A DNA stretch of 64,000 nt from Bryobacterales bacterium. GTDB taxonomy: Bacteria > Acidobacteriota > Terriglobia > Bryobacterales > Bryobacteraceae. The translations under genes and the position numbers were made by a program. The notes under the pieces were generated by a model. That model worked only from the letters and a program-made list of their open reading frames with translations, ran no database searches and was not told the DNA's origin. This document shows, piece by piece, positions 1 through 64,000 of this stretch; the stretch's first letter is position 1; each line of letters starts with the position of its first letter. Location of the stretch: positions 1 through 64,000 of the forward strand of contig PMOK01000042.1 of NCBI GenBank assembly GCA_003162425.1. The letters are read 5' to 3'.

Positions 1-36
1 CGCGGTTCGGTAACGCTCTCTAAACCTGAGACACTC

Positions 37-894
37 TTACCGAACCGCGAGCGTGAGCGACCGGTAGAACACGCCGTCCTGGCCCACTAGGACGTAACCA
101 TTGCGATAGCGGAACGCGGTTTGAATGCCGTTGGTCTCGCCTTTAAGTTTGCCGTTCAGAAACAGCCTGGAGTGCTTGCCATTGTCTTCGCCGATCAGGC
201 TGCCGGTCAAGACGCGCGGATAGGGGAACTCGCCGATTAATTCTTCAATCCAGAGCTGCTTGGGATCGGGAGGCTTGCGAAATCGCGCGACGCGGCCGTT
301 CGGCAGCTCTCCTTGTGCGATTAAGAGATCACCATCGACTAATGCCAGGCGAAGCGTGGCCGCGAGAGGCTGGTCGTTATAAAGCTCGATCGCGAAATCG
401 TGCCATGGCAAATCGAAATCGGCCGGGCTCTTGATCCAGTAGTTACCGCAAATGATATCTGGATAACCGTCGCCATCCACATCGGTCACCAGCAACCCGC
501 CTTGCCGTGAGCGGCTGTAGAACGAGTAGATTTCCTTGTAGTGGAAATCCGGAAATTCGTAAAAGCGGAGCTGCATGCCTCGATGCACCACCAGCACGCC
601 GCGATGGCCGAGCAGCGTAGTGGCCAGGCAATCGTGCATGTCCATGCCATGATCCATTTCTCGCGGCTTCCAATCCGGCGATTTACGATAGACCAGCCGA
701 TCGCCTTCCTGGAGAAAAAGGCCGGTACCATTCTGATCGAGACAACCGGAGCTGGCAGGTTTTTCCGGAGTGATGAGCGAACGGCTGGTCAGCTTCGGCA
801 ACGTCCACTCGAGCAACCGGTCGCCCCAAGTGTAGAGCGTATCGCCATGAATGGCCGCTCCGGTAATGCTCGCAAAAAGCAGACCAAGGATCAT
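37..894 (-). CDS. FG-GAP/VCBS-like repeat protein, hypothetical; C-terminus derived from a repeat
   Basis: ORF with signal-like N-terminus and FG-GAP-like motif DVDGDGYPDIICGNYW; 4-bp overlap with the upstream gene. Confidence 0.65.
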   Translation of the reverse strand: MILGLLFASITGAAIHGDTLYTWGDRLLEWTLPKLTSRSLITPEKPASSGCLDQNGTGLFLQEGDRLVYRKSPDWKPREMDHGMDMHDCLATTLLGHRGVLVVHRGMQLRFYEFPDFHYKEIYSFYSRSRQGGLLVTDVDGDGYPDIICGNYWIKSPADFDLPWHDFAIELYNDQPLAATLRLALVDGDLLIAQGELPNGRVARFRKPPDPKQLWIEELIGEFPYPRVLTGSLIGEDNGKHSRLFLNGKLKGETNGIQTAFRYRNGYVLVGQDGVFYRSLTLAVR

Positions 895-1811
895 TTGATG
901 GCTAAGATGGCATCCACCGGAGCGCCGGTGCGGCGGCTGTCCACCTTCGAGAAACCGGCGGCGAGCAACAGCGCTTCATACTCTGCCGCCGACCGCTCGC
1001 GGCCTTCGGTGACGATCAACATGTTCAGCGATTGCATGTGCCCTGATACGTAATCGGGCTGGAGCAATTTCTCGGCAATCAACAAGCCGCCTGCCTCGGG
1101 AAGGGCGGCGTGGATTTTGGCAAGCAGTTTCGTAATCTTTTCCTCGGACCAGTCGTGAAGAATTCTCCCCAGGCTGTACAGGTCAGCGGCGGGCAGCGGA
1201 TCAACGAAGAAATCGCCGGCGATGGTTCCGGGAAACATATTGGCCACGCGAGGCAAATCGAACACAGCGGTTTCAAGCTGCGGATAGTGCTGGCGCGCCG
1301 CTTCGGCTAAATGGCCGGTTCCTCCTCCGAGATCCACCATCCGCCGGAATCGGCTTAAATCGAAGGCCGCGACCACGGCGGGCGAGCTGAGCTGGCCGAA
1401 GCCGTGCATGCCCTTCTGAAATTCGCGCATGGCGTCTTCGGTGCGAAAGAAATGCGAAAAGATGGGGCCGTCCCAGCCGAAGGTTTGCGTCCAGCGATGA
1501 CTGCCTTCGCGAACCGCATCTTCAAGGTGTCCCCACATCGGGTACAGCGCATTATTCGAATAGCGGATGTAGCCGCTGAGCGTGTCCGGGCTGTCGGACC
1601 GCAGGAATTTGTCCGCTTCGGGAGTATTCAGGTATGTTTCGCCGTGCTTCTCCAGCAGTCCGAGTGCAACACAGGCGTCCAGCAATCGTGGGAGTTCCTT
1701 CGAATCCGCCGGCCGGCGCCCGTCGAAGATCCCTAGCTCGACGGCGGCGAACATGGTCTTAGAACGACGAAACGCGTCGATCAAATCAAGAACGTTGTTG
1801 GAGGTGGTCAT
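891..1811 (-). CDS. SAM-dependent O-methyltransferase (acetylserotonin O-methyltransferase-like)
   Basis: VDLGGGTGHLAEAA motif I; LYSLGRILHDWSEEK typical of class I O-methyltransferases. Confidence 0.85.
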   Translation of the reverse strand: MTTSNNVLDLIDAFRRSKTMFAAVELGIFDGRRPADSKELPRLLDACVALGLLEKHGETYLNTPEADKFLRSDSPDTLSGYIRYSNNALYPMWGHLEDAVREGSHRWTQTFGWDGPIFSHFFRTEDAMREFQKGMHGFGQLSSPAVVAAFDLSRFRRMVDLGGGTGHLAEAARQHYPQLETAVFDLPRVANMFPGTIAGDFFVDPLPAADLYSLGRILHDWSEEKITKLLAKIHAALPEAGGLLIAEKLLQPDYVSGHMQSLNMLIVTEGRERSAAEYEALLLAAGFSKVDSRRTGAPVDAILAIK

Positions 1812-2601
1812 AGCCGATTGGCGCCAGCTTCTTGCCGCGATAGCGTAGCGCGCCGGGGTTTCCTTCTGTTATGGTACCGATCCGGATTCCTGGGACGCGA
1901 CACTTCGGATGCGCCGTATATAGCAGTTCGTAATCTTCTCCATCGTGGAGCGCTTGTTCCATGGTTGCGCCTTTGAGCAACGGAACCGAATCGATCTCAG
2001 CCGCGACGCCTGAAGCCAGGCAAAGCCGATGCAAATCGAGCGCAAGTCCATCGCTGATGTCCATGCTGGAAGTTGCCTTTCCGATCAGCTTACGGCCGAT
2101 ATCCAAACGAGGAACAATCTCGCTCTTGTGCCGCCAGCCTCCCAACGGGCCGGACACGTAAACGATATCGCCAAGCCGAGCCCCGCTGCGCCGCAAAGCC
2201 TTCCCTTTTGCAACCGCTCCGCAAAGCATGACATCGCAGATTAGCTGCTTGGCGTGTGAGATGTCGCCGCCCGCGAGCTGCGTTTTGGTCTGGCGCAGCA
2301 GTTTGGTCACTCCGCGATAGAAACCATCGATCCAGCGCTGATCCGTCCAGCCGGCGATCGCGATTGAGACCAGGCAGTACAACGGACGTCCGCCCATCGC
2401 GGCGATGTCGCTCAAGCTGCGCGCCACAGCCCGGTGGCCGATTTGCTCAGGCCGTGAATCACGCGTGAAATGCACGCCCTCGATGCTAAAGTCAGTGGTG
2501 AACAGTAGGTCCTGATCCCGCGGAGCCTGGATCACCGCGCAATCGTCACCGATGAGCGGCGCATAACGCTGCAGCTTACGGATAATGGCGTCTTCGTTCA
2601 C
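1786..2601 (-). CDS. thiL: Thiamine-monophosphate kinase
   Basis: IGDDCAVI, GGDISHA, MDISDGLALDL and GEDYELLYT motifs of ThiL. Confidence 0.93.
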   Translation of the reverse strand: MNEDAIIRKLQRYAPLIGDDCAVIQAPRDQDLLFTTDFSIEGVHFTRDSRPEQIGHRAVARSLSDIAAMGGRPLYCLVSIAIAGWTDQRWIDGFYRGVTKLLRQTKTQLAGGDISHAKQLICDVMLCGAVAKGKALRRSGARLGDIVYVSGPLGGWRHKSEIVPRLDIGRKLIGKATSSMDISDGLALDLHRLCLASGVAAEIDSVPLLKGATMEQALHDGEDYELLYTAHPKCRVPGIRIGTITEGNPGALRYRGKKLAPIGYDHLQQRS

Positions 2602-5183
2602 AAAGCGGTGGCCGCCACTAGCCCTGAAGGCAGCTCCTCGCCGAAGATTTTGCCGAGATCTTCTTCCACTTCGCCTTCAAGCATCGGGATCAGCGCCTCG
2701 GGGATTTTGCGGCGAACCAGATCGATGGTGGCGGGCGCAAGGTCGCGCGTGGAATCGCCCGTGCGGCGTGCAATGGCAACCATAGCGTCCTGCGAGTTGG
2801 GAATCTTGGCAAGCGCTTCCACCCAGCGCGTGGCAACGGTTGCTTGAAGCACCTGGTTGATGGGCCCGTAGAATAGCTTTCGCGCTCCGAGCCGGCCTAA
2901 ACACCACAACCCGGTTTCCCCGAGCTCGCCTTTCTTCATCAGAGCGAGCAGCGTGTCGCCGAGCTGGGTCTTGGTCTGGAGCGGCAGCAATTCCAGACTC
3001 GCGCCCGTACGCCACATTTCGCGCAGCAGGCTGTTATTCAATCTGGGCCGCTTTCCCGGGCGCGGCAACAGAGCCGGCGACAAACGCTGAAAGATGTCCA
3101 CCTGCTGGTTCTTGTTTGACCCACCCGCGATGCGGCCCCAAAAAATCCACCAATCGATCTCGTTCTGCACTTGATTCGGAAACTGGAGACCAGCGGCGTA
3201 GATGCGGCGGGCCTGTTCGATGCGGTAATCGTCGGCGGGGAAACCGAAGCCAGGCCGTAGGCAGAAGCCGCACAAATTGAGCCAACGCATCTCGAGCGCG
3301 GGCGATTTGCGGCGACCCTCCGCGAGTTCGAGCATACGGTCCGCCAGGCGCCGAATTGCGCTCAGCGGCCACGAATTCCGCCCCAGCGCGAGTGTTTGTT
3401 CCAGCTTGCCAGGAAGCTCCTCGGGGGCGAGTGTGCCGGCTTTGAACGCGGCATCGAGCAGCGCTTCCGCCTGAGCTAGCGCGTCCTCACTCACCACGGC
3501 GGCAGGTTTGCCGTGCGCAGCTTTGGCGGTCTTGCGCAATTCGAATTGCAAGCGCCAGTGATGGTCACTGATTTTGGAATCGGCCCACACTTCGAGCGTT
3601 CCCACCTCAGTGAGATGCGCGCGCAGCTTTACGGGAACCAGACGCTCGCCGGTTTTTCCGAATCGGATTACAGCATTCAACGGCGCGTGCAGGTGCAAGT
3701 CGCTGGATGCCGTAATAGTATCTCCGACTTTGTCGTCCACACGCGCGAGCGAACTATACAAGCGGAAGGAGACTGGTTTATTAGCCACCAGATGCAGATC
3801 CTGGCTGTCGAGTTCCAGCGTCTGACCTTCTTCGGCTCCGCGCGGCACCAGGCACACGGCATTGCTTTCGCCCACGCCGACGTAGTAGGCGCGCGGAAGC
3901 CCGCCACGAACCAGGAGTCCCGCGCCGGTGGCCTTCACATAGGAGTAATAGGCTGCGCCCACCGCGACCGCAAGATCCAGATCGCGATTCTCAAGCACCA
4001 GCGGACGCCGGCCATACCAGCGCTCCATAACATCCGCCACGCGTTCGCGGCAGATTTCCGGAATGAAGAATCCGCCGTTGAAGAGAATTGCATCCGGCTT
4101 CGCATCGTCGTTGGCACTGAGAAAAGCCGCGAGATGCCGCGTCACTGCTGGATCTGACACATAGGGCAGCCCGAGCTCGCGGAACAAGCTGCGCTTCTCT
4201 TCCTGAGGTTTTTCATCGATGGCGCAGAACGGCAAAAAACCTTCGAGCGTAAGTTCAAGCGCTTCCTCGCGCAGAATTTCGGTTTTCAGCGTTCCGCCCA
4301 CCAGCGACGATCCCGCGCCCAACACTGTGATCTCTACGCTCTTGAGATTCGGATCGGCCAGCAGCTTCTCCTTGGCCGCGGCGCATTGCCGCCTTAGCCC
4401 ACTGCGCTGGCGGATGGAAAGCTGCGTGCCCAGCTTGGCCTCCACCAGCCAGCCCAGTGTGAGATCCAGATTGTCACCACCCAACAGCAAATGTTTGCCA
4501 ACCGCGGTACGAGTGAACTCCACGCGGTCGCCATCGCGATGTACGCGAATCAGCGTAAAGTCGCTGGTGCCGCCGCCGACGTCACACACCAGCACGAGTT
4601 GGCCATCGAACAGGCTCTTCTGCGATTGCGCCAGGTGGTTCGCGATCCAGGAATAAAACGCCGCCGCGGGCTCTTCCACCAGCGTCAGCTTTTCGATTCC
4701 CGCATCGCGGGCTGCCTGCACCGTGAGTTCGCGCGCTTCCTCGTCAAACGAAGCAGGCACGGTGAGCACCAGGTCTTGGCCGGCCAGCGGTTCATTGGGA
4801 TGCGCCTGGTTCCAGGCATCACGGATATGCGAGATGATGGCGTTCGAAACCTCCACCGGCGAGAGCACCCGGCCGCCTTCCTGCGCGTCCCAGGGCAGAA
4901 TCTTCGCGGTGCGATCCACGTCGGGATTCGAAAGCCACGATTTCGCCGAGTGGACCGATTTGGTGGGCACCAGTGCGCCTTGCTCGCGCGCATAGGCGCC
5001 GACGTAGGTCTGATCGCCCAGGAACAGGAACGATGGCAGCGTACGCCGCGGCTCGATCTGGCCCGGAGCAACGTACTGAGGGATCTCGAGCACCTTGATT
5101 TCCGGATAGTCCGGCGAGCCGGAGATTTCGGCTACGTAGGCTAAAGCCGAATTGGTGGTGCCCAGGTCAATGCCAATGTTCAT
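2598..5183 (-). CDS. Hsp70 family (DnaK-like) protein with long C-terminal extension (DUF3731-like)
   Basis: N-terminus GIDLGTTNSALAY; VCDVGGGTSDFTL; 861 aa with a non-DnaK C-terminal region. Confidence 0.88.
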   Translation of the reverse strand: MNIGIDLGTTNSALAYVAEISGSPDYPEIKVLEIPQYVAPGQIEPRRTLPSFLFLGDQTYVGAYAREQGALVPTKSVHSAKSWLSNPDVDRTAKILPWDAQEGGRVLSPVEVSNAIISHIRDAWNQAHPNEPLAGQDLVLTVPASFDEEARELTVQAARDAGIEKLTLVEEPAAAFYSWIANHLAQSQKSLFDGQLVLVCDVGGGTSDFTLIRVHRDGDRVEFTRTAVGKHLLLGGDNLDLTLGWLVEAKLGTQLSIRQRSGLRRQCAAAKEKLLADPNLKSVEITVLGAGSSLVGGTLKTEILREEALELTLEGFLPFCAIDEKPQEEKRSLFRELGLPYVSDPAVTRHLAAFLSANDDAKPDAILFNGGFFIPEICRERVADVMERWYGRRPLVLENRDLDLAVAVGAAYYSYVKATGAGLLVRGGLPRAYYVGVGESNAVCLVPRGAEEGQTLELDSQDLHLVANKPVSFRLYSSLARVDDKVGDTITASSDLHLHAPLNAVIRFGKTGERLVPVKLRAHLTEVGTLEVWADSKISDHHWRLQFELRKTAKAAHGKPAAVVSEDALAQAEALLDAAFKAGTLAPEELPGKLEQTLALGRNSWPLSAIRRLADRMLELAEGRRKSPALEMRWLNLCGFCLRPGFGFPADDYRIEQARRIYAAGLQFPNQVQNEIDWWIFWGRIAGGSNKNQQVDIFQRLSPALLPRPGKRPRLNNSLLREMWRTGASLELLPLQTKTQLGDTLLALMKKGELGETGLWCLGRLGARKLFYGPINQVLQATVATRWVEALAKIPNSQDAMVAIARRTGDSTRDLAPATIDLVRRKIPEALIPMLEGEVEEDLGKIFGEELPSGLVAATAL

Positions 5184-5190
5184 CCCGCTG

Positions 5191-5712
5191 CTACTCGACT
5201 TCTATTTCGGCCGGAGCAATGATGGATGCGCTCGCGAGGGAAACGATCGGTGGCAGGTCGATCTTTTCAGCGCGCCAGCCTTTATGGCGCAGCAGGCCGC
5301 CCGGAGCTTTCCCGCTGACCGGGACATTGCCGAGCAATTTCACGGACGAAGGATCGTTGGTGTCGATCTTGGTAAAGCTGCCCTCCACACCGTCGATTAC
5401 GGGCGCCAGGCGCAGGTATCGATTTAGCGAGTCGCGCGATTGGCCGTGCAGGCTGCGCACCGCGGCACCCACCTGCTCATCTGAGTAAGCCGATATGTCC
5501 TCCATCAGAAAGTCGATCAAGCGCGCGTCTCTTTGGAGGATACCCAGGATTTGAACCGCGCCATCCTGCGGACGCGCCTGGGCAGTGGGCTTTGGCGCAA
5601 CCGGCTGGGGCTTGGTTAGGGTAAATCCCAAGGCTTGTGCGACTTCCACGGGAAGTTTCCCGGTAAAGAGAATTGCGAAAAAACTGCGAAAAGCAAGTGC
5701 GATCCTGTTCAA
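5191..5712 (-). CDS. DUF2760-like protein, partner of the Hsp70 gene
   Basis: ORF immediately upstream of the Hsp70 gene; LQRDARLIDFLMEDISAYSDEQVGAAVRSLH resembles DUF2760. Confidence 0.7.
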   Translation of the reverse strand: MNRIALAFRSFFAILFTGKLPVEVAQALGFTLTKPQPVAPKPTAQARPQDGAVQILGILQRDARLIDFLMEDISAYSDEQVGAAVRSLHGQSRDSLNRYLRLAPVIDGVEGSFTKIDTNDPSSVKLLGNVPVSGKAPGGLLRHKGWRAEKIDLPPIVSLASASIIAPAEIEVE

Positions 5713-5794
5713 AATGCGCCTCTAAGCACTAGGATACACTGGCGGTGGGCACGGTCGGCCTGAGAGTGGACGTTCGTTTGCAGGAATTTTAACG

Positions 5795-6454
5795 ATGGAC
5801 CAGGTTTTTCGAGATCGCCAGGACGCGGGAATCCAACTCGCGGCGCGCCTTTTGCGCTACGCCGGCGATCCGAAGGTGTTGGTGCTCGGTCTGCCGCGTG
5901 GAGGCGTGCCGGTGGCCTATCAAGTGGCGCGGAGGCTCGATGCTCCCCTGGATGTTTTCGTGGTTCGCAAACTGGGCGTGCCGGGACATCGCGAATTGGC
6001 CATGGGCGCTATCGCAACCGGGGGCGTTCGGGTGCTGAACCCCGAGGTGGTTACCGCGCTCCGAATCAACGAGCCTGTGATTGCTGCGGTTGCCACCCAG
6101 GAACAGATAGAGCTGGAGCGCCAAGAGCGCGTCTACCGCGGCAACGTCCCCTTCCCCGGCCTGGCTGGACGCATCGTGATCGTGGTGGACGATGGCCTGG
6201 CGACGGGATCAACCATGCGGGCGGCCGTCAGAGCATTACGCCAGATGCAGCCCGCACGGATCGTGGTGGCCGCGCCTGTTGCGGCAGCAGAGACTTGCCG
6301 GAGCCTTTCCACTGAAGCCGACGAAGTGGTGTGCGTGAGCACGCCCGAACTGTTCCATGCTGTGAGCATGTGGTATCAGGAATTCTCTCAGACAACCGAC
6401 GAAGAAGTCCGATCGTTGCTGGAAGCTTCGATGCACGTTGCGCCGGCGCGTTAG
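5795..6454 (+). CDS. Phosphoribosyltransferase family protein
   Basis: VLGLPRGGVPVA and IVVDDGLATGST (PRPP-binding motif). Confidence 0.88.
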   Translation: MDQVFRDRQDAGIQLAARLLRYAGDPKVLVLGLPRGGVPVAYQVARRLDAPLDVFVVRKLGVPGHRELAMGAIATGGVRVLNPEVVTALRINEPVIAAVATQEQIELERQERVYRGNVPFPGLAGRIVIVVDDGLATGSTMRAAVRALRQMQPARIVVAAPVAAAETCRSLSTEADEVVCVSTPELFHAVSMWYQEFSQTTDEEVRSLLEASMHVAPAR

Positions 6455-6462
6455 TTGGAAGA

Positions 6463-6577
6463 GTGGGGCGGACCCCCTGGTCCGCGGCCGACGCCCACGT
6501 CGGCCTGCTGAAAGCTCGATCACTGTTCGAGGGTGCGGGTCCAGGGGGACCCGCGCGGACCAGGGGGTCCGCCCCAC
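6463..6577. repeat. Family A palindromic intergenic repeat, copy 1
   Basis: Arms GTGGGGCGGACCCCCTGGTCCGCG / CGCGGACCAGGGGGTCCGCCCCAC; second copy at 50639. Confidence 0.9.
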
Positions 6578-6634
6578 AAATCGTCGCAGGCTGCAGATTT
6601 TCAGGTCTAGTAGTACAAAAGGAGGAACAGTCCA

Positions 6635-7318
6635 ATGACCAAAGAACGAACGGGTATTGCGATTGAGCATCTGGCCGTCACGATACCAGTGGAATCGCTT
6701 CGCTTGGAAGGGGACCTCAGCATCCCGACGGCGTCAGCCGGCGCAGTGCTGTTCGCGCATGGCAGCGGCAGCTCTCGGCGGAGTCCACGGAATCGGTATG
6801 TGGCCGACCTACTCAATGAGAGCGGACTGGCCACGCTGCTGATGGACCTGTTGACCGAAGACGAGCAGCAGGTGGATCTGCAGACCGCGCACCTTCGCTT
6901 CGATATCCCGCTGCTGGCGAAACGGCTGGTGGCCATTACTCAATGGTTGGCGGAGCATCCTGAGATTGCGAGCTTGAAAATCGGCCATTTCGGCGCAAGC
7001 ACGGGCGCGGCCGCCGCGTTGGTTGCCGCAGCTCAGCTTCCGCAGATGGTACGCGCTGTGGTGTCGCGTGGCGGGCGGCCGGATCTGGCGGGGCATGCGC
7101 TCAGTCACGTGAAAGCGCCAACTTTGTTGATTGTCGGTGGAGCGGATCCGGTGGTGCTGGATTTAAATCAGCAGGCGCTGGGATCGATGCATTGTGAGAA
7201 AGCGCTGAAGGTGGTTCCGGGCGCCACGCATCTATTCGAGGAGCCGGGTGCGCTCAAGAAAGTGGCGGAGCTGGCGCGGGATTGGTTTGTGGAAAAGCTG
7301 AGCTCCTCCGCCGCTTAG
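6635..7318 (+). CDS. Alpha/beta hydrolase, dienelactone hydrolase-like
   Basis: FGASTGAAAAL nucleophile elbow; LLIVGGADPVV; catalytic H region GATHLFEEPGAL. Confidence 0.85.
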   Translation: MTKERTGIAIEHLAVTIPVESLRLEGDLSIPTASAGAVLFAHGSGSSRRSPRNRYVADLLNESGLATLLMDLLTEDEQQVDLQTAHLRFDIPLLAKRLVAITQWLAEHPEIASLKIGHFGASTGAAAALVAAAQLPQMVRAVVSRGGRPDLAGHALSHVKAPTLLIVGGADPVVLDLNQQALGSMHCEKALKVVPGATHLFEEPGALKKVAELARDWFVEKLSSSAA

Positions 7319-10300
7319 TCCGGCTTCAACCAAATCGCGACTCCCTGCTGGCTCTCGGCCGATCCGATGAATAGCGTGACGGGAACCTCCGGTGGAACCA
7401 CTGGATTATGGACATCTGGGTTGGCGCTAAACAGCTTGGCAAGATCCGGAGCGTACACGCTGATCTCGTAGACGTTGCCTGGTAAACCTGGGACCTGTTT
7501 CATCACAGCGGCAATACCGCTGACGTAGAATTCATCTATGAAAACGGCTACCGTCTGATTTGTGACAACATACGGCCCGACATTCGAGACCTGACCGACG
7601 CCCGTGGCGAAGATCGTGATAGGCGTACCTGGCACGGCGGGATTCGATTGCGAGTTCCGCGTGCCGTCAGCGTTCAAAATGTAGCCTTGGCCGAAACCGC
7701 TGTTGTCGACGGAATAAATTCCAGGTGACGCTGCGGCCGCAGGCATGTTGACCGGATTCGAACTGACACCGCCATTTGAAGCGATTAACTGTATGCTGCC
7801 GGATGTCGGCGCGTCAGTTGGTATGACGGCCACGATACGGTCCGTGTTGGCGAATACAATCGGTAAGGGGTTCCCGTCCAGCATCAACTTGGCATCCGGT
7901 CCAAAGCCCGAGCCGATAATCTCGATGGCTTCTCCCGGGGACAAAGGCACGCCCAGGCGGCTGGCATAATTCACGATTGAATCCACACGCACCGACGGAG
8001 CCGGGGGAAGCGCGATCTTGTTCACGATTACAGTAGACGGGACTGCGAAGGTATATCCCGGATCGAGGAGGAAGAAGCCGCTATCAGAGGATTGGGTTGC
8101 TCCCGCTACCAGCAAATTCCCGTTTCCATCAGGAACCGCGCCCTGAACGACGAAGGGCGTGCTTCCCAAGTAGGTGGAAAACAACAAGCTGGTCAAACTG
8201 GAATCTAGTCCACTGACAAATCCGGAGCGGGCCGAGAAAGACCCCTGGAATGGCGCGCGCAGCGGGAAAGCCTTGGAATCAGTATAGCCGCTGACGATGA
8301 CATTGCCGGAAGCATCGAGCGCCACACTCTCGCCGATATCCACTCCTTCGCCCCCGAGGAGAGTCGCGGCTAGGATTTTGGAAAGCGTGCTGTCGAACTT
8401 CACGACGAACGCATCAGCACCGCCCCCAGCACCGGGGCCGTCGGGAAGGTTTGGAATAGCAGGCTGCGGAACGGACTGAAACGCTCCCGGAGTTGCGACG
8501 AAACCGCCGACCGTACTGCCGGTCGCGTACAGATTGCCATCCTTACCCAGCGCAATCGAATTGATTGCGACTTGTTCGCTGGTATTGGATCCGAGCAGAG
8601 CGCTGCCCGTGGCGTTCATCAGATAAACACCGCTCGCGCTAGGGATGGGGCTGTTGAATCCGTTATAGCCGAAATAAATGTTGCCGTTGGGAGCTAATGC
8701 TATCGCGTTTACAGCCTGAATCAACTGCTGTTGCTGATTTTGGAAGATGTAAGTAGAGAACAGGAGCGACGAGCCTTGCGCGTTGAACTTCGTTAGAAAC
8801 GCCGAGGCACTCACGAAACAAGGACCGATGTTTCCCGGCTCGCAACCCGTCGGCGTGAATTTAGTTTCGTAAGCGCCTGGAGTAACTGGCAGGTCGCCCG
8901 ATGTTTGCCCTCCAATGTAGGGATTTCCCGCGGCATCCACGGCGATCGCGTAGGGCGCGGAATTGCCATCCGCGAAGTAGGTGGACCACGCCAGCGATCC
9001 GTTAGGATTCAATTTGAAGACAAAACTGGCTCCCCTGGTTGCGTACGCGGCCTTGGTGACTGGAAAATCGGTGGAGTTCGTCGAGCCGGTAACGTAGACG
9101 CTGCCGTCGTTTCCAAGCGCCATACCTGCCGCATTGTCAGAGCCGGCGCCACCAAAGTACGTTGAGTAGACGATGTTCCCGTCAGTGTCGAGTTTTGTAA
9201 CGAATACGTCGGTAGTAGGCGGTGCGACGACAAAGAGGTAAGTTCCCGCGAATTCCAGTTGCGCAGATGCGTTCGCGGGTGCGATGGACTTGTAGGTTGT
9301 AAACTCGTCCGTGCTGGCCACGATTCCAAGTCCAGTCACATTCGCATACGTCACCGCCTGGTTCGGATCGGACGCGATTTGCGTAGTTGTCGCCGTGATT
9401 TTCTGTGTCCAGGTTTGGCCTGAATCCGTGCTCTGATAGAGGCCGGTATAGGACCCGCCGTACAATACGCCTGGATGAAATGGATCTGCGGCGATCACGG
9501 TTGGTTGGGAATTGTCCGGCAGAGCAGCCAGCGAGGTCCAGCTCTGGCCGTCATCCGTGCTCTTCGAAAACGAACCCAGCGCGGGCGCATAAATGGTTCC
9601 CTTGGCAAACGGGTCGGCAACAGGCGTCCCTTCTAATCCTCCCGGAAGCGATGACACGCTCCAGCTCTTACCGGCATCGGTGCTTCGCATCAGATTGTAG
9701 GGGATCACCGAGACAAATAAGATGTCGGCGGATTTTGGGTCCACCCAAATTCCGTAAGCGTCCATCATTTGGACGCTATTTTCGGTAAAGGTTGGGATGC
9801 CGTTATTGATCCCGGTCCAAGTGGCCCCGCCGTCCGTACTCTTGAGCACGCCCAGGGGTTGAGTGGCGGCGTAGAGGATTTTGCTGTTGGTGGGATCTAC
9901 TGCCACGGAATTGAGATTAGAAACTGAAGGGAATCCCGGCAAGGCGTTCCATGTGTTTCCCCCATCCGTGCTGCGCTGCAGCCCTGCGTTCGAAGCGGCA
10001 TATAGAGTCTGAGGATTACTGGGATCCACCGTTAAGCTTGTTGTGGTGGTTAATACGGGCGAATAGAGTTTCTGTGACACGCTGGTGGTGGTATTGATCC
10101 GGGTGAGAGGTGACCCACCGGCGTTAGGCTGGGCGGCCGCCGCAGTCGGCAAATCCAAGGAAGTGGTGCTGCCGGCGATATAGAAGTTCCCGTGCCCATC
10201 GCTCGCGACGGCAGCGACGGCGCTCGTGCCTGATCCGCTTACCGTCTTGAACCACTGCAACGCAGGGGCGCTGAATGAGTCCGCTCCAAGACAAGCTTGA

Positions 10301-10341
10301 GAAAAGATCAGGATTGACGAAAGAACAAACCGCCTGGTCAT
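7315..10341 (-). CDS. Secreted SBBP/BNR-repeat protein with TIGR03437-type C-terminal domain
   Basis: Repeated STDGGNTW (BNR-like) and YSTYFGGAGSDNAAGMALGNDGSVYVTGSTNSTDFPVT (SBBP); VNYASRLGVPLSPGEAIEIIGSGFGP. Confidence 0.88.
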   Translation of the reverse strand: MTRRFVLSSILIFSQACLGADSFSAPALQWFKTVSGSGTSAVAAVASDGHGNFYIAGSTTSLDLPTAAAAQPNAGGSPLTRINTTTSVSQKLYSPVLTTTTSLTVDPSNPQTLYAASNAGLQRSTDGGNTWNALPGFPSVSNLNSVAVDPTNSKILYAATQPLGVLKSTDGGATWTGINNGIPTFTENSVQMMDAYGIWVDPKSADILFVSVIPYNLMRSTDAGKSWSVSSLPGGLEGTPVADPFAKGTIYAPALGSFSKSTDDGQSWTSLAALPDNSQPTVIAADPFHPGVLYGGSYTGLYQSTDSGQTWTQKITATTTQIASDPNQAVTYANVTGLGIVASTDEFTTYKSIAPANASAQLEFAGTYLFVVAPPTTDVFVTKLDTDGNIVYSTYFGGAGSDNAAGMALGNDGSVYVTGSTNSTDFPVTKAAYATRGASFVFKLNPNGSLAWSTYFADGNSAPYAIAVDAAGNPYIGGQTSGDLPVTPGAYETKFTPTGCEPGNIGPCFVSASAFLTKFNAQGSSLLFSTYIFQNQQQQLIQAVNAIALAPNGNIYFGYNGFNSPIPSASGVYLMNATGSALLGSNTSEQVAINSIALGKDGNLYATGSTVGGFVATPGAFQSVPQPAIPNLPDGPGAGGGADAFVVKFDSTLSKILAATLLGGEGVDIGESVALDASGNVIVSGYTDSKAFPLRAPFQGSFSARSGFVSGLDSSLTSLLFSTYLGSTPFVVQGAVPDGNGNLLVAGATQSSDSGFFLLDPGYTFAVPSTVIVNKIALPPAPSVRVDSIVNYASRLGVPLSPGEAIEIIGSGFGPDAKLMLDGNPLPIVFANTDRIVAVIPTDAPTSGSIQLIASNGGVSSNPVNMPAAAASPGIYSVDNSGFGQGYILNADGTRNSQSNPAVPGTPITIFATGVGQVSNVGPYVVTNQTVAVFIDEFYVSGIAAVMKQVPGLPGNVYEISVYAPDLAKLFSANPDVHNPVVPPEVPVTLFIGSAESQQGVAIWLKPD

Positions 10342-10427
10342 AGGAAAATAGTGCTCCTGTCGCGACGCGGGGTTGTTTCTAATTATATCGAGCCGCCACC
10401 GGTCGCTTAAGGCGGCGGAAAGGCACC

Positions 10428-10455
10428 GTCTCCCTCACGGTCGCGGTTCGGTAAC
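10428..10455 (+). repeat. Family G repeat (CTCCCTCACGGTCGCGGTTCGGTAAC), intergenic copy
   Basis: Matches sequences at 37-63, 23401-23437 (reverse complement) and 50585-50612. Confidence 0.75.
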
Positions 10456-10459
10456 ACTT

Positions 10460-11386
10460 TTAGCCGTCGTGCGGACTGCGAACGATGGTAGATTCCTTCA
10501 ATTTGTCCAGTTCGCGGCGGGCGATGGCGGCCCACGAGCTGCTCGGATCCAGCTTCAAATACAGTTTCCAGTGACGTACGGCTTTCAAGGGCTGGCCGAT
10601 GGATTGGTAAAGAAGCGCGACATTGTAATGCGCATCCGCATAGCTTGGATGAATCTGCAGCGCGGCCAGGTAGTGGGACAATGCCTCGTTTCGATTGCCC
10701 CTCTCATCGAAAAGATTGCCCAGGTTGAAATGCGCCAGCGCGTATTCGGGATCCACTTCCAACGCTTTGCGATAGTTACGCTCGGCCTCCCGCCAATCCC
10801 GTGCGTTGAAATACACGGTGCCTAGATTGACCAGCGCTCCCGCCGATGTTCGATCTATCTCAGCTGCTTTTTGATAAGCCTCAATAATCTGCTTCATCGG
10901 AGCGCCGGTCTGCTCCAGCTCCAGTCCCTTTTCGAACCAATGCTCCGCCTCGCGCCGCGTCTTATGCTTCTCGCCGGCGCCGACCTCCTTGCTGGACTTG
11001 TGCGGAAAGGACAATAGCTTCTTGATCTCGGCCGCGTCGAAATCCAGCAGCAGTTGACCCGAGATCGGTTCCATTCGCTGTCCTTCGAATAGAACCTGGA
11101 TTTTCTTGCCGTGGGAATAAATCTTGAGCTCGGTGAGCGGATTGACGTCGCTCAACCGCTTCCGGAGCGCCTCCAGAGCTTTGCGGATTTGAGCTGGAGG
11201 TATCTTGCTCTCGCGCAGTTCCACCAAAGTGCGTAGCGCAAGCAGGTCCGAAAACGTGAAGGAACCGCTGGATGAAACGAACTTCTGCTTCTCCCAACTG
11301 CGCAGTAGGCTGGCCGATATGTCCAGCAACCGGCGCACTTCTTCGCGCGAGTAGGCCTGCTTAGTTGCTGTAGCGGGCACGGACAA
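10460..11386 (-). CDS. MerR-like HTH N-terminus fused to TPR repeats
   Basis: YSREEVRRLLDISASLLRSWEKQ (MerR-type HTH) followed by multiple TPRs (ALVNLGTVYFNARDWREAERNYRKALEVDPEYA). Confidence 0.8.
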   Translation of the reverse strand: MSVPATATKQAYSREEVRRLLDISASLLRSWEKQKFVSSSGSFTFSDLLALRTLVELRESKIPPAQIRKALEALRKRLSDVNPLTELKIYSHGKKIQVLFEGQRMEPISGQLLLDFDAAEIKKLLSFPHKSSKEVGAGEKHKTRREAEHWFEKGLELEQTGAPMKQIIEAYQKAAEIDRTSAGALVNLGTVYFNARDWREAERNYRKALEVDPEYALAHFNLGNLFDERGNRNEALSHYLAALQIHPSYADAHYNVALLYQSIGQPLKAVRHWKLYLKLDPSSSWAAIARRELDKLKESTIVRSPHDG

Positions 11387-11443
11387 AGTTTAGCAGTGGC
11401 TGGTGGCTGGTGGCTAGTGGCTGGTGTGCGGGAAAATCGCTAG

Positions 11444-11956
11444 ATGATGGTTTCGTTCACTCCAGAGCAGGCGGACAATCACATCGAACAGCTCGTGGTT
11501 TTATTGATTGACGCGGTAGATAGCGGGGCGTCGATTGGTTTCATGCCGCCGCTCGCGGAAAGCGAGGCGCGGATTTATTGGAAGGGCGTCGTTGCGGCTA
11601 TGCGGAGTGGAACCCGGGTTCTGCTGGTGGCTCTCGATGGGGACCTGATTCAGGGCTCGGTGCAGATTGATTTCGAAATTCGAGCGAACGGAAACCATCG
11701 CGCGGAAGCAATGAAACTGTTCGTGCATCGGCGCGCGCGGCGGCGTGGATTGGCCAGGATCTTGATGGTGGAGCTGGAATCCACTGCGCGCAGACTGGGG
11801 CGGACACTGCTTGTCATGGACACGCGCTTGGGTGGCGAGGCGGAGAAGATGTGCGAATCTCTGGGCTACGTGCGGTACGGCGAAGTGCCAGGTTATGCCC
11901 GCAGTGGAGATGGCCGGTTGCACACTACCGTGTTTTTTTACCGCCAATTGGAGTGA
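11444..11956 (+). CDS. GNAT family N-acetyltransferase
   Basis: KLFVHRRARRRGLARILMVELE acetyl-CoA binding signature. Confidence 0.85.
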   Translation: MMVSFTPEQADNHIEQLVVLLIDAVDSGASIGFMPPLAESEARIYWKGVVAAMRSGTRVLLVALDGDLIQGSVQIDFEIRANGNHRAEAMKLFVHRRARRRGLARILMVELESTARRLGRTLLVMDTRLGGEAEKMCESLGYVRYGEVPGYARSGDGRLHTTVFFYRQLE

Positions 11957-11965
11957 GGCAGAGGG

Positions 11966-12469
11966 CTATTCGAAAAGTACGGAGAGCGGCAGGCTGATGG
12001 CGGGAATTTTTGTTTCTAGGACTCCCGAAGTGGCTTCCACCATTCCGGCTCGCGTCACGACATACGCCCTTTTGTTAGCTGGATTGATGATCCAGATATA
12101 CGGCACGCCAAAGCGCAAATAATCGTCGATCTTGTCCTGCATGTATACCATGGTGTCGTCTTTGGAGAGAACTTCAATGCAAATGAAAGGTGGCGAAGTG
12201 ACAATTGGCTCATCGGATATCCGAAGAAACGTAACGTCTGGAATTCTGTAGCGTGTTGGGCTAACCTGCTCGAGTAGGACCTCCATACCATGATCCTCGG
12301 CTATGGCCGTGAGATGGAAGATGAGTTCGCCTTGCATTCTGCTGTGCGGTTTTTCGCCCAAGTTCCTCTCCACTATTTGCCCGTCCACGTACTCGCAGTC
12401 GGGATCGTAGTTGGTTCTCAAATACTCCTCAACAGGGACGATTCGGTAATCCAAATGTTGACTGGACAA
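11966..12469 (-). CDS. Uma2 family (DUF820) protein
   Basis: EYVDGQIVERNLGEKPHS; VTFLRISDEPIVTSPPFICIEVLS. Confidence 0.88.
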   Translation of the reverse strand: MSSQHLDYRIVPVEEYLRTNYDPDCEYVDGQIVERNLGEKPHSRMQGELIFHLTAIAEDHGMEVLLEQVSPTRYRIPDVTFLRISDEPIVTSPPFICIEVLSKDDTMVYMQDKIDDYLRFGVPYIWIINPANKRAYVVTRAGMVEATSGVLETKIPAISLPLSVLFE

Positions 12470-13805
12470 GTTCTAGAGCTTCCTCCTTCGTGTGAATCTT
12501 CGACTCGAGCTGCGCGTCTTCCACAGCCTCCAGCATGCGTGCAAAAGCAGGGCCAGGACGGTAGCCGGCTTCCTTCAGATCGTCTCCCGAAAGCAGCCGT
12601 GGCGGACGCAACACGTCCGGCGGCGATTCCTCGAACTTTGATTTCACAAACTCGTAATTCTCCAGATGGCCGTGGCTCGATGTGCAATCCAGGCGATGCA
12701 GCTCCAGGTGCTCCTCGAACCGGTCCATCCGCAACATGCGTTTGAGCTTGCTGTCGCGCATTTCGGTGACGTGCTTGAATCGCATGTGATTTGCAATCAG
12801 CGCGATCACTTGATCGATGTCCGCATTCGAAAACCGCAGGCGCGTGAGGATATCGCGCGCGATGCGCTCACCCAGCTCCACATGGCCATCGAAGCGGATG
12901 CGATCGGCCACGCGAAAAGTGCCGGGCTTACCAACATCGTGCAGCAATACGCCCAGCGCCAGCGTCGCCGTTGGCTCGCGTAGACCTTCCAGCATTATTA
13001 GCGTGTGCGTCCATACGTCCCCTTCGGGATGAAATTCGGGCGGCTGCTCCACGCCCTTCATGGCTGCTACTTCAGGAAGAATGTCGACGAGCAATCCGGA
13101 TGCGTCCAACAATTCAAAACCACGGCGGGGCGCGCCTTCGGTGAGAATCCGCACAATTTCGTCGCGAATGCGCTCCGGGGAAACGCGCGTGATCCGCTGA
13201 TGCAGCTTTTGGATGGCGGCTAGCGTGCCGGGTTCTATCTCGAAGCCGAATCGAGCGGCGAACCGGACAGCGCGCAGCATGCGGAGGTGGTCTTCCTCGA
13301 AGCGCTGCTCAGGGTCGCCGATGGCCCGGATGATCTTAGCGCGAAGGTCTGCGAGGCCGCCGACGTAGTCGACGACCTCGGAAGTCGAGGAATCCAAGGA
13401 AGTCAAGGAAGACGTATCCAGCAGTAATGCGTTGATGGTGAAATCGCGCCGCAGGACGTCCTGCTTTGGATCGCTTTCGAAGGTGACATCTGAGGGATGC
13501 CGGCCATCCTGATACGAATGATCGCTGCGGAAAGTTGCTACCTCGACGCCATCCACCAGCACCACGCCGAATTGTGCGCCCACTAATTGGGCCTGCGGAA
13601 ACATCTCAAGCAACTGATCGGGCCGCGCATCCGTCGAAATGTCATAGTCCTTCGGTTCGCGCCCCAAAAGCAGGTCGCGTACGCAGCCGCCCACCAGCCA
13701 GGCCTGATAGCCGTGCTCGCGAAGCCGCGCTGCAATTCGGATGGCCGTGCTCGGACCCATGTGATCATCGTAGGATAGAAACGTGGCCCACGTAGACTGG
13801 AGCAT
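12429..13805 (-). CDS. CCA tRNA nucleotidyltransferase / poly(A) polymerase family with HD domain
   Basis: AWLVGGCVRDLLLGREPKDYDISTDA; LLHDVGKPGTF (HD). Start moved to an internal Met. Confidence 0.92.
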   Translation of the reverse strand: MLQSTWATFLSYDDHMGPSTAIRIAARLREHGYQAWLVGGCVRDLLLGREPKDYDISTDARPDQLLEMFPQAQLVGAQFGVVLVDGVEVATFRSDHSYQDGRHPSDVTFESDPKQDVLRRDFTINALLLDTSSLTSLDSSTSEVVDYVGGLADLRAKIIRAIGDPEQRFEEDHLRMLRAVRFAARFGFEIEPGTLAAIQKLHQRITRVSPERIRDEIVRILTEGAPRRGFELLDASGLLVDILPEVAAMKGVEQPPEFHPEGDVWTHTLIMLEGLREPTATLALGVLLHDVGKPGTFRVADRIRFDGHVELGERIARDILTRLRFSNADIDQVIALIANHMRFKHVTEMRDSKLKRMLRMDRFEEHLELHRLDCTSSHGHLENYEFVKSKFEESPPDVLRPPRLLSGDDLKEAGYRPGPAFARMLEAVEDAQLESKIHTKEEALELVQSTFGLPNRPC

Positions 13806-13822
13806 GGGAATTAGTCCCCTCG

Positions 13823-16051
13823 ATGGCATCGGACGTTAGCAAACCCACCACGACCCAAGCCAAAGTCGTGGTGGCCACCACCGTAGCGTTGTCCTTCATC
13901 AGCTTCTGGCGCGGCGCATCCATCGTTCTTTCCGACCTCGCGTCTTCCGCTTTTTACGCCGGCGGCATTGCGGTCACCGCGGTTGGCCCCGCGGCGCCGT
14001 GGTTCGTGCTGGCGGTGATGCTGTTCAGCTTCGCGGTGCGATCCGTGTACATGGAAAGCTGCAGCATGTTCGTGCGCGGCGGCGTGTACATCGTGGTGAA
14101 AGACAGCATGGGACCTTTCATCGCGCGCCTGTCGGTCTCGTCCCTCATATTCGATTACATTCTCACCGGACCCATCAGCGTGGTCAGCGCCGGGGCCTAT
14201 CTGGGACACCTGCTGGACGAAATCGCAAAGATGCTCGGGCAGTCGTTCCCGTTCAACGTGAACTACTTTGCCGCATTTTTCGCTGCGCTGGTGACGCTCT
14301 ACTTCTGGTGGCAGAACATCAAAGGGATTCACGAATCCAGTGGCAAGGCGCTACGCATCATGCAGATCACCACCATCATGGTAGTGGCTCTGCTGATCTG
14401 GTGTCCGCTAACCATTTTGTTGCGAGGACACGTGCACTTTCCTCCGGCGCCGCTGCCACGTAATTTGCGATTCGGTCCCACCGCGCTCGGATGGTTCAAA
14501 GGCACTATCTGGCCGACGATTCCGATTGTCGCGTTGATCATCGGCTTTGGTCATTCGCTGCTCTCCATGAGCGGATTCGAGACGCTCGCGCAAGTCTATC
14601 GCGAGATCGCCTATCCCAAATTGAAAAATCTGCGAATCACCGCGAACATCGTTTGCTGGTACGCAGTGGTGTGCACCGGAGTGATCACGGTATTCGCCGG
14701 CATGATCATCAGCCCCGAGGATATTCGCAATCTGTACGCCGACAATCTCCTCGGTGGACTTGCGATGCGGCTAGCCGGCCCGGAGCTATTGAAGCTGGTG
14801 TTTCACATCTTCGTAGTGATCGTGGGCGTGCTGATTCTTTCCGGCGCCGTAAACACATCGATTATCGGCGCCAACGGAGTCCTAAACCGCGTGGCCGAAG
14901 ATGGCGTATTGCTGGATTGGTTCCGCAAGCCCCACAAACGCTTTGGAACCACACACCGCATGGTTAACACCATCACGCTTCTCCAACTCGCCACCATCAT
15001 CGTGAGCCGTGGCGACGTTTACCTGCTGGGCGAAGCGTATGCGTTTGGCGTGGTGTGGAGCTTTTTCTTGAAGTCGCTGGGTGTGCTGGTGTTGCGCTAT
15101 CAACGTCACGACCAGGAGTACAAATTCCCTTTCAACATCCGGCTCGGCAGAGTGGAAATTCCCATTGGCCTCGGAGTCACTACATTGATCCTGGGCTTCG
15201 TTGCCGTTGCGAATTTGTTTTCGAAGGAGTACGCGACGAAGTACGGTGTAGGATTCACGCTGGTTGTGTTCATGGTCTTCACCATTTCGGAGCGCATCAA
15301 TTCCAGGAAGCGCGCTCTTCAACATCTGGAGAAAAAGCCGCTCGAGGAATTCAATCTGGAACACCAACCCCAGGCCACCTCGACGCTGCACGCCCGGCCC
15401 GGCTGCATTCTAGTGGCGGTCCGCGATTACCATAACATGGAGCATCTCCGTACCGTTCTGCAAAAGACGAATCTGCGGCGGCACGATATCGTGGTGATGA
15501 CCGTTCGAACCATCACAACCGGCGCGGGCGAATATGATCTCTCGGACGATCAGATTTTCAGCGACTACGAGCGGGAGTTATTCACCCACGTTGTGGAGAT
15601 AGCTGAAAAGGAAGGAAAGCCGGTGGAACTTCTGGAAGTTCCAGCAGTGAATCCCTTCGACGCGATGGTGCAATCGGCCGCCAAGCTCAAGGTTTCGCGA
15701 TTGGTAACCGGCGTTTCGGCACGCATGACGTCCGAGGAATTGGCGCATCGCATTGGCCTGGCCTGGGAAAGTTTGCCGGAGCCCCGCCACGCGTTTTCGC
15801 TCGAAGTGATCAGCCCGGATCGGCCATCCATGTATGTCAACCTTGGCCCCCATCCGCCGCGTCTCTGGCCGGAAGATGTCGATCGCTTGCATGAGCTGTG
15901 GCGGCGGATGAGCGAAGCCGAAGGAGTCGGTTCGAAACTCCACCATCGCGATATCGTCGGTGTCGCGCTACGCCGGCTGGAGAGGGATTTGACGTCGGAA
16001 GAACGGGACCAAGTGTTGAAAGATTTGAGCGACGAGTTGCGGAGAAGTTAG
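13823..16051 (+). CDS. APC superfamily amino acid permease with cytoplasmic USP-like C-terminal region
   Basis: Many TM segments; SISFWRGASIVLSDLASSAFY N-terminus; C-terminal soluble domain of about 230 aa. Confidence 0.8.
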   Translation: MASDVSKPTTTQAKVVVATTVALSFISFWRGASIVLSDLASSAFYAGGIAVTAVGPAAPWFVLAVMLFSFAVRSVYMESCSMFVRGGVYIVVKDSMGPFIARLSVSSLIFDYILTGPISVVSAGAYLGHLLDEIAKMLGQSFPFNVNYFAAFFAALVTLYFWWQNIKGIHESSGKALRIMQITTIMVVALLIWCPLTILLRGHVHFPPAPLPRNLRFGPTALGWFKGTIWPTIPIVALIIGFGHSLLSMSGFETLAQVYREIAYPKLKNLRITANIVCWYAVVCTGVITVFAGMIISPEDIRNLYADNLLGGLAMRLAGPELLKLVFHIFVVIVGVLILSGAVNTSIIGANGVLNRVAEDGVLLDWFRKPHKRFGTTHRMVNTITLLQLATIIVSRGDVYLLGEAYAFGVVWSFFLKSLGVLVLRYQRHDQEYKFPFNIRLGRVEIPIGLGVTTLILGFVAVANLFSKEYATKYGVGFTLVVFMVFTISERINSRKRALQHLEKKPLEEFNLEHQPQATSTLHARPGCILVAVRDYHNMEHLRTVLQKTNLRRHDIVVMTVRTITTGAGEYDLSDDQIFSDYERELFTHVVEIAEKEGKPVELLEVPAVNPFDAMVQSAAKLKVSRLVTGVSARMTSEELAHRIGLAWESLPEPRHAFSLEVISPDRPSMYVNLGPHPPRLWPEDVDRLHELWRRMSEAEGVGSKLHHRDIVGVALRRLERDLTSEERDQVLKDLSDELRRS

Positions 16052-16056
16052 AAAAC

Positions 16057-16085
16057 GTTTCTCGTTTCTCGTTTCTGGTTTCTAT
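16057..16085. repeat. Partial family F repeat (GTTTCTSGTTTCT units)
   Basis: cgtttctcgtttctcgtttctggtttct; matches one arm of the element at 60823. Confidence 0.6.
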
Positions 16086-16095
16086 TTTGCTTCCC

Positions 16096-16842
16096 TCAGC
16101 CTACGGCCACAGCTACAACCCGCAAACGGCGATAGTCCAATATCCAAACGCCGTCCCGAAAAAGCTCCTGGCGCAGATGCGCCGCCAGTTCCCGGACCTT
16201 CTCCTTGGCGCCATTGGCATCGAGATCACGAAAATAGGTGCCGCAGAACATCTCAATCCAGTCTTCCATGCCGCGCTCGCCTTCGATCGGCGTCGGGCGG
16301 TCGAAGAGGCTGGCCTGGCGTACTTCTAAACCGTGCTGCTCCAGCAAGGATGCGTATTCACCGATGCCCGGGAACCACCATGGACAGCGCTCCTCGGCTG
16401 TCGCGCCCAAAACCGTTTCGAGCGCAGCCAGTATCAACCGAATGTTGCCCTTGCCGCCGAATTCCGCGATGAAGCGTCCGCCCGGCCGAAGCGCCGCGGC
16501 TATGGATTGCACCGCCGCTTCGGCATTCTTGACCCAATGCAGCGCGGCGTTCGAGAACACGGCGTCAAATGATTCCTCGAAACGGAAGCTGGCAGCGTCA
16601 GCCAAAACGAATTTGAGATTCGGATAATTCTGGCGCGCCTGGCCCAGCATCTCAGGAGAACCATCCAGGCCTACCACCTGCGCGCCGCTCGCGGCTATCT
16701 CAGCGGTCAATTGTCCCGTGCCGCAGCCGAGATCCAGAATCCGTTCACCGGAGCGCGGCTGAAGCAGCTCCACGAGGCTGCCTCCGAACTGCCAAACGTA
16801 GGAATGCCTGCCTTCGTATTGCTCTGCGTTCCAGGCGCTCAA
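16096..16842 (-). CDS. Class I SAM-dependent methyltransferase (trans-aconitate methyltransferase-like)
   Basis: ILDLGCGTGQLTAEIAASGAQVVGLDGSPEML; FSNAALHWV. Confidence 0.88.
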   Translation of the reverse strand: MSAWNAEQYEGRHSYVWQFGGSLVELLQPRSGERILDLGCGTGQLTAEIAASGAQVVGLDGSPEMLGQARQNYPNLKFVLADAASFRFEESFDAVFSNAALHWVKNAEAAVQSIAAALRPGGRFIAEFGGKGNIRLILAALETVLGATAEERCPWWFPGIGEYASLLEQHGLEVRQASLFDRPTPIEGERGMEDWIEMFCGTYFRDLDANGAKEKVRELAAHLRQELFRDGVWILDYRRLRVVAVAVG

Positions 16843-17150
16843 GCTTTTTTGCCGCGCGCTTTCGCCTTCTTGGGTTTCTCGGACGCTTCCGGCTCGGCCT
16901 CCGTTATCACCTCGGGAACAGCGGCGGCGGGAACAGCGGAGGCCAGAACTTGCTTAAACAGTTCGGCCTTCTTGAGGTCCTTCTTGGAGGGCGGTGCCTC
17001 CCCGTTGCGAAAGTCGTGATCGTGGTAGCAGGTTCGGCAGCGGACCTTGGCTGGCTTCGCAGTCACGATGGAAACGATGGAATGGTTGGTAATCCGGCGA
17101 CACTTAATACAGTGATCGTCGATTACATCCCCTAAGCGAAACTCCGACAT
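16839..17150 (-). CDS. Small zinc-ribbon-like protein with Lys/Ala-rich tail
   Basis: MSEFRLGDVIDDHCIKCRRITNHS...VRCRTCYHDHDF (two CxxC pairs). Start moved from 17327 because the upstream extension overlaps repeat B1. Confidence 0.65.
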   Translation of the reverse strand: MSEFRLGDVIDDHCIKCRRITNHSIVSIVTAKPAKVRCRTCYHDHDFRNGEAPPSKKDLKKAELFKQVLASAVPAAAVPEVITEAEPEASEKPKKAKARGKKA

Positions 17151-17253
17151 AGATAATGACGAATCTCGCACGAGTATATCAGAACTGGAACAGCCAAAAG
17201 CGGATTGCTGGTGTGTCAGATCAACAGCCTTGCAGCACCGCGCGCCGAAAATT

Positions 17254-17365
17254 GTAGCGCACGCACCTTGCGTGCCGTGTTCGCACTCTTGCGAACACAA
17301 GTGTGCCGTGGAGATGCAGGCGTTCACACGAATGTGAACGCGGCACGCACGAGTGCGTGCGCTAC
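17254..17365 (-). repeat. Family B nested palindromic element, copy B1 (opposite orientation to B2 and B3)
   Basis: Outer arms GTAGCGCACGCACCTTGCGTGCCG / CGGCACGCACGAGTGCGTGCGCTAC enclosing GTTCGCACTCTTGCGAAC and GTTCACACGAATGTGAAC hairpins. Confidence 0.92.
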
Positions 17366-17374
17366 ATCAATTCG

Positions 17375-20164
17375 CTATTCGACCGCCAGGATCGCGGGCG
17401 GACTGGATACTCCGCCGATCGTAATCACAATGGGAACCGTCGGCGGAGGAGAAAAGAGGTTCGGTATCCGCACGTTGATCTGGAAAACGCCGGATACCGA
17501 CCCCGGCGCGGAACCGGCGTAAGTAACAACTGCATCGACGTAATTTATCTGCACTGAGACGGGCAGCAGCGTAAATTGAGCCAGCGGACTTGTTGGCCAA
17601 ATACCGCCATCCACGCCGGGCGGACTCATTGCTCCTCCTCCCGTGCCGTAGAACGTCACCACGCTTCCCCGTTTTGCTGGATTGGTTGGCGAGTTGGGCG
17701 TGCCGTCCGCGTTTGTTATCGCGGCTAGCTGTGTAGTAGGATTCGCCAGGAAAATCCCGGGGACGGTCTGATTCAATAAGACGGAACCGTTGATGGAAAC
17801 GCCGTTATACGTTACTTCAACGGATGTACCGGGATTGGGCGAGCCGCTGCCGGTTTCCCACGGAACCATCGCGTTGATCTGCTCGGACTGCACGTAGAGC
17901 AACGCGGCCGGTTGATTGCCGAACAATACTTGCACGCCCGCAAGTTCGGTGGGGAATCCGTTAGCGCCTACCTGCGCGTTGACTCCCGACTGCGGACCGA
18001 TGCCTTTGCCGCGCAATGTGACAATCTCCCCGGGCGAAATGGGGCCTTCAGCAAAGCTAGCAGCGTTCTGAATCGTGTAGGCGAGACAGGGAATGCTCGG
18101 ATGGTTTGGATCGTTGATAAGGATATTGGCCACAAATGCCGGGTTGGAAGCATCGACGACGCCGGGAAAGTCGGATGAAGTAGTGACGCCTGCAAGATCG
18201 ATAGATCCGCCACCCAGCGCGACCACCGCGGACGCGCTATCCGCACCCGACCCTCCCAGATAAGTCGCTCCGATGACCGTTCCATCCGGGGCGAATTCCG
18301 CAGCGAAGATGTCGCTCGCCCCTCCGTGGCTACACGCCTGATACGCGCCCGCCGTGGTTGGAAATCCATACGAGGCTCCGCCCACCACATAAGCATTTCC
18401 GGCGCTGTCAATGTCCAGGGACGAAGCGCCATTGATGTAGGTGGAATAAACCAATGCAGAACCGCCCGCATTCAGCTTCGACAGAACGTCCAGGGTGCCG
18501 CCGCCGGTCGATGCCCACGGCGCGGACGGCCCGGTTGGCTGGAAAGCACCTGGGGTAACCGGGAAATCGCTCGCGATGGTCGTGCCAAGTACGATAGCGT
18601 TCCCTTGCGAGTCCACCTTGATTGCCATGCCCCCGGCTTCTGAACTCCCGGTTGAGCCAAGGAAGGTGGAGTAGACCAGGCTAGCTCCAGAAGGCGCGAT
18701 CTTGGAAACGAAAATCCCGATCGGCGCCGGCAGTTTCGTTTGAAAGGCTCCGGGCGTCGTGGGAAAATCCGGCGACGCGGCAAAGCCGGTTACGTAGGCG
18801 TTTCCAGAGGCATCGACAGCGATGTTAGATACTGAGTCTCCGATGTTTGGCGTGCCGCTTCCACCAAGATAGGTCCCGTAAACCAGGGCCGTGCCGGCCG
18901 CGTTAAGTTTCGCGACAACACCGGTGGATCCTGGGTTCGCGCTCGAGGTCTGAAGAGCGCCGGGAGTAACCGGAAAAGGAGCGCCCATAACATTGGTGTT
19001 GCCCACAAAATAGGCGCTTCCTTGCCCATCTATTGCAATTCCATCTACTGCCACCGGGATGTATGTGGAGTACACGAGCTTACTCCCCGCCGGATTGAGC
19101 TTGGTAATGAAACCACTCCCGTTTGGGTTGCGGAACGCGGCGTCGGGTGTCGTCGGGAAATTGTTCTGGGTTGTGCCGGCAAAAGTTGTGCCGCCTATAT
19201 AAACACTACCCGACGAATCTGCGGCGATGGAGCTTCCGCTGTCAAAGCCGTCTCCGCCCAAATAGGTGGCGTAAACAATTTGCCCCATCGCGTCAAGCTT
19301 AATGACGAACGCATCTGGGCACGGAAAGTCACTCGGTCCTCCGGGGCCGATGCTAAAAGCCACGCAAGTCCCGCCGCCATAAGCCGGCTGTACTGCTCCC
19401 ACTGTGGTCGGAAGAATCGACGACGATGTCTGACCAGTGATATACAAGTTCCCCTCTGGATCGCCCGCCATCGCGTCGACGAGAATGAGGTTTTGATCAA
19501 GTGCGAATATTACGGGATCAATGACAATCGGGTGCTTTCGATCATAACGGCCGAGCGAAAAACGAATCTCGCCATCCGCAGCCAGGCGATAGCCGCCGGC
19601 GATGAAAACGCGCTGCCCGTTGCGTTCCTGATAAACCTTCGGCTTCCGCTGGCGCAACTCGCCGGATAGAGTCTCAATTACAAGTTCACCGTTCGCGTCG
19701 AGACTCACCCGCTTGGCATCCCTCCACCGCAGACGGATCTTCGCCGGATCAGCGCCGGGCGACACTTCGAAGTCGAACTCCAGCCCCCTCTGATCGCCGT
19801 AGAACACGCAATCGATGCCCGGATAAAGGCGGGAATAACGAACGCGCCGGTAAGTTGGAATGTCCGTCTGGCTCGCTGTGCCGTGAAAATAATTGTGCCG
19901 TTCGGCCAACGGATCCAGCGCGACGGCCTGCGGTTCGGAGTTCGCGCCGGAAAAACGCAACGAAGCGCCCATTACTGTCATGCCGGAACCGCTCAACAGA
20001 TAATCGCGGGAGTTCCCGCGCGCTACAAATCGAACCGGCGGGGCAGCCTGTCCGCGATTCGGCTCGAAGGCGAGCGGATGGTTCCCGAGACCGGCCGGAA
20101 TGGAATTGCCGGCGGCATGCGCGAACAAGGCGATTAGAAAAGGAGCGTAACGGGGAAGCATCAT
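17375..20164 (-). CDS. Secreted SBBP-repeat protein with TIGR03437-type C-terminal domain
   Basis: Multiple DASGNAYVTGFAASPDFPTTPGAFQT repeats; C-terminal IQNAASFAEGPISPGEIVTLRGKGIGP; start at MMLPRYAPF behind an AGGAGGG ribosome-binding site. Confidence 0.88.
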   Translation of the reverse strand: MMLPRYAPFLIALFAHAAGNSIPAGLGNHPLAFEPNRGQAAPPVRFVARGNSRDYLLSGSGMTVMGASLRFSGANSEPQAVALDPLAERHNYFHGTASQTDIPTYRRVRYSRLYPGIDCVFYGDQRGLEFDFEVSPGADPAKIRLRWRDAKRVSLDANGELVIETLSGELRQRKPKVYQERNGQRVFIAGGYRLAADGEIRFSLGRYDRKHPIVIDPVIFALDQNLILVDAMAGDPEGNLYITGQTSSSILPTTVGAVQPAYGGGTCVAFSIGPGGPSDFPCPDAFVIKLDAMGQIVYATYLGGDGFDSGSSIAADSSGSVYIGGTTFAGTTQNNFPTTPDAAFRNPNGSGFITKLNPAGSKLVYSTYIPVAVDGIAIDGQGSAYFVGNTNVMGAPFPVTPGALQTSSANPGSTGVVAKLNAAGTALVYGTYLGGSGTPNIGDSVSNIAVDASGNAYVTGFAASPDFPTTPGAFQTKLPAPIGIFVSKIAPSGASLVYSTFLGSTGSSEAGGMAIKVDSQGNAIVLGTTIASDFPVTPGAFQPTGPSAPWASTGGGTLDVLSKLNAGGSALVYSTYINGASSLDIDSAGNAYVVGGASYGFPTTAGAYQACSHGGASDIFAAEFAPDGTVIGATYLGGSGADSASAVVALGGGSIDLAGVTTSSDFPGVVDASNPAFVANILINDPNHPSIPCLAYTIQNAASFAEGPISPGEIVTLRGKGIGPQSGVNAQVGANGFPTELAGVQVLFGNQPAALLYVQSEQINAMVPWETGSGSPNPGTSVEVTYNGVSINGSVLLNQTVPGIFLANPTTQLAAITNADGTPNSPTNPAKRGSVVTFYGTGGGAMSPPGVDGGIWPTSPLAQFTLLPVSVQINYVDAVVTYAGSAPGSVSGVFQINVRIPNLFSPPPTVPIVITIGGVSSPPAILAVE

Positions 20165-20218
20165 CCCTCCTGAGAGGTCGAAAAAGGGCGCGGATGAAAG
20201 GAGTCTATCACATCCCCC

Positions 20219-20266
20219 GTAGCGCGAGCCTCCGGCTTGCCTGGACAAGCCGGAGGCTTGTCCTAC
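20219..20266. repeat. Family C palindromic repeat, copy 1
   Basis: GTAGCGCGAGCCTCCGGCTTGCCTGGACAAGCCGGAGGCTTGTCCTAC; second copy at 26825. Confidence 0.88.
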
Positions 20267-20294
20267 ATGGTCAATGGATTTATGTATTCTAACT

Positions 20295-21146
20295 ATGTAC
20301 TCCATGGGCGCAACTCCACGAACCTTGCTCGTTGTCGACGACGATCCGTCCATTCACGAACTGATCGGCGCGATGCTCGCGGGCAAAGGCTGGGAACTGG
20401 ACCGCGCAAATAGCGGCGAGGAAGCTCTTGCGCGCCTCGATGCCCACGCCTACGATCTGGTGCTGTCCGACATCTTGATGCCCGGCATGGATGGGCTCAC
20501 TTTGCTCGGCCACATGCGGAATCGCGACCCTAATGCACGCATCCTTGTAATGACCGTCAAGAACACGTCCAGCCACATCCTGGAATCTCTGCGGCACCAG
20601 GCTACCGCTTACATCGCCAAACCCTTCGATCGCGACCTTTTGCTCGGAACGCTGGAGAACGCGCTATCCACCACCGTCCACCAGGACGACATCAAGGTAA
20701 TTTCCGACAAACCCAATTGGATATCGCTCGAAATCCGCTGCAAGCTGACCACCGCCGAACGCCTCACCCAGTTCATGCGCGAGCTGCCCAGCGACTTAAA
20801 GCCGGAAGAGCGCGAGCAGATCGCAATCGCCTTCCGGGAATTGCTAATGAACGCTATCGAGCACGGCGGCCGCCTGGACCCGGAGAAGATCGTCGATCTG
20901 AGCTACATCCGAACCGCCCGCTGCATCGTTTACTATATCCGCGACCCCGGCGAAGGCTTCTCGATGGATAACCTGGCCCACGCCGCCGTTGCCAACACTC
21001 CCGATGATCCCTTGCACCATGTCGAGCTGCGCGAGCAAACTGGAACCCGGCCGGGCGGATTCGGTTTGCTCCTGACACAGAGCTTCGCTGACGAGCTGAT
21101 CTACAGCGCGAAGGGAAACGAAGTGATCCTCATAAAGTATCTTTAG
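20295..21146 (+). CDS. Response regulator receiver fused to RsbW-like HATPase domain
   Basis: REC: VVDDDPSIHELIG, LVLSDILMPGMDG, IAKPFD; ATPase: FRELLMNAIEHGG, DPGEGF, RPGGFGLLL. Confidence 0.87.
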   Translation: MYSMGATPRTLLVVDDDPSIHELIGAMLAGKGWELDRANSGEEALARLDAHAYDLVLSDILMPGMDGLTLLGHMRNRDPNARILVMTVKNTSSHILESLRHQATAYIAKPFDRDLLLGTLENALSTTVHQDDIKVISDKPNWISLEIRCKLTTAERLTQFMRELPSDLKPEEREQIAIAFRELLMNAIEHGGRLDPEKIVDLSYIRTARCIVYYIRDPGEGFSMDNLAHAAVANTPDDPLHHVELREQTGTRPGGFGLLLTQSFADELIYSAKGNEVILIKYL

Positions 21147-21171
21147 CGACAAGAGAACAGGCAGGAACCAT

Positions 21172-21810
21172 ATGAACCCAAGCTCCTCACATGACGGCGT
21201 AGAAGCGAACCAGAATATTTCTCCGGAAATGACACATCCAAGTTATCGCGACCAGCCGCCGGAGTCGCACACCGAGCCGCCTTCGCACGATAGCGGGACG
21301 GGCAACATCGACAAGATCCGTGACATCATTTTCGGAACCCACATGCGGGATTACGAGCAGCGCTTTGCACGGCTCGAAGAAACGCTGAAAAAAGAATCTC
21401 TGGATATTCGCGAGACAACCCGGCGCCATCTGGAAGCGCTGGAGGCTTTTGTCCATAAAGAGCTGACGGCGTTGGAAGGCCGGCTCAACATCGAACGCGA
21501 TGAACGGGCGGAGAGCCAAGGCCGGCTATCGGCCGACCTCGCGACGCACTCTTCATCCCTCTTCAAGAAGATTGGCGAGGTGGAGAACCAGGAAGCTCAA
21601 GCTAAGCGCGAGATCCGCAATGATCTGCTCCAGCAATCCAAGGAACTGACTGAAGCCATCCGCGCCAAGGGTGAGGAACTGGTGGCCCTGCTGGAGCGCC
21701 GTTCTCAGGAGCTTCAACACCAGAAGACCGATCGCGCCGCGTTGGCCAGCCTTTTCTCCGAGGTGTCGCTGCGGCTGACCGATCAGTTCAAGGTGACGGG
21801 CGCGGACTAG
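21172..21810 (+). CDS. Coiled-coil protein, hypothetical
   Basis: KIRDIIFGTHMRDYEQRFARLEETLKKE followed by long charged heptad-like helix. Confidence 0.75.
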   Translation: MNPSSSHDGVEANQNISPEMTHPSYRDQPPESHTEPPSHDSGTGNIDKIRDIIFGTHMRDYEQRFARLEETLKKESLDIRETTRRHLEALEAFVHKELTALEGRLNIERDERAESQGRLSADLATHSSSLFKKIGEVENQEAQAKREIRNDLLQQSKELTEAIRAKGEELVALLERRSQELQHQKTDRAALASLFSEVSLRLTDQFKVTGAD

Positions 21811-21826
21811 TTCCCTTCCTCGGATC

Positions 21827-23395
21827 ATGCCCACCGACGGTGCAGCCAAGCGCCCAGCCGCGGACGATCAGCCGCTGGCGGAGCTGCGCGCGATCCTGCT
21901 GGGGCCGGACCGCGCAGCTTGGGAGAGCATGCGCCAGCGCCTGGACAATCCCTCGCGGCGCGCCGAAGACGTTGCCAGCGTATTGGCGGAGGCCGTCCGC
22001 CTGCGCTCCGATGCCAAGCTCCGACGCGCGCTGCAGCCACTTCTCGAGGAAGCTCTCCAGCTCTCCGTGCAATCCAATCCACGCATGCTGGCCGACGCGC
22101 TATTTCCGATTTTCGGCAAAGCCATTCGCAAAGCTATCACTGCCGAACTGGATGGAATGCTGCAATCGCTCAGCCATACGCTGGAGCAGAGATTTTCATG
22201 GCGCAGCTTGCGATGGCGATGGGAGTCCATCCGGACCGGGAAGCCGTACGCCGAGATTGTTCTCCTGCGCAGCCTGCTGTACCGCGTGGAACAGGTGTTC
22301 CTGATTCATCGCAAGACTGGCTTGCTGCTGCAGCATGCAGCGACGGACGCCGCTGAAACAAAGGATCCGGAAATGGTTTCCGGAATGCTGACCGCAATCC
22401 AGGATTTCGTTCGGGATTCCGTTAGCGTAGCCGAGGGGGAAAATCTGGAAACGGTTCGCATGGGAGACATCGGAATGGTGCTCACCTACGGCCCGGACGC
22501 GATCCTATCCGGTTTTGTGCGCGGCGTTGCGCCCCGCAATTTGAGCCGCGTATTTCAGGACACTCTGGACACCATCGAACGGGAGAAGGCCGAGGCGCTC
22601 CATTCGTTCACGGGCGAAACGTCTGAGTTTGACAGTTGCCGTCCGCGATTGGAAGCATGTCTGGCCGGCCAAGGAAAACCCGGCGAGCGGAAGGCCACAT
22701 CCCGGATGGCCGGCGCGCTTCTCTTCGGATTACCGGCGCTCGTAATCATCGCGCTGGCCGGCTGGTGGATTTATTCGGCGGCGGTGGAGCGCCGGTGGTC
22801 GAACTTCGCTCATCGCTTGAGTAGCGAGCCAGGCATCGTGCTGACCAGTTTCGAAAAGCGAGGCGGAACGCATTATCTTGCCGGACTGCGTGATCCTTTG
22901 GCGGCCGATCCCGCGGCGCTGCTCTATGCCGAGGGCCTGCCCTCTGACAAGGTCACGTTCCATTTTGAGGAATACCATTCGCTGCAGCCCAGCTTCGCGG
23001 CTCAACGCCGGCTAGTGGAGCTGAAGGAAGAGCTCCAGAGACGCGCGTTCCGCTTTCCGACTGGCAGTTCGGCAATCCCTCCCGAACAGCGATTCCTGCT
23101 GGACGACGTTGCGGCCCAAATCCTTTCGCTCATCAAGGCAGCTTCGGCGCTCGGCCGGACCATCCAGATAGAAGTTCGCGGCAATCACGACCCCGCCGGA
23201 ACGGAGCAGCTCAACTCCATGCTGGCGCGTTCGCGCGCGCAGAACGTCGAGGCTGCGCTGATTTCACTCGGTGTGCCCGCCGCCCGCTTGGCCGCGGTTC
23301 CAGAGGATAAAGAACGGGAGACGTGCGCGGCCGTCAAGGAAGAAGAGCGCCTGTTTTGCCGCAGCGCGTCGTTTCGAGTCATCGGCGTCCCGTGA
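21827..23395 (+). CDS. Membrane-anchored protein with cytoplasmic N-terminal domain, one TM helix and OmpA-like C-terminal domain
   Basis: TM segment GALLFGLPALVIIALAGWWIYSAA; OmpA-like IQIEVRGNHDPAGTEQLNSMLARSRAQNVEAALISLGVPAARL. Confidence 0.83.
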   Translation: MPTDGAAKRPAADDQPLAELRAILLGPDRAAWESMRQRLDNPSRRAEDVASVLAEAVRLRSDAKLRRALQPLLEEALQLSVQSNPRMLADALFPIFGKAIRKAITAELDGMLQSLSHTLEQRFSWRSLRWRWESIRTGKPYAEIVLLRSLLYRVEQVFLIHRKTGLLLQHAATDAAETKDPEMVSGMLTAIQDFVRDSVSVAEGENLETVRMGDIGMVLTYGPDAILSGFVRGVAPRNLSRVFQDTLDTIEREKAEALHSFTGETSEFDSCRPRLEACLAGQGKPGERKATSRMAGALLFGLPALVIIALAGWWIYSAAVERRWSNFAHRLSSEPGIVLTSFEKRGGTHYLAGLRDPLAADPAALLYAEGLPSDKVTFHFEEYHSLQPSFAAQRRLVELKEELQRRAFRFPTGSSAIPPEQRFLLDDVAAQILSLIKAASALGRTIQIEVRGNHDPAGTEQLNSMLARSRAQNVEAALISLGVPAARLAAVPEDKERETCAAVKEEERLFCRSASFRVIGVP

Positions 23396-23400
23396 CGCGA

Positions 23401-23437
23401 ACTCTCCTTACAGAGCTCGCGACCGTGAGGGAGTTGC
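23401..23437 (-). repeat. Family G repeat, intergenic copy (diverged)
   Basis: Reverse complement contains CTCCCTCACGGTCGCG as in the copy at 10428. Confidence 0.6.
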
Positions 23438-23476
23438 CATGGGCCTGCTGGCCGACCAAAGGTGATGAAGACGCCC

Positions 23477-23588
23477 GTGGCGCACGCACTCCTCGGTGCC
23501 GCGTTCACACTCGTGTGAACGCCTTGGGCTCGGTCGCTACGGGTGTTCGCAAGAGTGCGAACACGGCACGCAGGAGTGCGTGCGCCAC
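23477..23588 (+). repeat. Family B nested palindromic element, copy B2
   Basis: GTGGCGCACGCACT...GTGCCGCGTTCACACTCGTGTGAAC...GTTCGCAAGAGTGCGAACACGGCACGCAGGAGTGCGTGCGCCAC. Confidence 0.92.
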
Positions 23589-23615
23589 GGGTATCTTCAA
23601 CGGAGTCGGTGCACG

Positions 23616-24131
23616 ATGTTGAAGAAGAAAATCTGCATGGTGGGCCAGTTCGGCGTCGGAAAAACCAGCCTGGTTCGCCGTTTCGTGGACAGCATTTTCG
23701 ATGAGCGCTACCTCACTACGATCGGCGTCAAGATCGACCGCAAGGACGTCAGCGTCGATGGCAAATCTCTCACGCTGATGCTTTGGGATCTGGCTGGCGA
23801 GGACGATCTCGCGCAACTCAACGTGTCCCATCTACGCGGGGCGTCCGGTTATATTCTGGTAGCCGACGGCTGCCGCGCCTCCACGCTCGAAAAAGCGGCC
23901 GAGCTGCAACAACGGATCACACAAACGCTGGGTCCGATACCATTCGTTCTGGTTGTGAATAAGGCTGATCTACGTGACCAGTGGGAAGTGCAAAGCTCAC
24001 AGGTGGCACAATACGGTTGGCCCACTTTTGAAACCAGCGCCAAAGCCGGAAGCGGTGTGGAAGAAATGTTCCTTGGGCTGGCCGCGATATTGATCCGCAG
24101 CCATGCGGCGAGCGAGGCTCCCGGCCAGTGA
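23616..24131 (+). CDS. Rab/Ras-like small GTPase
   Basis: G1 GQFGVGKTS, switch I DERYLTTIGVKI, G3 WDLAGED, G4 NKAD, G5 TSAK. Start moved downstream of repeat B2. Confidence 0.92.
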   Translation: MLKKKICMVGQFGVGKTSLVRRFVDSIFDERYLTTIGVKIDRKDVSVDGKSLTLMLWDLAGEDDLAQLNVSHLRGASGYILVADGCRASTLEKAAELQQRITQTLGPIPFVLVVNKADLRDQWEVQSSQVAQYGWPTFETSAKAGSGVEEMFLGLAAILIRSHAASEAPGQ

Positions 24132-25975
24132 GCCCCTCAGCCCACTTGGATCTGCTGGCCGCGCTCGGCTATGCCGTGTTCGAGCAATCGACCGATGGAT
24201 CGTTCCATTCATTGGGAGACGCTCCTGAATGGCTCCCGGCCGGTTCCCTCATGGAAGCCTTCCCATTCCTTGAGGTTTTCCTTCCGGATGCCGAAGCGTT
24301 TTGGGCTGATCCTGCTCGGGACCATTCCACGCTTCCTTCTGACTTCTGGACACAGACGGACGCCCGTGGGAACAATCTGCACTTCTGCGCAATTGCAGTT
24401 GCCGGGGAGCAGAAGCTTCTACTCATCGAACGCACTCGGCTTCGTTTTGAGCAAACGCAGGCCTTCGTGCAATACGCGCACCAGACAAAGCTGGCGCACG
24501 ACGAAATCGCCCGGCTGGGCCGTGAACTACAGCGTGCCACTGAGGCCAAAAGCGAGTTTCTGGCTCGCATGAGCCATGAGATCCGGACACCGATGAACGC
24601 TCTGCTGGGCGTTGCTGAGTTGCTTTCGGAAACTCCGTTGAATGCCGAACAGGGTGAGTATGTGCGCATCTTCCGGCGCGCCGGCGATAATCTGCTGAAC
24701 GTCATCAACGACATTCTGGACTTCTCGAAGATCGAAGCCGGTCAGGTAGAACTCGAATACATCGCATTCGACCTCGCCGATGTCGTCCAAGAAGCGATCG
24801 AGATCATCGGAGTCCGGGCGCGCGCCAAGGGCCTTTGCTTGAACTCCGACATTCGGCCGGAAGTTCCGCCGCGTTTGATGGGTGACCCCGGCCGCCTGCG
24901 GCAGATTCTCCTGAACCTGCTGAGCAACGCCGTCAAATTCACGGATCGCGGGGGAATCACCGTGCGGGTGAAACCCGATGCGGACCAGCCCGCGCCGTGT
25001 ACGCTTCATTTCACGGTCCGCGATACAGGTGTCGGAATTCCGTTCGATCGCGTCTCCACCATCTTCGACAGTTTCACGCAGGCAGATGCCTCCACAACGC
25101 GGAAATATGGCGGCACAGGCCTGGGATTGGCGATCTCCAAGCGGTTCGTCGAGCTGATGGGTGGACGAATTTGGGCCGAAAGCACGCCCGGCGATGGTAG
25201 CACTATCCACTTCACGGCGCGCTTCTCGGTCGCCGAAACAACCACGGCACTGGAAGCCCGCGCCCCGAAAGCAACCGCTCCGGCCGCTCTCGCAAATCGT
25301 GCTTTGCGAATTCTCCTGGCGGACGACTCGGAAGACAATCGTTTTCTGGTGCGCGGATATCTGCGAGACACAGGCTGCGTGATTGACGAAGTGACGAATG
25401 GTGCGGAAGTGGTGGAGAAGTTCAAGGGCGGCGCTTACGATATGGTCCTAATGGACGCGGAGATGCCCGTGATGGATGGCTATTCGGCCACTCGCGCAAT
25501 GCGGGCGCTAGAAAGCGAGCGCACAGGCCCGCCGACACCTATACTCGCTCTGACGGCGCACGCTCTGAAGGAAGCGAGAGACCGAAGCATCGAGGCAGGC
25601 TGTACCGACCATCTGACGAAGCCGATCACGAAAACGGCGTTGCTGGAAGCGGTCCACCGGTATGCACCAGAGCATCCGAACGCCGGACGAATCCATGTTG
25701 CGGTGGAATCCTGGCTCAAACCGGTAATTCCCGCATATCTCGAAAAGCGCAGAGGCGATGTCGCAAAGCTGCGATTCGCGCTCGATCAGGGCGACTATGC
25801 CACCATCCGCACATTGGGTCACCAGATGGCCGGTTCCGGCGCGGGCTATGGGTTCGCGGAGATTACTGAGATCGGCGGCACGCTTGAAGAATCAGCGCTG
25901 GCCGGAGATGCCGCGCGAATTCGCGATGGAGTGGACGCGCTGGATCGGTACTTGAACAACATCGTAACCGAGTAG
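24128..25975 (+). CDS. Hybrid histidine kinase: HisKA-HATPase-REC-Hpt
   Basis: FLARMSHEIRTPMNALLG; RQILLNLLSNAVKFTD; REC MVLMDAEMPVMDG; Hpt IRTLGHQMAGSGAGYGF; overlaps the GTPase stop. Confidence 0.92.
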   Translation: MSPSAHLDLLAALGYAVFEQSTDGSFHSLGDAPEWLPAGSLMEAFPFLEVFLPDAEAFWADPARDHSTLPSDFWTQTDARGNNLHFCAIAVAGEQKLLLIERTRLRFEQTQAFVQYAHQTKLAHDEIARLGRELQRATEAKSEFLARMSHEIRTPMNALLGVAELLSETPLNAEQGEYVRIFRRAGDNLLNVINDILDFSKIEAGQVELEYIAFDLADVVQEAIEIIGVRARAKGLCLNSDIRPEVPPRLMGDPGRLRQILLNLLSNAVKFTDRGGITVRVKPDADQPAPCTLHFTVRDTGVGIPFDRVSTIFDSFTQADASTTRKYGGTGLGLAISKRFVELMGGRIWAESTPGDGSTIHFTARFSVAETTTALEARAPKATAPAALANRALRILLADDSEDNRFLVRGYLRDTGCVIDEVTNGAEVVEKFKGGAYDMVLMDAEMPVMDGYSATRAMRALESERTGPPTPILALTAHALKEARDRSIEAGCTDHLTKPITKTALLEAVHRYAPEHPNAGRIHVAVESWLKPVIPAYLEKRRGDVAKLRFALDQGDYATIRTLGHQMAGSGAGYGFAEITEIGGTLEESALAGDAARIRDGVDALDRYLNNIVTE

Positions 25976-25978
25976 CAG

Positions 25979-26062
25979 TGTCCCCTTGCTCACGCGCGGG
26001 GCTACCTCGGACCGCTTTGTCGTCGGGCATGGGATGTAGCCCCGCGCATGAGCAAGGGGACA
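25979..26062. repeat. Family D palindromic repeat, copy 1
   Basis: TGTCCCCTTGCTCACGCGCGGGGCTAC ... GTAGCCCCGCGCATGAGCAAGGGGACA. Confidence 0.9.
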
Positions 26063-26080
26063 GTCCGCTATCATACCGGC

Positions 26081-26449
26081 ATGGCCTTCGAGAACAGCCT
26101 TGCCCTGCGGGTGGTTCGAAAACATCGCGACGGAGTAACGGTCGACTTTCCGCTGCGTGAGGAATTTCTGAACGGCAATGGTGTGCTGCATGGCGGAGTC
26201 ATCGCCGCCATCGCGGACGAAGCCGCCTGGCATGCCTTGGTTCATGCGCATCAAGGCCATCGCGAAATGACCACTACCGAGCTAAAGGTGAATTATCTAC
26301 GTCCCATGGCAGGGAAAAAGGTGGTGGCGCGAGTTTACGTGCTCCGCGCAGGGAAAAAACTCTCCGTGACGCGGGTGGATTTGCTGGATGCGCAAAGGCG
26401 CCTCTCCGCGATTGCAATCGTCACCTACATGCTGCTCCCGGCCAAGTGA
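26081..26449 (+). CDS. PaaI-family hotdog thioesterase
   Basis: LNGNGVLHGGVIAAIADEAAWHA; TTTELKVNYLRP. Start moved from 26048, which lies in repeat D1. Confidence 0.88.
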   Translation: MAFENSLALRVVRKHRDGVTVDFPLREEFLNGNGVLHGGVIAAIADEAAWHALVHAHQGHREMTTTELKVNYLRPMAGKKVVARVYVLRAGKKLSVTRVDLLDAQRRLSAIAIVTYMLLPAK

Positions 26450-26455
26450 ACGCTC

Positions 26456-26791
26456 TTATTCTATGGTCAGCACCACCGGCTGCTCAATGATCGAGGCCTT
26501 GTTCGCCGTTAGAATCGCCAGGTGATAGCGGCCCGGTTTTATTTGCGGCACCTTGAACTTGATCTCGGTCTCCGACTGTTCCGAGATGGCAGCCTTGGTA
26601 TCTTTGGAACCATCGGTAAGATAAAGATCGGCGGAGCTTTTCTTGTCCAGGTTTTCTCCCTTCACGCTGACGACGTCCCCCACCTTAGCGGTATCCGGAT
26701 CCAAGGAGGTACATCTTGGAAGCGCCTGAAACGCATACAGCGCAACGGCTATGCACAACAGGGTGGCAACAAGCCAAGTTCTCATACGCAT
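26456..26791 (-). CDS. Secreted IPT/TIG-domain protein
   Basis: Signal peptide; DPDTAKVGDVVSVKGENLDKKSSADLYLTDG. Confidence 0.75.
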   Translation of the reverse strand: MRMRTWLVATLLCIAVALYAFQALPRCTSLDPDTAKVGDVVSVKGENLDKKSSADLYLTDGSKDTKAAISEQSETEIKFKVPQIKPGRYHLAILTANKASIIEQPVVLTIE

Positions 26792-26824
26792 CGCTGGCGA
26801 TTATACACCTTGGGGACGCGCGCT

Positions 26825-26873
26825 GTAGGACAAGCCTCCGGCTTGTCCCGCGCAAGCCGGAGGCTTACGCTAC
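26825..26873. repeat. Family C palindromic repeat, copy 2
   Basis: GTAGGACAAGCCTCCGGCTTGTCCCGCGCAAGCCGGAGGCTTACGCTAC. Confidence 0.88.
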
Positions 26874-26890
26874 AGCGGTAAACTTAAGGC

Positions 26891-28069
26891 ATGCCTGCCG
26901 TCACTGAAGCAAAATCTCTCGCAGTGCTCCCGCTCAGCGTGCTTAACGAGGAAGAACAAATGTTCCAGTCGAGCATCCGCCGCTTCGCCCGCGAACGCAT
27001 CGGCCCCCACGTGCGCGCCATGGACGAAGCCGGCCTCTTCCGAAAAGATCTCCTTCACGAGATGTTCGAATTGGGGCTGATGGGCATCGAGATCCCCGAA
27101 GAGCACGGCGGACAAGGCGGGAACTTCTTCCAATCCGTTCTCGCCGTGGAGGCGCTAGCCGCGGTGGATCCGTCAGCGGCGGTAATCGTGGATGTGCAGA
27201 ACACCATCGCCAATAATATTCTGTTGCGCTGGGGGAACGACGAACAGAAGCGGCGCTATTTGCCGAAGCTGGCCCGTGACACGGTGGCTGCATTCGCCCT
27301 GTCAGAAGCCGGCTCGGGGTCAGACGCGTTCGCGCTGGCAACGCGCGCCACCCAGCATGGCGACCATTTTCTGATCACGGGTCGCAAGCTTTGGATTACC
27401 AATGCAGCGGAAGCCGGCATTTATTTCCTGTTCGCCAACGCCAACCCCGACGCCGGTCATCGTGGGATCACTTGTTTTATGGTGGAACGCAGCTTCCCCG
27501 GATTTCAGGTGGGCAAGAAGGAGGACAAGCTCGGGATTCGGGCCTCCTCGACCTGCGAGCTGATTCTGGACGATTGCCGCGTGCCCGCCGAAAATGTCCT
27601 GGGCGAAATCGGCCAAGGCTACAAGATCGCCATCCAAACGCTCAATGAAGGACGCATCGCCATCGGCGCGCAAATGACTGGATTGGCTCAGGGCGCGCTC
27701 GACCACGCCATTGCCTACGCCAAAGAGCGGCGGCAGTTCGGCAAACCTATCGCCGATTTTCAGGCCGTGCAGTTCGAGTTGGCGGAAATGGCAACCGACG
27801 TGGAAGCGTCGCGCTTGCTGGTCTATAACGGCGCACGCATGCGGGACGCCGGCCTGCCGTTTGTCACCGAGGCTGCCATGGCGAAATATTTCGCATCCCA
27901 GGTGGCGGAAAATGTGGCCTCGCGCGCTGTGGAGATTTTTGGCGGAGTTGGATTCACCAAAGATTATCCGGTAGAGAAGCTCTATCGCGACGCCAAAATC
28001 GGGCGCATTTACGAAGGCACCAGTAATATGCAGAAGATGACTATTGCCAAACAGATTTTGGGTACCTGA
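26891..28069 (+). CDS. Acyl-CoA dehydrogenase
   Basis: FALSEAGSGSDAFALATRA; IQTLNEGRIAIGAQMTGLAQGAL; RDAKIGRIYEGTSNMQ. Confidence 0.95.
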   Translation: MPAVTEAKSLAVLPLSVLNEEEQMFQSSIRRFARERIGPHVRAMDEAGLFRKDLLHEMFELGLMGIEIPEEHGGQGGNFFQSVLAVEALAAVDPSAAVIVDVQNTIANNILLRWGNDEQKRRYLPKLARDTVAAFALSEAGSGSDAFALATRATQHGDHFLITGRKLWITNAAEAGIYFLFANANPDAGHRGITCFMVERSFPGFQVGKKEDKLGIRASSTCELILDDCRVPAENVLGEIGQGYKIAIQTLNEGRIAIGAQMTGLAQGALDHAIAYAKERRQFGKPIADFQAVQFELAEMATDVEASRLLVYNGARMRDAGLPFVTEAAMAKYFASQVAENVASRAVEIFGGVGFTKDYPVEKLYRDAKIGRIYEGTSNMQKMTIAKQILGT

Positions 28070-28150
28070 TCCGCGATAGTCTGCTACAATCCTACCAACG
28101 CGTCCTGCCGGGCACCGAATGCGGTGCCATTTCTGAATTCCAGGGAATAT

Positions 28151-30409
28151 ATGACGACATTTCGTTTTGCGGGCGTGTTATTTCTGGCGGCGTCGTACCT
28201 TGCCGGCGCGCAACTCACCAGTTCCACTTACCTCAGGTCCTCTTTCACCCCAGCGGCCATTGCGACAGACTCGACCGGCAACGTCTACATAGTTGGGAAC
28301 GTCGCGCTCGATTCAGTGACCGGCCGGCAAGGGGTCCTCGTGGTCAAGCTGAACCCGCAAGGCACCGAGTACCTGTATGAAACATATATCAGCGGATCCA
28401 CAGGCGAATACACCGGCGAATACACCGGCGGCATCGCAGTTGATGGCACAGGTAACGCATACATTGCCGGAACGACCACGTCGTCCGACTTCCCACTGAC
28501 GCCCGGCGGCGCGCTCACCTCGCCCTCCACGGGATCAAATGACCCGCGCCCATTCCTTGTCAGGCTCGATTCCAACGGCATCATTACGCTGTCCACAATC
28601 TTCGGCGGCCAAGGCGGCGCAGGTGCGGTAGTTATCGCTGCTGACGGCAACATTCTTGTGAGTGGTGGAAGCGGCCAGAAAGGGTTTCCATCCACTCCAG
28701 GCGCCTACAGCGTCCCGGACACAACTGGTCGCCCTTTCCTGGTTAAGCTCGATCCCGCCACGCCCAAGATTCTGTTTTCGGCCACCGGAATTGGCGGAAC
28801 TTCCATAGCCCTGGACACCGCGGGCGACATCTTTGTTTCCGGGTTGACCGGATTTCCATCAGACTACCCAACCACTCCCGGCGCTTACCAGACCCAATTC
28901 TACGAAAATCTGGTCTGCGAATTCCCTTGCCATTTTTATTCTCCAGGCCCGAGTCAGTACGTCACCAAAATCGACCCCACTGGATCGAAGTTGATTTATT
29001 CCACAGGCCTCAATCCCCCCAATGATGACGGACTGGATTATAACGGCGACGATCCCAACCTTATCGCTATGACGAACGCAGGCCTAGTGGTAGACGCCGC
29101 CGGCAACGCTTACGTCACCGGAGTGACGGTATATCCGCATTACCCGTTCACCACGCCTCCTCCGCCCAATCTGGTGACCGTTCCCTTTGTGAGCAAACTG
29201 GATCCTACTGGCTCGAAGCTGCTCTTTTCGGTACCAGCCGGCGGATCCAGCCTTCAGTTGGATGAATCGGGAAACCTGGATGCCGCAGGCATTCTATACG
29301 GCCCCGTTCCTCCGTCCTCGGCGGCCACCAGCGCTATGGTCGGGTTGCCGGCCAATTTTCCAAGTCTATGCCTGCCCAATAACGTCACCAGCTTCAATGA
29401 GGGCTACCTGCAGCAACTGGATCTAACTACGGGAACTGTGCGGTCTGTCCAGTTCCTGGATGGTTCTATCGTTAGTTCCGCGGTGATTGCGCTAGGATCG
29501 GAGGGCAAGGTTTGGATGAGCGGAGCGACATCGCGTCCCGACATTCCATTCACGCCTAATCCGTTATTTCCGGCCAATCTCGGACCAGCGCCGCAGCCTG
29601 GCGCGTATCTTGCTTCGGTTACATTCGCGCAGTCCACGCCGGGAGGTCCCCAGCTAGGCTGCGTCCTGGACAGCGCGGATATGATGCACGCGGGCCCGAT
29701 CGGGCCCGGCCAGCTTCTCACCCTTATGGGAACGAACCTCGGTCCGGAGAAAGGCGTGAGGGCGCCCGCCGGAGGATCCACATCGCTCGCGGGTGCGGCG
29801 GTCACGTTCGACGATACTCCCGCCAAGCTGCTCTATGTCTCCTCGTCTCAGATCAATGTGGCTGTTCCCGGTCTATCACAAACCAGCGCCTTCATAGAAC
29901 CCAGCTCTGTGATGCAGATCAAAGTGAACGGCGCCCCAGCCGCGGTTAGACTTTTTCCTGTAACATCCAGCACCCCGTCGCTCTTTGCCGATCTATTCGC
30001 CAGCCTGCCGTCCTCATGTGCACAGACCTCTGTACCACAGGCCCTCGCGCGCAACGCCGATGGATCCATCAACTCCTGCTTACAGCCCTCAAAACCCGGA
30101 TCGACGATTTCTTTGTACCTGAACGGCGGAGGTATAGGTTTCTTTTCGATTTTTGATTGGGATGTGGTGATCAACGGTGGGTCGGCTGAAGTGGTGAATG
30201 TCACCAACGAAAACGAGTGGGTGACCCGAGTGGATGTGCGCCTACCAGCGAGCGTGACCTCGACGCCAGGGATGGCCCAGTACTTCAACGTGACGATGCG
30301 CGCGAGCGCGAGCGGTCTGCCAGTCGGCCCGCTTTATCTGACGCCGGACCTATCGCCCAGTCTCCCCGCCGAAACTTCACAGCCGCTCACTATCTGGGTT
30401 GAGCCATAG
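28151..30409 (+). CDS. Secreted SBBP-repeat protein with TIGR03437-type C-terminal domain
   Basis: GNAYIAGTTTSSDFPLTPGGAL repeats; SADMMHAGPIGPGQLLTLMGTNLGPEKG. Confidence 0.85.
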   Translation: MTTFRFAGVLFLAASYLAGAQLTSSTYLRSSFTPAAIATDSTGNVYIVGNVALDSVTGRQGVLVVKLNPQGTEYLYETYISGSTGEYTGEYTGGIAVDGTGNAYIAGTTTSSDFPLTPGGALTSPSTGSNDPRPFLVRLDSNGIITLSTIFGGQGGAGAVVIAADGNILVSGGSGQKGFPSTPGAYSVPDTTGRPFLVKLDPATPKILFSATGIGGTSIALDTAGDIFVSGLTGFPSDYPTTPGAYQTQFYENLVCEFPCHFYSPGPSQYVTKIDPTGSKLIYSTGLNPPNDDGLDYNGDDPNLIAMTNAGLVVDAAGNAYVTGVTVYPHYPFTTPPPPNLVTVPFVSKLDPTGSKLLFSVPAGGSSLQLDESGNLDAAGILYGPVPPSSAATSAMVGLPANFPSLCLPNNVTSFNEGYLQQLDLTTGTVRSVQFLDGSIVSSAVIALGSEGKVWMSGATSRPDIPFTPNPLFPANLGPAPQPGAYLASVTFAQSTPGGPQLGCVLDSADMMHAGPIGPGQLLTLMGTNLGPEKGVRAPAGGSTSLAGAAVTFDDTPAKLLYVSSSQINVAVPGLSQTSAFIEPSSVMQIKVNGAPAAVRLFPVTSSTPSLFADLFASLPSSCAQTSVPQALARNADGSINSCLQPSKPGSTISLYLNGGGIGFFSIFDWDVVINGGSAEVVNVTNENEWVTRVDVRLPASVTSTPGMAQYFNVTMRASASGLPVGPLYLTPDLSPSLPAETSQPLTIWVEP

Positions 30410-30418
30410 TGGTTCCGT

Positions 30419-30877
30419 ATGAGAACGCTCGCGAATCCTGAGGACAAACAAGACACGCTGGTACGTCTGGCCAAAGTCCAGCCTGATCACCGGGCCCGCT
30501 GGGGAGGCATGTCCGCTCATCAAATGCTCTGCCATTTAGGCGATTCGTTCCTGGCGGTGATGGGAGAGAAGTACGTCAGCTCAGCAACAGGGCCACTGCA
30601 AAGGACGGTTGTGAAATGGGTGGCGCTCTATGCGCCAATCCCTTGGCCCAAGGGAGTTCCTACGCGGCCGGAGATGGATCAATTGATCGGTGGAACCGCG
30701 CCGGTCGAGTTTGACCGCGACAAGAGAGCGCTAGTCACCGTGATTGAGCGGTTCTCGAATCCTAAACGGGATTTCGAATGGAGCCCACATCCCATCTTTG
30801 GACAAATGCCGGATCCGGAATGGCTACGCTGGGGCTATGTGCACACGGATCATCATCTGCGGCAATTCGGTGCGTGA
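30419..30877 (+). CDS. DUF1569 / DinB-like protein
   Basis: MSAHQMLCHLGDS and WGYVHTDHHLRQFG DinB-type histidines. Confidence 0.75.
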   Translation: MRTLANPEDKQDTLVRLAKVQPDHRARWGGMSAHQMLCHLGDSFLAVMGEKYVSSATGPLQRTVVKWVALYAPIPWPKGVPTRPEMDQLIGGTAPVEFDRDKRALVTVIERFSNPKRDFEWSPHPIFGQMPDPEWLRWGYVHTDHHLRQFGA

Positions 30878-30945
30878 TTTAAACTAGGAAGAGACGGTTA
30901 CAAGGAAACCCTGGGGTTGCCGGAATCGTCCACTGGAGAGGTATT

Positions 30946-31722
30946 ATGCGTCTTGCCGCTACGTGTGCTTTTCTTGCGGGCACGGCTTTCGCCGGCACTG
31001 CACCCGACCCCACCCCCGCGCAGATCGATGAAATCATCGCCAAGTTTTCCGCCAAAGAGGCTGAGTTTGCGGTGGCGCGTGGCAACTATACCTATCGCCA
31101 GACCGCCCGCGTTATGTCGCTCGATAGGGATGGCAATCCAACGGGCAAGTGGGAAGAGGTAGCAGATATCGTCTTCACGCCCGAAGGCAAACGCACCGAA
31201 AAGGTGATCCACGCTCCCATGAGCACGCTGGAAGCATTCCAGCTCGATCCCGGCGATATTCAGGATCTCCGCGAAGTACAACCCTTCGTTCTTCAGACTG
31301 CCGAGCTGTCGAAATACTTCATCCGCTACGTCGGCCGCGAGCAACTGGATGAAATCAGCACCTATGCGTTCGCCGTGAAGCCCAAGAAACTCGAGAAAGG
31401 TAAGCGCTACTTCGAGGGCCAGGTCTGGGTGGATGACAAAGACCTGCAGATTGTGAAGAGTTACGGCCGCGGCGTTGGATTGCTTAAGAAGGGCGACGAT
31501 AATCAGTACCCGAAGTTCGAAACCTACCGCGAACAGATTGACGGCAAGTACTGGTTCCCGACGTACACCATCGCGAACGATACCTTGAATTTCCAGTCCG
31601 GCCCGATACGCATGCGGCTGACCGTGAAATACGAGGATTACAAGCAGTTCAAGAGCGATACCGTTATTAAGTACGATACCGACGAGGCTGGGAAGACGCC
31701 TCCTCCGCCCAAGAAACCGTAA
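30946..31722 (+). CDS. Secreted hypothetical, outer-membrane-lipoprotein-sorting-like
   Basis: Signal peptide; YFEGQVWVDDKDLQIVKSYGRG...YWFPTYTIAN LolA-like beta pattern. Confidence 0.65.
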   Translation: MRLAATCAFLAGTAFAGTAPDPTPAQIDEIIAKFSAKEAEFAVARGNYTYRQTARVMSLDRDGNPTGKWEEVADIVFTPEGKRTEKVIHAPMSTLEAFQLDPGDIQDLREVQPFVLQTAELSKYFIRYVGREQLDEISTYAFAVKPKKLEKGKRYFEGQVWVDDKDLQIVKSYGRGVGLLKKGDDNQYPKFETYREQIDGKYWFPTYTIANDTLNFQSGPIRMRLTVKYEDYKQFKSDTVIKYDTDEAGKTPPPPKKP

Positions 31723-31726
31723 AGCA

Positions 31727-34069
31727 TTGGACCAGATTCGTCTTCCGATCGACGATCTTCTGCCCGCAATTGCCGATTCATTGCGGCACTCGCCCAATCT
31801 GGTAATCGAAGCGCCTCCGGGCGCCGGCAAAACCACGCGCGTCCCACCCGAGTTGCTGTCGCTGATTCGAGGCCAGGTATTGGTGCTGGAACCGCGCCGA
31901 ATTGCCGCGCGAATGGCTGCCCGTAGAGTTGCCCAGGAGCGAGGCGAGCGGTTGGGCGAAACCATTGGGTATCAGGTTCGCTTTGAAGAGGTCGCGAGCG
32001 CTCGCACCCGGCTGCGCTTCCTGACCGAGGGCATCCTCACTCGAAGGCTTCTCTCAGATCCGAAACTCGCCGGCGTGGATGCTGTCGTGCTGGATGAGTT
32101 TCACGAGCGCCATCTCGAGAGCGATCTGGCATTGGCCTTACTTCGCAGGCTCCAGACCACGGTGCGGCCGGATTTGCGCATTGTTGTCATGTCGGCAACG
32201 CTGGCCGCCGCGCCCATCGCCCATTACCTGAATAGCTGTCCGATTCTTCGCTCCGAAGGCCGCCTTTTCGATCTTTCCATCACGCATCAGCCTTATTCGG
32301 CACTGCCGATCGAGAAGCAAGTGGCCGCCGCGCTTGAAAAGGTTCTAGACCACAAACACCCGGGCGACATTCTAGTCTTCCTGCCCGGAGCAGCCGAAAT
32401 TCGACGAACGGCTCGCGAATGCCAGCCATTGGTGGCGAAACACAATCTTCTGGTTCTGCCCCTGCACGGCGATCTCACGCCCGCTGAGCAGGACCGCGCG
32501 GTGTCGCCTGCCGCCCAACGAAAGGTGATTCTATCCACCAATGTCGCGGAAAGTTCCATCACCATTGACGGCGTCACCGCCGTGATCGACAGTGGACTGG
32601 CGCGCATCGCACGCGATTCGCCCTGGACCGGACTTCCCACGCTCGAAATCGGGCGCGTGAGCAAAGCCTCCGCCACGCAGCGAGCTGGCCGTGCCGCGCG
32701 CACCGCTCCCGGCCGCGTCATCCGTCTGTATACACTCGACGACTTCGAGCGACGGCCCGATCATGACGCGCCGGAAATTACGCGGCGAGAGCTTTCCGAG
32801 CTGTGCCTTAGCCTGCGAGCTATGGGAATCGCCCATCCTCAATTGCTCCAATGGCTGGATCCTCCGGGGGAAGCTGCTGTGTCACGTGCCGAGGATTTGC
32901 TGGAGCGATTAGGTGCAACCGGCGAAAAAGCACGCAGCATGGCACGCTATCCTTTGCATCCACGCCTAGCCAGGCTGGTGCTGGAAGCAGTGGAGCGAGG
33001 CGCGGGCGAAGAGGGTTGCGCAGTAGCCGGACTCCTTAGCTCAGGAGCGCGAGCCGATTCTTGCGACCTGCTGCGTTTGCTCGATAGCGAATGGGATGGC
33101 CGCACCAGGCAGCATATCGAGCAAATCCGGCGCATCGTAAAGCCTCCGAGCCAGAAGAAGCACTCCGCCGACGCACTGCCGCTTTCGATCCTTGCGGCGT
33201 TTCCCGATAGGGTCGCCCGGCGCCGGAAAGACAACCAGCTTCTGCTGGCGTCTCCAGGTGGTTCGGCGTTGCTCGCGTGCGAAAGCCAAGCCGATTTCCT
33301 GGTGGCGGTGGACATCGAGGATCGCACGGAACACGCGCTGCCACTGGTGCGGATGTACTGCGCGATCCAGCCGGAATGGCTCATCGATCTGTTTCCCGAG
33401 CGCGTCCGCGAGCGTAGCGGCGTGGAATGGAACCGCGCTGCCGAGCGCGTGGACGCAATCAGTGCATTGCTCTACGACTGCCTGGTGATCGAAGAAACGC
33501 GCAGTGGCTCACCCGACCCGGAACAAGCTGCGGCGCTGCTGGCCGAGCGAGCGCTCGAACTGGGCGTCTCGAGATTTGTTGATAACGACCAGCTTGACGA
33601 ATTTGTTGCCAGAGTATCCTTCGCGTCCGAACATGCGGCGGTTCCCAAGGTCGATGTTGAATCCGCCTTCCGCGAGCTTTGCCGCGGCCGCAAAAGTTTC
33701 GCCGAACTCAGAAGCGCCGCGCCGTCCATGATTGCGATGTTGGAGCAGCGCGCCAATCCGAAATTATTGAATGATATTGCGCCCACCCGGGTACGCCTGC
33801 CCAGCGGCCGTCAGGCGCAGATCCATTACGAAGCCGGCAAGCCGCCCTGGGTAGCGTCGCGTCTGCAAGACTTTTTCGGCATGCGAGAAACTCCACGCAT
33901 CGCGAATGGCAAAGTTCCGCTAGTGGTTCATCTGCTAGCGCCCAATCAGCGCCCGGTCCAGACCACATCGGATCTGGCGGGATTCTGGCAGCGGCTCTAT
34001 CCCCAAGTTCGGCGCGAGCTGAGCCGGCGATATCCGAAGCACGCGTGGCCGGAGAATCCTACTGCATAA
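31727..34069 (+). CDS. hrpB: ATP-dependent helicase HrpB
   Basis: EAPPGAGKTTRVP; VLDEFHERHLESD; STNVAESSITIDGVTAVIDSG; RAGRAARTAPGRVIRLY. Confidence 0.94.
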   Translation: MDQIRLPIDDLLPAIADSLRHSPNLVIEAPPGAGKTTRVPPELLSLIRGQVLVLEPRRIAARMAARRVAQERGERLGETIGYQVRFEEVASARTRLRFLTEGILTRRLLSDPKLAGVDAVVLDEFHERHLESDLALALLRRLQTTVRPDLRIVVMSATLAAAPIAHYLNSCPILRSEGRLFDLSITHQPYSALPIEKQVAAALEKVLDHKHPGDILVFLPGAAEIRRTARECQPLVAKHNLLVLPLHGDLTPAEQDRAVSPAAQRKVILSTNVAESSITIDGVTAVIDSGLARIARDSPWTGLPTLEIGRVSKASATQRAGRAARTAPGRVIRLYTLDDFERRPDHDAPEITRRELSELCLSLRAMGIAHPQLLQWLDPPGEAAVSRAEDLLERLGATGEKARSMARYPLHPRLARLVLEAVERGAGEEGCAVAGLLSSGARADSCDLLRLLDSEWDGRTRQHIEQIRRIVKPPSQKKHSADALPLSILAAFPDRVARRRKDNQLLLASPGGSALLACESQADFLVAVDIEDRTEHALPLVRMYCAIQPEWLIDLFPERVRERSGVEWNRAAERVDAISALLYDCLVIEETRSGSPDPEQAAALLAERALELGVSRFVDNDQLDEFVARVSFASEHAAVPKVDVESAFRELCRGRKSFAELRSAAPSMIAMLEQRANPKLLNDIAPTRVRLPSGRQAQIHYEAGKPPWVASRLQDFFGMRETPRIANGKVPLVVHLLAPNQRPVQTTSDLAGFWQRLYPQVRRELSRRYPKHAWPENPTA

Positions 34070-34073
34070 TTAA

Positions 34074-34146
34074 GCCACGGATGGACACGGATAAACACGG
34101 ATAAAACAATCTTTCTTATCCGTGTCCATCCGTGTCCATCCGTGGC
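34074..34146. repeat. Family E palindromic repeat, copy E1
   Basis: GCCACGGATGGACACGGATAAACACGGATAA ... TTATCCGTGTCCATCCGTGTCCATCCGTGGC. Confidence 0.93.
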
Positions 34147-34158
34147 CAATTTCTTAAT

Positions 34159-34872
34159 ATGGTGTCTATGTATCGCACGGTCTCAGCACTTCTACTGTTC
34201 GGTGTTTCCTTCGGCTATCTCGAAGCGGCGGTCGTGGTCTACCTGCGCGCGATCTACGATCCCATACGGGAGCGCATCCATCCGGGCCGCAGCCCTCAAG
34301 ATCTGTTTCCGCTCATCTCACCGGAGCAACTGAAAGCCGCTGGCCCGGAGAACGCGCGACGCCTGGCTATCGAGATTGGACGTGAAGCAGCCACCATTCT
34401 CATGCTTGCCGCGTTCGGCCTGGCGGCCGGCCGCAATTTCAATCAGCGCATGGCGGCCTTCGCCATCGCCTTCGGGCTGTGGGATATTTCGTTCTATGCA
34501 TTCCTCAAGCTGATGATCGGCTGGCCGCAGTCGCTTTTCACCTGGGACATTCTGTTTCTTATTCCGCTGCCGTGGGTGGGTCCGGTGATCACGCCCGTGC
34601 TGGTTTCTATCACTCTGATTGCCTGCGGCTTGGTCTCACTTTTCCATGGAGGCCTGCCGGCCAAGCCCTGGCAGTGGATGGCGATGATCGCCGGCGGAAT
34701 GGTGGTGATCCTGGCGTTCGTCTGGGATTTTCGAAACACCACGGCCGGCGGTCCGCCGAACCCGTTCAATTGGCCGCTATTCCTGGCCGGCGAAGCGATC
34801 GCGGTGGCAGGTTTTATCGCCGCAACAAAGAATCGAGGATTTCAGGAATCTCGAATACCGCGCGGTTCTTGA
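34159..34872 (+). CDS. Polytopic membrane protein, hypothetical
   Basis: Multiple hydrophobic helices; start moved from 34132, which is a GTG in repeat E1. Confidence 0.7.
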   Translation: MVSMYRTVSALLLFGVSFGYLEAAVVVYLRAIYDPIRERIHPGRSPQDLFPLISPEQLKAAGPENARRLAIEIGREAATILMLAAFGLAAGRNFNQRMAAFAIAFGLWDISFYAFLKLMIGWPQSLFTWDILFLIPLPWVGPVITPVLVSITLIACGLVSLFHGGLPAKPWQWMAMIAGGMVVILAFVWDFRNTTAGGPPNPFNWPLFLAGEAIAVAGFIAATKNRGFQESRIPRGS

Positions 34873-35923
34873 TGGCTGCGGCGTTCGAGCGAAAACGGGC
34901 GAAATTAACCGGATCCAACAGTTCCGCGAGACCACGATCGATCTCTCGAAACGATTTCAACACCACGCCCACCTGCATCTCGCGAATCCAATCCGTGTTG
35001 TAACGTTCCTGCGGCAGCGTCCAGGCATTCCGTTCCACTACCACGGGCAGCTTCATGTGTAGCGCTTCGCTGATGCTCCCGGGGCCTGGCTTGCCCACGA
35101 AGAAATCGGAGAGATGCATGTAATAAGGAATCTCGGCGGTGAACCCTTCGACATATTTTAGAAAGTGCGTCTCGGTGCCGCGCAGACGTTCAGCGAGTTT
35201 TTGATTTTTCCCGCAGATGAAGATGAACTGCGCGTGCGCGGTGACGCGCTTGGCGATGTCCAACATCACGCTCGATCCTGCACCGCCAAACAGGACCAAC
35301 CCTGTAGGCAGATCCGGATCCAAACCTAACCGGCGGCGCTCCTCGGCCCGATCGGCGGGCACAGGCTCATAAAACTTCGGCCGCAGGATCATACCGGAGG
35401 CGCGAAACACGCGCTCCGGCGTATGGCCCAGCTCCAACGCCTGCTCCACCGCTTTCGCGGTTCCGCAAATCAAATACTGCTCCTGTTGTTCTATCCAGAA
35501 GTGCGGCGGATAATCGGCCAAGTCGGTGAGGATTGTTACCAGCGGCGTTTCCGGCAGGCTCTGTCGCAAGGCGCGATTGAAATTGGGAATCAGCGAGACC
35601 ACCAGGTCACGCTCGCCTTCGCTCCAGAATTGCTTCAACATGCGAACCTGGCCCTGGTGATACAGACGAATCAACCCATGCATCGCCACCGTTAACTGCG
35701 GCGTACCTAACGTCCAGCCCTTCTTAAGCAGAGCGTTGTATACGTCCTCCATCCGGATACCTGTGTATTTACGGAAAATGTCGAGGGGCTCCAGGATCTC
35801 CTGCAGGTTAACCAGCCGGACTTCCCGGGGCAGTTGCTCCTGCTCGATCACGGACTTAAGTGCGTTCGCCGCGGCCTTATGCCCGCCGCCGGCTTCAAAG
35901 AACACGAAGTCAAGTTTCTTCAC
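34814..35923 (-). CDS. MGDG synthase-like / GT28-type glycosyltransferase
   Basis: FFEAGGGHKAAANAL N-terminus; FFVGKPGPGSISEALHMKLPVVVE C-terminal donor site. Confidence 0.85.
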   Translation of the reverse strand: MKKLDFVFFEAGGGHKAAANALKSVIEQEQLPREVRLVNLQEILEPLDIFRKYTGIRMEDVYNALLKKGWTLGTPQLTVAMHGLIRLYHQGQVRMLKQFWSEGERDLVVSLIPNFNRALRQSLPETPLVTILTDLADYPPHFWIEQQEQYLICGTAKAVEQALELGHTPERVFRASGMILRPKFYEPVPADRAEERRRLGLDPDLPTGLVLFGGAGSSVMLDIAKRVTAHAQFIFICGKNQKLAERLRGTETHFLKYVEGFTAEIPYYMHLSDFFVGKPGPGSISEALHMKLPVVVERNAWTLPQERYNTDWIREMQVGVVLKSFREIDRGLAELLDPVNFARFRSNAAAIKNRAVFEIPEILDSLLRR

Positions 35924-36078
35924 GTTTTAGGCGTTATGCAACGAAATTGCGGCCCTGGAGTCCAACGTACAGTGTGTCATAGTACCTGCGCAGGGACAAA
36001 AACATTTTGTGGACATTATGTAGCAATCATTCTTTCAACAGAATGTAACCTGGGCGGCGGTATCATGAAATCAGGATT

Positions 36079-36594
36079 ATGCGTGGCCTAATCACTCGTG
36101 GCGACTACAGCATCATGCACCGCGCCAACAATTGGGTGGCGCCGCGCTGGGTGCGTTTCTACGTTTTGGGCGCCACACGCGGCGGCGACGGCTGGTTGTG
36201 GTATGCGATGGGACTCGCAATCCTATTCTTCGGCGGCGAAGTGCGATTCGCGGCCTTGGGCGCCGCCGGATTGTCCTCGGTGCTTAGCATCCTCTTGTTC
36301 CTCTGGTTGAAGCGGCTCACGGGACGTCGCCGGCCTTGTCATATCGAGCCGCATTGCTGGGCGAAATTGCTGCCACCAGACAAGTTCTCTTTTCCCTCCG
36401 GCCATACCATGACGGCTTTCGCTGTCGCCATTCCGCTCTCGCTGTTCTATCCGGACTTGACCATCGGCCTGTTCTTCTGTGCGCTCAGTATCGCGATGTC
36501 CCGCATCCTGCTGGGCATGCACTTTCTCAGCGATGTGGTGGCGGGCGCGCTGATTGGGACCGCGCTCGGATACCTGGGCTATTTCGCGTTTTAG
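36079..36594 (+). CDS. PAP2 superfamily phosphatase
   Basis: KRLTGRRRP, FSFPSGHTMTAFA, SRILLGMHFLSDVVAGALIG. Confidence 0.9.
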   Translation: MRGLITRGDYSIMHRANNWVAPRWVRFYVLGATRGGDGWLWYAMGLAILFFGGEVRFAALGAAGLSSVLSILLFLWLKRLTGRRRPCHIEPHCWAKLLPPDKFSFPSGHTMTAFAVAIPLSLFYPDLTIGLFFCALSIAMSRILLGMHFLSDVVAGALIGTALGYLGYFAF

Positions 36595-36611
36595 TAAGTC
36601 CTGGAATTGCT

Positions 36612-36725
36612 GTGGCGCACGCACTTCTGCGTGCCGCGTTCACACTCGTGTGAAGGCCATGAACATAGTTCTTCCTAATGTGTTCGCAAGAGTGCGAACA
36701 CGGCACGCACGAGTGGGTGCGCCAC
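36612..36725 (+). repeat. Family B nested palindromic element, copy B3
   Basis: GTGGCGCACGCACTTCTGCGTGCCGCGTTCACACTCGTGTGAA...GTGTTCGCAAGAGTGCGAACACGGCACGCACGAGTGGGTGCGCCAC. Confidence 0.92.
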
Positions 36726-36727
36726 GA

Positions 36728-38635
36728 TTAGGGTTGTGCGGCTTCCGACGTGATGCGCGTCAGCTTGTCCGCTTTCGTCCGAACAGCTTCCGCACTGTGG
36801 ATCGGCGACGAACAGGTGTTGCCGGTACAGATGAACGCGGCCGCGGTCTTCAGTTCGGGATATTGCACATCCGGATTGGGCAGCCGCCCCTCACGCGTGT
36901 CCCACCACTCCAGGCGCAAATAGCCGGACGGATAGGCCGCGGCAGCGTGGAACAGCGCCTGGGCGGCGGGGTCGTCTTTATGACCGACGATCGTAATGTG
37001 AATCGGATCGCTGGAGAATTCGCGGTCGGCCAGCAACGTTCCACCCGTTGGTAAGTATTTCGCGATCATAGGAGCCGCCAGATACCGCATGGCCCGTTCC
37101 GCCATGGCGTGATAATCCTGGTTTCCCGTGTAACGCGAAAGTAGATTGCTGAAACGCGCTAGCAAGATGTTCTCCTCGCGCTCTGGCCTGGGAGTATAGG
37201 AACGATCGGTGGGCGCTTTGGAAGTGATGAAGCCTGCCTGGTCGCCCGCGAAGTTCGCATTGATGAACTTGGCTGCCGACTCGGCGCGCGCAAGCCACGC
37301 CCGGTCTCCCGTCACCTCGTAGATGGTCAGGAATGCGCGAGCCATGGTGAGGGTGTCCGCCAGATATGGCCCGGCCGAATCCTTCGCGTCATGCCGGAAT
37401 CCACCGCCGTCAAGCGCGCGCTTATCGATGATCCACTCGGCCGCGCGCACTGCCTGGTCCAGATACTGTCGATCGCCCGATGCCGCATAAAGCACAGCCA
37501 GCGCCTCAATGGCCCAACCGTTCTCGCGCGAATAAACATGCTTGTCGATGCGCGGAATGCCCAGCTTGCGACGGCCGGCATCGTCCAGCTTGAAATATGC
37601 CGCGCTATGCTTGCCCTCTATCAAGTCCGCATCCATGCTGGTGTAGAACGCACCCTCGGGCTCCGCGAGAAACGTCATCAAAAAACGCTGGACATCCTGC
37701 GCAGCTTTCAAGTATTCCGGATCGTGCCATTCCTCGTATGCCAGCGAGTAAATGCGCAGATTACCGGCCTGAAAGTTCATGATCTTTTCGAAATGCGGCT
37801 CGTTCCAATCTCCGCCCACCGAGTATTGATAGACGCCGCCCCACACACGATCGATCAGATTGAATTGCGCGTTGAGGGATTGCCGAGCCATCTCTCCGGA
37901 TTTCGCGTCGCCCGTTCGCGCGCGCGCCATGGCGTATTCGGTTGAGGTCCAATCCAGGAATTTCTGATCGAATCCCCAACTGCCGTGCTTCGAATCGTAC
38001 TGGCCGAAGTAGCGGCGCTCCAGCTCAGCCCGGAGTTCGGCGGGCAGCAGCGCGTTCTCCGGAAATTTCACCTCTGGTTCCGGACGAACTGAGGGGCCCG
38101 GCGTCGGATCGGCGATGATGGCCTTCAGCATGCCGATCATCTGTCGCGGCTCGATGTACCCCTGCCGTTTGACGATCTCGCCGCCGCCTGGCGAGAACAC
38201 CACCGTGGCCGGCCAGCCGTAGTCCTCGTACCGGTTCGAAAGGTCCGGCCGCGAATCCTGATCCACGCGGACCGGAATGTACTTGGACCCGATCAGCGCG
38301 ATCACTTCCGGTGTCTTGTACGTTGTTTCGTCCATGACGTGGCACCAATGGCACCACACCGCTTCGAGATCCAGCAGGATGAACTTGTTTTCCCGCTTAG
38401 CCTGATCGAATATGGCATCCGACCAGGGCTGCCATTCAATCGCGGCGGGTTTTTTGGATGTTGGCGCGCCCCAACACGCCATTGCGGCGACAAGAATGGT
38501 CAGAATTCTCATGCTGTTTCTATCAGTATGTACGGAAACAGAACCGGATTGGATCTTTGAAAGCCTGTCCCCTTGCTGACGCGCGGGGCTACGGTCAGTG
38601 TCCAAGACGGTTGAGGTAGCCCCGCGCGTAAGCAA
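36728..38635 (-). CDS. Thioredoxin-like DUF255 / YyaL-family protein
   Basis: LDLEAVWCHWCHVMDETTYKTPEV; six-hairpin-like C-terminal region. The true start may be about 126 nt downstream. Confidence 0.85.
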   Translation of the reverse strand: MLTRGATSTVLDTDRSPARQQGDRLSKIQSGSVSVHTDRNSMRILTILVAAMACWGAPTSKKPAAIEWQPWSDAIFDQAKRENKFILLDLEAVWCHWCHVMDETTYKTPEVIALIGSKYIPVRVDQDSRPDLSNRYEDYGWPATVVFSPGGGEIVKRQGYIEPRQMIGMLKAIIADPTPGPSVRPEPEVKFPENALLPAELRAELERRYFGQYDSKHGSWGFDQKFLDWTSTEYAMARARTGDAKSGEMARQSLNAQFNLIDRVWGGVYQYSVGGDWNEPHFEKIMNFQAGNLRIYSLAYEEWHDPEYLKAAQDVQRFLMTFLAEPEGAFYTSMDADLIEGKHSAAYFKLDDAGRRKLGIPRIDKHVYSRENGWAIEALAVLYAASGDRQYLDQAVRAAEWIIDKRALDGGGFRHDAKDSAGPYLADTLTMARAFLTIYEVTGDRAWLARAESAAKFINANFAGDQAGFITSKAPTDRSYTPRPEREENILLARFSNLLSRYTGNQDYHAMAERAMRYLAAPMIAKYLPTGGTLLADREFSSDPIHITIVGHKDDPAAQALFHAAAAYPSGYLRLEWWDTREGRLPNPDVQYPELKTAAAFICTGNTCSSPIHSAEAVRTKADKLTRITSEAAQP

Positions 38636-38642
38636 GGGGACA
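38566..38642. repeat. Family D palindromic repeat, copy 2
   Basis: TGTCCCCTTGCTGACGCGCGGGGCTAC ... GTAGCCCCGCGCGTAAGCAAGGGGACA. Confidence 0.9.
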
Positions 38643-38649
38643 GCTTTTC

Positions 38650-38976
38650 TCAGTTGGCGAGCCGTAGTTCAGCGGCGATAATTGACAGTTGAGAGGTGGT
38701 TGGGGAGTCCTTCTCGAATACCACGTGCGTGGCGCCGGCTTCCCAAATCCTGGAAAGGTTATCGGTTCCCTTTCGCGCGATTACGACAAACCGTTCTGGA
38801 TCTGATTCGAGCAAGGACAGGTTCTCGGGGCTGTTCGCATCGATCACTACAACCCCGTCCAACTTCAGGTCTGGCCGCTCCACCAAGTGGACATTATGCG
38901 CGCCATCGCGCAGCAATAGGTTTCTGAGCGCTTGAACGTAGTTGGAATCTGGGATCGCCAATTGGACCGTTTTCAT
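38650..38976 (-). CDS. Small degenerate receiver-like protein
   Basis: 108 aa; LDGVVVIDANSPENL resembles a receiver beta3, VVFEKDSP resembles a beta5 Lys; no acidic pair at beta1. Confidence 0.55.
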   Translation of the reverse strand: MKTVQLAIPDSNYVQALRNLLLRDGAHNVHLVERPDLKLDGVVVIDANSPENLSLLESDPERFVVIARKGTDNLSRIWEAGATHVVFEKDSPTTSQLSIIAAELRLAN

Positions 38977-39089
38977 AGCAAGTCCTTTGTCTGAATGGAA
39001 CTCGGAACCGTCGCTCCAAATGTGTGCGCGGGCAATGCCGCATACACGTCTTATTGATCAGCAATCCAGGGGCCAGTTCTACAGGCGAG

Positions 39090-40616
39090 TCAACGTCCCG
39101 AATGAAAGGTCTTTGTTTGCACTGGCTTCGGGACCGGTTGCGCTGCGGTTTTCTCAAAAACCAGAGAGAAGCTGACACCCGGTGCGGGTTCCCGCTTGAG
39201 CGTTCCACCCAACTGGCGCGTCAGAACATCCACAATTCCGAGACCGAGCGATTTCTTGCGAGCCGGACCAGGGGGCATTCCAACTCCATCGTCGGCCACC
39301 CGCAGTGTGACGCGATCCTCCTCATCGCAGTGCAACTCAATCAGGATTTCGCCCGTCCGCGCTCCTGGAAAAGCGTACTTGAGAGCATTGTTGACGAGTT
39401 CATTCAGGATGAGACCGCAGGGGATAGCTTGATTCAAGTCGAGTGAGACCGGGTCCAGAGCGAGCTGCAACTGCACCCGGTCGCTTCCCACGCCATGGGC
39501 GGCGAACAACTCCCGTGCCAGCGTTTCGACGTACTCGCGGAAGTCCACGTGCTCCAGATCATTGTTGCCGCAAAGCCGATCGTGGATCAATGCCATGGAT
39601 TGCACGCGGAGCTGGCTATCCCGCAGCACGGCCCGTTGTTCGGGGTCGCAAAGCTCCGCTTGCATGTTGAGCAAGCTGGATATGATCTGCAGGTTGTTTT
39701 TGACGCGATGATGCACTTCTTTCACCAACGTCTCTTGAACTGCAAGAGCAGCCGCCAGCGCGCGCTCCGTTCGTATTTGCTCGGTGATATCGATAGATAT
39801 CCCACCCAGGATGCGGCATCCAGTGGCGTCGTTAAATGGGAAGCGGTAGGAAAGCAGATGACGAATATCGCCGGCAGCGAGGCAAAGCTCTTCTACGACG
39901 TGGGATGGATTTCCGCTCTTGAGCACCGAAAGATCGCCGGCCCGTAGCCGCGCGGCCTCTGCAGCAGGCCAAAGCTCATGATCCAGCTTTCCTTCGCAGT
40001 GGGACAGGCTCATGGTCCAAACCTGCTCGCAGGTGTTGTTCATGTAAAGGATGCGGCCGTCCCGGTCTTTGATGAAGGCCAGCGCCGGGCTATGGTTCAT
40101 GAAGGAATAGAAGCGGGCCTCGCTCGCTCTCAAGGCTAGTTCAGCCTCGCGCTTTTCCTCGCGGATCTGTTTGTCTGCCAGAGCACGCCTTACCGCCGGC
40201 CCCAGGCGCCGCAGACGGTCCTTCAGCAAATAGTCGGTTGCGCCTTGCCGCATCATGGCCACGGCGGCATCCTCGCCAATGGCGCCCGACACAACGATGA
40301 AGGGAATGTCCAAACCCAAGTTCTGGAGCAACTCCAGTGCCCGCGGAGCCTCCAATTGCGGCATCCGATAGTCCGCCAGAATCACATGGGGTGGCGACTT
40401 CAGGTGATCCAGATATTCGGACTCTGTTTCCAATCGGACGCAGGTTGGATCGAACCAGCTTCGGCGCAGCTCGTGCACCATCAGCTCGGCGTCCTCCGGC
40501 CGATCTTCCAGAATCAGGACGCGGATGGGAACAGAGATTCCGTCGGGGCGATTAGCAGCAGTGAGCTCGCTGGGACCGTCTTCGGCGAGTTGACCGTCTA
40601 TGGATTGATCGAACAT
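39090..40616 (-). CDS. REC-PAS-HisKA_2 sensor kinase
   Basis: VILADYRMPQLEAP receiver; LVKEVHHRVKNNLQIISSLLNMQ H-box; NALKYAFPG and DDGVGMP ATPase. Confidence 0.92.
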   Translation of the reverse strand: MFDQSIDGQLAEDGPSELTAANRPDGISVPIRVLILEDRPEDAELMVHELRRSWFDPTCVRLETESEYLDHLKSPPHVILADYRMPQLEAPRALELLQNLGLDIPFIVVSGAIGEDAAVAMMRQGATDYLLKDRLRRLGPAVRRALADKQIREEKREAELALRASEARFYSFMNHSPALAFIKDRDGRILYMNNTCEQVWTMSLSHCEGKLDHELWPAAEAARLRAGDLSVLKSGNPSHVVEELCLAAGDIRHLLSYRFPFNDATGCRILGGISIDITEQIRTERALAAALAVQETLVKEVHHRVKNNLQIISSLLNMQAELCDPEQRAVLRDSQLRVQSMALIHDRLCGNNDLEHVDFREYVETLARELFAAHGVGSDRVQLQLALDPVSLDLNQAIPCGLILNELVNNALKYAFPGARTGEILIELHCDEEDRVTLRVADDGVGMPPGPARKKSLGLGIVDVLTRQLGGTLKREPAPGVSFSLVFEKTAAQPVPKPVQTKTFHSGR

Positions 40617-43222
40617 GTCTCCAGTTCCTCCGCCGCCGGGGGTGGTCCGCCCTCAGCCAAAACGAAATAAAACGTTGCGCCTTGATTGACGCCGGCTTCC
40701 GCCCACACTTGTCCTCCGTGGCGATGGACAATCCTCTGGACAATCGCCAGACCGACGCCCGTTCCTGGATATTCCTGGGCTCCATGCAAGCGCTGGAATA
40801 CGCCGAAAAGCTTGTTCGCGTAACGCATATCAAAACCCACGCCGTTGTCGCGAACGTAATACACCGGCCTCTGGCCGCCGCCGGGCGTCAGAGCGCCCAC
40901 TTCGATCTTGGCCACTTCTCGCTTGCGCGTGTACTTAAATCCGTTGGAAAGCAGGTTGACCAGGACCTGTTTGAGTAACCCAGGATCGCCTTCGCAAGGC
41001 GGAAGGTCGCCGATTGTAATTTCCACTCGACGGCCCTCCAGTTCTGCGCGAAGGTCGTGCAGAACCTGCCGCACCAAATCAGCCGGAGCGATGGGTTGCT
41101 TGCGGAGCGGCTGCCGGCTGAGGCGGGAGAAGGCCAGCAGATCGTCAATCAGCGCGCCCATCTGTAAGGCATTCTTCCTGGTTACTGCCAGATAATGTTG
41201 CGCCTGCTCGGGAAGCTGAGGCGAATACTCTTCAAGCAGGATTCGCGAAAAACCATCCACTGCTCTTAGTGGCGCGCGCAGATCGTGGGATACCGAATAC
41301 GCGAAAGCTTCCAGCTCACGATTGGCGGACTCGAGTTCGGCCGTGCGTTGAATGACACGCTGTTCCAGTTCCTGATTGAGCTTGCGAATCTCCTCTTCGG
41401 CCTCCGTGCGGTCTTGGATATCCGTGCACGTCCCGACCCACTCCCGGATGCTCCCGTCCCGTTCCAGTACCGGGACACTGTGCACAGCCACCCAGCGATA
41501 TTCGCCATCGTGACGGCGCAGGCGATATTCCGCGCGATAGAAACTCTTGGTTCTCACAGCGTTCGCCCAAACCTCCAAGATTCGCTCGCGATCGTCGGGA
41601 TGCAGTGCATTGAACAAGCCCCAGCCCGGGACTTCATCCACGGTCTGGCCGGTGAAATCGCGCCACATAGGCACGTCTCCAACCACCTCACCCTGCGCGT
41701 TAGTCGTCCAGACCACCTGCGAGGTGGCAAGCGTCAGCGAGCGGTAACGCTCCGCGCTCAGCGCCAGCGCCTCATTCGCCTGCTTCTGCGCGGTGATATC
41801 CCGTGCGATCACGGAAGCTCCCACGATGTAGTTCCTCGAATCCCGAATCGGTGATTCGCTCAGCGATACGATGATCCGGCAGCCATCTTTCCTCACACGC
41901 TCGGTCTCGAAGTGCTCAATGCGCGCTCCACGGCGCAGGTCGTCCAAAATCTCTGGAAGCTCGTGGGCCCGCTCCGGCGGGATGAGAACCGATACGGATT
42001 TCCCCACCATTTCCTCGGATGAGTAACCATAGATACGCTCCGCGCCTTTGTTCCAGGTGACAACAATGCCGTCGAGGTTCTTGCTGAGGATGGCATCGTC
42101 GGAATGCTCCACGATTGCGGTGAACAGCCGGGCTGTCTCCTCCGCTTTCTTACGTTCCGTGATGTCCCGGCAGGTCCACACACAATGGGTGTAGTGGCCG
42201 TCCGGGCCGGCCAGCGGCTTGAAGTTCCATTCCAGCCAGATCTCCGGGCCGTCTTTGCGCTCGGCGGCTTGCTCCAGGTACGTAGGGCACATCGTCCGCG
42301 CGGCGTTCCCGGGCCGTTCAATCAGATGCGGGCTCATCTGGGGCCTGAACAGAAGTGCGTGCGCTCCCTTTTGTAGATCTTCCAGATTGAAGCCGGTGAT
42401 GTGCTCGAATGCCGAGTTGGCAAACACCGGCTCCTGGCAACAGGTATCCGTTCCGGAGACCTTGACGATTAAAATCCCATCGCTGGTCTGCAAGACAGCG
42501 GATTCCAGCAGCCGCATCTGTTCTTCGGTGCGCTTCCGCTCGGTAGTATCGGTAAAGAATAGAGTAAGCCCGTCGGGCGAGGGATAGCAGCGGACTTCGA
42601 GCCACGCGTTGAGCGGGTCCTCAAAAAACGCCTCCACTTGGACCGGGACGTTCTCCGCCTGCGCTCGGCGGAAGGCAGCCCCGAATGCCGAATCCTCTAG
42701 CCCGGGCCAGAATTCCCACAAATTGGTGCCCAGCAGTTCGTCGCTCGTCCTGCCGAGCAGTTTCGCTCCTGCTGAATTGACATACGTACGACGCCACTCA
42801 CGATCGAAGGCGGTGAAACCGTCCGAGATACGCTCCAGAATGGCAGTCGTCTCGCGGTGAGCTTCTCTCAATTGCTGCCCGGCCTGTTTCAGCCGTTCCG
42901 CCATCACGCTCGCAACAACGCCCGTGACCACGAGGGTGCCAACGCCGATCCAATGCGTCGGGTTCGCTATCGTGAAGGAACCGACCGGCTCGACAGCGAA
43001 AAATATCGACTCCAGGGTACACAGAATCGTGGTGAGGAGACCGGGCCCAAGGCCACCCGCTATCGCGCTCACGACGATAAAAGGTGCGTACGTGATGAAC
43101 GGCAGGATGGTCGACGGATGGAGGGGGATGCGTAGAAGCTGAGCCAGGATGGCTAGCGCGATGGCTGCCGTATAGCGGGCCAAAAGCCCGCTCAGTCGAA
43201 ACGATGGTGTGAAATCCAGCAT
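40598..43222 (-). CDS. Multi-PAS sensor histidine kinase with DUF4118-like membrane N-terminus
   Basis: Four TM-like helices, several PAS domains, FAYSVSHDLRAPLRAVDGFS H-box, VNLLSNGFKYTRK N-box, GTGVGLAIVQRIV. Confidence 0.92.
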   Translation of the reverse strand: MLDFTPSFRLSGLLARYTAAIALAILAQLLRIPLHPSTILPFITYAPFIVVSAIAGGLGPGLLTTILCTLESIFFAVEPVGSFTIANPTHWIGVGTLVVTGVVASVMAERLKQAGQQLREAHRETTAILERISDGFTAFDREWRRTYVNSAGAKLLGRTSDELLGTNLWEFWPGLEDSAFGAAFRRAQAENVPVQVEAFFEDPLNAWLEVRCYPSPDGLTLFFTDTTERKRTEEQMRLLESAVLQTSDGILIVKVSGTDTCCQEPVFANSAFEHITGFNLEDLQKGAHALLFRPQMSPHLIERPGNAARTMCPTYLEQAAERKDGPEIWLEWNFKPLAGPDGHYTHCVWTCRDITERKKAEETARLFTAIVEHSDDAILSKNLDGIVVTWNKGAERIYGYSSEEMVGKSVSVLIPPERAHELPEILDDLRRGARIEHFETERVRKDGCRIIVSLSESPIRDSRNYIVGASVIARDITAQKQANEALALSAERYRSLTLATSQVVWTTNAQGEVVGDVPMWRDFTGQTVDEVPGWGLFNALHPDDRERILEVWANAVRTKSFYRAEYRLRRHDGEYRWVAVHSVPVLERDGSIREWVGTCTDIQDRTEAEEEIRKLNQELEQRVIQRTAELESANRELEAFAYSVSHDLRAPLRAVDGFSRILLEEYSPQLPEQAQHYLAVTRKNALQMGALIDDLLAFSRLSRQPLRKQPIAPADLVRQVLHDLRAELEGRRVEITIGDLPPCEGDPGLLKQVLVNLLSNGFKYTRKREVAKIEVGALTPGGGQRPVYYVRDNGVGFDMRYANKLFGVFQRLHGAQEYPGTGVGLAIVQRIVHRHGGQVWAEAGVNQGATFYFVLAEGGPPPAAEELETCSINP

Positions 43223-43237
43223 ACACGCTCTCGTTTC

Positions 43238-43681
43238 TCAAGCTGTTTTCTGATCAAATTTACGCGCTGCCTCATTGAGCAGCAGCCAATAGAGCCCGAG
43301 CTGCCGGATGGATTCGGTGAATTGCGCGAAATCAACCGGCTTCACAATGTAACTGTTGACGCCGAGCCGGTAACAAGTCGACAGATCCGTGTCCTCGCGC
43401 GAAGAAGTGAGCACCACCACGGGGATCATTTTGGTCCGGTCGTCCCCTTTGATTCGGGCCAGCACCTCGATCCCGTTCACTTTTGGCAATTTCAAATCCA
43501 GTAAAATCAGTTTGGGCATATTCCGCACACCGTTACCAAATAGAAATTCCAGCGCCTCAGCGCCATCGCGGACCACGTGAATCCGGTTGGTGAGGTTGTT
43601 TTTCTTTAACACATGGAGGGTGAGCTCTTCGTCGCTGGGATTATCTTCCACCAGCAGCAGTTCGACGGCTTCCTTTGACAT
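43238..43681 (-). CDS. Single-domain response regulator (Rcp1-like)
   Basis: [42 protein letters not shown]. Confidence 0.93.
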
Positions 43682-43693
43682 ACGCTTTGATCC

Positions 43694-45274
43694 TTAACTC
43701 AGCTCGGTGCCACCGCTAACGCTTGGGGCCATGGTTGCAACACGCGCCGCTTTGGTTAAATTCGCACCGTTTATAGCCCCGAGCGTTAGAGCGGGGATCA
43801 CATTTTCGTTTTCCCAGCGCGGAAGAAAAATCTCGAAGAGCGACCCTGCGCCTGGACTACTATCCACGTTGATCAACCCGTCCGCAGCGGTCACCACGGC
43901 ATGCACCACCGCCAGGCCCAGACCTTTCCCGACCTCCCTCTTCTTGTTGGTGAAGAACGGTTCGAACAAATGCTCGGCGATCTCGCTATCCATGCCGGCG
44001 CCATTGTCCTCCACCGCCAGCCGCACGAATGCCTGCGAACCCGGCAGCTCGACATTGCTGGTCTGAATGGACACTTTGCCGCCGCGCGGCATCGCATCTC
44101 GCGCGTTAAGGGTCAGATTGAGCAAAGCCTGTTCCATCTGACTGGTATCTACTCGAATTTCGCCGAGCTCGGGGGCCAAGCTGGTTTCTACAGTAATCGA
44201 GGGACCGGCCATGCGCCGCAGCATCGGCAGAAGACGGTTCACTAGCGAATTCAAGTCTATGGCCTTTGCTTCCGCAGGCCCCTTTCGGCACAACCCGAGG
44301 AGTTGATCAGCAAGCACCGCCGCACTGAACGCAGCCCGATGGATCGCTTTGACCCGCCGTTTGGAGCGATCGCCCTCAGCCATCTCGTCCAGCATTTCCT
44401 GGCTGTACCTGACGATGCCCGTCAGCAAGCGACTGAAATCGCGCGCTATGCCGCTCGCCAGCCGCCCGGCTACCAGCATCTTCTGCTGCTGCCGAATCTG
44501 TTTTTCCTCCCAATCGCGGGCCGTCACGTCCCGGAAGGTCGCTACGGTTCCGGATGGCCGGTCATTCATCCGGCTAATTGCAAGATGACCCTCCACCGTA
44601 ACAGCCTGCCCGTCGCGAGGGGTCAGCCGCGCTCCGCGTGGCAGCTCCGAACCGGCGCCAGACGCAATTGCCGCACTCAGTTCTCCCGCCAGATCGCGGT
44701 CCGCGAAATCCATTAAACTAACCACGTCCGAGAGTTGCCGGCCAACCGCGTCGGCTTGCGCCCAACCTGTCAGGCGCTCGGCATGGGGATTCAAGAATTG
44801 AATGCTGCCGGAGGCGTCGGTCACAACCACCGCATCCGCCAGGGAATGAAGCACCGTGCCAAGCCACGCCTCGCGCTTTCTCAATTCCTGTTCGGCCCGG
44901 TGCTTGTAGAGCGCCACCTCAATCGTGCTGGACAGGTTGATATGATTGATCGGCTTCACCAGATAACTATAAGGTTCGGTTGCTTTGGCTCGCTCCAGCG
45001 TGTCTTTGTCGGCGTACGCCGTTAAAAAGACAACCGGAAGATGAAAGCGATTGCGCACTTCCGACGCCACCGCGATACCATCGGAGGGCCCCTGAAGATG
45101 GATATCCATCAGGACGAGGTCCGGAGACGTCTGCTCTATGCTCCGAAGCGCCTGCTCGCCCGAGGCCGCGATCGACGGAACCGTGTAACCGGCTTTGAGG
45201 AGCCGCCGTTCGAGGTCGCATGCCACAATGGCTTCGTCTTCCACGATCAGAATTTTAGTTTGCGATGCGGGCAT
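43694..45274 (-). CDS. REC-PAS-histidine-kinase-like protein with H-box His replaced by Arg
   Basis: Intact REC (LIVEDE, LVLMDIHL, YLVKPI); H-box region GRLASGIARDFSRLL; intact ATPase NLTLNARDAMP, DNGAGMD, GKGLGLAVVHAVV. Confidence 0.88.
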   Translation of the reverse strand: MPASQTKILIVEDEAIVACDLERRLLKAGYTVPSIAASGEQALRSIEQTSPDLVLMDIHLQGPSDGIAVASEVRNRFHLPVVFLTAYADKDTLERAKATEPYSYLVKPINHINLSSTIEVALYKHRAEQELRKREAWLGTVLHSLADAVVVTDASGSIQFLNPHAERLTGWAQADAVGRQLSDVVSLMDFADRDLAGELSAAIASGAGSELPRGARLTPRDGQAVTVEGHLAISRMNDRPSGTVATFRDVTARDWEEKQIRQQQKMLVAGRLASGIARDFSRLLTGIVRYSQEMLDEMAEGDRSKRRVKAIHRAAFSAAVLADQLLGLCRKGPAEAKAIDLNSLVNRLLPMLRRMAGPSITVETSLAPELGEIRVDTSQMEQALLNLTLNARDAMPRGGKVSIQTSNVELPGSQAFVRLAVEDNGAGMDSEIAEHLFEPFFTNKKREVGKGLGLAVVHAVVTAADGLINVDSSPGAGSLFEIFLPRWENENVIPALTLGAINGANLTKAARVATMAPSVSGGTELS

Positions 45275-45297
45275 AGTTTTGTCTCACGTGAGCAGCG

Positions 45298-47151
45298 TCA
45301 ATTCGCGAACGCCAACCGGGCGACCGACCCCACCGCATCGTTGGCCCACTCCAGAAGTTCCCCTTTGGTCAGGTAATGCCAGGTGGATTGCCCTTCCGAA
45401 GCATCTCGCCAGGGAGCCTCCTCGCGATAGCCCTCGATGATTCGCACGCAAATCCCCGGCTTCAAGTCCACTAGCCTGGTGGCCAGTTCCGAGCGAAGTT
45501 TGTCGTCCGCGGCTGCATTGGCGATCACGAGTCGAATGGGCCGTTCGTACGTCTCGGCCAGCTGCAGCGCTTCCTCACAGTCGCTGGCTTCGAGGACGCT
45601 GTACCCATACTCCTCAAAATAACCATGGAGCAACCGCCGCACTTCAGAATTCCGATCGATTACCAGAAGTACATTCTGGTTCTCGCCGTCAATCGGTAGG
45701 CCTGCGGCGGCAACCTCAACCGAGGGCAAATAAACGTCAAAGACGACCTTTTTATCCGTCTCCATCCGCGCACTCAATATCCCACCCATTCGTTTGGTAA
45801 TGCCGTATGCAAAAGGCAGACCTTCCCAATTTCCGTCCCAGGAAGGATCGAAAACACGATCCACACTGGCCGCATCCTCTTTCGTGGTGGTGTAAGAGAT
45901 TCGGATGCGGACCCATTCGGCGAGACCTTCCAATTCGGCCCCGAAGGCCGCCACCGCGATGCCGCCATCGGCGTCCGCCCAGTGATGCGCATGCTTTAGT
46001 AACATGTCCAGAGCTCGGGTCAGCTCGCGTGGGTCCGCGTGTACGGGCCTTGGAGCTGGATCAAGCTGTACCGTAAGACCCGGCAAAGCTTTCTGCCAGG
46101 TTTTCCGCAGATTATCCAGGATTTCATTCACCTTGACGACTTGCGGTTTGATTTCCCGATCCTGCCCAAAGGCGCGCAGCCGGCAGGTCACCCCGAATGC
46201 GTCCAGAGCAGCGTTCTCGATGGTTTCGGCGGTGGAACGCAGGGTACTCTCGGCGGGCAGCGAATTGAGTAATCGTGTACTCTCCTCGGCTACCACGCTC
46301 AGTTCCATGTCGAGTTGACCGGCAATTCCGTCCGCTAGCCGCGACAGCGCATTGTGCTTATGGTCCTGCTTCGACTGCTCCTCTTCAAACCGTCGCAGCG
46401 TTACGTCTTTGAAGGTAACCACTACACCGTCCGCTCGACCCTCATGCCACCTGGGAGCGAGACTGCCTTCAATGGCATAGCGTCGGCCGTCGCCGCCGTC
46501 CAGCCAGGTATCGTTGGGTAAGGCCACCGGCGTCCCCTGCAGCCTTGCCAACGGGATAAGGTCGTCCACCGCCCTGCCGTCCTGGTGCGAGATCCGCAGC
46601 AGATCATAGAGAGGGCTACCCAGAACATCATCCACCTTGCACCCGAACAAGTCTTCGGCCAACGGGTTGATATAGGAAATCCGTCCCACACCATCGGCAA
46701 CCAGAACCGCATCCGGCACAGCCGCGAAACTTGCGCTGAACCAATCTCTTTGCTCGCGCAGAAACCGCTCGTGGCGATGCTTGGAGATCGCGATCTCGAT
46801 GGAGCCCCGCAGGCTAACTGAGTCGATTGGTTTCTTGATATAGCCAAACGCCTGGGTCTGGCTGGCTCGTTCCAAGGTCTTCGGATCTTCGTAGGCGGTG
46901 AGATAGACCACCGGGATGTCGAAATCCTTCCGAACCTGCTCTGCAACCTGGATTCCGTCCACGTTTCCCCGCAGGCGAATATCCATCAGGATCAAGTCAG
47001 GGGTCTGCTCCCGGATCACTTGTAACGCCTCGCCGGCGGTGCCCGCAACAGCCGGCACTCGATAACCCGCCCGCTCCAGCCGGCCCTGCAAGTCGGCGGC
47101 GATCAAACCTTCATCCTCTACGATAACGACGCTATGTTCAGAAGATTCCAT
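45298..47151 (-). CDS. REC-PAS-pseudokinase-degenerate REC protein
   Basis: Intact N-terminal REC; H-box region SRLADGIAGQLDMEL; no recognisable N/G1 boxes; C-terminal REC-like fold with LVIANAAADD at the phosphoacceptor position. Confidence 0.8.
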   Translation of the reverse strand: MESSEHSVVIVEDEGLIAADLQGRLERAGYRVPAVAGTAGEALQVIREQTPDLILMDIRLRGNVDGIQVAEQVRKDFDIPVVYLTAYEDPKTLERASQTQAFGYIKKPIDSVSLRGSIEIAISKHRHERFLREQRDWFSASFAAVPDAVLVADGVGRISYINPLAEDLFGCKVDDVLGSPLYDLLRISHQDGRAVDDLIPLARLQGTPVALPNDTWLDGGDGRRYAIEGSLAPRWHEGRADGVVVTFKDVTLRRFEEEQSKQDHKHNALSRLADGIAGQLDMELSVVAEESTRLLNSLPAESTLRSTAETIENAALDAFGVTCRLRAFGQDREIKPQVVKVNEILDNLRKTWQKALPGLTVQLDPAPRPVHADPRELTRALDMLLKHAHHWADADGGIAVAAFGAELEGLAEWVRIRISYTTTKEDAASVDRVFDPSWDGNWEGLPFAYGITKRMGGILSARMETDKKVVFDVYLPSVEVAAAGLPIDGENQNVLLVIDRNSEVRRLLHGYFEEYGYSVLEASDCEEALQLAETYERPIRLVIANAAADDKLRSELATRLVDLKPGICVRIIEGYREEAPWRDASEGQSTWHYLTKGELLEWANDAVGSVARLAFAN

Positions 47152-47416
47152 TACCTACTCCGTTTATAAAAGGGGGGGAGCCGGTAACGCGACACCCTGG
47201 ATCGCTTGCGCAGACCACGCCCGCGAGGAGACAGATTATGTGTACGTTTAGCTTAGTAGTTGAGGAGTCGAAATCTTCTCCTCAAAAAGCTACCTAGCAC
47301 GTTTGAGCCCCACACCCTGAGGGTATAACTCACTTCACCCTCCTTCGTCGAATCGAGCCACGTCACTCTGTTGCAATGAAAGAAGATCTCCCGGAGCAAG
47401 CACTGCTACTCGAAAG

Positions 47417-48835
47417 TCACAACTCAAAACTGCGGCCCCGTTCTGGAATTATTACTTCCAGGCCGTACCTTTCTCGAATCGCCGCCCGGAACGCCAGCTG
47501 CTGGTCCGGCTCGCCATGCACGAGAAACACCTTCTTCAGGCCACCGGCAATTGGTTTCATCCAGGTGAGCATCTCTTCCCGGTCCGCATGACCGCTCAAT
47601 GCATCCAACTTCTGGACCTCGGCTCTGAGTGGCATGGGTTCGCCGAAAATCGGCACTTCTGCATGCTGTTCTTCGATTTTTCTGCCCAGCGTATTCTCGG
47701 CCTGGTAGCCGGTGATGAGCACCGTATTGCGATGATCGCCAACGTTATTCTTCAAATGATGCAGTACCCGGCCAGCCTCGCACATGCCTGACGCCGAGAT
47801 AATCATAAAGGGACCGTGCAGGTCGTTGAGCGCTTTGGATTGCTCCACATCCCGGATGTAGGTGAGGCGCGAGAATCCAAATGGATCTTCGTGGTTAGTC
47901 AAGAACTCCTGCGCTTCTCGATTGAACAGTTCCGGATGCTTACGGAAGACTTCCGTCACGTTGACCGCCAGTGGGCTGTCAACAAAGATTGGGAAGCTGG
48001 GAATCTCCTTAGCATTGATGAGCTGATGCAGCATCAATACTAATTGCTGCGTTCTGCCCACCGCAAAGGCCGGCACGATGATCTTTCCCCCGCGCTGGTA
48101 CGTACGGTTCACTATGTGCGCGAGTTTTTCCCTGACAGATTGGATGGGTTCGTGCACGCGGTCGCCGTAGGTGCTCTCCATGATCAGGTAATCCGCTGCG
48201 GAAAGCGGCTCCGGATCGCGGATGATGGGCAGACCTGGGCGTCCCAAGTCGCCGGTGAAACCCAAACGTGTTTTTCGCCCCTGGGATTCCAGGTCGAGCA
48301 GCATGCAGGTGGACCCTAGCATGTGCCCGGCTTCGAACGATTGGTAACGGATACCTGGCGCAATTGCGGTGGGCGCGTGAAGCGGCACGGGCCGGAATAG
48401 AGGGTAAGTGGCCTCGGCATTCTCCACCGTGTAGAGCGGCTCCACCATGTGATCGCCGGCCTCGGCTCCCACGTTGAGGGACTTGCGGCGCAAATACCGC
48501 TTATTCAGAAATGCAGCGTCCTTTTCCTGGATGGAAGCGGAGTCGGCCAACATAGGGCGGCACAGGTCGGCGGTCCCTGCGCTCGCGTAGATCGGTCCGT
48601 GGAATCCGTTCTTAACCAGCAGCGGCAGGTTTCCGCTGTGATCGATGTGGGCATGCGAAAGCATTACTGCGGAAATCTCCCGGCAGGGAAACGGAAAGTT
48701 CTTGTTTCGTTCCTCGGCCTCTTTCCGGCGTCCCTGATACTGCCCGCAATCCAAGAGATAACACTTGCCGTCCACTGTGAGTTGATGCATGGAGCCGGTG
48801 ACAGTCTTGGCCGCACCCCAGAAGGTGAGTTTCAT
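47417..48835 (-). CDS. MBL-fold RNA-processing exonuclease / beta-CASP family
   Basis: MLSHAHIDHSGNLP; GFTGDLG; beta-CASP ESTYGDRVH; SASGMCEAGRVLHHL; SGHADREEM. Start moved to MKLTFWG, outside repeat E2. Confidence 0.92.
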   Translation of the reverse strand: MKLTFWGAAKTVTGSMHQLTVDGKCYLLDCGQYQGRRKEAEERNKNFPFPCREISAVMLSHAHIDHSGNLPLLVKNGFHGPIYASAGTADLCRPMLADSASIQEKDAAFLNKRYLRRKSLNVGAEAGDHMVEPLYTVENAEATYPLFRPVPLHAPTAIAPGIRYQSFEAGHMLGSTCMLLDLESQGRKTRLGFTGDLGRPGLPIIRDPEPLSAADYLIMESTYGDRVHEPIQSVREKLAHIVNRTYQRGGKIIVPAFAVGRTQQLVLMLHQLINAKEIPSFPIFVDSPLAVNVTEVFRKHPELFNREAQEFLTNHEDPFGFSRLTYIRDVEQSKALNDLHGPFMIISASGMCEAGRVLHHLKNNVGDHRNTVLITGYQAENTLGRKIEEQHAEVPIFGEPMPLRAEVQKLDALSGHADREEMLTWMKPIAGGLKKVFLVHGEPDQQLAFRAAIRERYGLEVIIPERGRSFEL

Positions 48836-48848
48836 CCTTTCAAGTTTA

Positions 48849-48926
48849 GCCACGGATGCACACGGATGCTCACGGATAAAACGAACCCAATGGTTCTATC
48901 CGTGTCCATCCGTGTGCATCCGTGGC
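48849..48926. repeat. Family E palindromic repeat, copy E2
   Basis: GCCACGGATGCACACGGATGCTCACGGATAA ... TATCCGTGTCCATCCGTGTGCATCCGTGGC. Confidence 0.93.
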
Positions 48927-49006
48927 CTATCAGGTGTTTCCCGTACGGGACCCTAGGGTGAATCCCCGATTGGTCTCGCGCCCAACGGCTGTTAAATTCA
49001 GGTTGG

Positions 49007-50611
49007 ATGCTGAGAAAGCTGATAGCTCTTGGTGTGTTTGTCCTCGCCTTAGCGCCTTCTGCGTACCTTGCGTGGACACTCCGAGCCATGCCACACCTCG
49101 GCTTCTATCATGACGACAGCATTTATTGGGTGTCGGCCAAGAGCCTGGCGGACGGTCATGACTATCGCATTGCCAGCTTGCCGGGCCAGCCTTATCAAAC
49201 CAAATACCCGCCGCTCTACCCCGCCCTGCTAGCCGGCATCTGGAAGATCGATCCGAACTTCCCTTCCAATCTGCGGCTCGCGACTCTATTTGCCTGGCTG
49301 CTGCTTCCCGTTTATTTAGCGATGGTCTGGTTATTCCTTCGGCAGTACGGATTCGGCTGGCGCGAGCAGTGCGTGCTAGTGCTAGTGGCGGGTCTCAGCC
49401 CGATAGCCGCGACGTTTAGCTTCTCGTTGATGCCGGAACTGCTGTTCACCGCGCTGTTAGTCGCCAGCGTGCTATTGGCCGAGCGCGCGCTTGCCGATGA
49501 CGCGCCTGCCTGGCTGCCAGTCCTTGCTGGAGCGTGTGGAGCGTTGGCATACCTTACCAAATCCGCCGCCGGGCCTCTGCTGCTGACTGCCCCCATCTAC
49601 TTCGTGTGGCGCAGGCAATTCGCCAAAGCCGCGCTGTTTTTTGCGGCGATGCTGCCCGCGGTTGCAGGCTGGCAATGGTGGTCCGCACGGCACGTTTCAC
49701 ATTCGTGGGACCTGGTGACGCTGTACTACACCAACTATTTCGGCTTCCAGATCTATAACGTTCCCTGGCGCGATCTGCCGCTGGTGTTCTGGCACAACCT
49801 GGACGGCTTTCTGTTGGGCGCGGGTAAACTTCTGACCTTCGATGTGCCGTATGGCGCAAAGCCTTTGGAACGCGTCGTTGCCGTGGCTGCCATCGCAGGA
49901 GCGGTTCGCTTGGCGCGTCGGACGCGGAAGCTGCAGTATCCGCTGGCGGCCGTTGGGATATCCGGGCTTCTGCTGGTATGGCACTACGTACCGGATCAAC
50001 GCTTCGTTTTTCCGCTCTATCCGCTTTTGCTTGCCGGCCTCTGGACCGAGCTTGCCAATGTATGGCAGGCTCTGGACGCGGCCTGGAAGAAGCCAGCCGC
50101 CGCCGAGCGCGCAGTGGCTTTCCTGGGAGCGAGCGCGCTCGCGGCCCTGGCGCTTTTCGTTTGCTTCACCACTTGCTTCGGGCTCTTCTACTTCCTGCCC
50201 GAACTATTTGGCAGTTACCGCGACGCTTTTGAAACGCGCAGGCCGGCCTACCAGTGGATCGCAAGAAATGCCCCGCCGGATGCCAACGTGTTCGCCTACG
50301 ATGATCCGATGCTGTACCTCTACGCCGGCCGGAAGTCATGCAATCTGCCGATCCCGCCCAAATTGTTTTATCACAATGACGACGCGGGAATCGACAAGCT
50401 GCTGCATTCGATTCCGGATTTTGCACGCCAATATCAGCTCAGCTACGTGCTGCTCACCCCCAGCGATTTCTATCGCGACCTGCATGAGCCGGGCGCGCGG
50501 CATCTGTCCGAAGCAGTGGAACAGAGCGGCGCGTTCCATCCGGCATTCAAGTCACCCTCTGTAGCCATCTACCGCTTGGTCCCCGGCTCCGTAACGGTTG
50601 CGGCTCGGTAA
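49007..50611 (+). CDS. GT39-like (ArnT/PMT-type) membrane glycosyltransferase; C-terminus derived from a repeat
   Basis: N-terminal HDDSIYWVSAKSLADGHDYR..., polytopic; ends in GSVTVAAR* encoded by a family G repeat. Confidence 0.8.
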   Translation: MLRKLIALGVFVLALAPSAYLAWTLRAMPHLGFYHDDSIYWVSAKSLADGHDYRIASLPGQPYQTKYPPLYPALLAGIWKIDPNFPSNLRLATLFAWLLLPVYLAMVWLFLRQYGFGWREQCVLVLVAGLSPIAATFSFSLMPELLFTALLVASVLLAERALADDAPAWLPVLAGACGALAYLTKSAAGPLLLTAPIYFVWRRQFAKAALFFAAMLPAVAGWQWWSARHVSHSWDLVTLYYTNYFGFQIYNVPWRDLPLVFWHNLDGFLLGAGKLLTFDVPYGAKPLERVVAVAAIAGAVRLARRTRKLQYPLAAVGISGLLLVWHYVPDQRFVFPLYPLLLAGLWTELANVWQALDAAWKKPAAAERAVAFLGASALAALALFVCFTTCFGLFYFLPELFGSYRDAFETRRPAYQWIARNAPPDANVFAYDDPMLYLYAGRKSCNLPIPPKLFYHNDDAGIDKLLHSIPDFARQYQLSYVLLTPSDFYRDLHEPGARHLSEAVEQSGAFHPAFKSPSVAIYRLVPGSVTVAAR

Positions 50612-50638
50612 CCGCCCCGGGCAAATTCGGGTGCAGGA

Positions 50639-50739
50639 GTGGGGCGGACCCCCTGGTCCGCGCGGGTCCCCTGGACTCGCTCTTCAAAACCGAGCAAGCC
50701 GACGCGGTTGTCGGCTGCGGTCCAGGGGGACCGCCCCAC
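50639..50739. repeat. Family A palindromic intergenic repeat, copy 2
   Basis: GTGGGGCGGACCCCCTGGTCCGCG ... GGTCCAGGGGGACCGCCCCAC. Confidence 0.88.
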
Positions 50740-50795
50740 CAAGCATGCAATCGGTAGCAAGCGGTCCACTGCCCGCTAACGTACAATCACTACAA

Positions 50796-52949
50796 ATGCC
50801 GTTCCGATCGTTCTATGTCTTTGTTGTTTGCGCGCTCGCGCTGTGTGCCGAAAAGAAACCCATCACAATCGACACATTGATGGAAACCCCGGCTGGCCGG
50901 CGCGATTTCGGAGGCAATCCCGTCTGGGCTCCGGACGGCGCGCACTTCGCTTATCTCAAAGGCAAGCAGATCATGCTGTACGATGTTGCCGCCAAGACTG
51001 AGAAGGAGCTGCTCTCATTGGAGCCCCTCGAAAAGGCGGCGGTCGCTGTTCCCGAGGCTACACGCTTCGACTGGCAAAACCGGCGCGTCAGCGAAAGCAG
51101 CTTCGAGTGGTCGGATTCCGGTAAAGAACTGCTGATCAGCGCGGGCGGCGACCTGTTTCTTTTCCATATGGACGGTTCCAAGTGGGACCAGCTAACATCC
51201 ACGCCGGAACCTGAGCACGATCCAAAACTATCACCCGACGCCACGCAGGTTGCTTTCCGGCGCGGTCACGATCTCTACTCGCTCGACATCGCCTCGCGCA
51301 ACATTACCCGGCTCACCGAAGATGGCGCCCCGACGCTGCTGAACGGAGAGCTCGATTGGGTGTATCCGGAAGAATTGGAGCTGAGCACTGCCTATTGGTG
51401 GTCGCCCGATTCCAAGCGCATCGCCTACCTGCAATTCGACACCGCGCGGGAAATGGTCTACCCGCAGGTATCTTTACTCGGATTGCGCGCCGTGATGGAA
51501 CCGGAGCGCTATCCGCAGGCGGGAACGCCCAACGCCGACGTGCATGTTGGCGTGGTGCCTTCGAAGGGAGGGAATACGCGCTGGATGGATCTGGGTGAGG
51601 CGCGGGGCTTTCTCATCGCAAGAGTGCGCTGGACTCCGGATTCCTCCAAGCTCGCCATCGAACGAATGAATCGCGTGCAGAACCAGTTGGATCTCATGCT
51701 CGCCGATATTAGTACGGGCGGCGCGCGATCCATACTGCACGAATCCGATCCGCACTGGATCAACATGAACGATCTGTTCCGTTTTCTTCCGGACGGGCAA
51801 TTCATCTGGGGCAGCGAGCGCGACGGTTTCCGGCACCTCTACCTCTATGATCTCGACGGCAAGCAGCGCAAGCGGCTCACCGAGGGCCACTGGGAAGTGG
51901 AAAGCGTCGCGGGTCTGAATAAGGCAAATAAAATCCTGTATTTCGTCTCCTCGGAAACCAGCCCGCTCGAACGGCAGCTTTATTCCATCAAGCTCAACGG
52001 CAAGGATCGTGCGCGGATCAGCCAAGGCGCCGGCACCCACTCTATCTCCATGAGCCCGACCACTGAATATTACATGGACACGTTCTCCAGCCTCACCGAA
52101 CCATCCCGCAAGACTTTGCACAATTCGACCGGCGCCGAATGGGCTGTGTACCGCGAAGCGAATCACAAACTGACAGACGAATATGAGCTGCTGCCGGCGG
52201 AAATCGTCAACTTCAAAAGCGCCGATGGAACACTCTACTATGCCCGGCTTATCAAGCCTGCCAATTTCCGTGCCGGAGAAAAATATCCCGCCGTGGTGAT
52301 GGTTTATGGCGGCCCCGGCGCCCAAAGCGTCCGCAATGCCTGGTCGGGCGCCAATTGGGACCAGGTTCTCGCCGCTCGTGGATTTGTGATCTGGCAACTG
52401 GACAACCGCGGTTCTACAGGCCGCGGCCACGCCTTTGAAACACCCATCTATCATCGGATGGGTAAGGTTGAGCTGGCGGACCAGTTGGAAGGGATTCAAT
52501 ATCTGATATCACAGGGCTTCGTCGATCCGAAACGCATCGGCATGTACGGTTGGAGTTACGGCGGTTACATGACGCTGTATTCGCTGCTCAACGCCCCGGA
52601 TGTGTTTCGAGCAGGAATCGCGGGCGCGCCAGTTACGAATTGGCGGAATTACGACACCATCTACACGGAGCGCTATTTGGGGCTCCCGGCCGAGAACGAG
52701 GAAGGCTACAAATCGAGTTCAGCAGTGGAATACGCCGGGAAGCTTCAAGCCAAGCTCCTGATGGTACACAATGTCGAGGATGACAATGTGATGTTCCAAA
52801 ACACCATGCAGATGGCGGACGCGTTCGAACATGCCGGCAAGCTTTTCGACATGGTGATTTATCCGCAAAAGAGCCACGGCGTAGGCGGGCCTATCCGCAG
52901 ACAACTGCTGGAAAAGACCACCGATTTCTTCGAGAAGAATCTGAAGTAG
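50796..52949 (+). CDS. Dipeptidyl peptidase IV-like S9 peptidase
   Basis: GMYGWSYGGYMTLYSLL nucleophile; MVHNVEDDNVMFQNT; YPQKSHGVGG. Start moved from 50598, which precedes repeat A2. Confidence 0.92.
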   Translation: MPFRSFYVFVVCALALCAEKKPITIDTLMETPAGRRDFGGNPVWAPDGAHFAYLKGKQIMLYDVAAKTEKELLSLEPLEKAAVAVPEATRFDWQNRRVSESSFEWSDSGKELLISAGGDLFLFHMDGSKWDQLTSTPEPEHDPKLSPDATQVAFRRGHDLYSLDIASRNITRLTEDGAPTLLNGELDWVYPEELELSTAYWWSPDSKRIAYLQFDTAREMVYPQVSLLGLRAVMEPERYPQAGTPNADVHVGVVPSKGGNTRWMDLGEARGFLIARVRWTPDSSKLAIERMNRVQNQLDLMLADISTGGARSILHESDPHWINMNDLFRFLPDGQFIWGSERDGFRHLYLYDLDGKQRKRLTEGHWEVESVAGLNKANKILYFVSSETSPLERQLYSIKLNGKDRARISQGAGTHSISMSPTTEYYMDTFSSLTEPSRKTLHNSTGAEWAVYREANHKLTDEYELLPAEIVNFKSADGTLYYARLIKPANFRAGEKYPAVVMVYGGPGAQSVRNAWSGANWDQVLAARGFVIWQLDNRGSTGRGHAFETPIYHRMGKVELADQLEGIQYLISQGFVDPKRIGMYGWSYGGYMTLYSLLNAPDVFRAGIAGAPVTNWRNYDTIYTERYLGLPAENEEGYKSSSAVEYAGKLQAKLLMVHNVEDDNVMFQNTMQMADAFEHAGKLFDMVIYPQKSHGVGGPIRRQLLEKTTDFFEKNLK

Positions 52950-52991
52950 CGCACGCACACTTGCGTGCCGTGTTCGCACTCCTGCGAACAC
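52946..52991 (+). repeat. Family B half-element, copy B4
   Basis: GTAGCGCACGCACACTTGCGTGCCGTGTTCGCACTCCTGCGAACAC; contains the TAG stop of the S9 peptidase. Confidence 0.85.
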
Positions 52992-53016
52992 GAAATTTAC
53001 GCCGTTCAATCAATCA

Positions 53017-54144
53017 CTAGTGTCCGTGGCCGCCAGATCCGCCGCCGGATGACGCGTGTCCACCAACGCTGCTAACGCTGACACTGGGTGCACTGCTGAC
53101 CGAACCACCGCGTGCCACACCACCGCCGCCTGAATAGCCACCGGAGGACGGTGCCCGATATGAGGCCGAGGCTCCACGCGCAGGTATGTACGGCGTATGT
53201 TTGCCAGTGCCCGTCCCAGTTCGCGAAGGGTTCGATGCACGGTTCACACCACCCCCACCGCCGCCGCCGCCACCGTAGTAAGGCGCTTGCCAAACCGAGT
53301 AGGGGCTATAGAAGCCGTAGCCGAATGGGCTGTACGCGAGCCCGTTACATGGTACGTACGTGTACATGCCGAACATTGGGTTGAATTGCCAGGGGCTATA
53401 ACCGTAACCTAAACCGTAGCCTAAACCTCCCCCACAACCGCCAAACCCCGAATACCCGCCGATGCCACCGCCAAACCCTGAATACCCGCCGAAGCCCGCA
53501 CCCGAAGATCCGCCAATGAGACTGTTGGCAGAAGACACATTGGCCTTGGCCAAATAGCCGGACCGCCGGTCACTCCAGCGATACAGATCGTCGTCGGCCT
53601 TGGGATCGAAATTCTCCGCCATCAGAACGCCGTTCAGAGCGGTTTCCTTCCCCTTATGCAGCGTCAATTGGCCGGATTCGCTTTTCACGATCGCTTCGCC
53701 GTCGTACACCTTGAACAACCCCTGATCCGCATCCACGCGAAAGAGTCCGTGCTTCACCAAAAGCATCTCTTTTCCCTTATAAAGAAGCATGATGGCGTTG
53801 TCCTTGGCCAGATCCTCGCATTCCACCATCGCGGATCCTTTGAGAACCTCCACGCGCGTGTCGTCCAGCTTGGTTGACACCATGCGAATCGAGCTGCTTT
53901 CGCCCAACCGGAGGAAAACGCCGGGGGTTAGCAACACCTCAGCCATGCCTTCCGTAGTGCGGAAAACCTGGTTTTCCTTGATGCTGGGAAACTCGCCGGA
54001 TCTCGGTTCCACCTGGTTGTCGTTAAGATAAGCCGTACCCTCGACGTGTTGAACCACCCCGGAGTGAGCCGAAATCATGTATTGGGCGTGGGCGGAACTT
54101 ACGGCGATAATTCCTAATGCCAGACCAGCGACTGAAGCGCGCAT
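53017..54144 (-). CDS. FecR-domain secreted protein with Gly/Tyr/Ser-rich C-terminal half
   Basis: Signal peptide; FecR-like RTTEGMAEVLLTPGVFLRLGESSSIRM; low-complexity GGYSGFGG tail. Confidence 0.78.
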   Translation of the reverse strand: MRASVAGLALGIIAVSSAHAQYMISAHSGVVQHVEGTAYLNDNQVEPRSGEFPSIKENQVFRTTEGMAEVLLTPGVFLRLGESSSIRMVSTKLDDTRVEVLKGSAMVECEDLAKDNAIMLLYKGKEMLLVKHGLFRVDADQGLFKVYDGEAIVKSESGQLTLHKGKETALNGVLMAENFDPKADDDLYRWSDRRSGYLAKANVSSANSLIGGSSGAGFGGYSGFGGGIGGYSGFGGCGGGLGYGLGYGYSPWQFNPMFGMYTYVPCNGLAYSPFGYGFYSPYSVWQAPYYGGGGGGGGGVNRASNPSRTGTGTGKHTPYIPARGASASYRAPSSGGYSGGGGVARGGSVSSAPSVSVSSVGGHASSGGGSGGHGH

Positions 54145-54239
54145 GGGTAACTCCTGTCTGTATCCTGCTCTCTTTGTATACGTTTGTCAACCCGATCGCG
54201 TTACACAGATTGACACTCCTAATGGTTCTTTGGGGCTAT

Positions 54240-56639
54240 TCAAGCGTGGCCCCGCAGATTCTTCTCAAACAGGTCAAGAATGCGCTTGTACTCATCCGCC
54301 CAACTGACCGGTTCCACAAAACCATGGTTTTCTACTGGATAAACGGCAAGATTCCAGTTCTCCTTGCGCAGCTCAATCAGCCGCTCCACCAGCCGCACGG
54401 TGTCCTGGAAATGGACGTTGGTATCCACCATCCCATGGCAGATCAGCAGCGCGCCTTTCAGCCCTTGCGCAAAATAGATCGGCGACGACTGTTTGTAGGC
54501 TTCGGCATCTTTCTGAGGCAGGTTCAAAATGTTCGCGGTGTACTGATGATTGTAGTGCGCCCAATCCGTCACGGGACGAAGCGCGGCGCCGGCGGCAAAA
54601 ACATCCGGCTGCGTGAACATCGCCATGAGAGTGATAAAACCACCATAGCTGCCGCCGTAAATCCCGATCCGTTTCGGATCCACGCCCTGCTGCGCCACTA
54701 GCCAGTGCGCGGCGTCCACTTGGTCGTCCAAATCCTTGCCACCCATGTGCCGGTAGATGCCTGTGCGCCAGTCGCGCCCGTAGCCCGCCGAGCCGCGGTA
54801 ATCCACGTCAATCACCACGTATCCCCGCTCCATCAGAATGTGATGGAACATGTACTCGTGCGAATAGGAGGACCACCAGCGATGCACGTTCTGCAAGTAT
54901 CCCGCTCCATGCACAAAGATCACCGCCGGACCACCCTTGCGGAAATTCGCAGGCTTATAGAACCGCGCCCGCAGCGTGGCGCCATCGCGCGCCGGAAAAG
55001 TGACGATAGGCGCGTCCAGCCACGGATATTCCCAAAACTCAGGCGCGGGCGATGATGTCAGTTTCTTCGCGGTCGCTCCTGTGCGTGCTTCCTGCACGTA
55101 CACCTCCGGCGGCTTGTTCGTGTAGGAATAAAGATCGGCGAACCAGCGATCGTCCGGGGAAGGAACACAGGTGTGACCACCTGGCAGCGACGTGAGCCGC
55201 GTTCTGGGCCCGCCCTCCGCGCTCATTTCGTAGATCTGATGCTCGCCTGCGTCACCCTCGCTGGTGGTAAGGAAGAACCGGCTCTTGTCTCGCGAAAGAA
55301 TCGCGCCATCCACTTCCCAGTTGCCGGATGTCAGCGCCGCCGGCTCGCCGCCTTCGAAAGAAACTGTATAGAGGTGCGAGTAACCGGAGCGCTCGGATTG
55401 GAAATAAAGATCCCGATCCGATTTCGTCCAACCCAGCGTGAACCCGCCAGGGCCGTCGACCCACGCGTCGTCATGATCGTGTTCGATGACGCGCGTTTTG
55501 CCGGTGGTCTCATCCAGCGCCAGTATCCAGCGATCCTTATTATCGGCTGCGCGAGCCAGCAGCGCGGCCTTGGTTCCGTCTTCCGACCAGACAGGCTGCG
55601 CTAACTGGACGTCGCGTTCCTTTTCCACCGGTTTTGTCTCGCCCTTAGTCTCCTCCGGCGCTGGCGCGAGCTTCTGCCCATGGTCCACCCATTTCACCTC
55701 GCCGGTCTCGACGTTCAAAATCGCCAGGTGTATGCGGTTCTGATTGTCGCCAACTTTGTTGCGAGAGGGGATGTCTTCGGTATACCCGGATTCAGTCACG
55801 AAATTCGGCACAACCGTATTCTTCGTTCCGGTACCGGGCTCCGAGACGCTGGCGATCACGTATTTCTCATCCGGTGTAAGCGCCAGCGCGGTGATGGTCT
55901 GCTGTCCCTGCAAGTTAAAAGGTTTGCGAGGATTCTCCCGCTTCTTCTTGGCTTCGTCCTCTTCCTTCTTAGTAGCCTGCTCGCGAACCACGTCCAGGAG
56001 TTCCTTTTCCTCTTTCTTCACGAACTCCTGGCTGTCGGTTCCCTTCTTTTCTTCGTCGCGGCTAGCGCCACGCGCTTGTCCTTGTGCCTGTCGAGGACCG
56101 GCTGCCGGCTCACCAGCGGGCGGTCCAGTCCGAATATCGGTCATCTGCACCAGCGACCCAGTGTCGAGCGTCATCACGTAAAGGTTGTTCCCGCGCGTGA
56201 ACGCGATTCGCTTCTCGTCCCGGGTGAAGTGCGGATTAGTTTCGAGGTCTTCTGTTTTCGTAAGCTGCTGAGTCTGCCCGGTGGTGGAGTCATAAAGGAA
56301 CAGGTCACCATCGCGCGAATAGACCGTCCGTTTCTTATCCAGCGTTGTGGCGCCAGAAGCAGGCGGCGCGAGTTTCGCCTCGGCTTCGGATAATTTTTTG
56401 AGACCCGAGCCATCGCGCCCCACGACGTACGTATCAAGATCTTTGATCTGCGGGTCGCTAGGCTGTTTCCACTGGAAATAAACACGCTCGCCGTCGCCCG
56501 ACCATCGAACCTGCGCCGGCTCGTAGCCGTATAGGCCCGGTCCGCGCATGATGTTGTCGATAGTAAGCGCAAACTTCCCGGCTGGCGTGGCATGGAACGC
56601 AAAGATCAGCGCGAGAAGAGACAGGCTGGATTTCCGCAT
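54240..56639 (-). CDS. S9 family prolyl oligopeptidase-like peptidase
   Basis: GIYGGSYGGFITLMAMF; LICHGMVDTNVHFQDT; YPVENHGF. Confidence 0.92.
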   Translation of the reverse strand: MRKSSLSLLALIFAFHATPAGKFALTIDNIMRGPGLYGYEPAQVRWSGDGERVYFQWKQPSDPQIKDLDTYVVGRDGSGLKKLSEAEAKLAPPASGATTLDKKRTVYSRDGDLFLYDSTTGQTQQLTKTEDLETNPHFTRDEKRIAFTRGNNLYVMTLDTGSLVQMTDIRTGPPAGEPAAGPRQAQGQARGASRDEEKKGTDSQEFVKKEEKELLDVVREQATKKEEDEAKKKRENPRKPFNLQGQQTITALALTPDEKYVIASVSEPGTGTKNTVVPNFVTESGYTEDIPSRNKVGDNQNRIHLAILNVETGEVKWVDHGQKLAPAPEETKGETKPVEKERDVQLAQPVWSEDGTKAALLARAADNKDRWILALDETTGKTRVIEHDHDDAWVDGPGGFTLGWTKSDRDLYFQSERSGYSHLYTVSFEGGEPAALTSGNWEVDGAILSRDKSRFFLTTSEGDAGEHQIYEMSAEGGPRTRLTSLPGGHTCVPSPDDRWFADLYSYTNKPPEVYVQEARTGATAKKLTSSPAPEFWEYPWLDAPIVTFPARDGATLRARFYKPANFRKGGPAVIFVHGAGYLQNVHRWWSSYSHEYMFHHILMERGYVVIDVDYRGSAGYGRDWRTGIYRHMGGKDLDDQVDAAHWLVAQQGVDPKRIGIYGGSYGGFITLMAMFTQPDVFAAGAALRPVTDWAHYNHQYTANILNLPQKDAEAYKQSSPIYFAQGLKGALLICHGMVDTNVHFQDTVRLVERLIELRKENWNLAVYPVENHGFVEPVSWADEYKRILDLFEKNLRGHA

Positions 56640-56678
56640 AGAGTATCATGCTATCGCAGCCCGGCCGTTGAATTCTTA

Positions 56679-56750
56679 GCCACGGATACACACGGATGGA
56701 CACGGATAAGGCTCTCGTTTTATCCGTGTGAATCCGTGTCCATCCGTGGC
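56679..56750. repeat. Family E palindromic repeat, copy E3
   Basis: GCCACGGATACACACGGATGGACACGGATAA ... TTATCCGTGTGAATCCGTGTCCATCCGTGGC. Confidence 0.93.
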
Positions 56751-56756
56751 TAGTAA

Positions 56757-57803
56757 CTATTTGTTGATGTCTACTCGCCTTTCCAGGCGCTGAATGAGAT
56801 CGCTGACCTGACCTTTGAGCGCATCTGGAGCCTGCGGGAGGGCGAGTTTCATTTCCTTGACGGCGGTGTCATAGTCGCCCTGCGCGACGGCGATGCGGGC
56901 CGCCTCGTTATGCGCGACCCAGCTATTTGGATCTTTCTTGATATTGTCCTGAAAAAGTTCCAGCGCTTCGTCCTCGCGTCCTTGTCCTTGCAAGCCGCGG
57001 GCGAAGGTGTGGATTTGCGGCTGGCTGCCCGTGGTAAGCGCTTTATCGTATGCGGCCTGGGCTTCATCCTTGCGGCCGAGAGTCCTGAGCGCCCACGCCT
57101 TTGTAATTTCATCCTCAAAGCGGTCTTCATTCGCAATTGCATTGTCCGCGTATTTGGCCGCCTCTTCCGCGCTGAGCTTGTTGTCCAACAAATAGTTGGC
57201 CGCTTCCACCCACGGTTGCCATTCGAACTGAATGCGCCCGCGAAGCTGGTTGCGCAGACTCGCCTCGACGATTTCTGGAGTGTTGACCTCTACTCTAAAT
57301 TGCACCATTACCTTTTCCCACCGCATAGTGACCACGGCGGAATTTGGTTTCGGGTCGTCAAAATCATAGGTAAGGGCTTCTTGGCTCTCGATGGTCTCCG
57401 GCTTCACGGTCACGCGAAGCGCGTCTTCGGCCTGGTCATATGTGAAACTCCCCCAGGAAGTGTGGTTCTTCGAGAAAATGACGACCCACGAAGTCTTGCC
57501 GGGAATCATATGCAGCCCATACACACCCTTCCGAAGTGGCTGCCCCTCAATGTTCACCGGGTCGGCGAACTCGATGATGGTGTTCTCGTTGGCCCCGGCG
57601 CGCCAAACCTGTCCGTAGGCCTGAACGCCGCCGAAGATTTTTCGTCCGCGGACCAACGGGCGGCTGTAGTCAATCGTGATATCGGTGATGCCGATGCGCT
57701 GCGTGATGCGCGCATGCTGGCTCAAGCGCGGCAGATTCAGCATCGCCGACTGGGCCATGCCGCAGCCGGCGGCACACAAGCTCGCCATAATCGCCTTTAC
57801 CAT
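56757..57803 (-). CDS. DUF2911 domain protein with TPR-like C-terminus
   Basis: ITIDYSRPLVRGRKIFGGVQAYGQVWRAGANENTIIEFADPVNIEGQPLRKGVYGLHMIP (DUF2911) plus TPR-like repeats. Confidence 0.85.
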   Translation of the reverse strand: MVKAIMASLCAAGCGMAQSAMLNLPRLSQHARITQRIGITDITIDYSRPLVRGRKIFGGVQAYGQVWRAGANENTIIEFADPVNIEGQPLRKGVYGLHMIPGKTSWVVIFSKNHTSWGSFTYDQAEDALRVTVKPETIESQEALTYDFDDPKPNSAVVTMRWEKVMVQFRVEVNTPEIVEASLRNQLRGRIQFEWQPWVEAANYLLDNKLSAEEAAKYADNAIANEDRFEDEITKAWALRTLGRKDEAQAAYDKALTTGSQPQIHTFARGLQGQGREDEALELFQDNIKKDPNSWVAHNEAARIAVAQGDYDTAVKEMKLALPQAPDALKGQVSDLIQRLERRVDINK

Positions 57804-58111
57804 CGGACCAAGCCCTCCGCATCGTCCACAACCACGACGTCATATTTTTCCAACATAGGCATCAGAACGTTCTCTAACTCGCCCTTCCACAGGTCCCCTT
57901 CGTAGAACTTCGCCTTCATGGGCTCGCGCGAGACGGCGTCGGGAAAGCCCCGCATAAAGAAAAACGTGTCGGGATCTTCCACCGAAAGAAACGGGCCCAA
58001 TATTTTCATCCCGATTTCCGCATGTGCTGGAATCGACTTGGACCGAAATATCTCGATGAACCGGGAGCGCAGGCCAGGCTTGGTTCTATAGGTGCGCATT
58101 TCAATAATCAT
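57797..58111 (-). CDS. NIPSNAP family protein
   Basis: MIIEMRTYRTKPGLRSRFIEIF; short ferredoxin-like fold. Confidence 0.8.
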   Translation of the reverse strand: MIIEMRTYRTKPGLRSRFIEIFRSKSIPAHAEIGMKILGPFLSVEDPDTFFFMRGFPDAVSREPMKAKFYEGDLWKGELENVLMPMLEKYDVVVVDDAEGLVRW

Positions 58112-58185
58112 TCGAGGTTCTCCATCATGCTGCCGTGGCCCAGGTGAAAAAGCAAGAACGCACTTTGCGGTAACCTGGTTACGCT

Positions 58186-58542
58186 ATGGAAACCCGTCTG
58201 CAGCGGGCCCTACCCACCGAGTGCCCGATGACGGCTGCTCTAAACGCTGTCGGCGGCAAGTGGAGTTTGATTTGCCTCTTCTGGCTGGATTCCGGCACGC
58301 GCCGGTTCAACGAGCTGCGCCGGTTGATGCCTGACATTTCCCACAAGGTGCTGGCCGCGACGCTGCGTCATCTGGAGCACGAAGGATTGATCTCTCGCAC
58401 GGTTTATGCGGAGGTTCCGCCGCGGGTGGAGTACTGCATTTCCAGTCACGGAGAATCCGTGCGTCCGATCATCCAGGCCGTTCGAGCATGGGGCCGCGAG
58501 CACATCGAATGGCGGCAGCTCGAGCCCGTTAGCCACGGATAA
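58186..58542 (+). CDS. HxlR family transcriptional regulator
   Basis: CPMTAALNAVGGKWSLICLFWL; RRLMPDISHKVLAATLRHLEHEGLISRTVYAEVPPRVEYCIS. Confidence 0.93.
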   Translation: METRLQRALPTECPMTAALNAVGGKWSLICLFWLDSGTRRFNELRRLMPDISHKVLAATLRHLEHEGLISRTVYAEVPPRVEYCISSHGESVRPIIQAVRAWGREHIEWRQLEPVSHG

Positions 58543-58584
58543 ATGGGTTCGTTTTATCCGTGTGCATCCGTGTGCATCCGTGGC
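58532..58584. repeat. Family E repeat, copy E4 with shortened left arm
   Basis: GCCACGGATAA ... TTATCCGTGTGCATCCGTGTGCATCCGTGGC; overlaps the HxlR stop. Confidence 0.88.
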
Positions 58585-58592
58585 CTAAAATC

Positions 58593-59366
58593 TTACCGCG
58601 CGGTATGCATTTGAATCGTCCCCAGCTCGGTCAACCCGCCGTCCACCACGATCGTCTCGCCCGTCATCGATCCGGCGTCCGCCACCAGGTACAGCGCGAG
58701 CTCCGCGATTTCTTCCACTGTGGCCAGACGCTTGAGCGGGGTCACTGCCTCGCCCTGGTCGAACGCCGCATCCGGCCAGTTAGCGAACCGAGTGCGAACA
58801 AAGCCTGGCGCGATGGCATTCACCCGGATTTGCGGCGCCAGCGCCCGTGCCAGCGACTTGTTCATGGTGATCATGGCGCCCTTCGAGGCCGCGTAGGCGA
58901 TAGAGCTTCCCATCCCTGTCATGCCCGCCACCGAAGCGACGTTTACGATAGACGCGCCCGGTTGCTTGCGTAACGAGGGAACCGCGGACCGCACGGCATA
59001 GAATGCGCCGCGCAGATTGGTGTCAAAGGTACGATCCCAGATTTCGTCGGTGAGATTGTCCAGTTGGTCGTGAGGGATGCGCGTGCTCCAGCCGGCGTTG
59101 TTCACCAGGATGTCGAGCTGGCCAAATTCCTGGTTCACCCGATTCACCATCCCCTCCACTTCCGCTGCGTCTGCAACGTCGGCGCCGATAGCGAGCGCGG
59201 TGCCCCCGGCCGATCGGATGCCCGCTACAACTTCCTCGGCAGCCTCGCGAGACTTGCTATAGTTGACCGCAACTTTGGCGCCTTCACGCGCGAATATCTC
59301 CGCTATCGCACGGCCGATGCCGGTGCCAGCGCCCGTGACCAACGCTACCCGATCCTTGAGTTTCAT
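58593..59366 (-). CDS. SDR family oxidoreductase (FabG-like)
   Basis: ALVTGAGTGIGRAIAEIFA; LVNNAGWS; YAASKGAMITM. Confidence 0.93.
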   Translation of the reverse strand: MKLKDRVALVTGAGTGIGRAIAEIFAREGAKVAVNYSKSREAAEEVVAGIRSAGGTALAIGADVADAAEVEGMVNRVNQEFGQLDILVNNAGWSTRIPHDQLDNLTDEIWDRTFDTNLRGAFYAVRSAVPSLRKQPGASIVNVASVAGMTGMGSSIAYAASKGAMITMNKSLARALAPQIRVNAIAPGFVRTRFANWPDAAFDQGEAVTPLKRLATVEEIAELALYLVADAGSMTGETIVVDGGLTELGTIQMHTAR

Positions 59367-59396
59367 CTACAAAATGGTAGCGCAACGTCCCCTTGG

Positions 59397-59475
59397 TGAC
59401 GCGCGGGGCTACTTCGGCATTCGTTGGGCTACACGATCGACCTGCATGGTAGCCCCGCACAGTAAGTAAGGGGAC
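59397..59475. repeat. Family D palindromic repeat, copy 3
   Basis: GTCCCCTTGGTGACGCGCGGGGCTAC ... GTAGCCCCGCACAGTAAGTAAGGGGAC. Confidence 0.88.
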
Positions 59476-60027
59476 CTACCTTCGAACGAAATGCAAAGTG
59501 GCCTGCGAGGTCTGTCCTTGCGTGGAACTTTGCTTGATTTCGAGCGTCATACGCTTGCCGTCATCGGAGAGAGTGTGCGTCCAGTGACCCTGCACTTGAC
59601 CGTCTTTGACCACAGCCGTCCATTCGGTATCCATTTGGTTGCCATTCAGCGTTGTTTTGGACGCCATCTGAAAAGGCCCAATCTGGTTCTGCTGCGCAAC
59701 GCCATCAAAGCTCAAGTGCATTTTGGATGTCATGATGCCGAGATACAGTAGCGGGACTATGCCGTTGTCCGGTTCCTTGAAAGTAGACTCCATCGTTACT
59801 CCCGAACCGTCCTGTTTGATTCTGGTTTCCAGATTGCCCGGCGCGTCCCTCGAGGGCTGGCTTTTGTCCAGCACCCACCGGCCGGAAAAGCCCTCGTCCT
59901 TTGCACTTACACTGACGGTAGCGATAGAAGCGATTAAGAACGCGAGACATAGTAGCCGTATGGTTTTCAAAACACCTTCTCCTGCCAAATGAGATTCAAA
60001 TTGACGCGAAGCGTTTCGCCTATCCAA
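59476..60027 (-). CDS. Secreted hypothetical protein
   Basis: Signal peptide LLCLAFLIASIATVSVSA; FSGRWVLDKSQPSRDAPGNLETRI. Confidence 0.65.
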   Translation of the reverse strand: MDRRNASRQFESHLAGEGVLKTIRLLCLAFLIASIATVSVSAKDEGFSGRWVLDKSQPSRDAPGNLETRIKQDGSGVTMESTFKEPDNGIVPLLYLGIMTSKMHLSFDGVAQQNQIGPFQMASKTTLNGNQMDTEWTAVVKDGQVQGHWTHTLSDDGKRMTLEIKQSSTQGQTSQATLHFVRR

Positions 60028-60033
60028 CTATCT

Positions 60034-60819
60034 TTACATTCCGTGCCGGCCCTGACCGGAAGCGAATCGCTGAGCTCCAGCCACGGTCTCGCCGCTCTCA
60101 ATAACGCTCAGACCTCTGCGAAATTCGTTGCGTACCGCCTCGGACGTCGGTAGCGACCATTGCTCATAGGACGACAATCGGTCGGATCGCATGCACGTCT
60201 GCGGGAGCGCGGCCAGCTCACGGGCCAGTTGGACTGCGGCCTCCAGTGCACCGCCATGTTCCACCAAACGGTTGGCCAACCCTATCCGGAGCGCCTCATC
60301 GCCCGAGACGCCTCGCCCAGTCAGAATCAGATCCAGCGCGTGGCTGTGCCCGATCAGCCTCGGAAGGCGAATGGTTCCAAGATCAACCAACGGTACTCCG
60401 AAGCGCCGGCAATACACACCGAACACGGCATCGCGCGCGGCCACCCGCAGGTCGCACCAGCAAGCCAACTCCAAGCCTCCCGCAACGGCGTGACCCTCCA
60501 CCGCCGCGATCACTGGCTTCGATAAGAGCATGCGCGTGGGACCCATCGGCCCGTCGCCCTCTTCAGACAGCGTGTTTCCCCGCCCCTCCGCCACCGCTTT
60601 CAGATCCGCTCCGGCACAGAACGTTCCCGCGGCGCCCGTGAGCACGGCGACGCGCATTGACGAATCGGCATCGAACCCGCGAAACGTCTCCGCCAACGCC
60701 CGAGCCGTCGCGCCATCCACCGCGTTACGCACTTCAGGACGGTTGATAGTCACCGCCAGAACGTCATCGTAAGCTTGTGCCTGAACGGTATTCATGAGGT
60801 CTACTGTACAATAGAGCAT
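60034..60819 (-). CDS. Enoyl-CoA hydratase/isomerase family protein
   Basis: GTFCAGADLKAVAEG; VIAAVEGHAVAGGLELACWCDLRVAA; FGVPLVDLGTIRLPRLIG. Confidence 0.93.
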   Translation of the reverse strand: MLYCTVDLMNTVQAQAYDDVLAVTINRPEVRNAVDGATARALAETFRGFDADSSMRVAVLTGAAGTFCAGADLKAVAEGRGNTLSEEGDGPMGPTRMLLSKPVIAAVEGHAVAGGLELACWCDLRVAARDAVFGVYCRRFGVPLVDLGTIRLPRLIGHSHALDLILTGRGVSGDEALRIGLANRLVEHGGALEAAVQLARELAALPQTCMRSDRLSSYEQWSLPTSEAVRNEFRRGLSVIESGETVAGAQRFASGQGRHGM

Positions 60820-60822
60820 TCC

Positions 60823-60914
60823 GTTTCTAGTTTCTGGTTTCTAGTTTCTAGTTCTCACGAACCGCCGGCCGATCAAACGAGGAACCAGAAACCAGAAACC
60901 AGGAACCAGAAACG
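60823..60914. repeat. Family F repeat: inverted arrays of GTTTCTAG/GTTTCTGG units
   Basis: GTTTCTAGTTTCTGGTTTCTAGTTTCTAG ... GGAACCAGAAACCAGAAACCAGGAACCAGAAAC. Confidence 0.85.
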
Positions 60915-60919
60915 TTTCG

Positions 60920-62326
60920 ATGTTGCTTTCCACGCCAGCGTATTTCACTTTCCTGATCGCCGTCTTCTTCGTCTATTGGTTGGTTTCTCGTTTTCGATTC
61001 GCAGGCTTGGCTGTCATCGTTTTTGCGAACTACTTCTTCTACGCCCGCTGGGACCTTATCTATCTGGCGCTGATCCCCGCCGCCTCTACGTGCGATTTTT
61101 TCATCGGCCAAGCTCTCGAGGCGACTGAGCGAGCGCTCATCCGCCGTGTCTTGGTGACCGTAAGCATCGTTCTGAATATCGGACTCATCGCGTCCGTGAA
61201 GTACATGCCGTTGGTACTCGACACCTACGCACACTGGGCGTCCACACAAGCTCGCACCTGGCCCTGGATTCTGCCGCTCGGCCTTTCGTTCTACGCCTTC
61301 CAATCGCTCACCTACACCATCGACATCTATCGCCGCGATGCCAAACCCACCACCAGCTACCTGGCCTACCTTGCGTCCGCAAGTTTCTTCCCCACCACTC
61401 TCGCCGGCCCAATCACGCGAATTTCGACGCTATTGCCGCAGTGGTCCAAGCGCGAGCTGCTCAGCGCACAGGACGGCGGCAAAGCTTTTTTCCTGATTGG
61501 TCTCGGGCTATTGAAGAAGTTCCTGATCGCCGACTATTTGGCCGAGACGCTGATCAACCGCGTATTCGATCTGCCCAAGCTCTACTCGGGCACCGAAGTT
61601 TTGATGGGTGTTTACGGCTACGCGCTGCAGCTCTACTACGATTTTTCGGGTTACACGGACATCGCCATCGGCTCCGCACTGCTGCTGGGAATCAAGCTGC
61701 CCATCAATTTCAATCGTCCTTATGCCGCACAAAATATCGCCGACTTCTGGCGGCGCTGGCACATCTCGTTTTCGAACTGGCTGCGCGACTACTTGTATTT
61801 CTCGCTCCCCGGTCTGCGGTCGCGGTGGAAGATTTTCACCTATGGGAATCTCGTCCTCACCATGGCGATCGGCGGGCTCTGGCATGGCGCCAGTTGGACC
61901 TTCTTGGTCTGGGGATTGTGGCATGGCACTGGCCTGGCCGCCCAGCGCTGGTGGCAGGTGATGCGGGGAAATCCAACTCCGTCGACACATCCTGCGACAC
62001 GCATCCTCAAGGGCGTCGTGACATTCCATTTCGTCCTATTAGGCTGGATCTTCTTCCGCTCTTCAAGCCTCGCAACGGCCCGCGAAATATTCGCTCAAAT
62101 AGTTTCCGGCACCGTGTCATTTTCGAACATCGCACCCGGCTTCTGGGTCGTTATGGCGATTGCCGCTTGCACGCATTATCTGCCGAAAGGCTGGTATGAC
62201 CGCAGCCTCAAGCTCTATAGCGACTCTCCCTTTTACGCGCAGGCCGCTGCCATGGCGTTGTTGCTGGTTGCCATCCAATACGTTGGAGCCACCGGCGCCG
62301 TGCCTTTCATCTATAACCGGTTCTGA
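60920..62326 (+). CDS. MBOAT family O-acyltransferase (AlgI-like)
   Basis: FFYARWDLIYL; NFNRPYAAQNIADFWRRWHISFSNWLRDYLY; GGLWHGASWTFLVWGLWHG. Confidence 0.95.
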   Translation: MLLSTPAYFTFLIAVFFVYWLVSRFRFAGLAVIVFANYFFYARWDLIYLALIPAASTCDFFIGQALEATERALIRRVLVTVSIVLNIGLIASVKYMPLVLDTYAHWASTQARTWPWILPLGLSFYAFQSLTYTIDIYRRDAKPTTSYLAYLASASFFPTTLAGPITRISTLLPQWSKRELLSAQDGGKAFFLIGLGLLKKFLIADYLAETLINRVFDLPKLYSGTEVLMGVYGYALQLYYDFSGYTDIAIGSALLLGIKLPINFNRPYAAQNIADFWRRWHISFSNWLRDYLYFSLPGLRSRWKIFTYGNLVLTMAIGGLWHGASWTFLVWGLWHGTGLAAQRWWQVMRGNPTPSTHPATRILKGVVTFHFVLLGWIFFRSSSLATAREIFAQIVSGTVSFSNIAPGFWVVMAIAACTHYLPKGWYDRSLKLYSDSPFYAQAAAMALLLVAIQYVGATGAVPFIYNRF

Positions 62327-62328
62327 CC

Positions 62329-63699
62329 ATGCTGCCGAAGAAACCCTCGCTCGCTATCCTTACCTTCGGTGCTCTCATCCTGCTTTTGGAGCTGACAAGA
62401 TTCGCCCGCCCTTTTGCGCCTGCTGCCGCGCTGGATTTCCGGCCACGAACCACGGTGGCGCCTGAAGAGCCTGTTCGCACGCAGCCGCCAGCTCTCTTTC
62501 GAAACAAGATCGTGATCGAGCAGCACGATTCGATTGGGCCGAATTTAATCGACCAGCACGATTCCCTGAAAGCCTTCTATCAAGCCCTGTGGCGCACCGA
62601 AGCCAAGGAGCCGGGAGCGGTGACCCGCATCCTGCATTACGGCGATTCTCCGGTTACAGCGGACTCGATCACCGGCGATGTCCGCTCGCTCCTGCAGGAG
62701 CACTTCGGCGACGCCGGACACGGATTCATATTAATCGCCAAGCCTTGGGCCTGGTACGGTCATCGTGGCGTGGACGTGCGCGGCAGCGGCTGGCACATTG
62801 AGGCCGCCAGCCAGTCCCGCGCCCTCGATGGCTTTCATGGATTGGGAGGCGTCAGCTTTCAAGGCTCAACCGGGGCCTCCTCGCAGCTGGTTCTCCACGA
62901 AGACCACGCACGCATGGAAATAAAATACCTACGCCAGCCGGGCGGCGGATTGCTGGCGGTTCAAGCAGATGGTGCGCTGATCGATAAGCTGGAAACCGAC
63001 GGACCGGAGAAACAACCGGCGTTCAAAATGTTTGATCTGCCGGCCGGCGCGCGCGATATCGATTTGATTGTGGAACGTGGCCCGGTCCGAATGTTTGGAG
63101 TAAGTTTCGAGAAAGATGGGCCCGGTGTGATTTACAATAGTTTAGGACTGAACGGCGGCCAGGTACAGATGGTGCTCCGTTTTTTCGAGAAGGCCCAGTG
63201 GGCCGCCGAGCTCCAGCATGAGCAACCGGATCTGGTGGTTGTGAACTACGGCACGAATGAGAGCCTCTATGCTGATTACGTCGAACGCTACTATCCCGGC
63301 GAGTTGCGGGAAGTGATTCGAAGAATCAAGACCGCTATTCCGAAGGCATCCGTGCTGGTGATGAGCCCCATGGATCGCGGAGAAAGAAATTCGCTCGGCC
63401 AGATCATCACGCCCGCCACGTTGCCCCGGCTGGTGGAAATACAGCGCCAGATCGCGGCTGAAATGTCCTGCGCATTCTTCAATACGTTCCAGGCCATGGG
63501 CGGCGAAGGAACCATGGCCCGCTGGTATGAAAGCCAACCTCGCCTGGTGAGTGCAGACTTCATTCATCCATTACCTGCGGGCGCGAAAAAAGTAGGTGTG
63601 CTGCTGGACCAGGCGCTGGAATCGGGCTTTCACCAGTTTAAGGCCAGAGAACAGCAACGGCTTGCGGAGCACGCGGCGCCGAAAGGAACGGAGCAATAG
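62329..63699 (+). CDS. SGNH/GDSL-like hydrolase
   Basis: RILHYGDSPVTADS, VVNYGTNES, DFIHPLPAG. Confidence 0.88.
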   Translation: MLPKKPSLAILTFGALILLLELTRFARPFAPAAALDFRPRTTVAPEEPVRTQPPALFRNKIVIEQHDSIGPNLIDQHDSLKAFYQALWRTEAKEPGAVTRILHYGDSPVTADSITGDVRSLLQEHFGDAGHGFILIAKPWAWYGHRGVDVRGSGWHIEAASQSRALDGFHGLGGVSFQGSTGASSQLVLHEDHARMEIKYLRQPGGGLLAVQADGALIDKLETDGPEKQPAFKMFDLPAGARDIDLIVERGPVRMFGVSFEKDGPGVIYNSLGLNGGQVQMVLRFFEKAQWAAELQHEQPDLVVVNYGTNESLYADYVERYYPGELREVIRRIKTAIPKASVLVMSPMDRGERNSLGQIITPATLPRLVEIQRQIAAEMSCAFFNTFQAMGGEGTMARWYESQPRLVSADFIHPLPAGAKKVGVLLDQALESGFHQFKAREQQRLAEHAAPKGTEQ

Positions 63700-64000
63700 T
63701 GCGGAAGCTTGCGTTTATACTTCCGCTATTATTAGCGACAATACCTGCATCGGCCGCGACGGCTACGCCGGTCAAGAAGGCCACCAAACCAGTCAAGAAA
63801 AAGGTCTCGCGGAAAGTCGCGCACAAGAAACGTTATCGGCCGCCTGTGGTGGCTGTTTCCCCGCAAGTGCGCCACGTCGCGGTCCAGGCCGTCAGCGCGC
63901 GAGCCACGCGTCCCATGACCTCGCTCGAAGGTGCGGGCGCTCTGGTTCCGTTCTTTGAGCAAATTTCACGGCCATCCGAAACGGGCTCTCTGCACATCCT
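63699..64000 (+). CDS. Second SGNH/GDSL-like protein, truncated at the window edge
   Basis: GTG start overlapping the previous stop; signal peptide RKLAFILPLLLATIPASAATA; Lys-rich stretch; ends ...LVPFFEQISRPSETGSLHI as in the region before the GDS box. Not in the ORF track because it is open at the edge. Confidence 0.65.
   Translation, partial: MRKLAFILPLLLATIPASAATATPVKKATKPVKKKVSRKVAHKKRYRPPVVAVSPQVRHVAVQAVSARATRPMTSLEGAGALVPFFEQISRPSETGSLHI

Follow-up and report, generated by a model that had tools for sequence, protein, structure and literature searches.

A Group 1 Rup GTPase system with a candidate longin-like domain in its wall-anchored protein at an acidobacterial locus

The locus and its conserved core

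Five consecutive plus-strand genes lie at positions 20295 to 25975 of the window, the 64,000-nucleotide stretch of DNA from an acidobacterial soil bacterium analyzed here, and they bring together two-component parts, a Rab-like GTPase and a membrane protein with an OmpA domain. Do they form a single signaling system, and if so, which one? The preliminary description had listed the ORFs with their domains and gaps, and ORF and Pfam analyses agree with it: the intergenic gaps are 25, 16 and 220 bp, followed by a 4-bp overlap (genes 1 to 5, in order of sequence), and the catalytic motifs of genes 1, 4 and 5 look intact when read by eye. Neighborhoods were counted over the 80 best relatives, which span at least eight phyla, with the OmpA gene (gene 3) at the center. 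The GTPase gene (gene 4) adjoins the OmpA gene in 78 of these 80 loci and a homolog of gene 2 does so in 77; a signaling gene stands next to the OmpA or the GTPase gene in 65, and the order is nearly always coiled coil, OmpA, GTPase, output. This association of genes 2 to 5 is far beyond chance and supports the earlier idea of a wired signaling module whose GTPase acts at the envelope via an OmpA-anchored protein. The same neighborhood check, which had been proposed for all five genes as a unit, held for genes 2 to 5 in at least eight phyla but not for gene 1, which adjoins the core in only 4 of the 80 loci and is best described as an accessory.

The system had been thought to match none that could be named. 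In our assessment, genes 2 to 5 are a Group 1 Rup system as described by Wuichet and Søgaard-Andersen in 2014 (PMC4316618), with a probability of about 95%. Gene 4 (23616-24131, plus strand) encodes a single-domain Rup-type, Rab-like GTPase of 171 residues, within the 150 to 240 of Rup GTPases (Pfam Ras, E 2e-32), with intact G1, G4 and G5 motifs by eye and a G3 motif, DLAGED, in which the Asp is present and the catalytic Gln is absent. Across 39 GTPase members, the position of that Gln is held by Glu in 31, Asp in 4 and Gln in 1. The genome has no second gene of the gene 4 family; the best solved relative of the family profile is Rab23 (3e-38), and among prokaryotic proteins, Group 1 Rup GTPases have been reported to come closest to the Rab/Ras/Rho/Ran group (PMC4316618; PMC4915359). 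The adjacent core genes are those of a Rup system as well. Gene 2 (21172-21810, plus strand) encodes a cytoplasmic coiled-coil protein with no significant Pfam family, a conserved motif (DKIRDIxFGxxMRxYExRFxxLE) and, among 30 members, the invariant residues R50, I52, F54, G55, E108, L181 and K185. Gene 3 (21827-23395, plus strand) encodes N-terminal helices, a conserved domain, one inner-membrane helix (the single hydrophobic segment, at about residues 295-318) and a periplasmic, peptidoglycan-binding OmpA domain at residues 410-491 (Pfam E 7e-9 in the window protein, with OmpA also in 40 of 40 members scanned). Gene 5 (24128-25975, plus strand) encodes a signaling output protein, a PAS-like N-terminal domain followed by HisKA-HATPase_c-REC-Hpt, whose N-terminal region bears the Gln of Rup outputs.

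The match extends to homologous loci in Nostoc and Ca. Nitrospira defluvii, which belong to phyla named in PMC4316618, whereas the host here is one of the Acidobacteriota, which are absent from that paper's list of Rup phyla. Two further differences concern the parts themselves: the output is an HK-REC-Hpt protein with a REC-RsbW-like protein upstream, where c-di-GMP enzymes or histidine kinases are described as typical, and gene 3, at 522 residues, is shorter than the ∼590 of most relatives. We found no experimental, biochemical or genetic study of any Rup system in the literature.

Could the likeness to a Rup system be misleading? That five unrelated genes merely lie side by side would fit the lack of conservation of gene 1 in the set and the repeat that splits genes 3 and 4, but the co-occurrence of genes 2 to 5 in distant phyla excludes it for those four, the N-domains of two partner proteins are fused in one relative (see below), and the chance that it holds for the locus as a whole is negligible. 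The preliminary description had instead compared the GTPase with MglA, and an MglA/MglB-type polarity module would likewise place a small Ras-like GTPase beside two-component parts, as MglA/MglB/RomR does in Myxococcus. We consider this very improbable. The G3 motif of gene 4 is DLAGED and not T-x-x-G-Q, while the MglA proteins encoded beside Roadblock genes in other Acidobacteriota read TVPGQ, with Thr and Gln; the partners differ, and there is no coupling to MglB, since none lies beside gene 4 and the genome has a single Roadblock gene, on another contig (C316, the window being on C84). With Asp in place of Thr in G3 and no MglB next door, membership of gene 4 in the MglA family was rejected. 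In the actinobacterial conservons (CvnA-D; the Mfp system), one operon likewise supplies a small GTPase together with a Roadblock-type protein and a histidine kinase, but their GTPase is MglA-type and their Roadblock protein separate, whereas here a Rab-like GTPase accompanies a candidate longin domain inside a wall-anchored protein. The GTPase-centered conflict systems of PMC7159879 were rejected as well, because their GTPases and partners differ.

Predicted folds of the GTPase's partners

The conserved cytoplasmic domain of gene 3 (22238-22624, plus strand; residues 138-266), whose function was left unassigned in PMC4316618, averages 61% identity per alignment column in 35 members drawn from many phyla. 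Its AlphaFold model, of mixed confidence in this part, has the topology α-β-β-α-β-β-β-α, which fits the longin order β-β-α-β-β-β-α; the candidate longin domain itself covers about residues 141-259. A Foldseek search of the gene 3 model against a viral library returned longin SNAREs directly after OmpA (probability 0.66-0.99, E 0.007-0.13), six of them among the top 24 structural matches. The same search against the PDB gave a list full of OmpA C-terminal domains and was uninformative for the longin part. At the sequence level, a PDB profile search with the domain gave no relative, the domain consensus had no match in Pfam or PDB searches, comparison with 31 Acidobacteriota Roadblock proteins by hhalign was not significant, and a Pfam search gave nothing significant, 2 of 35 members touching Fuz_longin_1 at E 0.05 at best. 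Because of the predicted topology and the longin SNARE matches, it is plausible, with moderate support, that this domain of unknown function is longin-like and of the GTPase-binding type, a reading that these models suggest and that goes beyond PMC4316618. In systems already described, small GTPases have Roadblock and longin domains among their binding partners (PMC3521125).

A Rab-like GTPase whose nearest solved relative is Rab23, encoded beside a predicted longin-like protein, recalls the eukaryotic Rab GTPases with their longin-type regulators (Mon1-Ccz1, Fuz-Intu, DENN); the differences are that no homology of the longin parts was seen at the sequence level and that the locus has, instead of a two-protein exchange factor, a membrane protein with a single longin-like domain. 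That Group 1 Rup GTPases work with a longin-like domain in a wall-anchored protein, as a bacterial counterpart of the Rab-longin partnership serving envelope-to-phosphorelay signaling in at least eight phyla, is a tentative proposal to which we give slightly less than even odds. The kind was described in 2014 (PMC4316618), and if its constant membrane partner carries a longin-like domain, culturable bacteria such as Nostoc or Fischerella would allow a test of when Rab-type GTPases became associated with longin-type partners.

The gene 5 model has a pLDDT of 93, and its N-terminal domain gives PAS matches; we therefore describe the N-terminus as a predicted PAS-like domain, a point that also goes beyond PMC4316618. 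With its signaling helix, this domain (24128-24547, plus strand) is encoded alongside the OmpA or the GTPase gene in 65 of 80 loci, and the C-termini behind it vary among kinases, sigma-54 activators and HD domains. Its exit helix carries Gln115. All but one of 41 members have Gln at this position, and we equated it with the near-invariant Gln of PMC4316618 from the description in that paper's text. Class III cyclases occur on a second PAS-like partner; the two N-domains are co-linear, though homology between them was not significant, and they are fused in one locus (L097). In gene 5 itself, the H-box and Hpt His are intact by eye, with the Hpt domain just under Pfam's cut-off (E 6e-5), and we saw no transmembrane or periplasmic sensor in its sequence.

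Proposed direction of signal flow

We propose that an envelope sensor gates the GTPase and that the GTPase controls a swappable output, and we regard this mechanism, taken whole and in outline, as about as likely as not. The OmpA domain would anchor gene 3 to peptidoglycan, and the protein's one membrane-spanning helix would carry a change in the envelope to the longin-like domain in the cytoplasm. That domain would bind the Rup GTPase and, using the coiled coil as a scaffold, control where the GTPase sits or which nucleotide it carries. Once loaded with GTP, Rup would dock on the PAS-like domain at the N-terminus of gene 5 and switch the kinase. Phosphate would then pass from HisKA to REC to Hpt and probably on to the receiver of gene 1, and the RsbW-like ATPase joined to that receiver would in turn act on a protein whose gene lies outside this locus. 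The catalytic Gln is missing from G3 (replaced by Glu in 31 of 39 GTPases), the output protein keeps one (40 of 41), as in PMC4316618, and this exit-helix Gln of gene 5 may complete GTP hydrolysis in trans and end the signal. The sequence data show the parts, the family they belong to, their co-occurrence, the swappable outputs and the pattern of the two Gln positions; the longin-like and PAS-like folds are predicted, and how the proteins interact, which way the signal runs, what it is and what it controls are inferred. If true, the arrangement would be a wall-anchored G-protein switch upstream of exchangeable bacterial outputs.

The flow might also run the other way, with gene 5 as the sensor, its phosphorelay (together with gene 1) controlling the GTPase, and the GTPase acting at the wall via gene 3, much as the Frz-RomR branch leads to MglA in Myxococcus. 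The conservon kinase has been drawn as a sensory input to its GTPase (PMC13343842), and the PAS-like domain of gene 5 could bind a ligand, but no transmembrane or periplasmic sensor is seen in gene 5. The N-domain stays constant in front of an enzyme part that changes from locus to locus, which suits an output that takes a common signal, and we think reverse flow unlikely. A different doubt concerns gene 3, whose domain could be an ordinary PAS/GAF-like one, structural or ligand-binding, that makes no contact with the GTPase, leaving the coiled-coil protein as the regulator. PAS, Roadblock and longin domains all share PAS-like folds (PMC3521125), the Roadblock sequence comparison failed, and the coiled-coil gene is conserved no less than the OmpA gene; against this, longin is a better fit than PAS to a model in which one long helix separates the strand pair from the triplet and a further helix follows at the C-terminus, and the viral longin SNAREs rank high among the structural matches. 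We judge an ordinary PAS/GAF-like domain to be improbable.

The accessory gene and the inserted repeat

Gene 1 (20295-21146, plus strand) encodes a receiver joined to an RsbW-like GHKL ATPase (Response_reg PF00072, E 1e-26; HATPase_c_2 PF13581, E 2e-18), in which the REC Asp and Lys, the N-box ELLMNAIEHG and DPGEGF are present by eye. The four relatives with a gene 1 homolog beside the core are L038, L039, L040 and L082. In each of them, as in the window, the locus also encodes an Hpt-ended kinase (that of L038 being counted as Hpt-ended from its 89% identity to the window kinase), and the previously suggested link from the gene 5 Hpt to the free receiver of gene 1 is plausible for this reason. 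A STAS partner for gene 1 was looked for on the window's contig and not found; the genome has ten STAS genes, all elsewhere.

The 220-bp gap between genes 3 and 4 had been said to contain repeats. The length stands, and the repeats are more precisely one palindromic element (23466-23599, no strand assigned), which is inserted between the two genes and lies outside the conserved system. Its 58-nt inverted arms are 84% complementary, with an RNA fold of -106 kcal/mol (z -12.7), and the genome holds it at about 40 sites. L039 and L040 are relatives that lack the repeat; there, genes 3 and 4 lie 3 bp apart.

Identity of the locus

Five consecutive plus-strand genes at 20295–25975 encode a receiver (REC) domain joined to an RsbW-like ATPase (gene 1, 20295–21146), a coiled-coil protein (gene 2, 21172–21810), a protein with a cytoplasmic domain, a transmembrane segment and an OmpA domain (gene 3, 21827–23395), a Rab-like GTPase of the Rup type (gene 4, 23616–24131), and an output protein whose N-terminal domain precedes HisKA, HATPase_c, REC and Hpt (gene 5, 24128–25975). 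These genes, domains and spacings agree with the preliminary description, which took them for a signaling module matching no system that could be named. That last point was wrong: the locus has all the features that Wuichet and Søgaard-Andersen described for Group 1 Rup neighborhoods, namely a GTPase with no Gln in its G3 motif, a coiled-coil protein, another that combines a conserved domain of unknown function with a membrane helix and OmpA, and a signaling output whose N-terminal region carries an invariant Gln, proposed as possibly acting in trans (PMC4316618).

Glu stood at the G3 Gln position in 31 of 39 GTPase members, and Gln115 of gene 5 was kept in 40 of 41. MglA from the same phylum, encoded beside Roadblock genes, has TVPGQ, whereas the Rup GTPase here is without that G3 Gln; no MglB was found near the locus. 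The module is real, widespread and previously described by computation; in a literature search covering few subscription journals, no later paper characterizing a Rup system was found. What is new is the occurrence in Bryobacterales and the phosphorelay form, the predicted PAS-like output N-domain, a second partner, and the longin-like prediction.

Conserved core and distribution

A gene 3 profile search over 84,980 species genomes gave at least 393 encoding stretches, of which the best 80 were retained. Around the gene 3 homologue in these best 80, the GTPase was present in 78 loci, the coiled-coil gene in 77, and the conserved gene 5 N-domain in 65, with several contigs stopping short of gene 5. 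The single-strand order coiled coil–OmpA–GTPase–output was seen in 60 (26 of them with one extra gene ahead of the output), and most remaining loci were subsets of that order. In two Desulfobacterota-like bins, a divergent GTPase lies upstream on the opposite strand (L055:2838–3452 and L070:7381–7947).

By their record titles, the 80 loci belong to Acidobacteriota, Cyanobacteriota, Nitrospirota, Thermodesulfobacteriota, Myxococcota, Gemmatimonadota, Coatesbacteria, Latescibacterota and Pseudomonadota. Cyanobacterial sequences made up one whole side of a branch, and so did nitrospiral sequences, which suggests old vertical descent inside those phyla. The system is patchy in Acidobacteriota (12 of 247 genomes). 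The window's genome has a single Rup GTPase; a Blastocatellia bin carries two tandem copies (L078:10789–11921). One of the loci, L109, is in a metagenome bin labeled Klebsiella pneumoniae, most likely mislabeled or mixed.

Genes 2–5 stand as the core of the proposed five-gene unit; gene 1 does not, adjoining the core only in L038–L040 and L082 among the best 80 of at least 393. Phosphotransfer from the Hpt to gene 1 is plausible because an Hpt ends the neighboring kinase at every gene 1 locus (the window, L038, L039, L040 and L082, that of L038 on the basis of 89% identity to the window's kinase), and unproven because L061, L088 and L112 carry an Hpt without gene 1. No STAS gene was found on the window's contig.

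Predicted domains and exchangeable outputs

Residues 1–140 of gene 5 were confidently modeled as a domain (pLDDT 93). Rank 1 in the structure search was a poorly superposed designed protein; the best plausible matches were PAS domains, led by PpsR N-Q-PAS1 (probability 1.00, E 0.003, TM 0.47). Since no match was as low as E 0.001, PAS-like is a well-supported guess. In the model, Gln115 lies on a long exit helix (105–139) continuous into HisKA at 140, which would be a fitting spot for the GTPase to bend a signaling helix.

Domain matches in 51 partner proteins comprised HATPase_c (28), REC (13), Hpt (10), class III cyclase (8), sigma-54 activator (7) and HD (4): the N-domains are constant and the outputs behind them exchangeable. 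Many loci encode a second conserved partner, p34, between the GTPase and gene 5 (L059:11238–11639, L065:5853–6875, L057:8542–9519 and others), PAS-like by look and with a conserved C-terminal Gln pair. A class III cyclase sits behind p34 in some loci; p34 forms a single fused protein with the gene 5 N-domain at L097:3397–4902, replaces that domain on a PAS-HK-REC protein in genome G032 (L036), and is absent from the window. The Group 1 Rup description consulted here (PMC4316618) does not mention it.

The AlphaFold model of gene 3 (40 input sequences, mean pLDDT 77) had mixed confidence in the cytoplasmic domain. It places helix 141–149, strands 153–161 and 167–172, helix 181–198, strands 209–212, 215–221 and 225–232, and helix 237–253, a succession that matches a longin or Roadblock domain; further helices and the membrane segment come after it. 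OmpA domains filled the PDB structure search, and the five top matches in a viral structure library were all OmpA-like or outer-membrane proteins; giant-virus synaptobrevins and V-SNAREs took 6 of the first 24 places there (ranks 6, 7, 9, 16, 19 and 24; probability 0.66–0.99, E 0.007–0.13). Such proteins have a longin-helix-transmembrane layout and are about as long as gene 3 residues 153–333. Sequence methods did not confirm a longin in this domain, and the Fuz_longin_1 model was touched by 2 of 35 gene 3 members (best E 0.05). On the modeled fold, we consider the domain probably longin-like, at roughly two chances in three; that it binds the GTPase is a more tentative prediction, a little short of even odds. 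Zhang et al. (PMC3521125) argue that the longin domain arose from Roadblock proteins partnering MglA-like GTPases, with Rabs added later as partners. A longin-like domain adjoining a bacterial Rab-like GTPase would bear on that argument.

The palindromic repeat and genomic setting

Genes 3 and 4 are separated by a gap that contains a 134-bp palindromic repeat (23466–23599), with a further copy at 36612–36726. The repeat (∼115–130 bp, RNA fold −106 kcal/mol) has at least about 40 genomic occurrences with 81 to 100% identity, a lower bound as only 40 candidates were scored, and looks like a noncoding mobile element of MITE or REP type. The same gap is 177 bp in the close relative L038 versus 3 bp in L039 and L040, so the insertion is probably recent; it may weaken co-transcription. 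The window, positions 1–64000 of contig C84, belongs to an 8.7-Mb genome most closely related to Bryobacterales (Acidobacteriota) bins. On either side of the region lies a large secreted-type protein (17375–20353, minus strand; 28124–30409, plus strand); by look, both belong with the SBBP/TIGR03437 proteins that typify Solibacter relatives.
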